64,000 bases of DNA from an uncultured Fimbriimonas sp. (GTDB taxonomy: Bacteria > Armatimonadota > Fimbriimonadia > Fimbriimonadales > Fimbriimonadaceae), in contig CAMFIS010000002.1 in NCBI GenBank assembly GCA_945952345.1, forward strand, positions 20,718 through 84,717, read 5' to 3'. A program made the translations under genes and the position numbers. The notes beneath the pieces are model-generated. The model made no database searches. It was not told where the DNA came from and saw nothing but the letters and a program-made list of their open reading frames with translations. Every line of letters starts with the position of its first letter. Position 1 is the stretch's first letter. Shown here in pieces: positions 1-64,000 of the stretch.

Positions 1-165
1 GGATCGAAGGTAACGGAAATCGAGCTTGTCCGAGATGGTGTACGCGCCGTAGGTTTGAAGGTCGTGGAGCAACTGGTCGAAATCTTTGAGATAGCTATTC
101 GATTGTGCGGCTTGGGCAACCAATCCCACGAGACCAAGAATCATCTGGCGAAGTCTACCAATCAT
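1..165 (-). CDS. N-terminal part of a secreted protein, continues beyond the window
   Basis: Not in the ORF track. Reverse strand reads MIGRLRQMILGLVGLVAQAAQSNSYLKDFDQLLHDLQTYGAYTISDKLDFRYLRS, open to the window edge, with a signal-peptide-like start. Confidence 0.65.
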   Translation of the reverse strand, partial: MIGRLRQMILGLVGLVAQAAQSNSYLKDFDQLLHDLQTYGAYTISDKLDFRYLRS

Positions 166-355
166 TTTGATTTGGAGAACAAAGCCGGAACCCTGGGGTC
201 TCAGCTCCTTAACGAAGAGTGTCGTTGAAAGGCGGAAACAACGTCGAATTTGAGTTTGGAATTGACCGCAATGGCCCGGCAGCCGCTTCTGCGGTCCGCC
301 CTTGCTGGATGCAAATTCTCTGTCTGGACCTATCGCCCGTCAATGAAGCAAGAAC

Positions 356-838
356 TTAGCGCGGAACCCGAGTGCACCACTTGATCTCGTCGACGCCGTT
401 GGTCATCGCGAGTTCGGCCAGCTGACCCATATGGCCAGCCAAGTGCCGAATATTGAGAATCTGGTGGTCGAGCTTGGCAATATTGGGGTACCAGCTAAAG
501 CCCGACTCTGGGGATTCCAGGTCGAGACGGTCGATCCAGTCGCCGATGTTGGCATCGATGAAATCGCAGTATTCGAGAATTTCCTCTTTCGAAAGGTCAG
601 GCGAATCTGGCTTGTCCTCCCAAAGGTCGTGGAACTCGCCTTCACGCCAAGGTTTGAAGTCTTCCTCTCGCTGCATGGCGTACAGGTGCGTGTAGAAGAG
701 CGCATGTCCCGCGATCTTCCAGTTCTTGCGTGGACCCATTCCCTCATTCCAAAGCTGGTCGGGAAAGTCCGTCACGGTTTGGCGCAGCATCGAAAGCCCC
801 GCGCGATATTGTCCTTTTAGTGCTTGTTTAATCTCCAT
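356..838 (-). CDS. DinB family protein
   Basis: 160 aa; DinB-like helical pattern with NIRHLAGHMGQLAEL near the C-terminus. Confidence 0.7.
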   Translation of the reverse strand: MEIKQALKGQYRAGLSMLRQTVTDFPDQLWNEGMGPRKNWKIAGHALFYTHLYAMQREEDFKPWREGEFHDLWEDKPDSPDLSKEEILEYCDFIDANIGDWIDRLDLESPESGFSWYPNIAKLDHQILNIRHLAGHMGQLAELAMTNGVDEIKWCTRVPR

Positions 839-841
839 TAC

Positions 842-1402
842 TTAACCCCTCAGAAAATTCTTTACTCGTCCTAAAATCAGCTCGGCCGTCTCGGCGTTGT
901 ACTCGGGAAACACGGGATCGCTCAGGATATGCCCCGGTCCAGGATATTCGTACAACTCTCCGCCGACCTGCTCGCAAAGCGTCGCCATCGTGCTCATGTC
1001 CGTCCAAGGATCACCGCTCGTTTGGTGAATCTGGAGTCGAACGCCAGCCGGCCATTCGGTTGCGAAGAATCCCCCCTGAACGCATCCGTGCATGAGAATT
1101 GCCCCTTTTGCTCCCGGTCGCAACTCCGCCAGTCGCTGAGCATAGACTGCTCCCATCGAAAAGCCAAGAAAGTAGGCGTCTGCGGGAACGTCGGCGACGG
1201 CTTTCTCGGATTCGGCGATCATGCCCTCCCAGCCCATCACATCTTCCTCGTACTTACAACCTTCTTCCAAAGACTCGAAGTGTTTGCCTTTGAAAAGGTC
1301 GGGGCACCAAACATTGTGGCCGTCCGCCCGCAACGATTCGGCGAACTGCAGAACCCCCTCGGTCAGCCCCAGCACGTGGTGAAAAACAACAACATTTGCC
1401 AT
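842..1402 (-). CDS. Dienelactone hydrolase-family alpha/beta hydrolase
   Basis: MANVVVFHHVLGLTEGV..., GFSMGA motif; start moved to the internal Met of ORF 842..1441. Confidence 0.8.
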   Translation of the reverse strand: MANVVVFHHVLGLTEGVLQFAESLRADGHNVWCPDLFKGKHFESLEEGCKYEEDVMGWEGMIAESEKAVADVPADAYFLGFSMGAVYAQRLAELRPGAKGAILMHGCVQGGFFATEWPAGVRLQIHQTSGDPWTDMSTMATLCEQVGGELYEYPGPGHILSDPVFPEYNAETAELILGRVKNFLRG

Positions 1403-1472
1403 CGCATAAGTATCGTAACACGCGATGGCAGAGATAGACAAGAGTCTACTGAAAGTCTTGGCGAAATTCCTT

Positions 1473-2375
1473 TTAGTTTCGGGACCATCGGGCGTCGAAT
1501 GCAGGATGAGCTTGATCCGAGGTTACGTGGGCTTCGGTTCCTCCTCCGGCTGAAACTCGAAAGATCTGGAGCGTAAATCCGTCGACGGACCTAACACTGT
1601 GGAACGCGATTTGGCTACCATCGGGCGACCAGGTTGGGTTATTGTCATTGGTGCCGGTCGAAACTGGAGTCTTGTTCGTCCCGTCGGCGTTCATAACCGT
1701 GATCACGCCGGCGTTGCTGAACGCAATCTTAGTTCCATCTGGAGACCAAGATGGCGACGTCCCGCCGGTTGCAGAAATCGAAACTTGATTGGTGCCGTCC
1801 GCATTTGCTACGACAATGGTTCCACTGCCACCCAGCGGACTTTGCATGAACGCAAGCTTCGTTCCGTCGGGGCTCACGGTCGGAGAGAAATTGTGGGGCA
1901 GCCCTCCATTCGAGGGTGTGGTGATCTGAGTGACCACTCCGCCCGGAATGGTGATCGAACAAATCTGTGAACTTCCCGCTCCATCGGTATCGCGGATGAA
2001 ATAGATCTTGCTTCCGTCCGGTGAAAATGTTGGACTGCCATCCTTAAACGAGCCGTTCGTGATTTGAGTCGCGCCAGAACCATCGATCGAAGCGACAAAG
2101 ATTTGATCCTTTCCACCGACTTTCCTCACGAAAGCCATCGAGGTTCGGTCTTGGGAAATTGCCGGAGCGTCACTTTCGGCGGAAATGACTCCCACCCGCG
2201 CAACTCCATCGCTGCCGATGATGTCGATGGAATCATTCGATGCTCCGACCGTGGCGATCAGCATTTTGTCATTGCCAAGAGGGGTTGGCGCGGTGTTGGC
2301 GGAACTGCCGCCACATCCAGTCACGAGAAGGGCAGAGGCGGCAACGAAGGCGGGAATTGCAAAGCGAAGTCTCAT
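1473..2375 (-). CDS. TolB-like beta-propeller lipoprotein
   Basis: Lipobox LLVTGCGG and repeated SPDGxKIxF motifs; start chosen at MRLRFAIPAF. Confidence 0.85.
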   Translation of the reverse strand: MRLRFAIPAFVAASALLVTGCGGSSANTAPTPLGNDKMLIATVGASNDSIDIIGSDGVARVGVISAESDAPAISQDRTSMAFVRKVGGKDQIFVASIDGSGATQITNGSFKDGSPTFSPDGSKIYFIRDTDGAGSSQICSITIPGGVVTQITTPSNGGLPHNFSPTVSPDGTKLAFMQSPLGGSGTIVVANADGTNQVSISATGGTSPSWSPDGTKIAFSNAGVITVMNADGTNKTPVSTGTNDNNPTWSPDGSQIAFHSVRSVDGFTLQIFRVSAGGGTEAHVTSDQAHPAFDARWSRN

Positions 2376-2454
2376 GGCAGTTCTGACTCCGTTATACAAA
2401 CCGAGGCGTGACAAGCCGTGACAACCGATCACTTCGAAGCTGAATGGGAGAAGT

Positions 2455-2850
2455 TCACTCGACGCCCGTCAGCGGCAACAATCCCTTGTTCTTGATAATG
2501 TTCTTGTAATCCCATTGCATGTCTCGGCCATTGGCGAGCCACGACCGAATCTCGTTGGCATCAATGTCGGAGAGCGTCCGGTAGATTTTGCAGGCGGCTT
2601 TAAACGTCCCGGTATTTTCAAGACCGGGCTCAGAGAACGATTGCCCGCTCCAAAACATCAGCCGGACGCCTGCTTTGAGACCGTGGTAGCCCACGATCGG
2701 ATTTCCATCGATGAACCAAACTGGCGCCCCGTGCCAGAGCTTGCACTCGTTTTCGCCGTAATCGGCTTCGATAATCTCGTACAACCGGTCGCAAATTAGC
2801 CGGCGATCAGGTTCCTTCCCCTCATGGTATTCCCTGATTTCTTTCCTCAT
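2455..2850 (-). CDS. DUF1801 (YdhG-like) domain protein
   Basis: 131 aa; LWHGAPVWFIDGNPIVGYHGLKAGVRLMFWSGQSF resembles DUF1801. Confidence 0.7.
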   Translation of the reverse strand: MRKEIREYHEGKEPDRRLICDRLYEIIEADYGENECKLWHGAPVWFIDGNPIVGYHGLKAGVRLMFWSGQSFSEPGLENTGTFKAACKIYRTLSDIDANEIRSWLANGRDMQWDYKNIIKNKGLLPLTGVE

Positions 2851-2941
2851 GGAAACTAATACGGGTAGTTGACAACCGAAGCAGCGAGTTTCTTAACTCC
2901 AATTGCCGTTGCGGCATGAGGAATCTGACGATGCGTTCGTT

Positions 2942-3053
2942 AGAATTGATCGGTCAGGAACAGCTGAGGGATGCCCGGGAATTTGTGCCCCATCAGGTAC
3001 ATCGGCACCGAGATCGTGCCGAGCGGAATCTCGAACTGGTCGGTCATCGACGC
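2942..3053. repeat. 112-bp direct repeat, copy A (duplicated 3' end of the GNAT gene)
   Basis: Aligned by eye to 5230-5341: 110/112 identical, same orientation. Confidence 0.95.
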
Positions 3054-3120
3054 TCCGGTATGTCTCCCTGCCAATGAACCAGCGGTAAGCGTAATGCATT
3101 GAAAATGAACACATCTTCCA

Positions 3121-5124
3121 CTATGGCAGGCCGCCCCTTGGATATCGCTTTTTGAACAAGTCTGGAACCTCAAGGTCAAAGGGATTCTTTGATTTTCCGC
3201 CTCCAGGTTCACCGTGGCCCAAGTTTCCGGACTTGCCCTGCACGACGTGGAGGGAAACTGGATAGTAAGATTCCTTAAGGACCCATACTCCCGAGCCGGT
3301 GGCCGTTGTGTCCGCCAAAACGGCCACCGCGGATACCGGATATGTGCCGACGGGAGCATAAAAGGTCGCCGAACCTCCGAAGGGCATGGTGTGCGTACTT
3401 CCGTTCATCGAAAAGGTCAGTTCGCCTGGGCAACCATTGGAAATAGTAACCTTCGCCATTCCTTCTCGACCGCTCGAACCTTGAGCTTCCGGTGATCCAA
3501 GGTGGAAGTCCGCACTTGGGACTTCTACAGGCGCTTTGCGAGATTCGATTTCTGCGAGGCGGGATTTGCTGAGCTTTGCCTCAGCTGAATCTGGCCATCG
3601 CTCCTCGACTTTCTGAAAATAATCCTTGGCGCTTTCGTCGTTCCCTGCGTTGAACTGCGACTCACCTGCCCTGAAATTTGCCCTCTTTGCTTGCCTTGAC
3701 AAACTGGGATCCTCGAAGGCGATCTTATTTTCTCCGAAGGCATCGTTAAAGGAGTCTGCGCTGTCAGTCCAGCGACCCTCATTGGCAGCGGTCCTTGCCT
3801 TCGTTAGTTTTTCACCAACCTGCTCCTTAGCATATTTAATGGGCGTGAAGACTTTTCGAGCAAACTGACGAATCGAGTTCTTGGCAGCTTCAAGGTCAAT
3901 TCGAGAAGCAAACTCGTCAATTAGATTTCCTAGATAGGTCTTACCAACTTCTGGCAGGTCGTGTCCAAAGGCTGATGTGAAGAGATCGGAAAACGTCGAT
4001 TTGCACCCTTCTTCAAGCTCAGTTACTTCTTTTTCGACCGACAGAGTCGCCTCATGAAGCGATTCAATTTTTACCTCCGCTTGACGAATGTCTTGCGGAG
4101 CCTTTGGTCCTTCGGGCCGCCCGAATAGGCCCTGCATTCCAGGCTGCTCAGGGGCCTCGGTGGGCGCCTTCGCAGATATATCGAAGCTGACGTCGTTCAG
4201 GTACGAGGAAGTGGCTTTGGCAACAGGATCGGTCCGAACTGAGGGAATTCTATGGACAACGTAACCCAAATCTAATCGCGAAGGCGATTCAGAAGCAGAG
4301 GCACCCTTGATGACCTCTCTAACTTCTCCGATCACTTCTTTGCGGTGCTCAGCCTCCCCTTTTCGCCGAACTTCTAAACTATATTGGGAGACGAGATTAT
4401 CAACTTTTTCTTTCGTCTTCTCGTCGAGAATGCCCTGGGCAAATGCGGTAAAGCTCGTCAGTCCGACGAGGAAGAGCCAAATTCCTGTTGTTAGCCTTTT
4501 AAAGATGTTAAATCTCTTCACGGGCTTCAGCCTCGGGAAGAATGAGCCTATCAACGTTAGGGCAAGCAGCACGATCGGGATTTTGTACCAAGGCTCCGGA
4601 TCGACGAGCGACTCCTTGAGTAGCAGTCTGTACTTGACCATCGCTGAATCGACCGCGAGTGTCCATTCTGGTGGCGACGTTGATCCGTCTCCAACGGACC
4701 AGGCCACGAGTTTGTTCAGCGCCAGAAACGAACCCAAGCCTAATAGACAGGGTCCTACTACGGAGAATAGAGCCATGAGTGCAGGACCCTTACTATTCCT
4801 GGTGCAGTACCAGGTCGTGAAGAGTCCAGTAAACCAAATCGTCGGAAGCAAAGTTACAAAGCCATCGGCTGTACGAACCTGAACAATAAGAGCGAACAAG
4901 ATCAATAATGCCCACTGGAATGGCTTCCAGGGCTGTTTGTCGACTGATATCTCTTCGATTTGAGAGGATTCAGGCCGGGGGCTGGCGGCCCGATGATTTC
5001 CCTCTGATTTCGAAGGGACCTCAGTGACCGCGCCACAAGAACATCTGACGCCCTTGCCTATGAACTCAGATGAAGAATGCAATTCTGAATTGCATGTCGG
5101 ACACTTAAAATCAATTCGCGCCAT
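3121..5124 (-). CDS. Hypothetical multidomain membrane protein with N-terminal zinc ribbon
   Basis: 667 aa; CPTCNSEL...VRCSCG zinc-ribbon-like start, several hydrophobic helices, charged helical middle with TPR-like segment, beta-rich Gly-rich C-terminus. Confidence 0.8.
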   Translation of the reverse strand: MARIDFKCPTCNSELHSSSEFIGKGVRCSCGAVTEVPSKSEGNHRAASPRPESSQIEEISVDKQPWKPFQWALLILFALIVQVRTADGFVTLLPTIWFTGLFTTWYCTRNSKGPALMALFSVVGPCLLGLGSFLALNKLVAWSVGDGSTSPPEWTLAVDSAMVKYRLLLKESLVDPEPWYKIPIVLLALTLIGSFFPRLKPVKRFNIFKRLTTGIWLFLVGLTSFTAFAQGILDEKTKEKVDNLVSQYSLEVRRKGEAEHRKEVIGEVREVIKGASASESPSRLDLGYVVHRIPSVRTDPVAKATSSYLNDVSFDISAKAPTEAPEQPGMQGLFGRPEGPKAPQDIRQAEVKIESLHEATLSVEKEVTELEEGCKSTFSDLFTSAFGHDLPEVGKTYLGNLIDEFASRIDLEAAKNSIRQFARKVFTPIKYAKEQVGEKLTKARTAANEGRWTDSADSFNDAFGENKIAFEDPSLSRQAKRANFRAGESQFNAGNDESAKDYFQKVEERWPDSAEAKLSKSRLAEIESRKAPVEVPSADFHLGSPEAQGSSGREGMAKVTISNGCPGELTFSMNGSTHTMPFGGSATFYAPVGTYPVSAVAVLADTTATGSGVWVLKESYYPVSLHVVQGKSGNLGHGEPGGGKSKNPFDLEVPDLFKKRYPRGGLP

Positions 5125-5227
5125 CTAGTCAACTCAATCAAGAAAACGAGAACTAGCTGACATTCCTCACAAATCTTATCTAACTACTGAAAGAGTTTCG
5201 GTTGCCTGGCTGGGCCATGCGCCGTGA

Positions 5228-6001
5228 TCAGAACTGATCGGTCAGGAACAGCTGAGGGATCCCCGGGAATTTGTGCCCCATCAGGTACATCGGCACCGAG
5301 ATCGTGCCGAGCGGAATCTCGAACTGGTCGGTCATCGACGCAAGTCCAAACCACTCGGTCGCGAGGGGCACCGGAAGTTTCTTGTCTCGCGCCAATGTGA
5401 TGATCTCGCGCATTTGTCCATTCTCCAGACAGAAATACCCGTCTTTATAGCCGCGAGATTCGCGGAATTGCCACGACCAATACTTCCATCTCGTCCCGTC
5501 GCGCCGCAGCCGGTCTGGGTGGTCTTGGCTCCATGAGTCGTAGTAGCCTCGAACTTCATCGAATGAGAGTTGCGGTAGATCGATCTCTAAGGGCAGGGCA
5601 GTGATGGGCCCGCGAACCACGCGGTCGATGCCTTCGAATCCAAGCGAGTCGTACAGGCGAGTATCGGCAGCGAACAACAGCGATGGGCCTTCACCACGCT
5701 TCTCCGATTCAACCAAAACCTTCTCGATCAGTTTTCGGGCGTGTCCCTCGCGTTGCCGGTTTGGCTGGGTCGCGACACCGGCGATGCCCACAGCTTTGCC
5801 CCAGCCAAAGAGCAAGGGAGTCGTGGTCAAGACGCTCACCATCTCGCCCGCCTCGAACAGCGCCCATTTGCGGTCGAGATCGAAGAGCGGCTCTTGCTGG
5901 AAAAGAGGTTGGGCGCGTTGAAAGTCGAGTTGGAACACGTCGCAGATGATGCTTAGGAAAGCATCGCACTCATGCGCTCGAATGGTTCGAATCTCAGCCA
6001 T
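5228..6001 (-). CDS. GNAT family N-acetyltransferase (Eis-like)
   Basis: GIAGVATQPNRQREGHARKLIEKVL acetyl-CoA binding motif. Confidence 0.85.
   Translation of the reverse strand: MAEIRTIRAHECDAFLSIICDVFQLDFQRAQPLFQQEPLFDLDRKWALFEAGEMVSVLTTTPLLFGWGKAVGIAGVATQPNRQREGHARKLIEKVLVESEKRGEGPSLLFAADTRLYDSLGFEGIDRVVRGPITALPLEIDLPQLSFDEVRGYYDSWSQDHPDRLRRDGTRWKYWSWQFRESRGYKDGYFCLENGQMREIITLARDKKLPVPLATEWFGLASMTDQFEIPLGTISVPMYLMGHKFPGIPQLFLTDQF
5230..5341. repeat. 112-bp direct repeat, copy B (3' end of intact GNAT gene)
   Basis: Partner of 2942-3053. Confidence 0.95.
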
Positions 6002-6714
6002 TAGCTCTTGGGCGGACCCGTGGTGTTGTCAACGTTTTCAAGGTGAAGGTGTACGCGAATCTTTGCGGGTTCTCGCAAGTTCTCATCGTTGTAATCGGGC
6101 GAGCTATCTGTCGTGCGCAGGATCACGCGGGTGACCTCAAATCCGGCGGAGTCCACGGCCCGGGCCTCGACATCTACGCCATCTGGAGCCGTAGCCGCAC
6201 CCGAATAGTCGATCGGAAGGTGCACCGCCACGATCCGGTTGACGGCGCTGATTGGACCCGTAATAAAGACCCTCTTCGGAAAGTACTCGGTGGACTCGAC
6301 TCGCTTGCCAGACGGAAGCGCACCGGTGTAGGTCGGCTTCAATTCCATACTCTTACGAGCTAACTCTTCCACCTTAATGAGTACGGTGACATTGCCGACC
6401 ATGAGTTCGCGGATGATGCTCGGGAAAACAGTCACCGGGTACGGCCAAGATTTGCCGATCTCGGGTTTTTTAAGGTCGACAATGGCATATGCTTCGACAT
6501 TCTTGATCTGATTCACATTCCCTGCAACAGGGATCGTGATCGAAGTCGGCATGTCGGTCACCACATATTTTTGTCGGTCGAGATTATTAACCTGGAGGGT
6601 TGCCGGAACGTCTCTTGTTTCCGGCTTCTTGTGGGCGGCGTTGTAGACGCTGGCCCACAGCAGGGTCGAGGTCACCAGCGAAAGGAAAGCGATCGGGACG
6701 TTAACCTTGCTCAC
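6001..6714 (-). CDS. YbbR-like domain protein (CdaR-type partner of CdaA)
   Basis: N-terminal TM, YbbR-like repeats, overlaps cdaA. Confidence 0.8.
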   Translation of the reverse strand: MSKVNVPIAFLSLVTSTLLWASVYNAAHKKPETRDVPATLQVNNLDRQKYVVTDMPTSITIPVAGNVNQIKNVEAYAIVDLKKPEIGKSWPYPVTVFPSIIRELMVGNVTVLIKVEELARKSMELKPTYTGALPSGKRVESTEYFPKRVFITGPISAVNRIVAVHLPIDYSGAATAPDGVDVEARAVDSAGFEVTRVILRTTDSSPDYNDENLREPAKIRVHLHLENVDNTTGPPKS

Positions 6715-7568
6715 AGTTGAACCTCCTCACGCTTTTCTCGTCGTCGGGTTCGCCGCGTTGGCGCGGGCTCCTCACTTGGGCTCGAATTGGCAATCAAGAA
6801 TTCACGGAGAGCGGTACTGCTCTCAATAGTCTGCAGCTTTCCTTCGCTCGCGACTCGAATGCTGCCTTTCTCTTCGCTCACAACGATCGCGATGACGTCG
6901 TTTTGCTCGGTTACGCCGAGGGCGGCTCGGTGGCGCATATGGAGGTTTCGCTCGATTCGCGACTCGCTAAGGGGCAACCGGCAAGCCGCGGCAAGGATGT
7001 TGTTACCACGCACAATGACTGCGCCATCGTGCAATGGGTTTTGGCCGTAGAAGATCGAGCCAAGCAGAGAGGTCGTGATCTTGGCGTTCAGCATCACGCC
7101 GGTGCTGGCGATCTCATCGAGGTGGCCGCCGGTCTCGATGACGATGATCGCACCCACTCGATCGCGAGCCATCTCGGCGACAGCACCAACGACTTCTTCG
7201 ACAGAAGCTCGATCAAGGTTTTTCTCGTGGCCGGCTTCGATGATGGTGTCCGGCACCCAAGTCAGTTTGGTGAGGCCTTCTAGTGCTTGCCTTAGTTCAG
7301 GCAAGAAGAGAATTGCCAAAGCGACCGGACCGAGGAGAGCTGCCTTCTCGAGAATCCAGTAGAGGGTGGCCAGACCCAGCTGATCGCTGAGGAACATGAG
7401 GGCGGCAAAGACCAAAAGACCAAGGAGAATTCGCCATCCTCGACTCCCGCGCACCATCATCAACAGCCTATAAATGATGAAGGCGACGATGAGAATATCC
7501 AGCAGAGCCGTCACGATAAAGCGGGCGTCGGCATGTTGAAAGAAGCTGAATACAGGCGAATCGAACAA
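6711..7568 (-). CDS. cdaA: Diadenylate cyclase CdaA
   Basis: DisA_N domain: GALIVIE-like GAIIVIETGG, NPLHDGAVIVRGNNILAAACRLPLS, HRAALGVTEQNDVIAIVVSEEKG. Confidence 0.95.
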   Translation of the reverse strand: MFDSPVFSFFQHADARFIVTALLDILIVAFIIYRLLMMVRGSRGWRILLGLLVFAALMFLSDQLGLATLYWILEKAALLGPVALAILFLPELRQALEGLTKLTWVPDTIIEAGHEKNLDRASVEEVVGAVAEMARDRVGAIIVIETGGHLDEIASTGVMLNAKITTSLLGSIFYGQNPLHDGAVIVRGNNILAAACRLPLSESRIERNLHMRHRAALGVTEQNDVIAIVVSEEKGSIRVASEGKLQTIESSTALREFLIANSSPSEEPAPTRRTRRREKREEVQL

Positions 7569-7636
7569 AGGATTACTAGGATTCTATCTGGATTCGAACC
7601 CAAAAGGCACCTGACATTTCCATAATCTAGGTATCC

Positions 7637-8743
7637 ATGTTGCGCGACGGTAATTCTGACGGCGAACTCCGCCCTCTCGACGAGATCCGAAAGGATATCG
7701 ACCAGGTCGACCGGCAACTCGTCGATCTTCTTTCTCGCCGCACCGAATTGGCGATGGAAGTCGGACGGGTGAAAGGTCGAGACGGCAAGCCGTTTTTTAC
7801 CCCTGAGCGCGAACGAGCCGTGTACGAGCGGCTGATGTCGATCAATCCGGGACCGCTGCTGCCCAAGCAGCTGAAGTCGATCTATCGAGAAATCATCTCG
7901 GCGGCGATCGCGGCCGAAAAGCCCTTAACGGTCGCTTATTGGGGACCTCCGGGAACTTTCACCAATATGGCGGCCCTGCAAACGTTCGGCGCCAGCGCCG
8001 AGATGGCGGCGCAGGACACGATCTCGGATGTCTTCAAAGCGGTTGAGAACAACAAAGCGGATTACGGCGTGGTGCCGGTCGAGAACTCGGTCGCGGGTGT
8101 CGTGCCGGAGACGCTCGACATGTTCCCGCAAACCAATGTCAAGATCTGCGCTGAGACTTACGTTGCCATCGACCATCACCTGGTTTCGATCGCTTCCGCC
8201 TTGGATGATATCAAGCGCGTCTATGCTGGCCCTCAGCCGAGCAGCCAATGCCGACGCTGGCTCAAGATGAATATCCCGGCGGCGGAGATTGTTGAGGTCG
8301 TTCCAACGGCCAAGGCGGCGCAGACCGCGCTGGAAGATAAGGACAGTGCCGCGATTGCAAACGTGCTGGGTGCCGAGATGGTTGGCATCCCAATTCTTCA
8401 GGAGCACATCGCCGACAATCCGCAAAACCGAACCCGGTTCCTGGTGATCGGATACAACGAACCGATCAAGACGGGACGGGATAAGACGAGCATCATGTTC
8501 AACCTCCGCAACCGTCCGGGCGAGCTGTATCGAGCCCTCGAAGCGTTGTACGAGCACGGGGTTAACTTGATGATGATCGAGAGCCGACCGGCGCCGCGCG
8601 CTTCATTCGAGTACATCTTTTATACCGACTGCGCGGGTCACCATACTGACGACAATCTGGTGGCGGCGATCAACCGACTTCGGGGCCAAGCGCTGGAGAC
8701 GACGGTGCTAGGCAGCTATCCAATGGTCGACAACAACGCATAG
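7637..8743 (+). CDS. pheA: Bifunctional chorismate mutase / prephenate dehydratase
   Basis: N-terminal chorismate mutase helices, GPPGTFTNMAAL, NRTRFLVIG and ACT-domain ESRPAP. Confidence 0.95.
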   Translation: MLRDGNSDGELRPLDEIRKDIDQVDRQLVDLLSRRTELAMEVGRVKGRDGKPFFTPERERAVYERLMSINPGPLLPKQLKSIYREIISAAIAAEKPLTVAYWGPPGTFTNMAALQTFGASAEMAAQDTISDVFKAVENNKADYGVVPVENSVAGVVPETLDMFPQTNVKICAETYVAIDHHLVSIASALDDIKRVYAGPQPSSQCRRWLKMNIPAAEIVEVVPTAKAAQTALEDKDSAAIANVLGAEMVGIPILQEHIADNPQNRTRFLVIGYNEPIKTGRDKTSIMFNLRNRPGELYRALEALYEHGVNLMMIESRPAPRASFEYIFYTDCAGHHTDDNLVAAINRLRGQALETTVLGSYPMVDNNA

Positions 8744-8808
8744 CGTAGAGTTGATCTTGTCCGTGCTTTGGCCAAGCTGATTAACCACGCTCCGCCCCTG
8801 GGAGAGGT

Positions 8809-8855
8809 GACGTCCCGATCATTCCTAGTTTCTTTCGGCAGATGATCGGGACGTC
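8809..8855. repeat. 14-bp perfect inverted repeat (hairpin)
   Basis: GACGTCCCGATCAT / ATGATCGGGACGTC separated by 19 nt, just downstream of pheA. Confidence 0.85.
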
Positions 8856-8898
8856 GGAGGGGGTGGCCGGCCTACCTAGAGGTGACAAGGGAAGAAGT

Positions 8899-9093
8899 TT
8901 AGAGTTCGGCTCGCCTCGCAACCACGTCTTCGTCCCTTCTTATTTCGAATATTTCTTTGATTGCGGACTGGAGATTTGCGAGAGCCGCATGCTTTCCCTT
9001 GCCTTGCCCAACGGCTCCCGGGATTTCAGGAAAGTATGCTGTATACCAGTCGTCCTCACTGGGAATGTAAACAACCTTGAGGTTGAATTCCAT
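8899..9093 (-). CDS. Solitary HicB-like protein
   Basis: 64 aa; VVYIPSEDDWYTAYFPEIPGAVGQGKGKHAALANLQSAIKEI is HicB-like; no HicA seen alongside. Confidence 0.75.
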   Translation of the reverse strand: MEFNLKVVYIPSEDDWYTAYFPEIPGAVGQGKGKHAALANLQSAIKEIFEIRRDEDVVARRAEL

Positions 9094-9128
9094 AGCTCTA
9101 TTGTCTTCGAAGACTAGCTCGTCTGACC

Positions 9129-9698
9129 ATGAACCTTCTCGCCCACGCCGTTCTGTCTCCCGACGACGAGCTTATCCGCGTGGGCAATGTACTGGCCGAT
9201 TTTATTCATCGGCGCGAAGCCGCCGACCTCGATCCTTTGCTGAAGGTGGGTTTCGATCTTCATCAGCGCATCGATGCGTTCACGGATAAGGACGCAACCG
9301 TGGCACAGTCACATTCCCGGTTGGTCGGTTATCGGCGATATGCCAATCCATTGGTCGACGTATTCTACGACCATTTCCTGACGTTGAAATGGTCGAAAGA
9401 GATTTCTGCCCGGGAGTACGTTCAGGAGTTGTATCGGTCGATCGAACGGTATTCGTCGGTCCTGCCCGAGAATTGTCGACGGATATCGGAGCGGATGATC
9501 GGCGACGATTGGCTGAGCGATTATGGAACGTTCGAGGGTTTGGCGAAGAATCTGGCACGGATGGAACGGCGCATCCAGTGGGGATCTGGACGAGAGGTTG
9601 ATTTGGTGGGGTCGTTGGAGATTTTGAAGGTTGAATACGAAGGGTTTGAGGAAGATTTTGAGGAGTTCTGGCCGAGGCTACTGAGTTTTGAGTCGTGA
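9129..9698 (+). CDS. ACP phosphodiesterase (AcpH/DUF479 family)
   Basis: MNLLAHAVLS...GNVLADFI...HQRIDAFTD...FYDHFL. Confidence 0.85.
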   Translation: MNLLAHAVLSPDDELIRVGNVLADFIHRREAADLDPLLKVGFDLHQRIDAFTDKDATVAQSHSRLVGYRRYANPLVDVFYDHFLTLKWSKEISAREYVQELYRSIERYSSVLPENCRRISERMIGDDWLSDYGTFEGLAKNLARMERRIQWGSGREVDLVGSLEILKVEYEGFEEDFEEFWPRLLSFES

Positions 9699-9705
9699 GA
9701 AAGAT

Positions 9706-9815
9706 GTGGCACTGGCTCCGACCTCTGGCTTGAACGAAGTGAGCCAGGGAGAAGCCAGTGTTTTCTTGCAGTGGCACTGGTGCGCAGAGCGAGGAACGAG
9801 CGGCGCTTACCAGTG
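9706..9815 (+). repeat. GTGGCACTGG hairpin repeat, two monomers
   Basis: 9706-9760 (55 nt, CACTGGCT...AGCCAGTG) and 9771-9815 (45 nt, CACTGGT...ACCAGTG). Confidence 0.85.
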
Positions 9816-9828
9816 TTCTTTTCTTGCT

Positions 9829-9894
9829 GTCGCGCAGGTCGCTCCCTGCCTGTGCTCGTGCCTCGCTACGGCGGACGAGTCGCTCCTCGGACTT
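9829..9894 (+). repeat. Interspersed repeat, copy 1
   Basis: GTCGCGCAGGTCGCTCCCTGCC...CCTCGCTACGGCGGACG(A/G)GTCGCTCCTCGGACTT, shared with 10949-11030. Confidence 0.9.
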
Positions 9895-9978
9895 GGGCAA
9901 TGATGGCTTGCATCCTACGCACGTTTACAAAGTAGTTCCCAAGGAACCGAAGGATCTCGAGTACGGTTTGCAGATTCA

Positions 9979-10824
9979 ATGATCGTTGCTATTAGCGCAC
10001 TCGTAGCAGCCCAAGAGTTAGTTCGTTTCCACGGTAAGGTTGTGTTCGAGATTCAATCTGCGGACCGCAGGAAAGTCTATTTGCGCATCAAGGGACAAAA
10101 GCGCGTCTTAGACCTGCACGCATATCATTTGGATCGTATGGCGCATTTTGTTCCCGGGAGCAAGGACAAGTCGGCAAATACAATTGTCTGGCGAACCAAG
10201 CATGGGATGGGTGTTAACGCCTATTTGCTCCAGGCGCTCCCGATCGAAGATCATCGCGCGATAGGCATCATTGGTTTCTCCGCAAATGGTTACTACACCC
10301 CGAGCGATATTGTTCACGATTTGGTCTCGATTGACTATCGAGCCAAGCCGAAAATAACCTTCCTGCGTTCGCTGCCGGTGACAGCAGACCGAGAAATGTC
10401 ACCCGCACCAAACCGACTCTTTTGGTCCAAGTCAGAATTGCTGTTGCGACAACCAGGAGGATTCGATGTTATCGATGGTCAGGGTCGCAAGAAGTTAAGC
10501 TTTGAATTTAAGGACGCAGGCAATGTTCTGGGCCTGAATCCGAGCGGACAATTGGTAATTCGCGGGACGCAATCGATGCCCGGAATAGGCCTGTACAATT
10601 TGAGTGCCAGGACGTTCAAGTGGCTGCCATGGGGTTTGGATAAAGTTGGCATCGAGAGTTTCTACGAAGTAATGGACTCTCCAAAAGAGGTGCTCGTGGA
10701 ATACACCTTGCGGAGAGTTGGGAGGGGCAAAAGCTCTAGTCCCGAATGGTTAGGCACGGTCCAAGCAAGGTTGGATTCCGAAACAGGATCAGTAATCGGG
10801 AAACCAAGTTACAGGAAGTTTTAG
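9979..10824 (+). CDS. Hypothetical protein
   Basis: 281-aa uninterrupted ORF, plausible codon usage, no domain recognised. Confidence 0.6.
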   Translation: MIVAISALVAAQELVRFHGKVVFEIQSADRRKVYLRIKGQKRVLDLHAYHLDRMAHFVPGSKDKSANTIVWRTKHGMGVNAYLLQALPIEDHRAIGIIGFSANGYYTPSDIVHDLVSIDYRAKPKITFLRSLPVTADREMSPAPNRLFWSKSELLLRQPGGFDVIDGQGRKKLSFEFKDAGNVLGLNPSGQLVIRGTQSMPGIGLYNLSARTFKWLPWGLDKVGIESFYEVMDSPKEVLVEYTLRRVGRGKSSSPEWLGTVQARLDSETGSVIGKPSYRKF

Positions 10825-10948
10825 GTTCAGCGAGAATCAATGGGCCGTTCAAGCTCGCCTCATTTGTTGGCCGTCTTCGAGGCAACGAAGCTCCCGAGGA
10901 AGATCGTGCCCAAGGGACTTGAGCGATTTTCAGTTTTCTTTACTCGCG

Positions 10949-11030
10949 GTCGCGCAGGTCGCTCCCTGCCTCCCTTGGCTGCTTCGCAGCTCCATACCTC
11001 GCTACGGCGGACGGGTCGCTCCTCGGACTT
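10949..11030 (+). repeat. Interspersed repeat, copy 2
   Basis: Matches 9829-9894 with a short insertion. Confidence 0.9.
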
Positions 11031-11198
11031 TTGCGATTACGGAATATTCCTAGGCCTTCGTGTCCTTCTCGCTTTGGCTCGAAGAACACAGCGACCTAGG
11101 CTAATGGTATGCCGCACCTTCGGCGCTGGTCTGCGGTATTTGGAATCTAGCTGGTGAACCGGTTAGTCTCACTCTTCCTGAATCCTGAATACTGAGGC

Positions 11199-11546
11199 CT
11201 ATTTCTTCTGTGAATCCACGCCCATCGGCGCGTTCGGGCTGACGACATCGATCATCACGCAGTCTTCCGTCGCCGTGATCCCATGCGGATAGTTCGACGG
11301 AAAGTGGATCATCTGCCCCGCCACCATCTCGACTTCCTTTGCCTCAGGTCCGACCCACCAAACGCCGCGACCCGAAACCAGGATCGACGTCTGCTCGCTT
11401 TCATGATGATGAAGCTTCACCACGCACCCCTTTTCCAGCTTGATCATCGCGATCAGGTTTCGTTCAGTTACGAGCTTGGTACGATGAAGAAGGTCGATGG
11501 GATTGTCGGTATCGAGTTCAGACCACGACTTTGGGGTGATGTCCAT
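11199..11546 (-). CDS. Cupin domain protein
   Basis: GCVVKLHHHESEQTSILVSGRGVWWVG...MIHFPSNYPHGITA. Confidence 0.9.
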   Translation of the reverse strand: MDITPKSWSELDTDNPIDLLHRTKLVTERNLIAMIKLEKGCVVKLHHHESEQTSILVSGRGVWWVGPEAKEVEMVAGQMIHFPSNYPHGITATEDCVMIDVVSPNAPMGVDSQKK

Positions 11547-11597
11547 ACCACCACTCTACTCAAGCGAAATTGGAAAAGTTTCGAATCGAAACAAGAG

Positions 11598-11685
11598 TGG
11601 CGGACAGGGTGGGATTCGAACCCACGGTGAGTTGCCCCACACCGCATTTCGAGTGCGGCGCACTAGACCACTATGCGACCTGTCC
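11598..11685 (-). tRNA. tRNA-Ser(CGA)
   Basis: GGACAGG/CCTGTCC acceptor stem, CACTCGAAATG anticodon loop, long variable arm, GTGGGTTCGAATCCCAC T-arm, encoded CCA. Confidence 0.95.
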
Positions 11686-11707
11686 GGGAGAGATTATGAC
11701 CCAAAAG

Positions 11708-13747
11708 TTACATCCCTTGCACTGGGGCGCTGCGATCTAACTCCTTATTGAGGCCCTTGCGATCGAACGGACCGGACAACTTTCCGCCCTCTCGAATGTA
11801 GTAGCCGACCTTGTCACCACTGCCAGCAAGGTTGGCGGGAAAAATCATTTCGAGGGGCATGGTCCGGGCCAAGGCAGTGGCATCGGCAACGCGGTTTGGA
11901 CCGCTTACGATGATCGTGCGATTCCTAACCGCATCGAAAGCCGCGTCGTAATATCCTCCGGCCACCACTGATGCATCCGCCATCGCCGAGTTCAGTCGCA
12001 CCAGCATGCTCTGAACCAGACGTTGGTATTCAGACCGGTTGGCTTCAACCTCCGAGATGTTGCCGTATGCGAAGGCGAGCCGAATTGCCAATGAATTCCA
12101 CGATTCGCGACCTTTGTCAGCGAGGTCGGGCACGGCGGATGAGAATTCAAATCCGGTGGAAGGATCGGGCGGAGTGTTATTGAGGAGGCCCGTATCTGCA
12201 TCACGGAACATCTTGATGCCCATTCTCAAGGCCCGTTCACCATCGCGTAGCGGATATATTTCGCCTGTCGCCGCGTAATCGGCCAAACCACAGTCAGCGA
12301 TAGATAAGTAGGTTCCCAGCCAACCTCGACCCTGTTCGGGACTGCCGAAGGTCCGGAAGGCAAGATCTTTGGCGAGACATTGGTATGCCTGCGAGGCATA
12401 GGTTTTGGCGCGATTCAAGAATCGAATGTCGCCGGTGTACCGGTACAGGTCGAAGAGGCGGGCAGCGACGTAGCCCGTGGTGGATGCTTGGTCGGCTTGA
12501 GAAAGCGCGGCCGGGTGGTTCAGCTTCTCTCGCAATTGGGCTCGCAGCTTGAGGAATCCAGGGTCATCGAGGGAGGCAAGATCCTTCAGTGCCACGAGAC
12601 GTTGGTCCTTGCTAAGGTCGAATGTCAGGTAGCGGCGGAGCGCGACATCCATGTCGGGAGTGAGAAGTCCCTTCATGCGGGCGTCGGTCAAGCTGGATCG
12701 CGCGCTACGAAAGAGCAGGTCTTGGTCATTTAGCCGAGTGGCATAGACGCTGTCGTCTTGTGAGAACTCGGTCAGCACATCGGTGCCAGTGTCTTTTGCC
12801 AATGACATGAGTTGCGGATCATGGCTGAGGCATCCCAACTGGGCGAGAACCACTGCGCTCAGGGAGTTTTGACCCACCGTTTTGCTCGTGTCGATCAGGC
12901 TCTGGTCGAACTGAGTTCGAATTTCGCGGAAGAAGCCGCCATCGATGGGATCGTAGAGCGGTGAGCATCCCAGCGAGCGGCAAATTTGGACGGCCACGTC
13001 TGAGTGCCCAGATTTGGCAAGGTAGCGGACGGCATTCGGACGAAATCGCGTGGTCACGCTGGCGAAGAGTCCTGGAGATTTGAACTTGAATTCTTTCAGC
13101 AGGACATCGGTGAACTTGGAGAAAGACGGCAACGGGTCCGCAGCGGCGGTCACGATGAATCGAAGATCGTTCTCCTGCTGAGTTTGCAGCGTTGGATCTT
13201 TGTCGCCTTCCCCCAGCTTCTTCAGGCTGTCGATGAAGAAGGGCAGCACGGTCTCAGGTCCTGCGTACTGAAATGGGCTCTCCACATCGAAGTGGTTGAT
13301 CAATTCGCCGTCTTCGTTGGTCACAACCAAATCGACACCTGAGTCAACATATCGATTGAGACGGCGGAGCGGCAGCAGGACTTGCGCCCACTCGGGATGC
13401 TCGTCGAGGTCGATCTTTACCGCCACGAACGTGCGGTTGACAAAGCGGGCGACTTCGGGATCGCGGAAGGTATCGAGCTCGAGTTCCTTCGCGTAATAGT
13501 TCGAGGGATCGACGAGGAAGATAAGCATTCCGAGTTTGCGTCGCTTCGCCTCCGATTGACCCTCCGCCATCGTCCGCTTCCAATCAATCTCGACAATTGG
13601 CGCAGGGACGGTGTCGTGCTTGGGGACCGTGACCAAATATTCAGTAGGCGAAGAGGGCAAGAGCGGCTCGTACAAAACGCGGAAGAAGCCAATGGCCGAC
13701 AGGATGAGAACGCTCGCGCCCGTAACCACAAAACTCGGCTTCCTCAT
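11708..13747 (-). CDS. Thioredoxin-fold / six-hairpin glycosidase-like protein (DUF255, YyaL-like)
   Basis: N-terminal TM, thioredoxin-like N-terminal domain (LGMLIFLVDPSNYYAKELELDTFRDPEVARFVNRTFVAVKIDLDEHPE), then alpha-toroid repeats. Confidence 0.75.
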   Translation of the reverse strand: MRKPSFVVTGASVLILSAIGFFRVLYEPLLPSSPTEYLVTVPKHDTVPAPIVEIDWKRTMAEGQSEAKRRKLGMLIFLVDPSNYYAKELELDTFRDPEVARFVNRTFVAVKIDLDEHPEWAQVLLPLRRLNRYVDSGVDLVVTNEDGELINHFDVESPFQYAGPETVLPFFIDSLKKLGEGDKDPTLQTQQENDLRFIVTAAADPLPSFSKFTDVLLKEFKFKSPGLFASVTTRFRPNAVRYLAKSGHSDVAVQICRSLGCSPLYDPIDGGFFREIRTQFDQSLIDTSKTVGQNSLSAVVLAQLGCLSHDPQLMSLAKDTGTDVLTEFSQDDSVYATRLNDQDLLFRSARSSLTDARMKGLLTPDMDVALRRYLTFDLSKDQRLVALKDLASLDDPGFLKLRAQLREKLNHPAALSQADQASTTGYVAARLFDLYRYTGDIRFLNRAKTYASQAYQCLAKDLAFRTFGSPEQGRGWLGTYLSIADCGLADYAATGEIYPLRDGERALRMGIKMFRDADTGLLNNTPPDPSTGFEFSSAVPDLADKGRESWNSLAIRLAFAYGNISEVEANRSEYQRLVQSMLVRLNSAMADASVVAGGYYDAAFDAVRNRTIIVSGPNRVADATALARTMPLEMIFPANLAGSGDKVGYYIREGGKLSGPFDRKGLNKELDRSAPVQGM

Positions 13748-13786
13748 CTCTAATCGAATTATGGGCTTGTGCTAAACTCTTCTTCT

Positions 13787-14077
13787 ATGGCGATTTCGCT
13801 CGATGAAGTCCGGCACGTGGCAAAACTCGCCCGTCTGGACCTGGACGAGGCTGAAGTTATGTCCCTTCAGACCGAGCTCAATGCCCTGCTTGGGCATTTC
13901 GCCGACATCCAATCGTTGGAAACCAAGGACCTGGAGCCGATCCTCCATGCTTCCAATCTCACCAATGTTTGGTCCGAAGACGTGGTAGGCACCTCGCTGA
14001 AGAGGGAAAATGCCTTGAAGAATGCTCCGGTCAGCAAAGCCGGCCTCTTCCTGGTCCCTATGATCATCGAGGATTAA
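13787..14077 (+). CDS. gatC: Asp-tRNA(Asn)/Glu-tRNA(Gln) amidotransferase subunit C
   Basis: MAISLDEVRHVAKLARLDLDEAE...; start at the internal ATG. Confidence 0.95.
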   Translation: MAISLDEVRHVAKLARLDLDEAEVMSLQTELNALLGHFADIQSLETKDLEPILHASNLTNVWSEDVVGTSLKRENALKNAPVSKAGLFLVPMIIED

Positions 14078-14080
14078 CGG

Positions 14081-15532
14081 ATGATCACCACGCTCACCGC
14101 GGCCGAAATCGCCGCCAAACTCCGATCCAAAGAAGTTTCCGCCCCCGAGGTGACGAAGGCGTTCCTCGACCGAATCTCTACCGAAGACGCCAAGTACGGC
14201 GCGTTCCTCGCCGTCGATTCCGAGCGAGCCATGGCGCAGGCCGAGGACGCTCAGAAGCGGATCGAGGATGGAACTGCCGAACCATTGACGGGAGTTCCGG
14301 TTGCGCTCAAGGACAACATCTCGACCGAGGGAATCGAGACGACATGCGCCTCCAAGATTCTCAAGGGATACATTCCGCCTTATGATGCCACCGTTACCGC
14401 CAAACTCAAGGCGGCAGGCGCGATTATCATTGGCAAAGCGAACCTCGACGAGTTCGCGATGGGTTCTTCGAACGAGAACTCGGCTTACAAACTTGCCCAC
14501 AACCCATGGGATTTGAAGCGAACTCCGGGCGGATCGTCCGGCGGTTCGACGGTCGCCGTCACGGCTGAATTGGCGCCGTTGGCATTGGGTTCGGACACCG
14601 GTGGGTCCATCCGTCTCCCCGCTTCGTTCTGTGGTGTGGTTGGGTTTAAGCCGACGTATGGCCGGTGCAGTCGCTACGGTTTGGTTGCTTTCGCATCGAG
14701 CCTCGACCAGATTGGTCCGCTCGCCCGCACGGTGGAAGACGCTGCGCTGTTGTCGAATGCTATCACCGGGCATTGCAACCTGGACTCGACCTCACTTCCG
14801 CACGGTCCGATTTCACTCGACGGTCTCAAGGGCGGCTCTCTGAAAGGAATGCGATTGGCTTTCCCGGTGGAGATGTATGGCGACGGCACCGATCCCGAAG
14901 TTCGCAAAGCAACCGAAAAGGCACTTGATGATCTAAGGAGCGAAGGTGCGATTATCGAGGAGATTTCGATTCCGACGATTCCGCTCGGCGTCACCACGTA
15001 CTACATCATTGCTCCAGCGGAGGCGAGCTCGAACCTGGGTCGCTTCGACGGCGTCCGGTACGGACCGCGATCGCAAGGTCAAGGGCACATCGACGTCGTC
15101 GCCAAGACTCGCGCCGAGGGCTTTGGCCACGAGGTGAAGGCGCGAATCATGATCGGCACGTATGCCCTGAGCGCGGGATACTACGACGCGTTCTACCTTC
15201 GAGCTCAGCAGGTGCGAGCGGCGATGACTCAGCAGTTTAATGAAGCGTTCGAGAAGTACGACTTCGTCATCTCGCCGACCGCGCCGGTTACCGCGTTTGA
15301 ACTTGGCGCGCTCTCGCAAGATCCAATGCAGATGAAGCTACTGGATTACTGCACCATTCCGGCGAACATGGGTGGCTTCCCGGCCATCTCGATTCAGGCA
15401 GGATTTGCTCACGGTTTACCCGTTGGAATCCAGTTGATGGGTCCGCACATGGGCGACGAGCGAGTGCTTCAAGCCGCATTTGCCGCAGAAAGAGTGCTGG
15501 AAACACAACGAAAGCGACCTCCGATCTCGTAA
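14081..15532 (+). CDS. gatA: Asp-tRNA(Asn)/Glu-tRNA(Gln) amidotransferase subunit A
   Basis: Amidase signature GGSSGGSTVAV...LALGSDTGGSIRLPASFCGVVGFKPTYGR. Confidence 0.97.
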   Translation: MITTLTAAEIAAKLRSKEVSAPEVTKAFLDRISTEDAKYGAFLAVDSERAMAQAEDAQKRIEDGTAEPLTGVPVALKDNISTEGIETTCASKILKGYIPPYDATVTAKLKAAGAIIIGKANLDEFAMGSSNENSAYKLAHNPWDLKRTPGGSSGGSTVAVTAELAPLALGSDTGGSIRLPASFCGVVGFKPTYGRCSRYGLVAFASSLDQIGPLARTVEDAALLSNAITGHCNLDSTSLPHGPISLDGLKGGSLKGMRLAFPVEMYGDGTDPEVRKATEKALDDLRSEGAIIEEISIPTIPLGVTTYYIIAPAEASSNLGRFDGVRYGPRSQGQGHIDVVAKTRAEGFGHEVKARIMIGTYALSAGYYDAFYLRAQQVRAAMTQQFNEAFEKYDFVISPTAPVTAFELGALSQDPMQMKLLDYCTIPANMGGFPAISIQAGFAHGLPVGIQLMGPHMGDERVLQAAFAAERVLETQRKRPPIS

Positions 15533-15542
15533 AGTTAAGCAG

Positions 15543-16388
15543 ATGATCTCGGAGGAGATTCGAAAAGCCGATCAGCGAATCCTTAGGCGCGAGATCTTAC
15601 GATCGAATCGTGTCCTCGGCCAGTTCATCTACCTTCTGCTGATTTGGGGAATCACCGGTGGGACCCACAACCCGTTCCTGGGATTAGTCTTGCTTCTGCT
15701 TGGGATCGGGACTCACTACGCGATGGCTGATGCCGCGGCCAAGCGCAAGCGGTTCATCAACCCCCGCTTCTCGAGCATGTGGAATGGCTGTCGCGAACGA
15801 TTCGAGAGTTTTGAAGACGGGATCAACAAGCTGAAGCGGGCCGAGATTGCGCAGTTTCAGGAGCTGCCAGACACGGTTCGCGACCTCGCGATGACGATCT
15901 ACAACGCTTTGCGGCGGGCGGATCTATTGTTCGAGGAGGTACTTCAGTCCGAAGGTGTCGACCGTATTCGACCCGGCGTACCGATGTTCAAGCCGACCGA
16001 CCCTCAGGCGCAAGAGTTGTACCGAATTGCGGAAAAGAATCTGGGCGAATATCGCGACCATTACAACGAACTGATGGCGGGGATTCAACGAACCGAAGCT
16101 CAGGCGACCGTCTTCATGACCACGCTGGACAACCTACGGGTGAAGATGCTCGGCTATCGGCTCATTGGCAAGAATCCTTCGATGAATTCGGAAGAGTTCC
16201 TCTCGGCTCTGGCTGAGGCAAGGGCGCAATTGAGCGCGATCGACCGGGCTCTCGATGAACTCGATCTCAGCCATTATCCGAAGACGGTTGCCGTCATCCC
16301 CACTGAACAGGAATTGGTGGAAGAAGTGGCCGCCGTTCCCACAACGGTTCACGAACCGGAGATGATCGACATCGAGGAGAACCCTTGA
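15543..16388 (+). CDS. Hypothetical membrane protein
   Basis: Two N-terminal hydrophobic helices, then helical charged domain; start at MISEEIRKAD. Confidence 0.65.
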   Translation: MISEEIRKADQRILRREILRSNRVLGQFIYLLLIWGITGGTHNPFLGLVLLLLGIGTHYAMADAAAKRKRFINPRFSSMWNGCRERFESFEDGINKLKRAEIAQFQELPDTVRDLAMTIYNALRRADLLFEEVLQSEGVDRIRPGVPMFKPTDPQAQELYRIAEKNLGEYRDHYNELMAGIQRTEAQATVFMTTLDNLRVKMLGYRLIGKNPSMNSEEFLSALAEARAQLSAIDRALDELDLSHYPKTVAVIPTEQELVEEVAAVPTTVHEPEMIDIEENP

Positions 16389-17173
16389 GTTTGGTCATCC
16401 AATGTCCGGCGAAGCTCAATCTATTCCTGAGCGTTGGACCCAAAGATCATCGCGGTTACCATCCGTTGCGCACCATTTTTCAAGCGGTGAGCCTTTACGA
16501 TGACCTGATTATCGAACGGGCTTCAGAATTGTCTTTTGAGTGCGACGATCCTTCCGTTCCCGAAGACAACACGGTGGTTCGGGCCGCGCGGCTGATGATG
16601 GAAGTCGCCGACTTCCCTCCAGTTCACGTGAAGCTTGTCAAGCGAATTCCCAGCGAAGCCGGCCTGGGTGGAGGCAGCAGTGACGCAGCAGGAATCATCC
16701 GCTCGGCTCGACAGCTGATGGCGAATCCATTTCCCGAATACGAGCGCAAAGCGATCGCGAAATCGATCGGCGCGGACGTTCCTTTCTTTTTGCTTGGTGG
16801 CCGCGCGAAGGGTGAAGGCTACGGAGACAAGCTAACGAAGCTGGAATCACCGGATCCGGTCGAGTGGTATGTGATTGCTCAACCAGCGGACCGATGCGGC
16901 ACCAAAGAGGCTTACGACCGCCTCGATGCCGCGCCTTACGAGTGGCGAGATTTTCCTTCCTTGGATGAGTTGTATAACGACTTTGAACGCGTGGCGCCAT
17001 GCGGTTCGCTGGAACTGATCGAACGGCTGCAGGTGCATGGCGCGAGAGATGCGGGTCTCACGGGTTCGGGGTCGGCGGTATTTGGTCGGTTTTCGGATAA
17101 GGCCAAGGCGGAGATGGCGGCGAAGAGGATGGAGTCAGAAGCTCCGTTTGTCGCCGTTGCGCATTCCTTGTAA
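16385..17173 (+). CDS. ispE: 4-diphosphocytidyl-2-C-methyl-D-erythritol kinase
   Basis: CPAKLNLFLSVG...GYHPLRTIFQ...PSEAGLGGGSSDAA...GSGSAVFG. Confidence 0.95.
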   Translation: MSLVIQCPAKLNLFLSVGPKDHRGYHPLRTIFQAVSLYDDLIIERASELSFECDDPSVPEDNTVVRAARLMMEVADFPPVHVKLVKRIPSEAGLGGGSSDAAGIIRSARQLMANPFPEYERKAIAKSIGADVPFFLLGGRAKGEGYGDKLTKLESPDPVEWYVIAQPADRCGTKEAYDRLDAAPYEWRDFPSLDELYNDFERVAPCGSLELIERLQVHGARDAGLTGSGSAVFGRFSDKAKAEMAAKRMESEAPFVAVAHSL

Positions 17174-17190
17174 GGTTTCGTCGGTACACA

Positions 17191-17374
17191 GGGGTTCCCC
17201 TCATCCGGTTCATGAGTTCGTTTCCCTCACCGATTCACCGGCTTCTCCATCCGGAGAAGCATCTTGTTCGTCGGCAATCAAATTCAACTCGGCGGGAAAC
17301 TCAGCAAACACATCTACTTAATGGACAATAAGCGGCGTGTGCCAAATTAGATGCTTCTCCGGATGAGGGGAACC
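17191..17374. repeat. MITE-like element with terminal inverted repeats
   Basis: GGTTCCCCTCATCCGG (17193-17208) vs CCGGATGAGGGGAACC (17359-17374); ATCCGGAGAAGCATCT (17249-17264) vs AGATGCTTCTCCGGAT (17349-17364). Confidence 0.7.
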
Positions 17375-17403
17375 TAATAGGTAGCAACCAAACTTGGGCA
17401 AGC

Positions 17404-18042
17404 CTAGTTCGCTTTCGCGGACAAATAGTCATTCCAAACCGCTTCGATCTGGAATGGATGCCCAACCTCGACCACTTCGTCGTTCGGCAGGATCGCGTAG
17501 TAGGTATTGATCTTCACATGTTTGGCCAACTCGCCATACTTCGCGACTTCGGCGTCTGCCATATCCTGAATGTCTTTCGGAACTTCGTCCCAAGCCTTGG
17601 CAAACTCGCCCGGTTTGGGTTCGGCGATCTGCTTCTTCTGGTTCAGGATAATCGACGGCGTCTTGTATTTGTTCGGCTCCATCAGAGCGTAGGCGACTCG
17701 GAGGCGGGTGGCCATGTTCCAGTTCGGGCAGCCATCCATCGGCAGCATCATGGTTTTGCACACAAAATCGGCATCCCGATTCGGCGTGCCGAAGAGAAGG
17801 TTTCGGGCTGCAAGTGGCGCCTCTGGAGTAAGGATTCCCACAATTTTGATCTTGGAAGTCGAGTTCCCGACCAGCCATCCATGCTGGGCAAGAAGACCCT
17901 TCCAAGTTTCAACCGAGATGCGTGGCAGGGCCGCGAGCCGTGCTTTGGCGGCCTGGGCGCGTTCCGCGTCACCGCCGTTCGGAGTAAAGCCGAAGACGCT
18001 CGCTGCGCAGAGACCTAAAACCAACAAGGCGGAACATCGCAT
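17404..18042 (-). CDS. Secreted hypothetical protein
   Basis: MRCSALLVLGLCAASVFGF signal peptide; about 212 aa; no domain recognised. Confidence 0.7.
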   Translation of the reverse strand: MRCSALLVLGLCAASVFGFTPNGGDAERAQAAKARLAALPRISVETWKGLLAQHGWLVGNSTSKIKIVGILTPEAPLAARNLLFGTPNRDADFVCKTMMLPMDGCPNWNMATRLRVAYALMEPNKYKTPSIILNQKKQIAEPKPGEFAKAWDEVPKDIQDMADAEVAKYGELAKHVKINTYYAILPNDEVVEVGHPFQIEAVWNDYLSAKAN

Positions 18043-18081
18043 GATGTTCAAGACGGTTTCGGGTATCATTTAGCCTCGCGC

Positions 18082-18158
18082 GGCGGGTGTAGCTCAGGGG
18101 TTAGAGCGTCTGACTGTGGCTCAGAAGGCCGTGGGTTCGAGACCCATCATCCGCCCCA
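18082..18158 (+). tRNA. tRNA-His(GTG)
   Basis: GCGGGTG/CATCCGC acceptor with G-1:C73, CTGACTGTGGCTCAG anticodon arm, encoded CCA. Confidence 0.95.
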
Positions 18159-18274
18159 TTCCATTATTTTGCATAAGATGGAATTATTGTTGAATCCAAC
18201 ATCTTTGACAAGATTGTCAAGGATGCACGCTTGTAGCTTTGCCCAGTCGTAACCCTGTGCTCTATACTTTGCGT

Positions 18275-19273
18275 ATGACCACTCGGGTCATGGTGCGCTG
18301 GATACTCGTTCTTTCAAGCTTCGGAATCGGAGCGGCCGGCGTTTTGTCGGCCACTAATGACGCTGAATTCGCGCTCGGAACTCCAGGACCCGTTCCATTT
18401 CCGAAGGACAATCCGTACTCGGCGGCCAAAGCCAAGCTTGGCCACGATCTGTTCTTCGAAGGGCGCATGAGCAAGACGGGTAAGACGCCCTGCACATGGT
18501 GTCATGACCCGAACCGAGGCTATGGCGACGGACGAACAATCTCGATCGGCGACCCGCAAGTCGCTCTCAACCGCCACACTCCCAGCCTGTACAATGTCGG
18601 CTACGCCACCCACTTCTTCTGGGATGGTCGCAGCAACTCGCTCGAGGAGCAAGCGCTGTTCCCGATAAAGCATCCCAAAGAGATGGCGATGAACCTCGAC
18701 GAGCTTCCTGGGCGGCTCCAGAAAGCTGGCTACGAGCCGAAATTCGAGAAAGCGTTCGGTAGCAAGGAGATCACGACCGAGCGAATCGCGCAAGCGCTCG
18801 CCACCTTCGAGCGAACGATCACCGAGAACGACACGCCCTTTGACCGCTACACGAAAGGCGATAAGAGTGCGATGAGCGCCGACGCCATCGCGGGACTCAC
18901 ATTGTTCAAAGGTAAGGCGGGTTGCGTGCGCTGCCACGGCGGTCCGAATTTCACCAACGCCATGACCACGACCGGAGTTCCGTACGCCAACACCGGCGTC
19001 TATCAATCGCCAGTGCTCGACCCAGATTCAGGTCGAATGGAGATAGAAAAGACGAACAAGCTGATGGAAAATGCCTTCAAGATTCCGTCGCTTCGAGGAG
19101 TGGGAAAGACATATCCATACATGCACAACGGAACACTGGAGTCGCTGGAGGAAGTCGTCGAGTTTTATAATCGCGGTGGCGATAACGGCAAGTTGCCCAA
19201 GCTTAAGCTCAGCGAGCTAGAGAAGAAACAGTTGGTGGAATTTCTGCGGAACGGCATTACCAGCGACAACTGA
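18275..19273 (+). CDS. Di-heme cytochrome c peroxidase (MauG/CcpA family)
   Basis: Two CxxCH motifs (CTWCH, CVRCH), LFFEGRMSKTG..., PSLRGVGKTYPYMHNGTLESLEEVVEFYN. Confidence 0.93.
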   Translation: MTTRVMVRWILVLSSFGIGAAGVLSATNDAEFALGTPGPVPFPKDNPYSAAKAKLGHDLFFEGRMSKTGKTPCTWCHDPNRGYGDGRTISIGDPQVALNRHTPSLYNVGYATHFFWDGRSNSLEEQALFPIKHPKEMAMNLDELPGRLQKAGYEPKFEKAFGSKEITTERIAQALATFERTITENDTPFDRYTKGDKSAMSADAIAGLTLFKGKAGCVRCHGGPNFTNAMTTTGVPYANTGVYQSPVLDPDSGRMEIEKTNKLMENAFKIPSLRGVGKTYPYMHNGTLESLEEVVEFYNRGGDNGKLPKLKLSELEKKQLVEFLRNGITSDN

Positions 19274-19292
19274 TTGGGCTTATAATCACGCC

Positions 19293-19505
19293 ATGCATCG
19301 AAAAGTTCTGGTTTCGGCGTTTTTACTCGCCGCCCTCACCCTACCCGCCCTTGGTCGTCATCAAGGCATGTACTATGCAACCCGGAGTGGGAAGACGTAC
19401 CACAAGCGAGATTGCAAAGTGATCGCGGGCAAAACCGTCTATGAAGTGAGTTGGAGCGATATCACCAAACACAAAATGACGCCTTGCAAAAAGTGCAAGC
19501 CGTAA
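19293..19505 (+). CDS. Small secreted Cys-containing protein
   Basis: 70 aa; signal peptide then YYATRSGKTYHKRDC...TPCKKCKP (H/C pattern suggesting metal binding). Confidence 0.7.
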   Translation: MHRKVLVSAFLLAALTLPALGRHQGMYYATRSGKTYHKRDCKVIAGKTVYEVSWSDITKHKMTPCKKCKP

Positions 19506-19546
19506 GTTGAAGTCTTTCTATCGTAAGATACGTTAAGAGGTTTAAG

Positions 19547-20014
19547 ATGCTTGGTTCGGCAGACGATCTTATTGGCGCGACGCAGATGACGGCGGAAGAG
19601 GTCGCTTATGTGCACCAGCATTTGCTGTTAGAAATTCACCCTGACCCTCGTCCGCAATCGGTGGATCAATTCGCTCGGGGCCACGCCCTCATGCCGATGT
19701 TGGTGGCTCGGAGCCTTAGCGATCAGCGGCCAAATGACCAGGCTCTCTCTTCGCTCATCGCAACCAACGAATTTCTCATCAAGAGCTTTGGTAAGAAGCG
19801 CATGTCTCGCGAGTTTGTCGAGGGCACGCTCGTGAAGTCCGACAAATTCTGGCGGCATAACGACCCGCTAGGCGTGTACCAGCCTGGGGACATGTTCTAT
19901 GTGGACGACAACCATCCGCTTCGAAATTGGTTCCCAGTGTTGATTTTGGCGCCGACCGCATTTGTCGTCCTCTTGTTCCTCATCGCGATTTCTCTCCGGT
20001 TCCTTATTCGCTGA
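19547..20014 (+). CDS. Hypothetical protein with C-terminal TM helix
   Basis: 155 aa; WFPVLILAPTAFVVLLFLIAISLRFLIR tail. Confidence 0.6.
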   Translation: MLGSADDLIGATQMTAEEVAYVHQHLLLEIHPDPRPQSVDQFARGHALMPMLVARSLSDQRPNDQALSSLIATNEFLIKSFGKKRMSREFVEGTLVKSDKFWRHNDPLGVYQPGDMFYVDDNHPLRNWFPVLILAPTAFVVLLFLIAISLRFLIR

Positions 20015-20017
20015 GAT

Positions 20018-21880
20018 ATGGTCGGTGTGCTTGTCGGAATTCAGGCGTCGGGCCTTATTTCGTGCGAGTTCCCGGGCATCCGGCTCCAGCCTTTCCTTAC
20101 CGAGGTATCCAAGCAGGCGCACATCCAGCTTTCTTGCTCGCCCGAGCTAGAAAATGAAGTCCTCGTAGCGCGGTTTAAGGATATCAGTCTCGACGAACTC
20201 AGGAAACGCCTATCATCGATTCTTCATGCCGATTGGTTGAGCGAAAACCATGGCTGGAGGCTGGCTCAATCATCGGCTCAGGTCGAAGACGAGCGGACAT
20301 GGAACTCTACCTTTCGCCGCACGCTCTTCGATGCTGGAGTGAAAGCGTGGGCAAAGCGTAATCTCGGACCGGCCTGGACGGCAGCTGACGCAAAACACTA
20401 CAACGACCGCTTTCGCGCCGCTATGCCAAGACCCGGTGGTCCCAAGCCGACTGAAACGATCGAGGATATCCGCCGCGAGTCCCCGTCGGCAAGGATCGCA
20501 TCGAAGATCTGCCGCGTCGCCGATTTCTCGAAGATCGATTTCGGTGGTGTCGGTCCAGACCGTGTCATTTTGTCGGGGTCGGGGCTGGCGAAGATTGGTC
20601 TCAAGCCTGAATTCGTTCGTGAACTGACGGAGCAGTTCACGAGCGAAGAGGAAATGCTCGACGCGCAGTTTGTTTCAAAGGGTTCGAAACCCGAACCGGA
20701 AGGGCCCTTCGAGATCATCGTTTCGATCGAGAACCGCAGCCGAGTTTTGGCGCTCGTCGAAATGATCGATAAGCGAGGCAAGGTGCACCAGGCGGAGATG
20801 CTTTCCGCCCGTTCGTATCAGGTCGAGCTGCCACCGGAAGAGGTTTTTCGAGTATCGCCGACCACCGAGCAAACGGCCCTTCTGTTCGGCTCCAGCTATT
20901 ACAACAAGGATGCGAAAAAGAAGTATAACGCCGCGCAGAAATGGTTGGAGACCTACCTCGGCGGTGCGACCAAATTCGATCCGCTCGGCATGTATGTCGG
21001 GCAATGCTGGCTCGATTTTGCGAGATCTCAAAATCGACCCTTGCTCGCGAGCTTGGAAGAAGACACTCTGTCGGGCGAGATGCCGTACCGGTGTGTGCCC
21101 GCCCGAGTCTCGGATCAGGTGTTCGTCGGCATGACCCGCACGGATCAGGACGGATGGATTTTGGCGCGGCCACAAAATCCATGGCGCAACCGGCAACTGC
21201 GGACTGACCGCCAAGCGATCGAAACTCTTTGGCATGTGTTGGCCACTTACGAGCCCGGAAACATCGAGCGAACGGCCGATCTGGCATCGCTAGCGGCGCG
21301 GCCGATGTTGTACCTGCAACTGATGAACTCGGGCCGAAGTATCGGGGGACCTTTCACCGTCATCTACGGAACGTTGAGCCCGGAACTGCGGACCAAGGCG
21401 CGAACCTCCAAGCTGTCCATGGCTGACCTTCCACCCCGTGGGAGGCAGGTTTTGCAAGAAGTTTGGGAGTCTGGCGGGCTCAATCGGCTGGTCTATACCG
21501 GGCCGGAGTTCGAAGCGAGTTCTGTTTGGTACGGGCGGCTGTATCCAAAAGGCTTGCCCGAGTGTTCGTTCTCGTGTCCGATCTCAACCGAGTGGGTTGT
21601 AAAGTACGACAGCGATCGGGAGGAAATGGTCACGACACTGGACGATCTCGCGCGGGAATACAACCAAAGCAAGGAGATGGATAGCGATTTCGAAAAGTCG
21701 TTTGTCGGTCGAGTTGGAAAGCGAGAAGAAGCGCATCCGACCATCCGCCTCGGCGGCAAAGAGGTGCACGATGAGATCGTTGGACCGACTTTGAGCTTCT
21801 CGGGCCCACTGAAGTGGAACCAAACGCCGAAGGAGTTCCGCGCAGCGCTGTTGGCCCGAGCGAAAGAACTGGCATTCTAA
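20018..21880 (+). CDS. Hypothetical protein with STN-like N-terminal domain
   Basis: 620 aa; LQPFLTEVSKQAHIQLSCSPELENEVLVARFKDISLDELRKRLSSIL resembles a secretin/TonB short N-terminal domain. Confidence 0.65.
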   Translation: MVGVLVGIQASGLISCEFPGIRLQPFLTEVSKQAHIQLSCSPELENEVLVARFKDISLDELRKRLSSILHADWLSENHGWRLAQSSAQVEDERTWNSTFRRTLFDAGVKAWAKRNLGPAWTAADAKHYNDRFRAAMPRPGGPKPTETIEDIRRESPSARIASKICRVADFSKIDFGGVGPDRVILSGSGLAKIGLKPEFVRELTEQFTSEEEMLDAQFVSKGSKPEPEGPFEIIVSIENRSRVLALVEMIDKRGKVHQAEMLSARSYQVELPPEEVFRVSPTTEQTALLFGSSYYNKDAKKKYNAAQKWLETYLGGATKFDPLGMYVGQCWLDFARSQNRPLLASLEEDTLSGEMPYRCVPARVSDQVFVGMTRTDQDGWILARPQNPWRNRQLRTDRQAIETLWHVLATYEPGNIERTADLASLAARPMLYLQLMNSGRSIGGPFTVIYGTLSPELRTKARTSKLSMADLPPRGRQVLQEVWESGGLNRLVYTGPEFEASSVWYGRLYPKGLPECSFSCPISTEWVVKYDSDREEMVTTLDDLAREYNQSKEMDSDFEKSFVGRVGKREEAHPTIRLGGKEVHDEIVGPTLSFSGPLKWNQTPKEFRAALLARAKELAF

Positions 21881-21901
21881 CTTAAGTAAACTACCTGTAC
21901 C

Positions 21902-21977
21902 GGCCTCGTAGCTCAGAGGATAGAGCGCCTCCGTCCTAAGGAGGGCGTCGGGGGTTCGAGTCCCTCCGAGGCCGCCA
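21902..21977 (+). tRNA. tRNA-Arg(CCT)
   Basis: GGCCTCG/CGAGGCC acceptor, CCTCC-GTCCTAA-GGAGG anticodon arm, encoded CCA. Confidence 0.95.
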
Positions 21978-22091
21978 AATTTGAAGCCACTAGCCACAAG
22001 CCGCTAGACACTAGCATGGTTTAGAGGGCCCGCTGGGATTGTTGACACTTCGCGTTTTCGTCACCCATACTCAAACTCCAGGGGAATCACG

Positions 22092-22547
22092 ATGAGCAGC
22101 ACGAACAAGCCATTCCTCCAAATGCACAATGTCGGCATTGTGGTCGAGTCCCTCGACAATGCGATCGCGTTCTTTACCGAACTCGGGCTAGAGCTCGAAG
22201 GTCGCGCCATGGTCGAGGGAGAATGGGCAGGAAGAGTCACCGGACTTGGAGACCAGAGCGTTGAGATCGCGATGATGGTTACGCCCGATGGCCACAGTCG
22301 ACTCGAACTCTCAAGATTCCTGGCACCGGCTGTGATCGAAGACCATCGCAAAGCGCCCGTAAATGCCCTCGGTTATCTTCGCGTCATGTTCAACGTCCGC
22401 GACATCGACCAGGTACTAAGCCGCTTGGAGAAGTTAGGCGCGGAACTGGTTGGCGAGGTGATGAACTACGAGAACATCTACCGGCTTTGCTACATCCGTG
22501 GGCCAGAAGGAATCCTGATCGGTCTGGCAGAAGAACTGCAGCCTTGA
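22092..22547 (+). CDS. VOC family (glyoxalase-like) protein
   Basis: HNVGIVVESLDNAIAFFTELGLELEGR...YENIYRLCYIRGPEGILIGLAEEL. Confidence 0.9.
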   Translation: MSSTNKPFLQMHNVGIVVESLDNAIAFFTELGLELEGRAMVEGEWAGRVTGLGDQSVEIAMMVTPDGHSRLELSRFLAPAVIEDHRKAPVNALGYLRVMFNVRDIDQVLSRLEKLGAELVGEVMNYENIYRLCYIRGPEGILIGLAEELQP

Positions 22548-22552
22548 GCCTC

Positions 22553-23128
22553 TCAGTTCAACATGCTCACGACGTCTTCGACGCGATATTCACATCCCAT
22601 AAATTCGATCCATTCCGGGCATTCGTGGGAGTAAAAGCGGATCATCTCTCGATAGCTGAGCCCGCGAATCGATCCATATGCGCCTCGAAGGTATCGGTGC
22701 CACTGGCTGGTAAACCCAATTTCCGCACGCATTTCTTTCGGTTGAATTTGTCCGTCTTGGATCTCGAAGTGCTCATTCCATCGCGAAGAGCTCATTTCTA
22801 GTGCCCTCTTGAGTTCAACCACCAGCGGGCCATCGACGTCGGCAAGGTAGGGGCCGACAAAGTGTCGGTTGCCCGTCGTCAAGAAGTAGTTTCGATCGGC
22901 TAGGTAGGTCGATTGGAGAAGTTCGAGATATCCCAGCTCACCTCGGCTCTCCGTAAGAAGGAAGTCGGTGGTCTCCAGGAATCGATCCACGCACTCGACA
23001 GGTTGTAAATTTTCTATTGGTGGCAACTTAAATCCTTCGTCGAGGTAACTATCCATAGACTTCTCACCTGCGAAGGCGACACTACAAAGGAGTGTCCGTA
23101 TAGGTCGAAAGATGCATCGAAAGTGCAC
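22553..23128 (-). CDS. Hypothetical protein
   Basis: 191-aa ORF, coding-like. Confidence 0.5.
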   Translation of the reverse strand: MHFRCIFRPIRTLLCSVAFAGEKSMDSYLDEGFKLPPIENLQPVECVDRFLETTDFLLTESRGELGYLELLQSTYLADRNYFLTTGNRHFVGPYLADVDGPLVVELKRALEMSSSRWNEHFEIQDGQIQPKEMRAEIGFTSQWHRYLRGAYGSIRGLSYREMIRFYSHECPEWIEFMGCEYRVEDVVSMLN

Positions 23129-23221
23129 GATATTTGACCAAAAAACAGAAGGGCCTTGGTCCTATGGGGGGGCTTGGCGGAGGATATCTGCGTGTTCTAG
23201 CTTGTATCGACGAGGTCGACC

Positions 23222-23449
23222 ATGAATATCGAGAAGACGAACAACTATCCGGAATCTGACGCCCGACACCATGCCCTGAACATCAGCCACGCGCTGAAGG
23301 AGTTGGCAGAGCATGCCCGTGGCGATGTTGGAAAGGTGGATGACAAACGCGGTCGCGTGTTATTTGAGACAACCGCCGAAGTTCTGTTGGGGTTGTCGAC
23401 GGCTTGCGAGCACTTCGTGGAGCAGAACGAACCGGCGATGAAGATCTAA
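23222..23449 (+). CDS. Hypothetical protein
   Basis: 75-aa ORF with plausible codon usage. Confidence 0.5.
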   Translation: MNIEKTNNYPESDARHHALNISHALKELAEHARGDVGKVDDKRGRVLFETTAEVLLGLSTACEHFVEQNEPAMKI

Positions 23450-24777
23450 GGTCTTGTTTCGGACTCCAAATAACAAGGCACGTTGATCACCACCAGGCGG
23501 CTGCCACCTTGCAGCAACATTGCGGCTTTGAGGCCCATCGCCCGCTGGTTGTGGAGGAAATACTGCCACCACCGTGCCTCGACGAGTTCGGGAATGATCA
23601 CCGCGACGACCCGATCTGGGTTCTCGCGGAGTACGTCCCTCAGGTAGCCGATGAGAGGATTGAAGAGTCGGCGGTACGGTGAGGAAAGTACGTGGAGGAC
23701 CGGCATCGGGTGGCCGGCCTGACGGAACGGAACCGCAACCCGGTCCTGCCATTGATGTGTTAGAGAATCGCAGTGGTCTTGCGTATTCGCGATGTGGATG
23801 GCTTCAAAATCGGGCGAGATGGAGGCGGCAAAGCGCAGCGCTTTTTCGGAAACGCAGTTGAGGTTCTTGATCGGAACGATGACGAGTGGCGGTCGGATCG
23901 AACGTGCGTCGAGATTGCCTTTCACTCGTGTCTCCCTTCGAACGGAAAGGTAGTGCCGCTTGACGGCGACGAAAGCCACCACGAACGTAGGAAGCAGGAT
24001 GCAGGTGATGTGAGCGCCATCGGCGAACTTTGCGACGAGCACCACCGACAGAGCGACGAGGGTCGAGACTGCGCCGATCCCGTTCACCAAAGCCGATGAT
24101 TTCCAGCGGCCGTGGCGATGCCGCAGCCAATGCTTGACCATGACAGCTTGACTGAGCGTGAAGGCGAGAAAGGCGCCGACCGCGAAGAGCGGAATAAGTC
24201 GATCGGTGATGCCGCCAAAGGCGACGAGGAGGACACCGCCGAGGGAGGCGACGAAGAGATAGGTGGGCAGTGCGAAGGCGATCCCACTTTCCTTGACACC
24301 ACGAAGGTTCACGACGGTGACCAGCACAAGGATTCCCAAACAGATTGGGAGGATGTGGGCATGGAACGACGGAATGGCGGAGACCAGCGCGCCGACACCG
24401 GCCGAGATTCCGACCGCGACGCACAGTACATAGTCGAGCATGAGTGCCGCTGCCGCGATGAGCCCGGCGGTTGCGCCCAGGTTAGCCCGAGCTACTGTGT
24501 AGGAGCCACCGCCGTTCGGGTAGGCCGCGATCGTCTGACGGTACGAGAAGTACAAGATGGTGAGAATCGCGACGATGATGCCGATGATGGGCAGGCTGTA
24601 GCCGATGCCGGCGACGCCGAGCGGAATGAGAATGGTGAGGGCGGCTTCGGGTCCGTAAGCGGCGGAACCGAGGCCATCGAGGCCGAGCATCGGGAGTCCG
24701 GCAAGGACTCCCACTTTCTGCGAGTGCTCTTCCTTGGACTCCAGGGGCCGTCCAAACAGCACATCGAAAATCGACAT
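23446..24777 (-). CDS. APC family (KimA/YdaO-like) permease, apparently shortened transmembrane core
   Basis: N-terminal GLPMLGLDGLGSAAYGPEA..., LIPLFAVGAFLAFTLSQAVMVKHW, C-terminal SSPYRRLFNPLIGYL...VIIPELVEARWWQYFLHNQ. Confidence 0.85.
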   Translation of the reverse strand: MSIFDVLFGRPLESKEEHSQKVGVLAGLPMLGLDGLGSAAYGPEAALTILIPLGVAGIGYSLPIIGIIVAILTILYFSYRQTIAAYPNGGGSYTVARANLGATAGLIAAAALMLDYVLCVAVGISAGVGALVSAIPSFHAHILPICLGILVLVTVVNLRGVKESGIAFALPTYLFVASLGGVLLVAFGGITDRLIPLFAVGAFLAFTLSQAVMVKHWLRHRHGRWKSSALVNGIGAVSTLVALSVVLVAKFADGAHITCILLPTFVVAFVAVKRHYLSVRRETRVKGNLDARSIRPPLVIVPIKNLNCVSEKALRFAASISPDFEAIHIANTQDHCDSLTHQWQDRVAVPFRQAGHPMPVLHVLSSPYRRLFNPLIGYLRDVLRENPDRVVAVIIPELVEARWWQYFLHNQRAMGLKAAMLLQGGSRLVVINVPCYLESETRP

Positions 24778-24844
24778 GTTCTATCCCTTAGCTTGGCTCA
24801 GGACGCCTCGCCGCTGAGGGTTTTGCTGCCGCCAAGAATGAATA

Positions 24845-24859
24845 TTGACGGAATCTTGA
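24845..24859 (-). promoter_or_regulatory. Putative KdpE-like direct repeat upstream of the permease
   Basis: Minus strand TCAAGATTCCGTCAA = TCAA-N7-TCAA, 11-bp spacing. Confidence 0.3.
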
Positions 24860-24930
24860 TTTGGTTGCACTGGGAGTTGGGATTGGTCGGACGACATGCG
24901 TCTCGCCTGTTTTTTGGATTTGTCCTATAA

Positions 24931-25163
24931 CTACCCCCACCGTCGGGGAGCTTTGCTCCTCCACCTACGGCCCGCTCATCGACCTCATAAATGCTTGCCC
25001 TTGTGGCAACCATTGATAAGGGCTCTCCCCAGGGGTGGAGCGTGGTTTATTCCTTCAAGCAAAAGCTCAAAGCAATTCGAATTGCCTCAAAGTCGTTTGC
25101 AAGGCAAGTAGCCAACGCTACACCCCTGGGGGTGTCGGTGAGCCTGCGAACCGGTGGGGGTAG
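24931..25163. repeat. MITE-like element with 12-bp perfect terminal inverted repeats
   Basis: CTACCCCCACCG (24931-24942) / CGGTGGGGGTAG (25152-25163); inner CCCCAGGGGTGGAGCGT (25027-25043) / ACGCTACACCCCTGGGG (25115-25131). Confidence 0.75.
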
Positions 25164-25172
25164 AAATACGGA

Positions 25173-26663
25173 TTAACTAGCCCCGAACTTCCTCAAGACC
25201 GCTTTAACATCCTCCCTCTTGCCGCATTGATCCAGCATCGACGTGCCAACCTTATTTGCCTTTGCATGGACGTCCGCCCCCGCCGAAATGAGTGCCTCGA
25301 CGACGCCAATGTAATCGCCTTTCGGGTTGCGGCACCATTGCGAGCCGTGGCATGCCCAGCCGAGGGGCGGGCTGCCGTGAACCGCGTCGCAGGTATCGAG
25401 TGGAACGTACGGGATGAGGAGCTTGACGGCGGCGAGGTAGCCGAACCAGCAGGCAGTGTGGAGCGACGTGCCCGTATCCATGCCGGGTGACATCGGGTCC
25501 ACTCCGGCTTTGAGGAGAAGTCTCACGGTATCGATCCGGCCCTCCTGGGCCGCGTCGGCGATGGCGCGGGCATCGGCTCCAAGGTCTTTGCCAGCGTCGG
25601 GATTCTTGGCGAGGATTGCATCGACGGCCTTTTCGTCGCCGTTCCAAGCCGCGACCACCAGTCGTCGTGCCGGGTTGCCATGATCCAGGAGGATTTCCGC
25701 TACCTCTTTGTGTCCGAGCCGTGCCGCCATCTGGTGGGGAGTCATCGACGGGCCAATGGTGTAGGCGTAGATGTGTCCGCCGTTGGATTTCTTGGTCACG
25801 AAGTCGCCTTCGCCAATGCGGAAATCCACCGACTTAGGCTGTTCGTCGAGGATGCGTTTGAGGAGGTCAACATCGTTCAAGGCGACGGCGGTGAAGATGT
25901 CCGGCTTTGCCCCGGTTGCCCGGAGAACGCTGACGACGTCGATATTCCGAATTTGACACTGGATTGGCGTACCTTCGTGATCTATGTCTTTCTTATTTAG
26001 TTCCGCTCCTCGATCGATGAGGAATTGCGCCGTGGCCGCGTCTTTGGCGAAGTGAAGCGGCGTCATTCCGTCTCCACCCGGCGCGCTGACGAGGGACGGA
26101 TCTTTGTCGAGAAAGTCCTTGAGGACATCGACTCGTCCGTGGGCGGCCGCCGACCATACATCGAACTTAGCCCCGAAGCCCAACAACATCTCGGCGATCT
26201 CCTCGTTCGCGTGGTCCAACGCGTGGAAACCGCCGGCCCACCAGTCGGTGCGGCGGTTCGGGTCGGCGCCATTGCGGATAAGAATTGGCACGAGTTCTTT
26301 GGCTCGCAGGTGGCGACTCGCGGGAACAATGGCGGGAGAATCGAACGAGAAGATGGTATCGTTCACGTGCTTTCGCAACTTGGGCTTGGTACGGAAAAGT
26401 TGTTCGAGAGCCTTCGGGTCGCCGCTATCCACGGCGCTTTGGAACGCCGCGAGAAGTGCCGGCGTCTCGACTTCCTCCACCAGTTTTGGCCAGCTGGAAA
26501 AGCCGTATTTGCGGGCGATAAGACGCTGTGCGTCGGCGAGTCTTGCCGTAGCGGGAGTGATTTCGTCGGCGGTTTCATCGCCGTTTTGAAGCTTGCGGAG
26601 GAGTTCCTTCGCTTGAATTCGGAGCTGCCGGACGTCGGCTCGCTCGGGTAGTTTTTCAGACAT
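25173..26663 (-). CDS. Ankyrin repeat protein
   Basis: Multiple ankyrin-type motifs such as GMTPLHFAKDAATAQFLIDRGAELNKKD. Confidence 0.92.
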   Translation of the reverse strand: MSEKLPERADVRQLRIQAKELLRKLQNGDETADEITPATARLADAQRLIARKYGFSSWPKLVEEVETPALLAAFQSAVDSGDPKALEQLFRTKPKLRKHVNDTIFSFDSPAIVPASRHLRAKELVPILIRNGADPNRRTDWWAGGFHALDHANEEIAEMLLGFGAKFDVWSAAAHGRVDVLKDFLDKDPSLVSAPGGDGMTPLHFAKDAATAQFLIDRGAELNKKDIDHEGTPIQCQIRNIDVVSVLRATGAKPDIFTAVALNDVDLLKRILDEQPKSVDFRIGEGDFVTKKSNGGHIYAYTIGPSMTPHQMAARLGHKEVAEILLDHGNPARRLVVAAWNGDEKAVDAILAKNPDAGKDLGADARAIADAAQEGRIDTVRLLLKAGVDPMSPGMDTGTSLHTACWFGYLAAVKLLIPYVPLDTCDAVHGSPPLGWACHGSQWCRNPKGDYIGVVEALISAGADVHAKANKVGTSMLDQCGKREDVKAVLRKFGAS

Positions 26664-26807
26664 ATTTACCTTCGTTGCTTGTGGCCCGTGGTCCGCGAAC
26701 AGGCAGCAGCAAAGGTCTTGCTGATTTCGAATTGTGTGGGGATGGACTCTGTCCTTTCCGCGGACCCGGCGGCGCTCCGAACGCCACGTTCATGTTATCA
26801 CACTTTT

Positions 26808-26855
26808 GGCGAAGGCGAAGGCGAAGGCGAAGGCGAAGGCGAGGGCGAGGGCGAG
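26808..26855 (+). repeat. Hexanucleotide microsatellite (GGCGAA)5(GGCGAG)3
   Basis: Eight consecutive 6-bp units. Confidence 0.97.
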
Positions 26856-26861
26856 GGCGGA

Positions 26862-27086
26862 GTGGCACTGTCAACGACCCCTCCGTTCAACGAAGTGGCG
26901 CTGGGAGTTGGCAGTGATCTTGAGGCGTTAGTCGTGGCACTGGTAAAGACGTCTGTGACGAAGGAACTGGGATTTACCAGTGTTAGCGTCAAACCAAGAA
27001 CACTGGTAACTCGCAGCCTCAGTCCGTTCTCACTCGTACCTCGTGAAAATGAACGGCCTCAAGGCAGATCTCGTTACCAGTGCCAC
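26862..27086 (+). repeat. GTGGCACTGG hairpin repeat, three monomers
   Basis: 26862-26916, 26934-26982, and inverted long monomer 27001-27086 ending ACCAGTGCCAC. Confidence 0.85.
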
Positions 27087-27172
27087 GCCTAGTTTTCTCG
27101 CACTGGCCAGTGCCAGGACTTGTAAACCTTCCAATCCCTGCCGCGTTATAGCATTGGAGCACCAAGCTCGCC

Positions 27173-27994
27173 ATGAGAATAAGGTTCACCAGTCTCGGAC
27201 TTCTCGCCATCGCCGCCACCGCAGCGGCCGCCCACGGAACGCAGCACACGAACCTGCGGATGCCGCCGATTCCGCGCGTCAATCCCGCCCAGGTTCGCAT
27301 GAACGACAGCGACTGGCGTCAGGCTTCGGCGATCATCCAGGCCGACAAGAGCATCGAGGTTCAGATGGCGAAGATGACCACGCATCAGACCCGCGAGTTC
27401 ATCCTCAAGCATGGCGACAGCGACAAGAAGGAGATCGCGCTGACCTTCGACGACGGCCCTCATCCCGGCTACACCGAGAAGATTCTCGACACGCTGAAGC
27501 AGGAGCATGTGCCCGCCACCTTCTTCGTCATCGGGTTCATGGCCGACGCCCATCCGGAACTCGTTCGAGCGATCTCGAATAGCGGCAACGTGGTCGGCAA
27601 TCACACTTACAGCCACGTGACGCTGACTCACCTCGACGAAGCCCAGACCCTCGCCGAGTACAAGGCCAACAACGCGGTGATCGAAAGGATTACCGGTAAG
27701 CATGTGGACTATTGCCGCCCGCCCGGTGGTGACTTCAATCCGACGGTTTTGAAATCCGCCGCTGAACTGGGCCTCACCACCGTGATGTGGACCGACGATC
27801 CGGGCGATTATGTCAATCCTCCCGACGATTTGCTGTTCGAACGCGAGGTCGACAAGCTCTCGAACGGCGGCATCGTTCTGCTGCACGATGGCTCCAAGAG
27901 CACGCTGGATACGCTGCAGAAGTTCATCCGAACAGCGAAGGCGAAGGGCTATCGATTCGTGACGCTGGATGAATTGAAGCGCGATCGAGATTGA
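27173..27994 (+). CDS. Polysaccharide deacetylase (NodB domain)
   Basis: IALTFDDGPHPGYTEKILDTL...GNHTYSH...RPPGGDFN. Confidence 0.95.
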   Translation: MRIRFTSLGLLAIAATAAAAHGTQHTNLRMPPIPRVNPAQVRMNDSDWRQASAIIQADKSIEVQMAKMTTHQTREFILKHGDSDKKEIALTFDDGPHPGYTEKILDTLKQEHVPATFFVIGFMADAHPELVRAISNSGNVVGNHTYSHVTLTHLDEAQTLAEYKANNAVIERITGKHVDYCRPPGGDFNPTVLKSAAELGLTTVMWTDDPGDYVNPPDDLLFEREVDKLSNGGIVLLHDGSKSTLDTLQKFIRTAKAKGYRFVTLDELKRDRD

Positions 27995-28002
27995 ATTTAG
28001 TT

Positions 28003-28165
28003 GTGGCACTGGCTCCGACGTCTGCGTCGAACGAAGTGACGCTGGGAGAAGCCAGTGTTTTTCCTCGACGAGCAGAGAACACTGGTAACTCGCAGCCTCA
28101 GTTCGTTCTCACTCATTCTTCGCGAAAATGAACGAACTCAAGGCAGGGGTCGTTACCAGTGCCAC
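28003..28165 (+). repeat. GTGGCACTGG...CCAGTGCCAC hairpin repeat, two monomers
   Basis: 28003-28057 (55 nt) and 28080-28165 (86 nt), bounded by GTGGCACTGG/CCAGTGCCAC. Confidence 0.9.
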
Positions 28166-28183
28166 ACCCTATTCCTTCAATTC

Positions 28184-28201
28184 TCAAGAAATCCTCAAGA
28201 A
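28184..28201 (+). promoter_or_regulatory. Putative KdpE binding site upstream of kdpD
   Basis: Direct repeat TCAAGAA-N4-TCAAGAA, 11-bp period. Confidence 0.5.
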
Positions 28202-28249
28202 CGCATTTGAACCTAATACTCGCTCTAAATCGCAAGTACACTGAACCTA

Positions 28250-30895
28250 TTGAGCGATGGCCGGCCAAATCCCGATGATCTGCTGAAAGCGGTTCAGGGA
28301 CAGGAGCACGAGCGCGGGAGACTAAAGGTCTTTCTCGGCGCGTCGGCAGGTGTGGGCAAGACCTATGCCATGCTCACCGAAGCCCACGAGCGGAAGCGAC
28401 GCGGACAGGACGTGGTCATTGGATATGTTGAAGCTCATCAGCGGGCCGAAACCCACGCGATGGTCGAAGGCTTAGAAGAGGTTCCACTTCGGCGAATCTA
28501 TCACCGCGGCGCCGAGCTCTTCGAAGTCGATGTCGCCGCCATCATCAAGCGCCATCCCGAGATTGTTCTCGTCGACGAACTTGCACATAACAATGCCCCG
28601 GGCTCGACACATAATAAGCGTTGGCAGGACATCAACGACCTGCTCGCGGCGGGAATTTCGGTCTTCACGGCAGTCAACATTCAACACCTCGAAAGCCTGA
28701 ATGACGTCGTCGCCCAAGTCACGGGAGTCCGGGTTCAGGAGACGGTTCCCGATTCATTTTTCGACCAAGCCGACGATATCGAACTAATCGACCTCGCTCC
28801 TGGCGAGCTCCAGCAACGCCTCAAGGAAGGCAAGGTGTACCTGCCCGAACGGGTGGAGCATGCGCTCGAAGGCTTCTTCAAGACGACCAACCTCACCGCC
28901 CTTCGCGAGTTGGCTTTGCGGCGAGCCGCCGACTCGGTGGATGCCGAAATGCAGCGGCTTCGGATTCAGGAAGGGGCTAAGGACACCTGGGCGACCCGGG
29001 AACGGATCGTGGTGTGTATCGCGCCCAATCGCATGGCGACCCGGGTGGTCCGGGCCGCGGCGAGGATGGGTGTCGCCACCCACGCCGAGCTCATCGCAGT
29101 GTATGTGGAGAGTGATCGCCAGACTCACCGGGCAGCGAGCGACCACGACCATGCCCAAGACGCGATCGACCTTTCTCAAGAGCTTGGCTTCGAAATCATC
29201 CACCTTCATGGTCACGACATCGTGGCCGAGATCGTCGGTTTCGCGCGCCGCCGTAATGCAACCCTCATTGTTGTCGGCAAACCCATCCGACCACGGTGGC
29301 GAGAGATTTTGTTTGGCTCGGTGGTCGACTACTTGGTCCGCGCCAGCGGCGACATCGATGTTCACGTTATCACCGATGTGGGCGAGCCGACCAAGGCTCC
29401 ACCACCTGCACCAAGAAAAATTGAGGCGGTCACTCGGCAGGGAATCCTGCTTGGACTCTTTTCGGTTACCCTCGCGTCGGGTCTTGGCTTCCTTTTCCTG
29501 CCCTCGCTCCATCTCGCCAATGTGGCGATGATTTACGTTCTCGGAGTTGCGCTTGCGGCCACAAGGCTGAACCGAACGGAGTCCAGCCTCCTCTCGATTG
29601 TCAGTGTCCTGGCTTTCAATTTCCTCTTCGTTGAGCCTCGCTTCTCATTTGCGGTGAGCGACATTCGCTACCTCGTACTCTTCGGAGCGATGCTTACGAT
29701 TGGCGTCGTCATCAGCTCCTTGACCTATCGCTTGAGAGAACAAATTAGAGTGTCGAGCGAGAGGGAACGGCGGACGTCCAGCCTGTATATGCTGAGTCGG
29801 CAGATGGCCCAAGCGCCCAACAACATCGAACTCGCCAAGGTCGCGGCCTCGGAGATTTCTTCGGTATTTTCCGGCGACGTCGCGATCTTTTTCCGCACGG
29901 CTGGCCGCATCGATTTGGTCGTCCCATCGGAATCGGGATTCGAGAAGAATGCGAACGAGCAGGCGGTGGCAACATGGGTTTCGGAACATCACGAATCGGC
30001 AGGGAAAGGCACGACCACTCTGCCCGGATCGCTGGCGTACTACATGCCACTCAAGGGAGCCGAGACCGTGGTTGGCGTGCTGGCTCTTAAGCCCAGACGA
30101 GAACTCGATGGCACCGCGCAATTGCAGCTTTTGGAGACGTTTGGAAATGGACTTGGCCTAGCACTCGAGAGGTCGATCCTTTCGAAACAATCCAGCGACG
30201 CCCGCGTCACGGTCGAATCCGAACGCATCCGGAGCACACTGCTGAGTTCCATCTCCCACGACCTGCGGACTCCACTCACGAGTATCACTGGTGCCGCCAG
30301 CACGCTTGTTTCGGGAAAAGGAAACACCAAGGAACTCGCCCAGACCATCTATTCCGAGTCTACGCGGCTAAATCAACAAATCCAGAATCTGCTGGATATG
30401 ACCCGCTTGCAGTCGGGTGGCGTGGAACTTAAGCTCACGTGGCAATCGCCACAAGAATTGGTGGCTTCCGCGGTCGAGAAGTGCAAGACCGTCCTCGAGG
30501 GCCGCGAACTGAAGATCGAATTCAAGGGCAAGATCGAGTTGATCGAAGCCGACGGGTTGCTGGTGGAGAAAGCCCTCACCAACGTCCTCGACAACGCGGC
30601 GAAGTTCACCCAGCCGGGAGATGAAATCAAGATCACGGTGTTCTCTCAGGGGCGCGAGATGATCTTCCTGATAACCGATCAGGGCCAGGGCTTCCCGGCT
30701 GAGGCGTTAGGCAAGGTGTTCACGCCGGGTTTCCATGTGGGCTCGTCTGGCTTCGGACTTGGCCTCGCCATCGTTGAGGCGATTACCAAGCTTCACGGCG
30801 GACGGAGTTCGGCAACCAACGTGGTCGGCGGCGGCGCGGCGGTACGCTTGGAGTTCCCGCTCCCCGAGCGGCAGCCCGAGGTTCCGCATGACTAA
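28250..30895 (+). CDS. kdpD: Osmosensitive K+ channel histidine kinase KdpD
   Basis: KVFLGASAGVGKTYAML KdpD N-domain, USP domain, 4 TM, HisKA SSISHDLRTPLTSITGAA; TTG start. Confidence 0.97.
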   Translation: MSDGRPNPDDLLKAVQGQEHERGRLKVFLGASAGVGKTYAMLTEAHERKRRGQDVVIGYVEAHQRAETHAMVEGLEEVPLRRIYHRGAELFEVDVAAIIKRHPEIVLVDELAHNNAPGSTHNKRWQDINDLLAAGISVFTAVNIQHLESLNDVVAQVTGVRVQETVPDSFFDQADDIELIDLAPGELQQRLKEGKVYLPERVEHALEGFFKTTNLTALRELALRRAADSVDAEMQRLRIQEGAKDTWATRERIVVCIAPNRMATRVVRAAARMGVATHAELIAVYVESDRQTHRAASDHDHAQDAIDLSQELGFEIIHLHGHDIVAEIVGFARRRNATLIVVGKPIRPRWREILFGSVVDYLVRASGDIDVHVITDVGEPTKAPPPAPRKIEAVTRQGILLGLFSVTLASGLGFLFLPSLHLANVAMIYVLGVALAATRLNRTESSLLSIVSVLAFNFLFVEPRFSFAVSDIRYLVLFGAMLTIGVVISSLTYRLREQIRVSSERERRTSSLYMLSRQMAQAPNNIELAKVAASEISSVFSGDVAIFFRTAGRIDLVVPSESGFEKNANEQAVATWVSEHHESAGKGTTTLPGSLAYYMPLKGAETVVGVLALKPRRELDGTAQLQLLETFGNGLGLALERSILSKQSSDARVTVESERIRSTLLSSISHDLRTPLTSITGAASTLVSGKGNTKELAQTIYSESTRLNQQIQNLLDMTRLQSGGVELKLTWQSPQELVASAVEKCKTVLEGRELKIEFKGKIELIEADGLLVEKALTNVLDNAAKFTQPGDEIKITVFSQGREMIFLITDQGQGFPAEALGKVFTPGFHVGSSGFGLGLAIVEAITKLHGGRSSATNVVGGGAAVRLEFPLPERQPEVPHD

Positions 30896-31565
30896 ACTTT
30901 TGGTGATCGACGACGAACTCGCCATTCGCAAGTTCCTCGTCGCGAGCGTGGACCCGGAGAAGTACAAAATTCTTGAGGCAGAGAACGGATTGAAGGGCGT
31001 GCGGCTGACCGCCACCGAATCACCAGATGTGGTCCTTCTCGACCTTGGCCTACCCGACATCGATGGCGTGGAAGTAACCCGACGAATTCGCGAATGGTCG
31101 CAGGTGCCCATCATCATCCTGTCTGCGCGTGGCGAAGATAATGACAAGGTGGACGCCCTCGACGCCGGCGCCAACGACTACCTCACCAAGCCATTCAGCC
31201 TGCCCGAGCTTTTCGCCCGTATTCGAGTCCTCCTCAGGAGTGCGCAGCCTACCGCACCGAACTCCATCATCCACATTCAAGACGTGGATATCGACATCGC
31301 CGCACACACCGTGACCAAGAACGGGCAGCCGGTCCACCTCACCAAAACCGAATTCAAAATGCTCGCCTTGCTGGCGAGAAACTTGGGCAAGGTGCTTACC
31401 CACACCCAGATTCTCCGCGAGGTTTGGGGTCCGGAGTACGAAGACGAACTCCACTACCTGCGGGTCTATTCCCAGCAGATTCGAACCAAGATCGAAGACG
31501 ATCCGACCCAACCGAAGATCCTCATCACCGAGACTGGAATTGGCTATCGCCTGCGCAGCGAATAG
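30888..31565 (+). CDS. kdpE: KdpE response regulator (OmpR family)
   Basis: MTKLLVIDDELAIRKFL...; ATG overlaps the kdpD stop (ATGACTAA). Confidence 0.95.
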   Translation: MTKLLVIDDELAIRKFLVASVDPEKYKILEAENGLKGVRLTATESPDVVLLDLGLPDIDGVEVTRRIREWSQVPIIILSARGEDNDKVDALDAGANDYLTKPFSLPELFARIRVLLRSAQPTAPNSIIHIQDVDIDIAAHTVTKNGQPVHLTKTEFKMLALLARNLGKVLTHTQILREVWGPEYEDELHYLRVYSQQIRTKIEDDPTQPKILITETGIGYRLRSE

Positions 31566-31568
31566 CGT

Positions 31569-31608
31569 CTTGATGCTTTCTTGATGCCCCCTCGGGGTTT
31601 CTTGATTC
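31569..31608 (+). promoter_or_regulatory. Putative KdpE binding sites upstream of barrel-kdpFABC
   Basis: CTTGATGC (31569), CTTGATGC (31580), CTTGATTC (31601): 11- and 21-bp spacing. Confidence 0.5.
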
Positions 31609-31641
31609 GGCTCTGAGCAGTTCAAAGGCGATCATCAAGGT

Positions 31642-32379
31642 GTGAAGCAATTCGCCTTGATTTTGGTCTTTGTCGCCCCGCTGGCCTTAGCGGACGAGCG
31701 CCCCCCGATCACCACCGACCGACCGGGATTCTCCGATGGTTCGAATGTAGTTGGGCGTGGAACATTCCAGATCGAGTCGGGATTCTTCAAGACATTCGCC
31801 CAGGGCACTACCACAAGTTCCTTCGGTGATCTGCTCTTTCGCTACGGCACTTCCGACGACACCGAAATCCGATTGATCGGCCTGACCTACGGCACCGCAC
31901 CGGGCCCGCAACAAGGTCTGCTCGATCCTTCCGTAGGATTTAAGTATCGACTCCAACGACCCAGTGGCAAGCGTGGCGAAATTACGTTTGAGGGTCAATC
32001 CACGATTCCGATCGGAGCCAGTGTGCTTCGCGCTAATGCATGGAATCCTACCGCGAAGATCGCGTGGACGTCACCTTTCGGCGCGGACACCATTGGTGGC
32101 AACTTCGTGGTGTCCGAGAACGGTCCGAGTGGATCGCGGTTCGAACAGACAGCCGTTACGTTCACGTACTCGCATTCTCTCTCAGCCAAGCTCGGCCTCA
32201 CCCAAGAAGTGTGGGGCGTAAACCGAGTGGGACTGAATCAATCCGGTGGCGCTTTTACCAGCCTCGCCGCCACCTACCTGCTCACCAACGACCAACAGCT
32301 CGACTTGCGAATCGGGACGGGCTTCAACCAACACCGCGACGGATGGCTGCTCCAAGCGGGATATTCCAAGCGATTTTGA
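31642..32379 (+). CDS. Outer-membrane beta-barrel / transporter-like protein in the kdp operon
   Basis: GTG start, signal peptide, PPITTDRPGFSDGSNVVGRGTFQIESGF, alternating beta-strand pattern to the C-terminus. Confidence 0.75.
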   Translation: MKQFALILVFVAPLALADERPPITTDRPGFSDGSNVVGRGTFQIESGFFKTFAQGTTTSSFGDLLFRYGTSDDTEIRLIGLTYGTAPGPQQGLLDPSVGFKYRLQRPSGKRGEITFEGQSTIPIGASVLRANAWNPTAKIAWTSPFGADTIGGNFVVSENGPSGSRFEQTAVTFTYSHSLSAKLGLTQEVWGVNRVGLNQSGGAFTSLAATYLLTNDQQLDLRIGTGFNQHRDGWLLQAGYSKRF

Positions 32380-32395
32380 AACGGAGAAACCAACC

Positions 32396-32500
32396 ATGAA
32401 CGATGCATTTGTACTGGCGATAACCGTGCTCGTGTTCGCCGCCCTTGCCGCACTGGCGTGGGGATTCGAGCGACTTCTGGCAGGAAAGGACGATGAGTGA
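32396..32500 (+). CDS. 34-aa single-TM small protein upstream of kdpF
   Basis: MNDAFVLAITVLVFAALAALAWGFERLLAGKDDE; GGAG-type SD upstream; stop overlaps kdpF start. Confidence 0.75.
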   Translation: MNDAFVLAITVLVFAALAALAWGFERLLAGKDDE

Positions 32501-32579
32501 AATTGTCGTTCTCGGGGCGGTTTGCCTGCTCCTCGCCATCTACCTCGTCTACGCCCTTCTGCGACCGGAGAAGTTTTAA
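32493..32579 (+). CDS. kdpF: KdpF small subunit
   Basis: MSEIVVLGAVCLLLAIYLVYALLRPEKF, directly before kdpA; not in the ORF track. Confidence 0.9.
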   Translation: MSEIVVLGAVCLLLAIYLVYALLRPEKF

Positions 32580-34325
32580 GTGATCCAAATCGTTGCCTAT
32601 TTCCTCATCCTCTTGGTGCTCACCAAGCCGATGGGAATCTATCTCACCAAGGTTTTCGACGGCTCGTTCCGCTGGCTTTCGCTGGTGGAAAAGCCGCTGT
32701 ACGCCCTGCTGGGAGTTAAGAAAGACGACGACCAGACGTGGCGGCAATACGCGGTCGGAGTTCTCGCCTTCAGCGCGGTTTCGATGGTTGCAACCTACGC
32801 ATTGCTACGGCTGCAAGGCATGCTTCCGTTGAACCCGCAAGGGTTTGGCAGTTCCCAAATGCCGGCTCACCTTGCATTCAATACGGCAGCTTCGTTCACC
32901 ACCAACACCAACTGGCAATCGTACGTCCCCGAAACGACTCTGAGCTACTTCAGCAACATGGTCGCGCTGGCGATTCACAACTGGGCGTCGGCGGCGGTTG
33001 GACTTGCGGTCGCGGTGGCCTTGGTTCGAGGTTTGTCTCGTCGGAGCGCTTCCGGATTAGGTTCGTTCTGGGTAGATATGGTCCGAGGAACGCTTTATGT
33101 GTTCTTGCCGATGTGTTTGGTTGGGGCGTTCGTCTACGTCGCCTCGGGCGTGCCTCAGACCTTCGAAGCTCCCAAGTCGATCATGACTCTGGAAGGTGTT
33201 AAGCAGACCATCGCGCTTGGACCGGTGGCTTCGCAGGAGATCATCAAGCAGTTGGGAACCAACGGCGGCGGATTCTTCAACGCGAACTCGGCTCACCCCT
33301 TCGAGAACCCGACACCATTTGCGGACATCTTTACCAAACTACTCATCTTCGTGATTCCGGCGGGACTGACGTACATGTTTGGCCGAATGGTGGGCAATGT
33401 CCGCCAAGGCTGGGCGGTGTTCGCCGCCATGTCCCTGCTGTTTTTGACCGGTGCGATGGTGTGCAATTCGGCGGAGCAAGCGGGCAATCCCGCCTTCGCC
33501 AAGTACGGCGTGGAGCGGGCGAATATGGAAGGCAAGGAGACGCGGTTCGGAATCGCGGGTTCTGCATTGTTTGCCACCATCACCACCGACGCCAGTTGCG
33601 GCGCGGTGAACTCGATGCACGATTCGTTCACGCCTCTCGGTGGACTGGTGCCGCTGTTCAACATCCTCACCGGCGAAGTTATCTTCGGCGGTGTGGGCGC
33701 TGGGCTCTACGGCATGCTCATCTTTGCGATCCTGGCGGTATTCATCGCGGGATTGATGGTGGGGCGAACGCCTGAATATCTCGGTAAGAAGATCGGAAGG
33801 TTTGAGGTTCAGATGGCGATGGTCGCGGTGCTCGCGATGGCGGCCAGCATCCTCTTTATGTCGGCGATCGGCAGCGTGAAGCAGTTCCCCAAGGAAGCCG
33901 CGATCAACACGCTTCAAGGAAGCGTTTATGGCGGAGCCGATACGGGTTATGGACCGATGACGGGCAACACCAATAACCCCGGCGCGCACGGATTCTCCGA
34001 GATTCTGTACGCCTTCACGTCGGCCACCGGAAACAACGGATCGGCCTTCGCGGGCATTACTGCCAACACCCCGATCTATAACTACATGCTCGGGTTTGCA
34101 ATGATGATCGGGCGGTTCTTCGTGATCCTCCCCGTGCTCGCCATCGCCGGAAACATGGCGAGGAAAAAGATCGCGCCGGCCTCGGCGGGAACCTTCCCGA
34201 CCGACTCGGCGACCTTCTCCTTCTTGCTCGTGGGTGTGGTGCTCATCGTGGGCGCCCTCACCTTCTTCCCCGCCCTCGCTCTTGGCCCCGTTGTCGAGCA
34301 TTTGCAAATGACAGGAGGCCGCTAA
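32580..34325 (+). CDS. kdpA: K+-transporting ATPase subunit A
   Basis: [39 protein letters not shown] start. Confidence 0.97.
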
Positions 34326-34327
34326 TC

Positions 34328-36367
34328 ATGGCTAAATCAACCTCACTCTTCCAACCTGAATTGGTCAAGCGCGCCCTGAAGGACGCCTTCGTCAAGCTCA
34401 ACCCAAAGCTCGTCGCCAAGAATCCTGTCATGTTCGTGGTTCTGGCCGGCAGCGTGGTCACGACCTTCTTCTTCATCCGCGACTTGGTCAACCATGGCGA
34501 CGCCTTGTTCTCTGGGCAGCTCGCGATTTGGCTGTGGTTCACGGTCGTCTTTGCCAACTTCGCCGAGGCGATGGCTGAGGGCCGAGGTAAAGCGCAGGCG
34601 GACTCGCTCCGAAAAGCCCGAACCACCATGGTCGCTCGTCGATTGGTGGGAAATAAGGAAGAAAGCGTTCCTGCTCCCGCTCTAGCCAAGGGCGACCTTG
34701 TGGTGTGCGAGGCGGGCGATGCGATTCCCGCCGATGGCGAAGTCATCGAAGGCATTGCGAGCGTGGATGAAAGCGCGATTACCGGCGAATCGGCTCCCGT
34801 CATTCGCGAGTCGGGTGGCGATCGAAGCGCGGTCACCGGCGGCACGAAAGTGTTAAGCGACCGGATTGTGATTCGCGTCACTCAGGATCCCGGCAACTCG
34901 TTTTTGGATCGCATGATAGCCCTCGTCGAAGGTGCCAAGCGGCAGAAAACGCCGAACGAAATCGCGCTGTCTATCTTGTTAAGCGGCCTGACGTTGGTGT
35001 TCTTGTTCGCGACGGTGACACTGTTGCCGTTCGCCCAATATGCCATTGACCAAGCGGGCAAGGGTTCGGTGCCTTCGATTCCGGTTCTCGCCGCATTGTT
35101 GGTTTGTCTCATTCCGACGACCATCGGCGGCTTGCTGAGCGCCATCGGAATCGCCGGCATGGACCGCGTGATGCAGAGAAACGTGCTTGCCATGTCGGGC
35201 CGCGCCGTCGAAGCTGCGGGCGACGTGAGCACCTTGCTTTTGGATAAGACGGGAACGATTACGCTCGGCAACCGCCAAGCCAGCGCGTTCCATCCCGCGC
35301 CAGGAGTCGAGGAGCATGAACTTGCTGAGGCCGCGCAATTGTCGTCCCTCGCCGATGAAACGCCGGAAGGTCGAAGCATTGTCGTTCTCGCCAAGGAATT
35401 GTTCAATGTGCGCGAGCACGACATGGACCACCACCAGACCGAGTTCGTTCCCTTCACCGCCCAGACCCGAATGAGCGGGATTAACTACGGCGGTCGACAG
35501 ATTCGAAAGGGCGCGACGGAATCCGTTCGTCAATTCGTGGAAGACAACGGCGGTCGAGTTCCCGACGCCGTGATCGAAGCGGCTCAACGAGTGGCGAAAG
35601 AAGGTTCGACGCCACTGGTTGTAGCCGATGGTCCGCGAATCCTTGGCGTTGTTCAGCTCAAGGACATCGTGAAGGGCGGCATGAAAGATCGCTTCCAGCA
35701 GATGCGCGAGATGGGAATCAAGACGGTGATGATCACCGGCGACAACCCGCTCACCGCCGCCGCCATCGCGGCCGAGGCTGGCGTCGACGATTTCATTGCC
35801 GAAGCCACACCCGAGATGAAGCTTTCGTATATTCGCCAAGAGCAGGCCGGTGGGCGTCTGGTCGCCATGACCGGCGACGGCACGAACGACGCCCCCGCGC
35901 TGGCCCAGGCCGACGTCGGCGTGGCGATGAACACCGGCACCCAAGCGGCAAAAGAGGCAGGCAACATGGTGGACCTCGATAGCAATCCGACCAAGCTCAT
36001 CGAAGTCGTGGAGATCGGGAAGCAACTGCTCATGACCCGGGGCGCGCTGACCACGTTTAGCATCGCCAACGATGTGGCCAAGTACTTTGCGATCATCCCC
36101 GCGATGTTCATCGTGACGTACCCCGAACTGTCTCGCCTGAACTTCCTCAGCAATCCAAAGTCGGCGGTCCTTGCTGCGGTGATCTTCAACGCCTTGATCA
36201 TCATCGCGCTGATTCCGCTGGCGTTGCGTGGCGTCGCTTACCGACCCATGAGCGCGGCCAAGGTGCTGCGCCGCAATCTCGTTCTCTATGGACTCGTCGG
36301 GGTCATCATCCCCTTCCCGTTCATCTGGCTCATCGACAAGGCCCTTGTCCTCCTCCACCTCGCATGA
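34328..36367 (+). CDS. kdpB: K+-transporting ATPase subunit B
   Basis: P-type ATPase DKTGTIT motif, [22 protein letters not shown]. Confidence 0.98.
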
Positions 36368-36954
36368 AACAACTCCGCGCTGCCATCGTTCTTACCCTGT
36401 TCTTCATCCTCGTGACCGGGTTAGCCTTCCCTTACTTCGTCACCTTTGTGAGCCAGAAAGCGCTGCCTTTGCAGGCGAATGGTTCGATGATCGAAGCCAA
36501 TGGAAAGGTCGTCGGAAGTTCGCTGATTGGGCAGGGATTCGCGAGTCCGAAGTATCTGCACCCGCGTCCATCGGCGGCGGGCAACGGATACGACGCCAAT
36601 AACTCGTCCGGAACCAACTTGGGCCCGACCAACCCCAAACTTCTGGAAGGCGACAAGGACTTCGACGGCGTGAAGACATTGGCCGAGAAGTACCGTAAGG
36701 AGAACTCCTTGTCGGAGAGTGACACCATTCCTGTCGATGCCGTCACCCGCTCGGGTTCTGGCCTGGACCCTCACATTTCGCCACGCAATGCGGAGTTGCA
36801 GGCGGGGCGAATCGCGAAAGAGCGGGGAATGTCGAAGGAGTCGGTCTTGGCGATTATTCACGACAATACCGAAACGCCCTTCGTGGGAATCTTTGGGGAT
36901 GCGCGTGTGAATGTATTGAAGGTGAATCTGGCTCTGGATGGAATCAGAATCTGA
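36364..36954 (+). CDS. kdpC: K+-transporting ATPase subunit C
   Basis: [23 protein letters not shown]...[25 protein letters not shown]. Confidence 0.97.
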
Positions 36955-36960
36955 CAAGGC

Positions 36961-37073
36961 GTGGCACTGGTACGCGAAGCGAGGAACGAGTGAAGCTTAC
37001 CAGTGAATCTAACACGGACAAGCTCAGCTTCAATTGGGCCGAGTTCTGACTCAGCACCGCGTGTCCGTGCCAC
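36961..37073 (+). repeat. GTGGCACTGG hairpin repeat
   Basis: 36961-37005 (45 nt, CACTGGTA...TACCAGTG); CACGGACA/TGTCCGTG inner pair; ends GTGCCAC. Confidence 0.8.
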
Positions 37074-37104
37074 GACAAGTGTCTATTTTGAGTAACCTCC
37101 AAGC

Positions 37105-37305
37105 ATGACCTCCACTCCCCCGCCCGACGGACTTCCCGCCTATCGGCTGCTTACCGGACCCGATGACGCCGAGTTTTGCCATCGTGTCAGCAAAGCCCTC
37201 GAACTCGGATACGAGCTCTACGGCTCCCCCGCGATTTCCTTTAATGGTGTAACCGTCACCGTTGCTCAGGCCCTCGTCTGGCCCGGAACCAAGATCGCCC
37301 AATGA
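37105..37305 (+). CDS. DUF1737 domain protein
   Basis: YRLLTGPDDAEFCHRVSKALELGYELYGSPAISFNGV...VAQALVW. Confidence 0.85.
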   Translation: MTSTPPPDGLPAYRLLTGPDDAEFCHRVSKALELGYELYGSPAISFNGVTVTVAQALVWPGTKIAQ

Positions 37306-37751
37306 TCGCGCTTCGGCGAACTGACTGCACCGATCACGCCTTCGTCGAACTTACCGATGAGCTCACTCTCATGCTGTCCGTACTGAACGGAGAAGCCGAC
37401 GAGTTCTTCACCCAGTTCAGCCAGCGAGATTCCATACCGTATGTCGTGGTCGCCGAACTCGATGGACAACCCATCGCGTGCGGGTCGCTCCGCCCCAAAG
37501 ACGATCAAAGAATCGAAGTCAAGCGGATGTACACGAGTCCAGGGGCGAGAGGAAATGGCGCGGCTAAAGCCATTCTTCGAGAACTCGAATCATGGGCGAA
37601 AGAGCTCGGGTACGCGGAAGTAATTTTGGAAACGATGAGCAAGCTAGACCCCGCGATGGGACTCTATCAAAGTGCTGGCTACCACCAAATACCCAACTTT
37701 CCACCCTACGACGCCAGCCCTGAAAGCGCCTGCTTCGCCAAGCGCATCTAA
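37302..37751 (+). CDS. GNAT family N-acetyltransferase
   Basis: EVKRMYTSPGARGNGAAKAILRELESWAKELGY. Confidence 0.9.
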   Translation: MIALRRTDCTDHAFVELTDELTLMLSVLNGEADEFFTQFSQRDSIPYVVVAELDGQPIACGSLRPKDDQRIEVKRMYTSPGARGNGAAKAILRELESWAKELGYAEVILETMSKLDPAMGLYQSAGYHQIPNFPPYDASPESACFAKRI

Positions 37752-37966
37752 CCCTTTGAGCCAAAGTGGACCAAAGGTGTACCAATTCTTACACGTCTCA
37801 TACAAAAGAGATGATGTCGATACGCAAGTAATTCAAAGTAGTGTGAAAAGTAATAGAGTTAAGGTCGATATGGGTAAAAGTACCCAACAATAGTACGATC
37901 GAATAGCTTCAAATCAGAGATAAGTACTAGGACAAATGCTGAATTAGTGTTACGATGACAGTAGAG

Positions 37967-37984
37967 TTTGGTCCAATTTGGTCC
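37967..37984. promoter_or_regulatory. Candidate operator upstream of the regulator gene
   Basis: TTTGGTCC-AA-TTTGGTCC (10-bp spacing) plus inverted copy GGACCAAA at 37768-37775. Confidence 0.45.
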
Positions 37985-38008
37985 ATTCGCTCAACTCGGC
38001 CATCCGAC

Positions 38009-39184
38009 ATGAAATCCGAAGCGAATCAGACGGCGATCAGTACCCTCGCCCTGGGGGTTGCCACCACGCTGGAAACCCGGATTCGACAGGGTCAATTGCC
38101 AAGCGGGCGTCCGCTCCCGGCTGAGCGTGATCTCGCCGCCGAATTCCAAGTCAGTCGCAGCATCGTTCGCGCCGCGGTCCAACAGCTTCTCACGAAAGAC
38201 TTGATCGACCACCGCCCCGGCCACCGACCGGTGGTCCGCCAAGGCATGCACAATACCGCGACCGGAACCAAAAACCTCGGCGTCTGGCTGTGGCCCTACT
38301 CGGGCCACTTCGCCTCGGCTTCTATTCTCAAGGGCATCCAGTCCACTAATATCGGACCTCAAACCCAGGTCATCGTGGCGAGCGGAACCGGCGACGATTG
38401 GAATTCGGTGCTGGACTCCGAACGTGACTTCTTCGAATCAATGGCCAACGATCCTGCAACGCTTGGGGTCATCGTGTGGTACTTGGGTGGCGAACGTAAC
38501 CTGCCCTCTATCCTAAAACTTCAGGCGCTCAATGTCCCGGTTGTGTTCGTCGACCGCCTTCCTCCGACGGGAATCGACGTGGATTATGTGGGCACCAACA
38601 ACGTCCACTCCGCGAGCCAGGCCGTCCAGCATCTCATCAATCTCGGCCACCGAAATATCGGGATGGTGAGCAACATCGACCCGGCTTCTTCGGTATCCGA
38701 GCGCGAAGAAGGCTACCTTCGAGCCCTCGCTGACAATGGAATTACCTTCCAAGAAGGTTGGATTCAGCGAGCAACTTATGACGCCGACGAAGGCGTGATG
38801 CCTGCCGTCCGCGCGCTGCTCGAACTCGACGAGCAGCCAACCGCCTTTTTCTGCGTCAACGACCATCTCGGATTAATGGTCCACGACATCTTCGGCCGAA
38901 TAGGATTCCAAGTCCCCGGCCAATTCTCAGTCGTTGGGTTCGATGGTCTCCTTCGCTGGGTTCCCGGCGGAGGGTATCTCGCTACGATGAGACAAGACTT
39001 TGAGCGCATCGGCCGCCTTGCGGCCACCATGGTTTCCGAACGTGCGACCGGACTTGCGCCTAATGCCAATCGTCACTACTTGCTCGATGCCCCCCTCACG
39101 GTCGGAGCATCGACGGCACCTCCGCGACCCCAGCGGTCGCGCCTTGAAATCCAACCAACTCTTGAGTCAAGGGAGATCTCATGA
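38009..39184 (+). CDS. GntR-type HTH / LacI-type ligand-binding transcriptional regulator
   Basis: LPSGRPLPAERDLAAEFQVSRSIVRAAVQQL wHTH; Peripla_BP_3-like C-terminus; start at MKSEANQ. Confidence 0.9.
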   Translation: MKSEANQTAISTLALGVATTLETRIRQGQLPSGRPLPAERDLAAEFQVSRSIVRAAVQQLLTKDLIDHRPGHRPVVRQGMHNTATGTKNLGVWLWPYSGHFASASILKGIQSTNIGPQTQVIVASGTGDDWNSVLDSERDFFESMANDPATLGVIVWYLGGERNLPSILKLQALNVPVVFVDRLPPTGIDVDYVGTNNVHSASQAVQHLINLGHRNIGMVSNIDPASSVSEREEGYLRALADNGITFQEGWIQRATYDADEGVMPAVRALLELDEQPTAFFCVNDHLGLMVHDIFGRIGFQVPGQFSVVGFDGLLRWVPGGGYLATMRQDFERIGRLAATMVSERATGLAPNANRHYLLDAPLTVGASTAPPRPQRSRLEIQPTLESREIS

Positions 39185-40170
39185 ACAATTCAACAATCCA
39201 AGAATCTCGACGCCGAGCGTTCACTCTGATTGAGCTCCTCGTCGTCATTGCAATCATCGCTATTCTGGCGGCCATCCTCTTCCCCGTCTTCGCTCAGGCG
39301 AAGCGAGCGGCAAAGGGCACCGTCGCGATTAGTGGGGCTAAACAACTCTCGTTGGGGCAACTGATGTATGCCTCCGACAACGACGACTACTTCTCACCAA
39401 CGGTTTCGTTCGACGCCAACTGGCGCGGATTCCCGTTCACATACCTCTGCCAACCGTACATGAAGAGCTGGCAGCTCTTGCTTGACCCAACCGGGCCGAT
39501 CACGACGAACCAATTGTCAGACGATAACGCCGGTACTGCCTGGGCGCTCTACGGTCTGTGGGGTATGCCTCCGCAGCGCATTGCGACTTCGTGGAGCACC
39601 TCGCCAGACGACTGGCGATTTGGTACGCACCCGCTGGGCGCGCAAATGACGAACGGCCAGCTTTGGTACTACGACGGCATTGGCGGAGTCGGCAACCCGA
39701 ATCCTCCGGCAGAAAACTGGAACTGGGCGGCCCAAGGCTACAAAGCTGGGGGACAACCCTCGATGTCGACGACGGCGGTAAACAACCCTGCCGAACAAGT
39801 CATGATCGCCCAATCGGGAACCTATGACTTCATGTGGCAAATGAACCCTGGCTATGGCGACTATCTCGACGCCAACGACAATCCGGACAACTTCGACCTC
39901 TATTGGGGCGATCCGACCTACAACACATATGGTTCCAGCTTCATGATCTGCGGTCCGATGGCGCGAAAGAACGCAAGCGATGGTCCGACCGCAGGCTTCT
40001 TTAGCTTCCCCAACGGCCAAGCAACCCAGCTCCCTACTGGCATCACCGTATGGGCAGGAACCGATGGCCACACCAAGGCAACGGCGTGGCGACAGCTGAT
40101 GGGTACAACCATCGACATCGGCGGCGGCAAGAAAGCGATCAAGGCGTTCTGGCCCCAGGGAGGCTCATAA
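39181..40170 (+). CDS. Prepilin-type cleavage/methylation domain protein (pseudopilin)
   Basis: RRAFTLIELLVVIAIIAILAAILFPVFAQAK. Confidence 0.95.
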   Translation: MNNSTIQESRRRAFTLIELLVVIAIIAILAAILFPVFAQAKRAAKGTVAISGAKQLSLGQLMYASDNDDYFSPTVSFDANWRGFPFTYLCQPYMKSWQLLLDPTGPITTNQLSDDNAGTAWALYGLWGMPPQRIATSWSTSPDDWRFGTHPLGAQMTNGQLWYYDGIGGVGNPNPPAENWNWAAQGYKAGGQPSMSTTAVNNPAEQVMIAQSGTYDFMWQMNPGYGDYLDANDNPDNFDLYWGDPTYNTYGSSFMICGPMARKNASDGPTAGFFSFPNGQATQLPTGITVWAGTDGHTKATAWRQLMGTTIDIGGGKKAIKAFWPQGGS

Positions 40171-40388
40171 TCAAGAAACTCTCAGTTGGAGTGGTCGCCC
40201 TTGTGGCGCTTGCACTAGTGGGATGTGGTTCGGGCGAAATGTCCGCCAAAGACCAAAAGAAGATGAAGGACGTCATGACCGGAGGCTTAGGTGCCCCTGG
40301 CGGTCCGAAAGGCGGCGGCGCGGGCCAAGCCAAGCATGGCATCAAAACCTCGCCACCTCCAGGCGACAACGCTCCGTCAACTCCTTAG
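40170..40388 (+). CDS. Small lipoprotein with apparent AUC start
   Basis: (M)KKLSVGVVALVALALVGCGSG lipobox; GGGAGG 6 nt upstream of ATC; TAATC overlap with previous stop. Confidence 0.7.
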   Translation: MKKLSVGVVALVALALVGCGSGEMSAKDQKKMKDVMTGGLGAPGGPKGGGAGQAKHGIKTSPPPGDNAPSTP

Positions 40389-40404
40389 GGGAGTCAAATT
40401 CTCA

Positions 40405-40440
40405 TACCCGGAAAATCTTTCCGGGTACAAATATTTTTTT
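40405..40440 (+). terminator. Rho-independent terminator
   Basis: TACCCGGAAA-ATC-TTTCCGGGTA perfect 10-bp stem followed by CAAATATTTTTTT. Confidence 0.85.
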
Positions 40441-40518
40441 GCCGCCCAAGTTAAGGATTAGGCGATTTTGAACCTAATCGTTCCGATTCGTAACAGAAAT
40501 GCATTAGAGAATCTGGGC

Positions 40519-40547
40519 TTGCGCATTAGGAAAGCATTTGTTAGAAT
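40519..40547 (+). promoter_or_regulatory. Putative sigma70-type promoter
   Basis: TTGCGC-17 nt-TAGAAT, 8 nt before ATG. Confidence 0.45.
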
Positions 40548-40555
40548 GCCGTTTG

Positions 40556-42391
40556 ATGGCCATGAATTTCGACGTGGCGGTCATCGGTGGGGGTCCGGCT
40601 GCCAGCACATTAGGAACGTTGCTGCGGAAGTACGACCCGTCGCTGAGCGTTGCATTATTTGAGCGAGAAGTGTTTCCGCGAGATCATATTGGGGAAAGCC
40701 AACTTCCTCACCTTATGCCTGTGCTCAACGAGATGGGTGTTTGGGAAAAGGTTGAAGCCGCCAATTTCCCCGTAAAGATTGGCGGGCTCTACCGCTGGGG
40801 CAACTCAAGCGAGTTGTGGGCTCTTGATTTCTTAAGTGTTGGAGGCTTTCAGGACATTCCTCGGCCCGCTCAATTCGCGGGGCAGAGAGCTCTCACCGCT
40901 TTCCAAGTCGACCGATCGATTTACGATGAGATCCTCCTCGATCATGCGAAGGAGGCAGGATGCCACGTGTACGAAGGTGTTCGCGTGCTGAAGGTCGAGC
41001 GAGATGGGGACCGAGTTCTTGGACTCGAACTGAAGGGCTCCGATGCTCCGGGAGCGGATTCGTTGCCCGATAACCATGTGACGGCGAAGTGGTTCGTGGA
41101 CGCCTCGGGCAACTCGGGAATCCTGCGTCGAACGATGGATGTAGAGATCGATGCGCCGACCAAGCTGCGAAATATCGCGGTTTGGGACTACTGGCAAAAC
41201 ACGGATTGGGCGACAAGGATCGGAGTGGGCGGTACGCAAATTCTCGTCCTGAGTCTTGGCTGGGGTTGGCTCTGGTTTATTCCTCTCGGTCCTACTCGAA
41301 CATCGCTCGGGCTCGTGACTCCGGCGGAGTACTTGAAGCAAAGTGGCAAATCTCCGGAGGAACTGTACATAGAGGCGATCAATTCTGAGCCGACCATCTC
41401 GAAGCTCGTGGAACATGGAACTCGCGAGAATATCCTCCAAACAACCCGCGATTGGAGTTTTGTTGCCAGCCAGCTTTATGGAGAAAACTGGTTCCTCGCC
41501 GGCGATGCTGCCGGATTCGCTGATCCGATTCTCTCGGCGGGGCTCACATTAGCGCAGACCGGTTCCCGAAACCTGGCCTACACCATCCTCGAACTCAACA
41601 ATGGTGAACTCGACGCGGATTGGCTCAAGCACTCGTACGACCAGGTTCAGTCGCGCAGAATCCGCAATCACATTCGCTTTGCCGACTATTGGTATTCGGC
41701 AAATGGGCACTTCACGGAACTCAAAGAGTACTGTGCTGACATTGCCGAGTCCGCCGGCATCGAATTACGACCAGAAGAAGCCTTTGTCTGGATGGGATCG
41801 GGTGGATTTGCGGGAGATTCGCTTGGCGTTCCGAGTGCGGGCACGTTTACGATTCCGGCTCTCAAGTACAACATTCGGTCGATGACCGGAATCTATCCGC
41901 GGTGGGAAATCGAGGGCTATAACTCGTTCCGACTGAACCTGGACGGCGCGGAGCTAGTCGACCTCGCATCGTATCACGACGGCCGGGTGTATCGAGTCCA
42001 ATGCTTCCAGCGCGACGGCAAAATCCTTCCTAATCACCGATCGTATGGCGCTATGTACGCCGCCCTCAAGCACGAGTCAGAACTAGAGCCACTGATGGAG
42101 CGGTACATGTTTGAGGGGCAGCGGCGGGGCCTCTCGCTCGACTATGAAGGAATGTTCAGGTCTGGCGTCGACATCTTAGAAGCTATGATTGGTGAAGGCT
42201 GGGTCGTTGGTGAAGCAAAGCCGGAAGGGCGATTCATTGGCATGGTATCCACTTATCCCGAACAGTTTGTGCATGTGGGCTGGATCAAAGACGGGGTCGG
42301 CCTTACTTCGGTCGACCCCCGTCAAGGTGGGCGTGTCATCCTCGAGTGGGATGAGGTTGAACGCCTGCGCTCTCCGGCAATGGTTATTTAG
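40556..42391 (+). CDS. Flavin-dependent halogenase-like FAD monooxygenase
   Basis: GxGxxG-like VIGGGPAAST, FPVKIGGLYRWG, WLWFIP (WxWxIP), FADPILSAG (FxxPxxSxG). Confidence 0.85.
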   Translation: MAMNFDVAVIGGGPAASTLGTLLRKYDPSLSVALFEREVFPRDHIGESQLPHLMPVLNEMGVWEKVEAANFPVKIGGLYRWGNSSELWALDFLSVGGFQDIPRPAQFAGQRALTAFQVDRSIYDEILLDHAKEAGCHVYEGVRVLKVERDGDRVLGLELKGSDAPGADSLPDNHVTAKWFVDASGNSGILRRTMDVEIDAPTKLRNIAVWDYWQNTDWATRIGVGGTQILVLSLGWGWLWFIPLGPTRTSLGLVTPAEYLKQSGKSPEELYIEAINSEPTISKLVEHGTRENILQTTRDWSFVASQLYGENWFLAGDAAGFADPILSAGLTLAQTGSRNLAYTILELNNGELDADWLKHSYDQVQSRRIRNHIRFADYWYSANGHFTELKEYCADIAESAGIELRPEEAFVWMGSGGFAGDSLGVPSAGTFTIPALKYNIRSMTGIYPRWEIEGYNSFRLNLDGAELVDLASYHDGRVYRVQCFQRDGKILPNHRSYGAMYAALKHESELEPLMERYMFEGQRRGLSLDYEGMFRSGVDILEAMIGEGWVVGEAKPEGRFIGMVSTYPEQFVHVGWIKDGVGLTSVDPRQGGRVILEWDEVERLRSPAMVI

Positions 42392-42397
42392 AAGAGT

Positions 42398-42991
42398 CTA
42401 TTTCCAGGTCCAGGCTGTGCTTTCGGCGAGAGCTTTGCATATCGCCGCGCCGAGGATGATCTTGCTCTTGTCGACCTTGAGCGAATAGCTGATTGAGAGA
42501 TATACGGCGGGAGTGTCCTCGTCCTTGGGCACCTGCCCGATAACCGAAATCGACAGGGTTTGACCCGAGAATCTCGCGCCCTGGATGTCGTAAACCATCT
42601 TGTCCGGCTTGTCGGTTTTGCCTTTCTCGAACCTCGCCGCATCTTTGACCATCGCCTTCAGGATGTTCAGTTGCAGTGATTGGCTGGGAGCAATAACGGC
42701 TGCGGCCCTTGGTTCCCACCTGCCCGATTGAACCACGACGCCGAAATCTTCTTTGGTCGACCAAGCCGCATTCATACCGCCGTGATTCTGTCCAGGAAAT
42801 CCATCGAAATCCTTGAGGGTCATCACCAACTTGTGGCTTTTCAGGTTCATCAGGCTGTCGGCGGCCTCGTACTCGTCGGGCGACTTGCCGTCTTTTGGTT
42901 TGTAAGCCACCACCCAGGTCTTGGAGGGCGAGGTGGTGTTGGCGAACATACCAGCTTTTAGTTGAAACGCCACGAGTGTGACCGTCATCAT
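42398..42991 (-). CDS. Hypothetical secreted protein
   Basis: 197 aa, overlaps the esterase gene stop; translationally coupled. Confidence 0.6.
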
Positions 42992-43992
42992 TTGGTGGCT
43001 GCCTTCATCACCGGTTGCCGGAAGTCTCGCTCGACCATGTCATTCGGGTCGGTCGAGACCGGCCCATCGCGCCATAGCCACCGCATCATGTCTGCGAAGA
43101 TTTGACCGCCGAACCGCTGCCCGTGGTTATTCATGCCCCAGGTGTAGTTGAGGTCATATCCCTTGGCGGTGAGGGCGTCCTTCATGCGAACGTTCTGCAG
43201 GAACCAGTCCCAGCGCGGGTCGTATTTGCCGCCTCGCATGCCCCGGTTGTCGTTGCGTCCATCGCAGAGGAACACGCGCAGGGGCTTCTTACCGTTCTTT
43301 CGGATGATGTCGGGGTAGGCATCGCCGCCGCGGATGTTGGTAAAGCTGCCAACGATGCTGAGTACCTTTCGGAATTCATTCGGTCGCTCCCAGGCAACGG
43401 TGAAGGCCGCGATCGCGCCGGAACTCGAGCCACCAATGCCGCGCATGTTGGGATCGTTGGAGATATTGTAGTCCTTCTTCAGTTCGGGAACGAGGACGTC
43501 GGTGATATCCCTCGCGTACTTATCGTCGAGGGCGTTGTACTCCACACCACGGTTGGTAAAGCCGTCGCCCCAACCGTTCTCGGGAGAGGGTTCCTTCTGC
43601 TCAGGCGTTCGGCCCGGGTTGATGAAGACGCCGATCATGGTCGGAATCTCGCGGCGGTAGATGAGGTTATCCATCACGGTCTGGGCGCGAATCTCGCCGT
43701 TCTCTTGCTTCATCGCCTGTCCGTCTTGGAGGACCATAAGCGCGGTGGGAGTCTTGGGATCGTACTGTGCAGGAACGTACACCCAATAAGTCTTTTGCGT
43801 GCCCGGATAGCCGACGCTCTTCATCACAAACGGCCCCTTTACTTCGCCCTTAGGGACCCCTTCGTGAACCTGCGCATCCGGGTTCATGCGGTACTGGGAG
43901 TCGGGATTAGGCTTTTGCTGGAGCTTTGATACTGCAATGGTTGCCAGTCCGCCGAGGAGGAAGGAGGAAATAATGGCCGGGTACCGCTTCAT
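42988..43992 (-). CDS. Enterochelin esterase-like alpha/beta hydrolase
   Basis: [44 protein letters not shown]. Confidence 0.9.
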
Positions 43993-44053
43993 TGATAGTA
44001 CTTTAGCAAGATCGGCGCGTGAATGCAATTAAAGGAGGCCCCGACGACCTATG

Positions 44054-44236
44054 CTGCTTCCGTGGCGAGAACTTCCGATTCGTCTTGCCTTTCCATGCCG
44101 AGCTATGGAGGCTACAAAACTCCTGCGCTTTAGTAGAAGCTGAAGAAATAAAGGCATACCGAACAAACTGTTCTCGGCCTCCATAGCTCTGCGATACTAA
44201 TCTGAGACATCCAAATCATTCTCGCCACGGAGGCAG
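44054..44236. repeat. MITE-like element with 18-bp terminal inverted repeats
   Basis: CTGCTTCCGTGGCGAGAA (44054-44071) / TTCTCGCCACGGAGGCAG (44219-44236), 17/18; inner GAGCTATGGAGGC (44100-44112) / GCCTCCATAGCTC (44177-44189) perfect. Confidence 0.8.
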
Positions 44237-44245
44237 CGTTTGCCA

Positions 44246-44824
44246 CTACAGCTGCGCCATCAGCCACTGCAACGCGATAATCGTCTTGGCATCGATGACC
44301 TTCCCCTCTTTGATCCACCGATATGCGACCTCGCGCTTCACCCGGTGAACCCGAATATCCTCATCTTCTACCTCAAGGCCCGCACTCTCCATCACGGTTA
44401 AACCGTGCTCGAACGGACAGTAGAAGAGACTCAGGCGCTCCGAGCAACCACCGGGCGAGAGATAGAAGCTGGAGATGAATTCGGCGTCGGTGGGTTCCGC
44501 GCCGGTTTCCTCCTTCGTTTCCCTCAGGGCCGTCGCCTTTGCATCGTCGCCGTCTTCGATTCGTCCGGCCGGGACCTCGATGAGCCAGCCAGGGCCGTTG
44601 TGGTACGCGGCGACCCGAAACTGTTCGATAAGGATTACTTCGTCGACTTGGAGGTCATGCATGAGGATGCCGACGCTATCGTTCCGATCCAGCACCAAGT
44701 GCTCGATCTCGTTCGACATCTGGCCGTTGGTCTTGGTGTAGCGAAACCGAATCGACTTCCAATGGAAGATTCGCTTTTGGAAAACGGTCTCTTCGCTCAG
44801 AATCTCGGCGGTCGGTTGGCTCAT
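44246..44824 (-). CDS. NUDIX hydrolase (ADP-ribose pyrophosphatase-like)
   Basis: Nudix box-like RETKEETGAEP; WLIEVPAGRIEDG. Confidence 0.92.
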   Translation of the reverse strand: MSQPTAEILSEETVFQKRIFHWKSIRFRYTKTNGQMSNEIEHLVLDRNDSVGILMHDLQVDEVILIEQFRVAAYHNGPGWLIEVPAGRIEDGDDAKATALRETKEETGAEPTDAEFISSFYLSPGGCSERLSLFYCPFEHGLTVMESAGLEVEDEDIRVHRVKREVAYRWIKEGKVIDAKTIIALQWLMAQL

Positions 44825-44891
44825 AAACTAAGTCTATTCGAACGATGCGAAGTTAGCTTCGCGCTTTGCAGATCGTTCATAGTTAAGTGCA

Positions 44892-45719
44892 TTGGCACGG
44901 ACAAATCACATGAAAGGAATTGTTGAAATTACGAATATCTCAGAGGATGACTCTTCGTGGCGAATTCTAACGGATCAGGAGGGGCTTAGAGAATTTCTGT
45001 CGAACCCGACTGAAGCCGTTTCCGACCAAACAGGCTTTACCCTAGTGAACGACTTCCACGTGAACTTCGAGATGTCGAGTTCGGCGCTGAATGCCCCCGT
45101 GGTTATTGAGGGGCGAGTTCACATTGCGGAGGATTCAAAGACGACGAGTTCGGTTCTTGTACGAATCGATCCGTTCAGGATTGGGCAAATTGCTCAGATG
45201 CCATCGGATGATTCCATTGAGACACACAACCGCGTTTCGTTTGTAATCGCTCCCCCGACGCCTCCGGCAATGTTGCCTACCAGCTATTGGACCAACGTGG
45301 CTACATATTTTCCGAGTCCCATCAACATGACATTGGTTTATCGCCCCGGAACGTCGAACGGAGCAGGCCTTGTGGAAGTCCACATGGAACTTCAACCAAA
45401 TCCATTGCAGGATGGAATTGCGGCGTTTATCCAGGCTGTCACCATGGAGCCGCTTGGATATCAGAATTGGCTGAATAGTCAAACCATCACCCAGCGGCAA
45501 TTTGTAAACGGCACGGTTTACACGAACATCATGAGGCCAGTAGAAACCCAAGATACATTCCGTACCAGTCTCATGCCCCTTCGGACGGTATTTGATAGTG
45601 CGACCTCGGGTTCAACACCGGCGAAGTCCTGCAACTCGAGCGACGGGAATTACGCGGGAGACCCAACCCAGACTAACACCACGATCGATATTGCATCTGT
45701 CTATCTGAAGTGGTACTAA
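44892..45719 (+). CDS. Hypothetical protein
   Basis: 275-aa ORF; possible start at ATG 44910. Confidence 0.55.
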   Translation: MARTNHMKGIVEITNISEDDSSWRILTDQEGLREFLSNPTEAVSDQTGFTLVNDFHVNFEMSSSALNAPVVIEGRVHIAEDSKTTSSVLVRIDPFRIGQIAQMPSDDSIETHNRVSFVIAPPTPPAMLPTSYWTNVATYFPSPINMTLVYRPGTSNGAGLVEVHMELQPNPLQDGIAAFIQAVTMEPLGYQNWLNSQTITQRQFVNGTVYTNIMRPVETQDTFRTSLMPLRTVFDSATSGSTPAKSCNSSDGNYAGDPTQTNTTIDIASVYLKWY

Positions 45720-45744
45720 GTCGTCTCGCTGTTTAGGTTCGTTC

Positions 45745-46437
45745 TCATTCAATGTGCTTCACCTCTCGGATGGTTATAACTCTGTCCGAGGAGGTGAAGT
45801 AGACTCGCCAAGGGCCGCACGCAAGGCGGTGGGTTCCATCTTTTAGCTTAAGGATTCGCCTCGTTCGATGAGGTGTTGGGTCAATGCTGAGAAGTTCATG
45901 GACTCGATCGTGCAAGTCCTCTGGCAATGTCGCCTCTGCCTCATCGGACCATCGCACATCGAATCGATCTGCCTCACGAAGGTTTCGATTGGTTTCGTCC
46001 ACCCATCCCGCTTTGGCGTCGAGGTGAGCATCGATGCTGGGAATGTACGGCTTGATATCGAGAATGGGGGTTCCGTCAACGAGGTCAAGGGGGCCGACTT
46101 TTAACGTTAAACCCTCGACGCACAGGAGCCGGACGCTGGTGAGTCCGATTGGATTTGGTCGATGGGGCGCACGAGTGGCGAAAACACCGCGCCGAACTGC
46201 GGGACCCCTGGGCGGGATGACTCTTGGTCGCCAAGTGTCGTTGCGGTGAAACCACCACACGAGCCAAATGAACTCGAATCCTTCAAGATCCTGGAGGGCT
46301 AGCTCGAAATTCTTGCCCGGCAGAAGTTCAATGAGATTCGTTTCTTTAGAGTCGACGTCTGGCTGGTGCGGAGTCTGAAACTTCAGGTCTTTGCCTGTGC
46401 GAACAAACCCAATCGGCTCCAGCGTCAGTCGATCCAT
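45745..46437 (-). CDS. trmO: tRNA (t6A37) methyltransferase TrmO (TsaA) family
   Basis: MDRLTLEPIGFVRTG..., GVFATRAPHRPNPIGLTSVRLL, GTPILDIKPYIP; the track's 45745..47391 N-terminal extension is antisense to the next gene. Confidence 0.9.
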   Translation of the reverse strand: MDRLTLEPIGFVRTGKDLKFQTPHQPDVDSKETNLIELLPGKNFELALQDLEGFEFIWLVWWFHRNDTWRPRVIPPRGPAVRRGVFATRAPHRPNPIGLTSVRLLCVEGLTLKVGPLDLVDGTPILDIKPYIPSIDAHLDAKAGWVDETNRNLREADRFDVRWSDEAEATLPEDLHDRVHELLSIDPTPHRTRRILKLKDGTHRLACGPWRVYFTSSDRVITIREVKHIE

Positions 46438-46536
46438 CTCTAGATTGAAGCACATGAATGACTGTCGAAAGACGTGGCACCACATTCTGTTCTCCGTTCC
46501 CTGCTTACTGCTCCCTGATGTGTCTATACTTGGGCC

Positions 46537-47535
46537 ATGAAGGCGTGGGCGTTTGGGATTGGGTTGGTGAGTTTGATGGCGATGGTGATCGGCGTTCAGG
46601 GCCGGAAGGCGCCCCAAGTTGCACTCGCAACAACGTTCCTGGGCATGCTGTCCGTCGACCAAAAGGCCAAGGCACAGAAGCCGTTCGACGACGATTATCG
46701 GACCAAGTGGCAGTACGTGCCCGCGAACCGAGAGGGAATTAACCTTGGTCAAATGGACTCGAGCCAAGCCGAAGCGGCGTTGGCTCTCCTCAAGTCGTCC
46801 CTCAGCGATGCCGGATGGAAGCGAACGGAAACGATCAAGGGCCTGGAAGATGTTTTGAAAGAGATGGAGAATGGCAACCAGGGTCGAGACAAGCGGCTCT
46901 ATACGTTCACCTTCTTTGGCGAGCCAAGCGCCGACGGGAAGTGGGCTTGGCGATATGAGGGCCACCACGTATCTCTCAACTTCACCTACAACCATGGCGC
47001 GCTGGTCTCGTCCACGCCGCAGTTTTTTGGCTCGAACCCAGCGGAGGTCCGTAGCGGACCGATGAAAGGAACCCGCGCCTTGCCGATGGAGCAAGACTTG
47101 GGGTTTGCCCTCCTCGATTCCCTTTCGCCGGATCAACTGAAGAAGGCGGTTATCGCCGACGTTGCACCGGGCGATGTGGTCACCAGCAGCGCGCGCAAAG
47201 CAGGGATCCAGAAGGACACTGGATTGAAGTATTCGGAAATGACCAAGGCTCAGCAAGACGATGTCCAGAAACTGCTCCATGTTTATACGGATGCCCAGGT
47301 GCCATCGGAATCCAAAAGACGGTGGGGGCGGGTCGATCTCGACTCGGTTGTGTTTGCGTGGATGGGCTCCACTAAGCCCGGCAAGGGGCATTATTACCGT
47401 TTGCAGGGCTCGAAGTTCCTAGTCGAGTACGACAACACGCAGAACGATGCGAACCACATCCATTCGGTTTGGCGCGACTTCGATGGCGACTTTGGGCAGG
47501 ACGTCCTCGCCGAGCATTACGCGAAGTTCCACTAA
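46537..47535 (+). CDS. DUF3500 domain protein
   Basis: WRYEGHHVSLNFTY, YRLQGSKFLVEYDNTQNDANHIHSVWRDFDGDFGQDVLAEHY. Confidence 0.9.
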   Translation: MKAWAFGIGLVSLMAMVIGVQGRKAPQVALATTFLGMLSVDQKAKAQKPFDDDYRTKWQYVPANREGINLGQMDSSQAEAALALLKSSLSDAGWKRTETIKGLEDVLKEMENGNQGRDKRLYTFTFFGEPSADGKWAWRYEGHHVSLNFTYNHGALVSSTPQFFGSNPAEVRSGPMKGTRALPMEQDLGFALLDSLSPDQLKKAVIADVAPGDVVTSSARKAGIQKDTGLKYSEMTKAQQDDVQKLLHVYTDAQVPSESKRRWGRVDLDSVVFAWMGSTKPGKGHYYRLQGSKFLVEYDNTQNDANHIHSVWRDFDGDFGQDVLAEHYAKFH

Positions 47536-47627
47536 TCAGGGCGCGTGCGAGTGCGAGCATCGAGTTGCTGCACTCTAAGGACGTTGTTGCAGAACCATCT
47601 GCGCTCAATCGTCGTTACTTTCCTTGA

Positions 47628-48332
47628 GTGCGGAAACGAATCAAGTGGATCATCCTCGGCCTCGCCGTCGTCATCGGTGGCGTGGGGGGATATGCCTATT
47701 GGAAAGGACATTTGATTCCTAACTATCCACCCGACACGGAGTTCCCAGTGAGGGGCATCGATGTCTCGCACCACCAGGGCGCCATTCGCTGGGACGAGAT
47801 TCCGAAGAATATCCAGTTCGTGTACATCAAAGCCACCGAGGGCAGCACCTACGCAGACCCAAACTTCAAGGACAATTGGGACGGCAGTCGAGAAGCCGGT
47901 ATTCGCCATGGGGCGTACCACTTCTTTCGCCTCGCCACGACCGGCGATGCCCAAGCCCACAACTTTCTCTCAGTCGTCCCGCACGAAAAAGACGCCCTAC
48001 CACCGGTCATCGACCTCGAGCTCGGCGGTAACGACAAACAAATGCCGGAGGTCGGAGATTTCCAACGCGAGTTTTCCGTCTTCCGCAATCGCCTCAAGAA
48101 CGCCCTGGGCACCGAGCCAGTGGTTTACACGGAACCCGCGTTCGCCAATCGATACTTCAAGGGTATGACGCTGCCTCGGCTCTGGATACAGAATTACCTC
48201 ACTCGCCCTCGCCCGGGAGCCTATTGGGATTTCTGGCAATTCACGGAGCGGATGCCCCTCGCAGGAATCGAAGGGTTAGTCGACGGGGACGTCTACATCG
48301 GCTCGAAAGAAGCGTTCTCCAGCTATCGATAA
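47628..48332 (+). CDS. GH25 lysozyme-like protein
   Basis: RGIDVSHHQGAIRWDEIP...FVYIKATEG...GAYHFF; N-terminal TM. Confidence 0.93.
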   Translation: MRKRIKWIILGLAVVIGGVGGYAYWKGHLIPNYPPDTEFPVRGIDVSHHQGAIRWDEIPKNIQFVYIKATEGSTYADPNFKDNWDGSREAGIRHGAYHFFRLATTGDAQAHNFLSVVPHEKDALPPVIDLELGGNDKQMPEVGDFQREFSVFRNRLKNALGTEPVVYTEPAFANRYFKGMTLPRLWIQNYLTRPRPGAYWDFWQFTERMPLAGIEGLVDGDVYIGSKEAFSSYR

Positions 48333-48401
48333 CCAACTTGGGGGGCGTGGGCATCCTGCCCGCGCACAGAACGAGGGCTAGAAGCCCTCGCCCCCAAACG
48401 C

Positions 48402-50990
48402 CTATTCGCTAAACGACCATTTGCCCGAGCCGACTTCCTGAGTCTTTCCACTTGGCAGCGTCACTGTCGCCGACGTGTTCGCCGGGATCTCGACGTCCAA
48501 GTGGAAGCCTTTCGCATCCTTCTTCCAAGAAGATCGAATCCAGCCATAAGGCGAGAGGTGCGCGCCCTTTGCCCATGTCAGATCGCCGACCGGTTGAGGT
48601 CGAATCAGGATGTGCTTGAAAGCCTGCTCTTTCGGGTCGAGGCCGATGCCCGCGATCCATTGCATGAACCAGTTGCTGACGTCGCCGAACATGATGTGGT
48701 TCAGCGAATACTCGCCCTTCCAATCTTCCCAAAGCGTGGTCGCACCTTGCTCCATCCACCAGCCCCACCCGGGTTGGCCCTTGTGGTTCACGATCTTGTA
48801 CGCCACGTCGGTGCGGCCATTCTCGCTCAAGGTTCGAAGAATGAACTTCGCGCCGATGATGCCGGTATCGATGTGACCCTGCGTCTCGACATTCTTCACC
48901 AAGGCATCGAGCGCGGCTTGACGCTGGCTATGCGGAATGAGGTCGAAGTAAAGGAAGAGGGAGAGCGCGGTTTGCGTCGCTTCGTTTAGCTTGGCGGGGT
49001 CGACGAAGTGGCGATTGAATCCAGCTTTCACCTTCTCGGCCATCGCCTCGTACTTCTGGGCTTCGGCCGTCTCACCATTCAGCCGAGCCGCGCGGGCCGT
49101 GATCTTCGCGTCGACGATGAGCATGACGGTCGACGTCAGTTTGCTCGAGGTTTCCGTCTTCCACGGCAGCCAGTCGCCGAGGCTATCGAAGTCCACCACG
49201 TCGTCTTTGGCTTCGCCATAAAGGTGGTCGGTGTACCGCTTGAAGTGCTCGTAATTCGTAGCAAGAATTCGCTCGTCGCCAAGATAGTCGGCCATGTGGT
49301 CGGCGATGATGCCGAAGGCGCTATCCCACGAAGGATGCGTGGCACCGTTGCCCCAGCCGCCGCTGGGAATGATGAGGCTAAACCGTCCGTCCGGCTTCTG
49401 GTCGTCGGCGTAATCCTGCAGCCACTTGGTGTAAAACGAGCCGGAATCGAAGTTCATCAGACCCGCTTCGCATGCTAAGTGCGCGTCTCCAGTCCAGCCG
49501 TTCTTCTCGCGTTGCGGACAGTCGGTAGGAATGCTTTGCGCGTTGCTGAGATAGGAGTATCGGGTCGCGTGCTGAATCTTGTTGAACAGCTCGTTGGAGC
49601 ACTCGAACTCGCCAGCAGTTGAGATGTCCGTGTGGGCAAACCGGGCCTGAATCATGTCCGACGTCGGCTTGGCGGTAAGGCCGGTGACCTCGGCGTAGCG
49701 GAATCCGGAGTATGAGAACCGCTGCTCCCACTGCTCGGTGCCCTTGCCCTTCGCGATGTACACATCGGTCTGGAATGGCTGGGGTGGATTCGCCTTGTCC
49801 ATGAAGGTCTCGATCGCGGAGCGCTCGATCATGCCGCTCTTGTCGACATGCTCGCTGTAGCGCATGGTGATCTTCTGCCCTTTCGTGAAGTTGCCTTTCA
49901 GGAGCGCGTGGCCGGTGAGGTTCTGTCCAAAGTCGAGAACATAGACGCCCGGCTTGGGTTCCGAGATCGTGACCGGCTTGAAGGTTTGGGTGATCCGAAT
50001 CGGTGGGCAAGGAATCCCGCTGAGCGTCCCCTTCGGCGTCTTCATGATCTCGGCGGATTTCCAAGCCGAATCGTTAAAACCCGCCTTGTCCCAGCCGTCT
50101 TGCTCCAGGTTCGCGTCGTACACCTCCCCGGTGTAGATTCCGTTGAAGGTGATTGGTCCGGTCGCGACCTTCCAAGAAGTATCGGTCGAAACAGTCTCCA
50201 GTCGTCCGTCGTTTCCTTCGATCATCAGCACGGCGCGCACCTTGGGCCGATCACGCCAAGGCGCTTTTTCGAATCGCCAGGTGGCCAGGTCGTGGACGTC
50301 GTACCAGCCAGTTCCGAGCACAAACCCCACGCAGTTGGCGCCGGACTTCAGTTGCTTGGTTACATCGTAGCAATCGTAGAGGACACGCTTGTCGAAGTTG
50401 GTATAGCCGGCGTCTCGCTCGGTATCCGAGACTCGCTTGCCGTTCAAGTGGACGTCGGCATAGGCAAGTCCAGCCACATAAAGGTGAGCTCGCTTGACAC
50501 CACTTTCGACCTTAAATTCCTTGCGCAAGAACGGTGCGGGATTGGCTTTGGCGTCGCCGTTCAAGCCGATCCATTGGCTGTTGAGCCATTGGCTGGGATT
50601 GAGGATTCCCATGTGCCACGACTGCGGCTTGCTCCACTCGCTCGCCTTGCCGTCTTGGTCCCACACGCGCACCTTCCAGTAGTAGGTCGTCGCCGATTCC
50701 AACGCCTTGCCCGCGTAGGGAATCTGAATGCTCTTGTCGACCGCAACCTTGCCGCTATCCCACTGGTCGCCTTGGTCATGGCTAAGTGAATCCAAGGAAG
50801 TCGAGACCAGGATTTGGTAAGCCGATTGACGCCAATTCTGTCCACTCGACTCCGTGTTCCAACTCAGCCGAGGTGAAATGGTCTGTACCGCCGTAGGCGA
50901 GGCGAGGTATTCGCACTGGAGGCGGGTGACGTTGGCGGACGGACTCATGATGGCAACGATCGCGGCAAGAAGTGCGCTCATTGCCGACAA
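48402..50990 (-). CDS. Alpha-L-rhamnosidase (GH78)
   Basis: VYVLDFGQNLTGHALLKG, SIPTDCPQREKNGWTGDAHL, GWGWWMEQGATTLWEDW. Confidence 0.95.
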   Translation of the reverse strand: MSAMSALLAAIVAIMSPSANVTRLQCEYLASPTAVQTISPRLSWNTESSGQNWRQSAYQILVSTSLDSLSHDQGDQWDSGKVAVDKSIQIPYAGKALESATTYYWKVRVWDQDGKASEWSKPQSWHMGILNPSQWLNSQWIGLNGDAKANPAPFLRKEFKVESGVKRAHLYVAGLAYADVHLNGKRVSDTERDAGYTNFDKRVLYDCYDVTKQLKSGANCVGFVLGTGWYDVHDLATWRFEKAPWRDRPKVRAVLMIEGNDGRLETVSTDTSWKVATGPITFNGIYTGEVYDANLEQDGWDKAGFNDSAWKSAEIMKTPKGTLSGIPCPPIRITQTFKPVTISEPKPGVYVLDFGQNLTGHALLKGNFTKGQKITMRYSEHVDKSGMIERSAIETFMDKANPPQPFQTDVYIAKGKGTEQWEQRFSYSGFRYAEVTGLTAKPTSDMIQARFAHTDISTAGEFECSNELFNKIQHATRYSYLSNAQSIPTDCPQREKNGWTGDAHLACEAGLMNFDSGSFYTKWLQDYADDQKPDGRFSLIIPSGGWGNGATHPSWDSAFGIIADHMADYLGDERILATNYEHFKRYTDHLYGEAKDDVVDFDSLGDWLPWKTETSSKLTSTVMLIVDAKITARAARLNGETAEAQKYEAMAEKVKAGFNRHFVDPAKLNEATQTALSLFLYFDLIPHSQRQAALDALVKNVETQGHIDTGIIGAKFILRTLSENGRTDVAYKIVNHKGQPGWGWWMEQGATTLWEDWKGEYSLNHIMFGDVSNWFMQWIAGIGLDPKEQAFKHILIRPQPVGDLTWAKGAHLSPYGWIRSSWKKDAKGFHLDVEIPANTSATVTLPSGKTQEVGSGKWSFSE

Positions 50991-51026
50991 GGGTACCGGA
51001 TGTTACTTGCTGTCGAGACGATGAAA

Positions 51027-52085
51027 TTAAGTTGCAATAATTGTGCTTCCATCCACTTTATCGAGTCGAATTGGTTTGCAGCCAACTCGGTTGACGATTT
51101 CTTTTGAGAGTTGATCGGAGTGGGTGGTAACCCAGAGTTGTCCGAACTGGGCAGCGTGAGCCATGATTTCGGCCAGCGGCCCAAACAGGGCCGGATTAAG
51201 ACTCGTCTCAGGTTCATTAAAGGCAACGAACGGCGGCAAATGAACAGGAAAGCAGGCCGCAGCAAGGCATAGGAATTTAAGTGTTCCCTCGGATAGCTCG
51301 CGGGCCGTGATCTGTCTCTCGATGCCCTCCGTGATCATGGTCACGCTCGAAGGATTCGCCGAGAACATTGAGCCGGGAAATGACTCAGCAAGGATTTTCT
51401 GGAGCGCTTCGAACTCACCCCTCCTCTGAATAACATACAGGGCCGGTCCAAGATTCGACCCGTCTTCCTGGAGAAAGGGGGCAAATGTTGGCATCGCCGC
51501 CCTTCGGACTGGCGAGTCGGAGTCGGTTCGGAAGCTGTGATAGAACATCCATCGACGAACAATTTCGCGGAAATGAAATAAGTACGAGTACTTCTCCGGG
51601 TCCTGCAGATTTGCGAAAATGGATTCGGAATCCACCAAGTTGGTAATCATTTCCCAGGGACCCTCGATCCCGCGAATATTGGCGACCGTCGATTTGCGAT
51701 CCACCAGCGCGCGCCCACGCACCTTAAGCGTTTCCGACTTGATTTGCGGGTCCATTGGGAAAAGCGGAAACTCGGAGAATGGTCTCAATCCAAGCTCAAG
51801 CTGATATTGGAAAGGCTCAACGGTGATTCCTAGGGTCATGCGAACGGCCTTCTTTTGTCGAGGCCCTGCCCACAGCACCGACTCCATGCCGCCTTCGTCG
51901 GCGATTGCCCGAGCGAGCCTGCCTTCCACCGCTTCTTTGATGAGGCGAATCGCGTTAAATAGGTTGCTTTTCCCGGATCCGTTGGGTCCCGTGATAAGGT
52001 TGACGCTATCGAGATCGATCCAGATATTCTCAAGTGATCGATAACCCGATACCTGCAGTGAGCTAACCTGCCCCGCCATGATCAT
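51027..52085 (-). CDS. AAA family ATPase (AAA_21 / SMC-like, YhcK-type)
   Basis: Walker A GPNGSGKSN; FVAFNEPETSLNP; LWVTTHSDQL. Start reset to MIMAGQ/MAGQ. Confidence 0.88.
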   Translation of the reverse strand: MIMAGQVSSLQVSGYRSLENIWIDLDSVNLITGPNGSGKSNLFNAIRLIKEAVEGRLARAIADEGGMESVLWAGPRQKKAVRMTLGITVEPFQYQLELGLRPFSEFPLFPMDPQIKSETLKVRGRALVDRKSTVANIRGIEGPWEMITNLVDSESIFANLQDPEKYSYLFHFREIVRRWMFYHSFRTDSDSPVRRAAMPTFAPFLQEDGSNLGPALYVIQRRGEFEALQKILAESFPGSMFSANPSSVTMITEGIERQITARELSEGTLKFLCLAAACFPVHLPPFVAFNEPETSLNPALFGPLAEIMAHAAQFGQLWVTTHSDQLSKEIVNRVGCKPIRLDKVDGSTIIAT

Positions 52086-52204
52086 CACTTTACCGAGTGA
52101 TATCGGAAAGATGATGAAAGTGAAGGGCAAGAATTGATTCTGTGCACCATACCTGGGGGTTCTGCGGACGCTCGATTCGCGCGCAGTTGGCGCAATTCTG
52201 GATG

Positions 52205-53689
52205 TTACTTGGTGTCGCGCACGATCCCGGCCAGTGCGACCGCGCGATGGGCGTCGTTGGGAATGGACCGCGCCATCGCCCGAGCTTTTACGAAGAGCCC
52301 CAGCCGAGCCAAGGCGATCGCTCCGCGATGGAGGTTTGGCGACTTTCGATCTCGACGAAATGGCTTGCCCGAGCCTTCGCCCAGGGTGGGAATCTCGATA
52401 ATCGTCGGGCCCTTGGTCAGGACGGCAACGCCGCTTTCGATGACTGCCGCTCCCATTTCCGGACTTCCCGTTGCCGCAAGCGCGCGGCCAATTCGAGTGA
52501 GGCTCTCCATCTCCTGACTCGCCACATCGTTGCTGGGATACAGGGACGCAAGGTACCGGCGACTGCCGCTCAAGAGCACGATCTGAGCCGAAGTCTTGTC
52601 GCCGAGGGTCAAGAGCTTTTCTCCCACGAGCACGGCGATCCAACCATTTGGATCGACTTTCAGCGTCAGTTTTGCATTGGTAGATTTGAGCACTTTGATG
52701 GCTCCGGCCTTGTCACCGGCGGCAAGCCGATTATCGGCCTCTGCAAGTTCGGCGTAACCCGTCGTGAGACCAGCTGGATCCGGCGCGGCTGGAGCCGAAG
52801 TCTGGGCACCAGAAACCGCGTTCATGCGCTGCAACACTTCGCCGAGTTTGTTTGGCATGCCGAACTCCCGCTTGGACTGCTCGACCATCATGTGCGCCCG
52901 AAGAACTTCGATCGAATCCCCGGTCAGGGTTTTGTCGAGGGTAATGGATTTGTTCAAAACTGCAAGTCCACGATCACGCCGATCCATGTTCTTGAACAAG
53001 AACGCCGACTGAGCGAGGAGTGCGGTGCGCAGCTGCACGGACTCCAGCTTCTCCATCAGCTCGACCGCCTTTTCCAGCGCGCTGCTGGCCTCCTTGTTTG
53101 CGCCCAGTCCCATCAGGTCTTGAGCTGCCATCGCGTATCGTTCCCCTCGGACCTCAGGCTTTGGTTCCTCTTCGATCTTGGGAAGCGACGCGACGATTTT
53201 GTCGCGGCGATCGGTTCGGGCTTTTCGCTCGGCATCCGTAAAGGCGAGGATTTCGAATGCCTCGGGAAAGTCTTTTCGAATCTGCAAGCCTAGCTCGTGG
53301 CGAAACGACTTGCCGAGCGGCGAATCGCCAAAGCTGTCGGCCGCTTTCTTCGCATCTTCCAGGCTGCCGGCGCGCATGAACTCGATTCCAAACGCGACCG
53401 GAATGGTGGCGAAATCACCTTCATCGAGCAGCGTGTATTCGTCGATCCCGCCACCAGTCCTCACCTTTTCGATATCTGCCCAACCTACGCGTAAGTCCTT
53501 GAGAGCGGCGGCTTTGTCTCCAAGCTTATTTTCAGACTGCCCGATGGTGAGGTACGCCGCTACCCGGCCATGACCAGGTAGCAGCTTTTGGGCGATTGCC
53601 TTGGCTTCCGCTAGGGTCTTATTTTTTGCTTCGCGGGAAATGGCTTGATGTCCAGCGACAACGATGGCAACGACCCCGAAGAGACCCAT
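52205..53689 (-). CDS. Hypothetical tetratricopeptide-like protein
   Basis: 494 aa, alanine-rich helical repeats, N-terminal TM. Confidence 0.65.
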   Translation of the reverse strand: MGLFGVVAIVVAGHQAISREAKNKTLAEAKAIAQKLLPGHGRVAAYLTIGQSENKLGDKAAALKDLRVGWADIEKVRTGGGIDEYTLLDEGDFATIPVAFGIEFMRAGSLEDAKKAADSFGDSPLGKSFRHELGLQIRKDFPEAFEILAFTDAERKARTDRRDKIVASLPKIEEEPKPEVRGERYAMAAQDLMGLGANKEASSALEKAVELMEKLESVQLRTALLAQSAFLFKNMDRRDRGLAVLNKSITLDKTLTGDSIEVLRAHMMVEQSKREFGMPNKLGEVLQRMNAVSGAQTSAPAAPDPAGLTTGYAELAEADNRLAAGDKAGAIKVLKSTNAKLTLKVDPNGWIAVLVGEKLLTLGDKTSAQIVLLSGSRRYLASLYPSNDVASQEMESLTRIGRALAATGSPEMGAAVIESGVAVLTKGPTIIEIPTLGEGSGKPFRRDRKSPNLHRGAIALARLGLFVKARAMARSIPNDAHRAVALAGIVRDTK

Positions 53690-53742
53690 AACGTATCAAT
53701 TGTATTCGAATATATGAAGCGAAGAAGACTTCGCCGCAATGG

Positions 53743-55479
53743 CTACTGACCCGCCGACCGAATGTGGATCGTCTTCAGATTGATCGGCGCCCAACCCTTC
53801 GCCACGGCGTGAACCGAGATCGTTGCCTTGCCAGCCTCTTTCACTTCGATCGTCCCCAGTTGCGTGCGTTGGAACTTCTGGTAGCTGCCCGTGTTCGGAG
53901 CCGTGATGGTTCGCGTCGCTCCACCATAATCAACCGTGAACGAACCTGTTCCCAGTGAAGCGATGTCGGCATAGACCTTATAAGTCCCAGGCTTCACCAT
54001 TCGGAAGGTCCACGATGCCCAATCGGAAGGATTGGTCCAGAATCCGATGTTGCCGTCGTTGCCGCCTTCGACCTGGATATCGTCCCCATGAAGCTCGGCG
54101 TCGTTGGGGTTCAGGTCCAGATCACCGTTATCCTTTTGGGTAACGGTGAACTCGGGCTGAACCACCTCGAGCGCGCCTTTCACCCGAAGCACCACCGTCG
54201 TCGAATACACATTCTGTGAACTCGAAGGAACCTCGATGATCACATTGTCGCCCGCGTTCCCTGCGTTCAATCGCTTTCCGCCCACGAGCATCGAAGCCGA
54301 CTCGACCTTATTCTTGAGACCAGGAACGACGAGTTTTCCGTCCATCGGCCAATCGAACACGTGCAGGTAAAGCGTCGCGCCGTTCTTGTCCACGGTCTTG
54401 GTGCACCGACCCCACGCCAGTTTCTTAAATGGACTTGCCGACGTGGCATAAATCGCCTTGCTGTTCTGCTTCATCCAGTCGCCAACAACCTTGAGTCGAT
54501 CTTGCGAGGGCCCAGGGATCTCACCCATGTTGGTCGGACCTACATTCAGCAGGTAGTTGCCGCCCTTCGATGCGATATCAATAAGATTGCGGATGATGGT
54601 CTCGGAGGATTTCCAGTTCTGGTCGTAACTCTTGTAACCCCATGTGTCGTTCATGGTCATGCAGGTTTCCCAGTCGCGGCCGCCCGGGTAACCGGTGGCG
54701 GGGATGAACTGCTCGGGAGTCTCGGTATCGCCCTTGTATCCACCACCCAGTCGGTTGTTGTGGATGATTCCGGGCTGAAGCTTGAGGGTGGCGATGAGGT
54801 CGTCGGCCATTCCTTTCGTAATTCCAACCGGGGTATCCCACCAAAGGCAGGCAACCGGACCGTAGTTGGTCAAAATTTCCTTCATTTGCGGCACGGCAAT
54901 ATTCTTCACATATTCGCTCATGTCGCCGTCTTGGCCCTTATCCCAATGTCCTCCCGCCGCCGCTCCGCCCGGGTGGTTCCAGTCTTGGGCCTGGGAATAG
55001 TAAAAGCCCAAGCGGATGCCGTTCTTCTTGCACGCCGCCGCCAACTCCTTCAGCGGATCTCGCTTGAAGGGCGTCGCGTTGTAAATATTCCAATCCGAGA
55101 CTTTGGAGTGGAACATCGCAAAGCCATCGTGGTGCTTGCTCGTGATGACGATGTACTTCATGCCCGCGTTCTTCGCGATCTGCACCCACTGCTCGGCGTT
55201 AAAGTTGGTGGGATTGAACTCCTTCGCGTAGGCTTGATAGTCGGCCATCGGAATCTTGCCGGTGTTCATGATCCACTCGCCGATGCCGCCAATGCGTTGG
55301 CCCTTGTATGTTCCGGCCGGAACCGAGTACACACCCCAATGGATGAACATGCCGAAGCGGGCTTCGCGGAACCACTTCATCCGCGCATCTCTTTGTGCCG
55401 GAGTTTCGTTGGCGTATGGGTCAGGGCTGGCTTGCAGAGCGGAAGCGTTCATGAGGGCGAGAGCGAGCAGCGAAGTCAC
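53743..55479 (-). CDS. Alpha-L-fucosidase (GH29) with C-terminal carbohydrate-binding-like module
   Basis: WFREARFGMFIHWGVYSVPAGTYKG, KYIVITSKHHDGFAMF, LGFYYSQAQDWNHPGG. Confidence 0.95.
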   Translation of the reverse strand: MTSLLALALMNASALQASPDPYANETPAQRDARMKWFREARFGMFIHWGVYSVPAGTYKGQRIGGIGEWIMNTGKIPMADYQAYAKEFNPTNFNAEQWVQIAKNAGMKYIVITSKHHDGFAMFHSKVSDWNIYNATPFKRDPLKELAAACKKNGIRLGFYYSQAQDWNHPGGAAAGGHWDKGQDGDMSEYVKNIAVPQMKEILTNYGPVACLWWDTPVGITKGMADDLIATLKLQPGIIHNNRLGGGYKGDTETPEQFIPATGYPGGRDWETCMTMNDTWGYKSYDQNWKSSETIIRNLIDIASKGGNYLLNVGPTNMGEIPGPSQDRLKVVGDWMKQNSKAIYATSASPFKKLAWGRCTKTVDKNGATLYLHVFDWPMDGKLVVPGLKNKVESASMLVGGKRLNAGNAGDNVIIEVPSSSQNVYSTTVVLRVKGALEVVQPEFTVTQKDNGDLDLNPNDAELHGDDIQVEGGNDGNIGFWTNPSDWASWTFRMVKPGTYKVYADIASLGTGSFTVDYGGATRTITAPNTGSYQKFQRTQLGTIEVKEAGKATISVHAVAKGWAPINLKTIHIRSAGQ

Positions 55480-55518
55480 AAGTTCAAAGCTACCACGCTC
55501 AGCCGAGAAAGGAAAGTC

Positions 55519-56052
55519 CTATTTCTTCGAACCTGTTTGTTTCATGCGCGATGCCACACGTTCCTGTATGTGCGCCGCCTGTTCTTCCAGCACCGTCACC
55601 GCCAGTCGTGTCTCATGGAACAGCAAATAACAGCCAGCGATGAGACTGCACACGCCCGCCATCCCCACCAAGAGCGCGACGAACTCCACCGCCGACACAA
55701 CCCAGCCGTGAACGTAGACAACCAATAGCGCACCAAACAGCGAGACCACCGCTGAGGAGGCGAATCCGCCGAGGGCCAGATAGAACAAACGCAGGGACTT
55801 CATGAGCACCACCGCCCGGGCCTGCACCACATTCAGTTCTTTGAGGTGCATCTGCTCTTGCTTCAAGTCGTCCTCTTCCTGCTGAGTCTCTCGATCCAAA
55901 ATCGAATTCAGGGCTCGAGCGCGATCCACCGATCGGCCCAGTCGATTGCTTGTGCTCATGACCAAGACCGAGCATGCGTTCGTGAGTACCGCGGGGGCGG
56001 CGATAAGCGTGAGAGCGGCGAACGGATTAGAGGATGCAGCGGAAATGTCGAT
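55519..56052 (-). CDS. DUF2721 membrane protein, probable non-AUG start
   Basis: In-frame upstream sequence IDISAASSNPFAALTLIAAPAVLTNACSVLVMSTSNRLGRSVDRAR matches the family N-terminus; no ATG/GTG/TTG available upstream of the track start. Confidence 0.75.
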   Translation of the reverse strand: MDISAASSNPFAALTLIAAPAVLTNACSVLVMSTSNRLGRSVDRARALNSILDRETQQEEDDLKQEQMHLKELNVVQARAVVLMKSLRLFYLALGGFASSAVVSLFGALLVVYVHGWVVSAVEFVALLVGMAGVCSLIAGCYLLFHETRLAVTVLEEQAAHIQERVASRMKQTGSKK

Positions 56053-56067
56053 GCTGTAGGTTTACCC

Positions 56068-56391
56068 TTAGTTCTTGATGGGCAGGACCTGAATCCCACC
56101 ATTTCCAACCGCGATTCGCGGTCCACGCCGCATGCCCAGCATGAGCTTCTTGCCCGCATCGCCGACTTTGACCGGCGCGCCGAAGGACTTTCCGCCGTTC
56201 GCCGAGATCGACACATACAGCGTGTTCGCCACTCCATAGGCAACGTAAATGTGGCCATCGTTTTCGATCGCAACCTGCGGCTCCATGGCCCCGGGATCGG
56301 GAACTGTGATTCTGATTGGCCCGAGTTGGATGGCGGCGAACACGAGCGGGAAGAGCATGATGGGATTATAGGTCATCGAACCGGAAACCAA
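56068..56391 (-). pseudogene. Truncated BNR/sialidase-like fragment
   Basis: About 100 aa ending ...SANGGKSFGAPVKVGDAGKKLMLGMRRGPRIAVGNGGIQVLPIKN*; stops where such proteins normally continue. Confidence 0.5.
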
Positions 56392-56420
56392 AACAATGGC
56401 GCGAAGAGTAATCTATCCAC

Positions 56421-57752
56421 ATGCTTTCGCTGCTTGTCGCTACCGCCTTGTTCCAGCAAAATCCAAACGCCGATGCCATTCTTGCGATGCGCAAAAAAGG
56501 TCTCACAGAACTGGGAGCATATTCCATGCTCGATGAACTGACGAGTAAGATCGGTGGCCGAGTAAGCGGGTCGCCCGAAGCTGCCAAGGCCGTTCTCTGG
56601 GTGGTCAAGAAGCTCGAGCAAATGGGAGCCGAGAACGTGCAACAAATGCCTTGCATGGTGCCGCACTGGGTTCGAGGAAAAGGCGAAAGAGCTACGCTAA
56701 ACACAGTTCACCCACTCTCGATTACGGCTCTCGGTGGCAGTGTGGGAACTCCGAAAGGCGGGATCGATGCCGAGCTCGTCGAGGTCCAGTCGCTCAAGGA
56801 AGCTGAGGAGTTGGGAGAGCGCGGCAAGGGCAAAATCGTTTTCTTCAACCGTCCATTCGACCCCACTCTTCCCCAGACGTTTGCCGCGTACGGCGGTGCA
56901 AACGATCAGCGCGTGGGCGGGGCTACGGCGGCGGCCAAGTCTGGAGCGGTAGCCGTTCTTGTTCGGTCGATGACCCTGGCCAAAGACGATGCCCCCCACA
57001 CCGGGGCCATGCGGTACGGAGATGGACCGAAGATTCCGGCGGCAGCCCTTGGAATTCAATCGGCGGAGATGCTGAGCGCAGCGATCAAGAAGGGCGGAGC
57101 CAAGGTCAAGTTGGTTCTCAATTGCCAGAATTTGCCGGACGTTCCATCGGCCAATGTTTTGGGCGAAATCAAGGGCAGCGAAAAGCCGGATGAGGTGATC
57201 GTCATGGGTGGCCACCTCGATAGCTGGGACACCGGCAAGGGTGCGCACGACGACGGGGCTGGCGTAACCCAAGCCATGGAAGCTCTTCGCCTCATGCGAG
57301 CGTTGAATCTTAAGCCAAAGCGAACGATTCGCGTGGTGGCTTGGATGAACGAAGAGAACGGGGGGCGCGGGGCCAAGGCCTACGCGGAATACGCCAAGAC
57401 CGCCAAAGAGAAGCACTTTGCGGCAATGGAATCCGACTCGGGCGGCTTCATGCCCCGAGCCTTTGGAATCTCGGAAGACAAGTTGGAAAAGGCTAAAGCG
57501 TGGCTGCCTCTTCTGCAAGATTTCGGAATTGAGAAGTTTGTGGCCGGTGGCGGAGATGCGGACAATGGACCGCTCGGAGCGGTTGGAGCCATCCTATGCG
57601 CCCTTCAGCCAGATAATCAGCGCTACTTCGATTACCACCACGCTCGAACCGACACGATCGATAAGGTCAATCCTCGCGAACTCGAAATGGGTGCGCTTGC
57701 GATGGCTTCGCTTGCGTGGCTGCTGTCCGAAGATGGCGATTCGCTGAAGTAA
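56421..57752 (+). CDS. M28 family metallopeptidase
   Basis: VIVMGGHLDSWDTGKGAHDDGAG, WMNEENGGRGAKAY. Confidence 0.95.
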   Translation: MLSLLVATALFQQNPNADAILAMRKKGLTELGAYSMLDELTSKIGGRVSGSPEAAKAVLWVVKKLEQMGAENVQQMPCMVPHWVRGKGERATLNTVHPLSITALGGSVGTPKGGIDAELVEVQSLKEAEELGERGKGKIVFFNRPFDPTLPQTFAAYGGANDQRVGGATAAAKSGAVAVLVRSMTLAKDDAPHTGAMRYGDGPKIPAAALGIQSAEMLSAAIKKGGAKVKLVLNCQNLPDVPSANVLGEIKGSEKPDEVIVMGGHLDSWDTGKGAHDDGAGVTQAMEALRLMRALNLKPKRTIRVVAWMNEENGGRGAKAYAEYAKTAKEKHFAAMESDSGGFMPRAFGISEDKLEKAKAWLPLLQDFGIEKFVAGGGDADNGPLGAVGAILCALQPDNQRYFDYHHARTDTIDKVNPRELEMGALAMASLAWLLSEDGDSLK

Positions 57753-57801
57753 AGCCCGCCGCGGCCCCAAAGCATGATCTGGTTTGGGGCCGAAGAATGG
57801 T

Positions 57802-58179
57802 CTACCACTTCGACTTATCGTCGTCTTTGTTGCACAGCGTATTCATGTCTGTGACGATTTGGTGCAGGTCGCGCATCATCTGCTTCAGTTCCTCATGGCT
57901 TTCCATGACGGTGTCATGCATTTCCTTTGCCTGCAGGTCGCTGGCGGTCGAAAGCACTTTTTGACCCACCATGATGATCGATAGAAGCACAAGCTGAAGG
58001 AACGTCTGGCTGATCCAAGAGACCACCTGGAAGGGGTTGTGCCAATTGACGCCGGTGCCGCCGTAGATGGCAAGGCAAGCAAAAATGTACGCGCACCACA
58101 TGGTGGACACGCCGCTGGTAATGATCCGCGCAAACGAGTCGTTAAATCGTTCGAACTTATTTTGAGCTTTTGAACTCAT
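57802..58179 (-). CDS. Small membrane protein, possibly DUF1003/low-affinity iron permease-like
   Basis: 125 aa; two TM helices and NPFQVVSWISQTFLQLVLLSIIMVGQ. Confidence 0.55.
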   Translation of the reverse strand: MSSKAQNKFERFNDSFARIITSGVSTMWCAYIFACLAIYGGTGVNWHNPFQVVSWISQTFLQLVLLSIIMVGQKVLSTASDLQAKEMHDTVMESHEELKQMMRDLHQIVTDMNTLCNKDDDKSKW

Positions 58180-58248
58180 GGCTTAGATTATCAGTCGAAT
58201 CCAAGCCTTGGGAAGTGCTCAAATGCAAAATACTTAAGTACTGAGTCG

Positions 58249-59256
58249 TTAATACATGGGCTTTTGATCAACTAGATCGGTCTGCTCTGCCGATTGTCCG
58301 GCCATTCCAACGAGGGTAGATCCATGCTCGTCGAGCCAAGTGAAGACCTTCGTAAGCGTAGTTGTCGCCAAACCGATACATGTGTCGGCCGCGCCGTAGT
58401 AAATGTTCAAAGTCTCGCCGTCGTCGGCCAGGGTGTACCCACAAGGGAAGACCACGTAGGCCACATCTCCGGCTGTTTCGTAAGGCTCTACAGGGCCAAA
58501 CACCCAGCCATCGCCGCGGAGGAGGCAATGATCTGGATGTTCCAATTCGAACAAGGCAACGCCGACTCGATAGAGGACACCGGCTCCGTTGGACCTCACC
58601 CCATGATAGAACACGAGCCAACCGCGATCGGTTTCGATGGGAGGACAGGCCAGACCAATACGGTTTGCATCCCACCATCCGCCTCGCCTCGCCGGCAAGA
58701 GGAGCTCGTGGGAACCCCAGTTGATGAGGTCGGGTGATCGGGCAATCCATATTCCCGCGGTGTGATCGGTGACGGGCCGATGGAGCAGAACATAGTTGCC
58801 ATCAAAGGTCCTTGGTAACAATGCCGCGTTCTTGTCATCGGGCTGCATGATCATTCCGCCGTGTTCAAACTCGACAAAGTCTTCGGTCGACGCAATGGCG
58901 ACGCCTGGGCCGCTTCGGGTGTAGGCCGTGTACGTAATGAAATATCGTTCCTTCTCCGGCATGAAAATGATGCGGGGATCTTCCAAGCCCCACAATTCTT
59001 CTGGGCGATGCTCGGGATCGGGAAACATGGTCGGAACCTTGTCGATTTCCCAGCCGTCGACGCCATTTTTCGAGCGAGCGACGGTGAGATGGGATATGCC
59101 TCTGAAGTCTTCGACACGGCAGAGTAATAAAGTTGTGCCGTCCTTCAATCGAGTCGCTCCCGGATTGAAGACGGTGTGGGCCGGATACGGCCAATCCTGC
59201 GCCGTCAGGATTGGATTCTTGGCCGAACGCGTGAATAGGGTTTGTCGGGAATACAT
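58249..59256 (-). CDS. GH130 family glycoside phosphorylase-like protein
   Basis: FNPGATRLKDGTTLLLCRVED, EDPRI, GWLVFYHGV, YYGAADTCIGLATT. Confidence 0.92.
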   Translation of the reverse strand: MYSRQTLFTRSAKNPILTAQDWPYPAHTVFNPGATRLKDGTTLLLCRVEDFRGISHLTVARSKNGVDGWEIDKVPTMFPDPEHRPEELWGLEDPRIIFMPEKERYFITYTAYTRSGPGVAIASTEDFVEFEHGGMIMQPDDKNAALLPRTFDGNYVLLHRPVTDHTAGIWIARSPDLINWGSHELLLPARRGGWWDANRIGLACPPIETDRGWLVFYHGVRSNGAGVLYRVGVALFELEHPDHCLLRGDGWVFGPVEPYETAGDVAYVVFPCGYTLADDGETLNIYYGAADTCIGLATTTLTKVFTWLDEHGSTLVGMAGQSAEQTDLVDQKPMY

Positions 59257-61521
59257 CTACATCACCTTCGCTTTCTCCTGGACTGATTGTCGAACTTGCT
59301 TGAGGCGGCTTACTTCAAGCGTGGCCATCAGAAAGGAAATCGTCGACTCCGCGCCCTGATTCTGGTTAACCGAGGTCTCGTGAAGTCCATCGAAGCATCC
59401 ACCGGTCGAAGGATCGCACAATCTCTGGCCGAGGGGATTAGCGCCTAAGAACCATTCGTAGGCCTGCCAAGCTCGATCTTTCCAGATTGGGTCGCCGGTG
59501 GAATGCCACGCGTCGACGCAAGCGGAAACCGACGCGCAAACCTCAACCGGTTGTTGATCGAATCGTGGCTTGGACTGGTTGCGATAATAGACCCAGTTAC
59601 ATCCGAGCGGCTCGAAAAATCCCCGAGAATCGCATTGCTGTCGCCATAACCAGTCCAGAGTCTGCAAACCAATTTGCTCGATTTCGGGGTCGCCGAAGAT
59701 CGCAGCGGATCGAATGAGGGCTTGTGGCATCCGCGCATTGCAGTAGCTCAAATACAATTCAAACCAATTCCATTGAGGGCGATTGGACGCACGCCAAACC
59801 TCGAGAAGTTGGGCCGTAAGGGCCTCGCACCTTTCTTCCATCTCTCGGTGAAAGGTTGCCGTTCCGAAGAACTCTGTGATGCCCAATATCGCGTAAGCCC
59901 ATGCTCGCGGACTTGTCCACTTGGCTGTCGCGGGCAAAGCTTCGAGGAATAATGCCGAAGCACACCGCGCCTGGCTCGGGTCGCTGGTCCTCGCGGCGAA
60001 GCCACCGAGGCTCCATAGGGCTCGTCCTTGGCTGTCTTCGGATCCTTCATTCTCCAACCATTCGCCACTGTAGGACATGAAATTTCGAAACCGGTGGGCC
60101 CGGTTATCCAAGGCGTAGGCAACGAAGGCCAGGTACTTGCTTGAAAGGTCGTCTAGGTCAATTGGAGGCAAGTCGGTCGAAGACGAGATCATGCCTGTCA
60201 GCAGAAGAGCACGACAGTTATCATCGAGGCAATATCCTTCGGCATATCGCGGAAGGTTGTAGAGGGCATGCTGAAGGATGCCAGTTTCGTCTGTCATCCG
60301 GCGAAGATGCGATAAGTTCAATTCCGGCACATGTCGCCGACTTTGCGTAATCTTGAGCAGTCCGAAGTCCTCAACGCTTCGCTTGGACTCCATGTCCTCC
60401 ATCATTCGAAGATATTGAGCACCAACGGAACGCCAAGACATGGACTTTCCAAGTTCTCTTGCTCTTTGCTGCATGGTGAGCCGATGCTCATCGTTGGTGA
60501 GGATTCGGATGGCGGCATCAGCAATTGGCTCCGACTGCCCGGTGGGAACGATGACGCCACGTTCGTTTACGAGCAGTTCCTCGGCGTACCAATACGGAGT
60601 CGAAATGACCGCCTTTCCGCTGCCAATCGCGTATGCAAGGGTGCCAGAAGTAATCTGCTCTTTCTTCAGATAGGGCGTTACATAGATGTCGGCCTGCTCC
60701 AGATAGTCGACGATCTCGCAGGGGTTTAGAAAGCGGTTGACGAACTCGATATGCTTTTCAACTCCGGTAGTTCGAGCTAAGCTTTGCAGCGAATCTCGGT
60801 AAGCCTCGCCATATTCGGCTTTGATATGCGGGTGCGTGGCCCCCACGATTTGGTAATGTGCCCGGGGGCATGCCTCGACGATTCGTGGCATTGCTTTGAT
60901 GACATTCTCGATACCCTTATCTGGCGAAAGCAAACCAAAGGTCAGCATTTTGCCCTCGATGCCAAAGGGACTTCTGACATCGGGAGTAATACTGAAAGCA
61001 TCCGGTACACCGTGGTGAATCATCGAGATTTGCCAAGCAGGAACGTCATAAACTTCCTTGAGCATTCCAACGGCCCGCTCGCTCATCACGACTAGCTTCT
61101 CGGCTCTTCGAATGAGCCCCGCCATGACTCGTCTTTGGTCTGCGGAGGGTGAATCCAGCACGGTATGAAGCGTGACCACAAATGGCTTTCGTAGCCGACT
61201 CACCGTATCCAGAAGGTAATCGCCCGCAACCCCGCCATAAATCCCGTATTCATGCTGAATGCAAACGACATCAATGTTGCTGGAGTTGATGTAATCGGCC
61301 GCCCGAGTGTAATCCAGGCGCTTGTTCTTGGATATCTGGAGAACAACTTCAGAGGGAAATTGCTGAGGATCTTGGCCGTCGTCGACACCAATGACGACAA
61401 CCTCGGACGTTCCGCGTTGGCGCGAAATGGATTCGTAAAGGTTCTTCGCAAAGGTCGAGATTCCACATTGGATCGGAACATAGTTGCTGAGAATGGCAAT
61501 GGTCTTGGCGCGGTCGGGCAT
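59257..61521 (-). CDS. GT4 glycosyltransferase fused to C-terminal alpha-toroid domain
   Basis: GT4 core (QHEYGIYGG, GLLSPDKGIENVIKAMP, EQITSGTLAYAIGSGKAVISTPYWYAEELL) followed by about 370 aa helical domain. Confidence 0.9.
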   Translation of the reverse strand: MPDRAKTIAILSNYVPIQCGISTFAKNLYESISRQRGTSEVVVIGVDDGQDPQQFPSEVVLQISKNKRLDYTRAADYINSSNIDVVCIQHEYGIYGGVAGDYLLDTVSRLRKPFVVTLHTVLDSPSADQRRVMAGLIRRAEKLVVMSERAVGMLKEVYDVPAWQISMIHHGVPDAFSITPDVRSPFGIEGKMLTFGLLSPDKGIENVIKAMPRIVEACPRAHYQIVGATHPHIKAEYGEAYRDSLQSLARTTGVEKHIEFVNRFLNPCEIVDYLEQADIYVTPYLKKEQITSGTLAYAIGSGKAVISTPYWYAEELLVNERGVIVPTGQSEPIADAAIRILTNDEHRLTMQQRARELGKSMSWRSVGAQYLRMMEDMESKRSVEDFGLLKITQSRRHVPELNLSHLRRMTDETGILQHALYNLPRYAEGYCLDDNCRALLLTGMISSSTDLPPIDLDDLSSKYLAFVAYALDNRAHRFRNFMSYSGEWLENEGSEDSQGRALWSLGGFAARTSDPSQARCASALFLEALPATAKWTSPRAWAYAILGITEFFGTATFHREMEERCEALTAQLLEVWRASNRPQWNWFELYLSYCNARMPQALIRSAAIFGDPEIEQIGLQTLDWLWRQQCDSRGFFEPLGCNWVYYRNQSKPRFDQQPVEVCASVSACVDAWHSTGDPIWKDRAWQAYEWFLGANPLGQRLCDPSTGGCFDGLHETSVNQNQGAESTISFLMATLEVSRLKQVRQSVQEKAKVM

Positions 61522-61643
61522 TGTGGATCTCCAAAGGAACGGAGGATGAAAGTCCTCATTTGGAATCACGCTCGATCGAGGCCCACGCATACTGGGAGCC
61601 GGTAATTCTATCAGGTGTCTGGGCCTTTTGCGTTATCGAAACG

Positions 61644-62528
61644 CTAGTAGTCGCATGTCAGACGCCGCACCGCTTCGGCACCAAGGGTTGCTTCCTTTGT
61701 TCGAAGCTCGTCGAGGAAGCTGCCGAAATCGTAAGCTGGCTCGTAGCCCACCTCTGTCCAACCCAAGAAGGAAGAGACTACGTGCGGTTTGTTTTGGATT
61801 TTGAGGTCAAATCTCTCGATCAATTCCCGGCTGCCGGGCCAAATTTTGTCTGCCGTGCCTGCGGGGTCTTCGGCCCATCCTACGATCTGTTCTTCCGTAA
61901 AACTCGGCTTTCGAAGCGCGTCCACGACGAGGCCTGGAGTTTCGTTGAAATCGCTTTCCAAGTACTGCACCGACTTGACGATGGACTGCAAGACGTCGTC
62001 GCGATGGACCCGACCATAGAGGAATCCCGCGCCGAACCGATTGAGGTAGTCGTCACCATAAGGTGTGAGATCGGCAGGCCTGACCGCGACATAGCCGATC
62101 TCGTGGTTGCGCCGGTTGTATTCGCAAAGTTCTTCGCCAATTCGCTTGGTGAAGCCGTACTTATCGTAGTGGCCATGCCACGCTTGGGAGCTGAGGAAAA
62201 CGAACTTCTTGATGCCGGCGGACCGGGCTGTCTGGAAAGCCCAGAATGTGCCTTCGACATTCAGCTTCCAATAGTCGATTTCGGTCTTCTCGCGCCAGTG
62301 GATTCCATGCCAGGCGGGGAGATGCACAATCATCTCGCAATCTTTCGCTGCCGACTCTAAGCCGAATCCGTGCTCGATGTCGCATGGAAAGTATGGACAG
62401 CCGAGAAGGATGCTCTCATTAGGATTGGCGGGGAGGTCGGAGAGGACAAGGTCGTGGCCAAGCTCTTTCAGCAAGGGTGTGAGTCCCTTGCCAATGTTTC
62501 CGGTCGCTCCGGTCATCAAAATGCGCAT
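61644..62528 (-). CDS. NAD-dependent epimerase/dehydratase
   Basis: MTGATGNIGKGL Rossmann motif, extended-SDR pattern. Confidence 0.92.
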   Translation of the reverse strand: MRILMTGATGNIGKGLTPLLKELGHDLVLSDLPANPNESILLGCPYFPCDIEHGFGLESAAKDCEMIVHLPAWHGIHWREKTEIDYWKLNVEGTFWAFQTARSAGIKKFVFLSSQAWHGHYDKYGFTKRIGEELCEYNRRNHEIGYVAVRPADLTPYGDDYLNRFGAGFLYGRVHRDDVLQSIVKSVQYLESDFNETPGLVVDALRKPSFTEEQIVGWAEDPAGTADKIWPGSRELIERFDLKIQNKPHVVSSFLGWTEVGYEPAYDFGSFLDELRTKEATLGAEAVRRLTCDY

Positions 62529-62537
62529 CGTCCGATT

Positions 62538-63512
62538 CTACACGGTTGAAGCTACGGGGGTGGAAGCTGCGGTGCGGACACTCTTGGTGCTCTGGATGAA
62601 ATGTATGCAGCTAAGAAGAAGGATTAGTCCCGTCCACTGGCCGACATCGAACTTCGCGCCCTGGAATCCAAAGCCAATCAGCAGGGCGGTAGCCGGGAAT
62701 GCCAACTCAGCCAGCGTTGCGATCGATGCCGGGGTCCGCTTCAGCCCCTGGTAGTACAAGAACATGCCTAGGGCGTCGGGCAGCAAGATAATGAGCGCCA
62801 TCGGCAAAACGATGGTGGTGAAGGAGAAGGTCACACTTCCCACGCCGGACCAGATGAATAGCCCAATAAGGAAGGGAATGGCGAAGGCGAACCTTAACCC
62901 CGCGAGAGCAGTCGGTGCGACATCGTTCGAAATCGCTCGGCCAACTACCGTACAGGTTCCCCAGATCGCCGCAGCTCCGAGAGCATAACAAACCGAAGAG
63001 AACTTGGGTGATAGGAAAGCGTCGTGGACTCCGGAGAAGCCGAATGCCAAGAGGTAAGTCGCCACAATGGCGCCCGCATAAAAAAGCCAAAACACGGGCT
63101 TTCGGCGTTCCTTGAGGAAGATTCCGGCGAGGATGATGGTGAAGATGGGCTGCGTTTTCTGGAGAAGGGCGGCCATGTATGGAGAGCCGCTCATGTACGC
63201 CTGGGTGATAAGCACGGTGGCAAGACCCGACCCAAGCATGCCAAGGAAAGCCAAAGCTCCCCATTGCGGCAAGGTCAGCTTCTTCCATTCCGGGTAGTGC
63301 CGAATGAGGAAAGGCAAGAAGATCAGGACCAGAACAATGTGCTCGAAGAGAACGATGGCAGAGGACGACAGGCCAGCTTTTTGGACAATCGGTCGGAGAA
63401 GTGTGTCCGAACCCCAAAGCATCGCGGCGAGCGAAATGAGCGGCCAACCGACGCCTCGCGTGTTCGATTCGTTCGAACGCGGGTAGTTCGATTCTGTATT
63501 CTGGGAATCCAT
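62538..63512 (-). CDS. EamA/DMT family transporter
   Basis: About ten TM helices, two EamA-like halves. Confidence 0.9.
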   Translation of the reverse strand: MDSQNTESNYPRSNESNTRGVGWPLISLAAMLWGSDTLLRPIVQKAGLSSSAIVLFEHIVLVLIFLPFLIRHYPEWKKLTLPQWGALAFLGMLGSGLATVLITQAYMSGSPYMAALLQKTQPIFTIILAGIFLKERRKPVFWLFYAGAIVATYLLAFGFSGVHDAFLSPKFSSVCYALGAAAIWGTCTVVGRAISNDVAPTALAGLRFAFAIPFLIGLFIWSGVGSVTFSFTTIVLPMALIILLPDALGMFLYYQGLKRTPASIATLAELAFPATALLIGFGFQGAKFDVGQWTGLILLLSCIHFIQSTKSVRTAASTPVASTV

Positions 63513-63595
63513 AAAGTTGAACTTGGTTCAAGCCGCGCCGCTTGCTACTTCTTATTATGTACGACACAACTTGGACCAACTGAGGCAATATTTTG

Positions 63596-63685
63596 GATGC
63601 CTCGACCCGAAGGTCGCTCGCGGCCGAAGCGTCGAGGCCCACCGCGATTAGCCTCAACGCCTCGCAAGCTCGTGGTTGAGGCATC
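63596..63685 (+). promoter_or_regulatory. Structured element with mutually exclusive hairpins upstream of ECF sigma gene
   Basis: GATGCCTC/GAGGCATC outer pair; CCTCGAC/GTCGAGG and CCTCAAC/GTTGAGG inner pairs. Confidence 0.45.
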
Positions 63686-63720
63686 TGCGCCCTCGCCGTG
63701 AAAATGGTATTGTTCCTAGC

Positions 63721-63949
63721 GTGGATCAGGGGAGATTCGAGGAACTGGTGAACGAGCACAAGGACGCCGTTTACCGACAGATGGTCCGCGTTTGCAACCA
63801 CCGCGAAGATGCCGAAGACGCCCTTGCAACCGCTTTGATGCACGCCTTTCGAGCCTACAAAAACCTCGATTCCGAAACCTCATTCCGAGCCTGGCTAGGA
63901 ACCATCGGCAAACGGGTTTGCTCCCGAATGCGCAACCACGCAGGCATCC
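63721..63949 (+). CDS. ECF sigma-70 family factor, truncated by adapter
   Basis: GTG start: VDQGRFEELVNEHKDAVYRQMVRVCNHREDAEDALATALMHAFRAYKNLDSETSFRAWLGTIGKRVCSRMRNHAGIP, then adapter. Confidence 0.88.
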
Positions 63950-64000
63950 CTGTCTCTTATACACATCTCCGAGCCCACGAGACCGAGGCTGATCTCGTAT
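63950..64000 (+). other. Illumina Nextera read-through adapter + i7 index + P7 start (sequencing artefact)
   Basis: CTGTCTCTTATACACATCTCCGAGCCCACGAGAC + CGAGGCTG + ATCTCGTAT. Confidence 0.99.

Follow-up and report, generated by a model that had tools for sequence, protein, structure and literature searches.

The DNA analyzed here, a 64-kb window on contig C2 of genome G000 (3.96 Mb, 304 contigs, 92% complete), carries an acetyltransferase gene of the GNAT family whose 3' end is present twice (Table 1). The nearest named matches to this genome are mostly assemblies of Fimbriimonadaceae/Fimbriimonadales, and the bacterium is accordingly described as Fimbriimonadaceae-like. The two copies bound a short unit with one orphan gene, orf667, and past the distal copy the window continues with genes that set it apart from a relative, G002.

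Table 1. Features at the GNAT locus (window positions)
Feature	Position	Strand	Evidence or remark
DinB-like gene	356..838	-	Counterpart directly after GNAT in G002, 72% identity (L037)
DUF1801, PD40 beta-propeller and DLH hydrolase genes; G002 lacks them between GNAT and DinB	842..2850	-	Further lineage-specific content
21-bp terminal repeat inside distal copy, TTCCTGACCGATCAATTCTAA; 2 mismatches to main copy	2940..2960	-	
112-bp repeat, distal remnant copy (attR-side); starts at novel joint 3053/3054, ends at stop codon	2942..3053	-	
Unit between the repeats, GC 51%	3054..5227	.	Unit plus one repeat, 2288 bp
Orphan cargo gene orf667, 667 aa	3121..5124	-	ORF list
Last 21 bp of GNAT, TTCCTGACCGATCAGTTCTGA; recurs as terminal repeat in relatives	5228..5248	-	
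112-bp repeat, gene-proximal copy (attL-side), in frame in GNAT	5230..5341	-	Repeat search and alignment
GNAT acetyltransferase, 257 aa, Acetyltransf_9, intact; 3' end is the proposed attB	5228..6001	-	Pfam 2.7e-15

A repeat search of the whole window returned the two copies as one family (98% identity), in the same orientation and at a spacing of 2288 bp. They are identical at 110 of 112 positions, which confirms the duplication of the acetyltransferase 3' end claimed in the earlier note. The identity falls into runs of 26 bp (2947-2972) and 80 bp (2974-3053), the latter of which extends to the joint at 3053/3054 and exceeds every other exact repeat in the window by a wide margin. Read along the gene strand, the repeat starts within the coding part of GNAT and extends up to the stop codon. 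When the stop codons (2940-2942 and 5228-5230) are counted, it measures about 114 bp with three differences. The claim that both copies keep frame and stop is borne out: the stops are TGA and TAA, and the two coding differences are both synonymous (Gly GGG/GGC and Gln CAG/CAA). Among relatives the usual states are GGC, as in the distal copy, and CAG, as in the main copy, so that each copy carries one derived change. No third copy was found in the G000 genome. Elsewhere in the window, positions 9803-9906 and 10923-11042 hold two imperfect intergenic repeats (86 to 87%); similar sequences occur at other places in the genome, and together they may form a dispersed family of intergenic repeats.

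The genome is a short-read assembly, since Nextera adapter sequence stands at contig ends and one exact 55-bp end overlap was seen among the sampled contigs. Adapter was left at window positions 63949-64000, at the starts of C194, C199, C205, and C215, and at the end of C226. Positions 1-112 of C84 (L073) and 1-112 of C201 (L056) overlap at 96%, which suggests strain variants; the match in length to the repeat is probably a coincidence. A fragmented metagenome assembly with these traits might have joined a strain in which GNAT is followed by orf667 and one in which it is followed by DUF1801 into a single contig. We regard such a chimera as a minor and improbable rival, because the joint contains neither Ns nor adapter, the same layout occurs in a relative assembled in four contigs (G006), and the sole exact contig-end overlap suggests a k of about 55, not 80. 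Nor does the 55-bp overlap seen support the idea that the 80-bp exact run stems from a k-mer overlap produced by the assembler.

Between the repeats, orf667 is the sole content. No integrase, recombinase, or mobility family was found in the unit, and a search for an integrase remnant gave nothing convincing (best E value, 0.1). This agrees with the earlier description of a single gene of no recognized family and no visible integrase. The family matches of orf667 were limited to weak TPR hits (Pfam TPR_6, 2e-5, below cut-off), with no match in PHROGs or PADLOC; a defense function was rejected on the PADLOC result. Homologues at other sites, for which the earlier note had proposed looking, did not emerge from the contigs of its own genome, 291 genomes of the phylum, viral contigs, or plasmids beyond weak matches to the TPR region. 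The sequence reads as an N-terminal Cys-rich zinc-ribbon-like motif, hydrophobic predicted helices, a TPR-like region (about residues 440 to 530), and a beta-rich C-terminal region; on this reading, the product is probably a membrane protein. Single-sequence fold prediction was confident only at about residues 478 to 530 (mean pLDDT, 46). The higher AT content that had been noted for the unit is real but modest: the GC of 51.5% and GC3 of 53% of its gene fall at the 3rd and 5th percentiles of the ORFs of at least 300 aa in the same genome (means, 55.9% and 64.2%).

The acetyltransferase gene itself is conserved. Its orthologues in relatives are full length (257 aa) with YbbR, DAC, and PheA upstream, and in the 12 relatives compared PheA and DAC (with YbbR in most) are kept beside GNAT, while the DNA past the GNAT stop varies. 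In G002, the DinB gene starts 114 bp past the GNAT stop. Since DinB directly follows GNAT there, the DLH, PD40, DUF1801, and orf667 genes are all either extra in the lineage of the window or lost in G002. A DUF1801 gene match was absent from the five genomes of the same genus that were searched. The comparison with relatives for an empty site, as envisaged in the earlier note, yielded the GNAT-DinB arrangement of G002 but no exact empty site, that is, no relative in which the right flank of the window (DUF1801) is joined directly to GNAT.

What does occur past the GNAT stop in relatives is informative. In four of them (G005, G012, G019, and G020) a tyrosine integrase gene begins 31 to 61 bp past the stop on the same strand (PF00589 matches of 2e-14 in G005 and 4e-18 in G019), and all four elements share a left arm with TTCAAA just past the stop. 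For G012 and G020 the analysis covered the GNAT-proximal part of the element. Copies of the last 21 bp of GNAT lie in the same orientation at +6481 and +8001 in G005 and at +5389 and +7261 in G019, where the +7261 copy has 4 mismatches. Together with the gene end itself, these copies bracket, in each genome, an element with an integrase and a smaller unit without one. By reading, the 1.5-kb unit of G005 (L042, +6481 to +8001) contains one 401-aa Fic-domain-like ORF, and that of G019 (L045, +5389 to +7261) contains two ORFs, one of 163 aa similar to a fragment of an Rhs-repeat core and the other of 205 aa. Past the last copy, the DNA of G005 and that of G019 are homologous and run into one and the same gene, which is what a native flank should show. 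By eye, the stretch of roughly 130 bp that precedes +6481 in G005 resembles the one that precedes +7261 in G019, which indicates that the right end of an element persists in the integrase-less unit of G019. These arrangements are evidence for accretion and loss at the GNAT 3' end. G006 shows GNAT, one orphan gene, and then a 39-bp copy of the GNAT end at +1209 in the same orientation, without an integrase.

When the terminal 21-mers of GNAT from 60 relatives were searched, four copies were found at ≤1 mismatch, all downstream and in the same orientation, whereas 716 internal 21-mers of the same genes gave no copies at ≤2 mismatches. The GNAT 3' end is therefore strongly supported as a site of recurrent integration. 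The recurrence also weighs against an old tandem duplication of the GNAT 3' end together with orf667, followed by loss of the second orf667 copy. The direct orientation and adjacency of the copies would fit such an event, but the deletion would have had to begin at precisely the stop codon, no relative has orf667, and the recurrence at this gene end in relatives would stay unexplained; we consider it very unlikely.

The integrases found after GNAT have close relatives with another target. Sister integrases lie directly after tRNA-Sec genes in G028 (L152, 9168-10449) and G032 (L153, 2171-3452), and the left arm of these elements is like that of the elements at the GNAT end. The integrase tree groups the sequences found after GNAT into two well-supported pairs and those found after tRNA-Sec genes into a third, with an unsettled branching order among them. 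More distant relatives adjoin other tRNA genes, such as those for tRNA-Arg, -Thr, and -Ser. One of these, after a tRNA-Arg gene in G173 (L166), has two in-frame stops and has probably decayed.

Against this background, the window unit is probably an integrase-less unit at the GNAT 3' end resembling a cis-mobilizable element (CIME). The GNAT 3' end serves as attB for tyrosine-integrase elements of the family, and in such a scheme integration would join element and host DNA within the gene end, leaving reading frame and stop intact, while a second copy of the gene end would stay behind on the far side (2940-3053), so that one cargo gene would come to lie between attL-like and attR-like copies. 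An integrase would thus have made the insertion, and its present absence might mean either that the unit lost it or that an integrase located elsewhere brought the unit in or left it behind. Consistent with a CIME, the unit is bounded by copies of the target end, as the 112-bp copies hold the 21-bp terminal repeat of the relatives, at the far end in the same orientation, and it has no integration or transfer genes. Its closest likeness is the G006 unit, with its single orphan gene, gene-end copy, and lack of an integrase. The original proposal of integration at the 3' end of the gene, restoring the terminus and leaving a remnant copy behind, is thus well supported for the site, where the integrase elements of relatives and the G006 unit are bounded by copies of the same gene end. 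For the window unit itself the proposal is unproven: past the GNAT stop the window reads TCACGGCGCATG, without the TTCAAA left arm of the four integrase elements, its repeat is 112 bp as against 21 bp in those elements, and no exact empty site with its right flank was found among the relatives. The tyrosine integrase next to attL that marks an autonomous island is absent from the window unit and present in G005, G012, G019, and G020. Nor does G000, at 92% completeness, contain a cognate integrase, its recombinases being two XerC/XerD-like proteins and one degenerate integrase-like fragment. Insertion by the Xer proteins was considered but not adopted as an explanation.

These features also bear on the main rival, a RecA-type event that was not site specific, in which DNA of a near-identical strain carrying the GNAT 3' end and orf667 was inserted. 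A circular or concatenated donor would need one crossover within the 112 bp (Campbell insertion), and a linear donor would enter by homology-facilitated illegitimate recombination, a described process (PMC3240628). Homology would stop at the stop codon since donor and recipient differ downstream, and 3053/3054 would be an arbitrary illegitimate join. Such an origin would suit the appearance of both copies as functional alleles, with two synonymous differences and one derived change in each, the position of one repeat end at the stop and the other at an arbitrary point inside the gene, and the missing left arm and integrase. It does not account, however, for the terminal repeats that mark this gene end in G005, G006, and G019 or for the integrase next to it in G005 and G019, and at 39 bp the G006 repeat is short for recombination by RecA. 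On this evidence we hold the RecA-type route to be rather unlikely. Still less probable, in our estimation, is that the GNAT end is the dock of a cassette-like system, in which an integrase acting in trans captures and exchanges small units that each regenerate the gene end. The recombinase-less one- or two-gene units of 1.2 to 2.3 kb (those of the window and G006 and the second units of G005 and G019) would be its cassettes; if true, this would amount to a lineage-specific cargo array without an integron.

For the CIME-like reading, several known systems offer comparison. In E. coli, prophage e14 provides a protein-coding gene, icd, with a new end while the displaced one stays on as a remnant, much as proposed here, but it brings its own integrase and phage genes. 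PAISt of Streptomyces turgidiscabies and related islands in S. scabies and S. acidiscabies also use a protein-coding target, the 3' end of bacA, with attR lying within a 138- to 141-bp duplicated gene end, an internal third copy, and modules without a working integrase (PMC4057263). In PAISt, a short crossover site, mapped to the 8-bp TTCATGAA, lies within a gene-end duplication as long as 141 bp, a published precedent for the long repeat seen here. Those islands are 105 to 674 kb long with a tested integrase (PMC4057263), whereas the window unit is about 2.3 kb with one gene and no integrase. CIMEs and their accretion (PMC5704250) offer two parallels, namely an att-bounded unit without integration genes and, as in G005 and G019, the stacking of such units next to integrase elements that share one target. 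Known CIMEs, however, derive from decayed ICEs or IMEs, while the window unit has no recognizable parent or residual integrase; no shared arm or integrase remnant linking it to an ICE, IME, or similar parent was seen, and its counterparts in G005 and G019 adjoin integrase elements. The ssrA islands of Dehalococcoides, 15 of which have no integration module, are likewise variable regions bounded by copies of a gene's 3' end (PMC3146451), but involve a tmRNA target, a 20-bp repeat, and a serine recombinase instead of a protein-coding gene and a tyrosine integrase.

In summary, a protein-coding gene end is identified as a recurrent integration site in Fimbriimonadaceae; a search of one paper library for this family in combination with integrases gave no match. 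Closely related integrases use either a selenocysteine tRNA gene or an acetyltransferase gene end, which makes them a clear case for studies of target change. Furthermore, the locus suggests how orphan genes can enter genomes, namely, as tiny att-bounded units.
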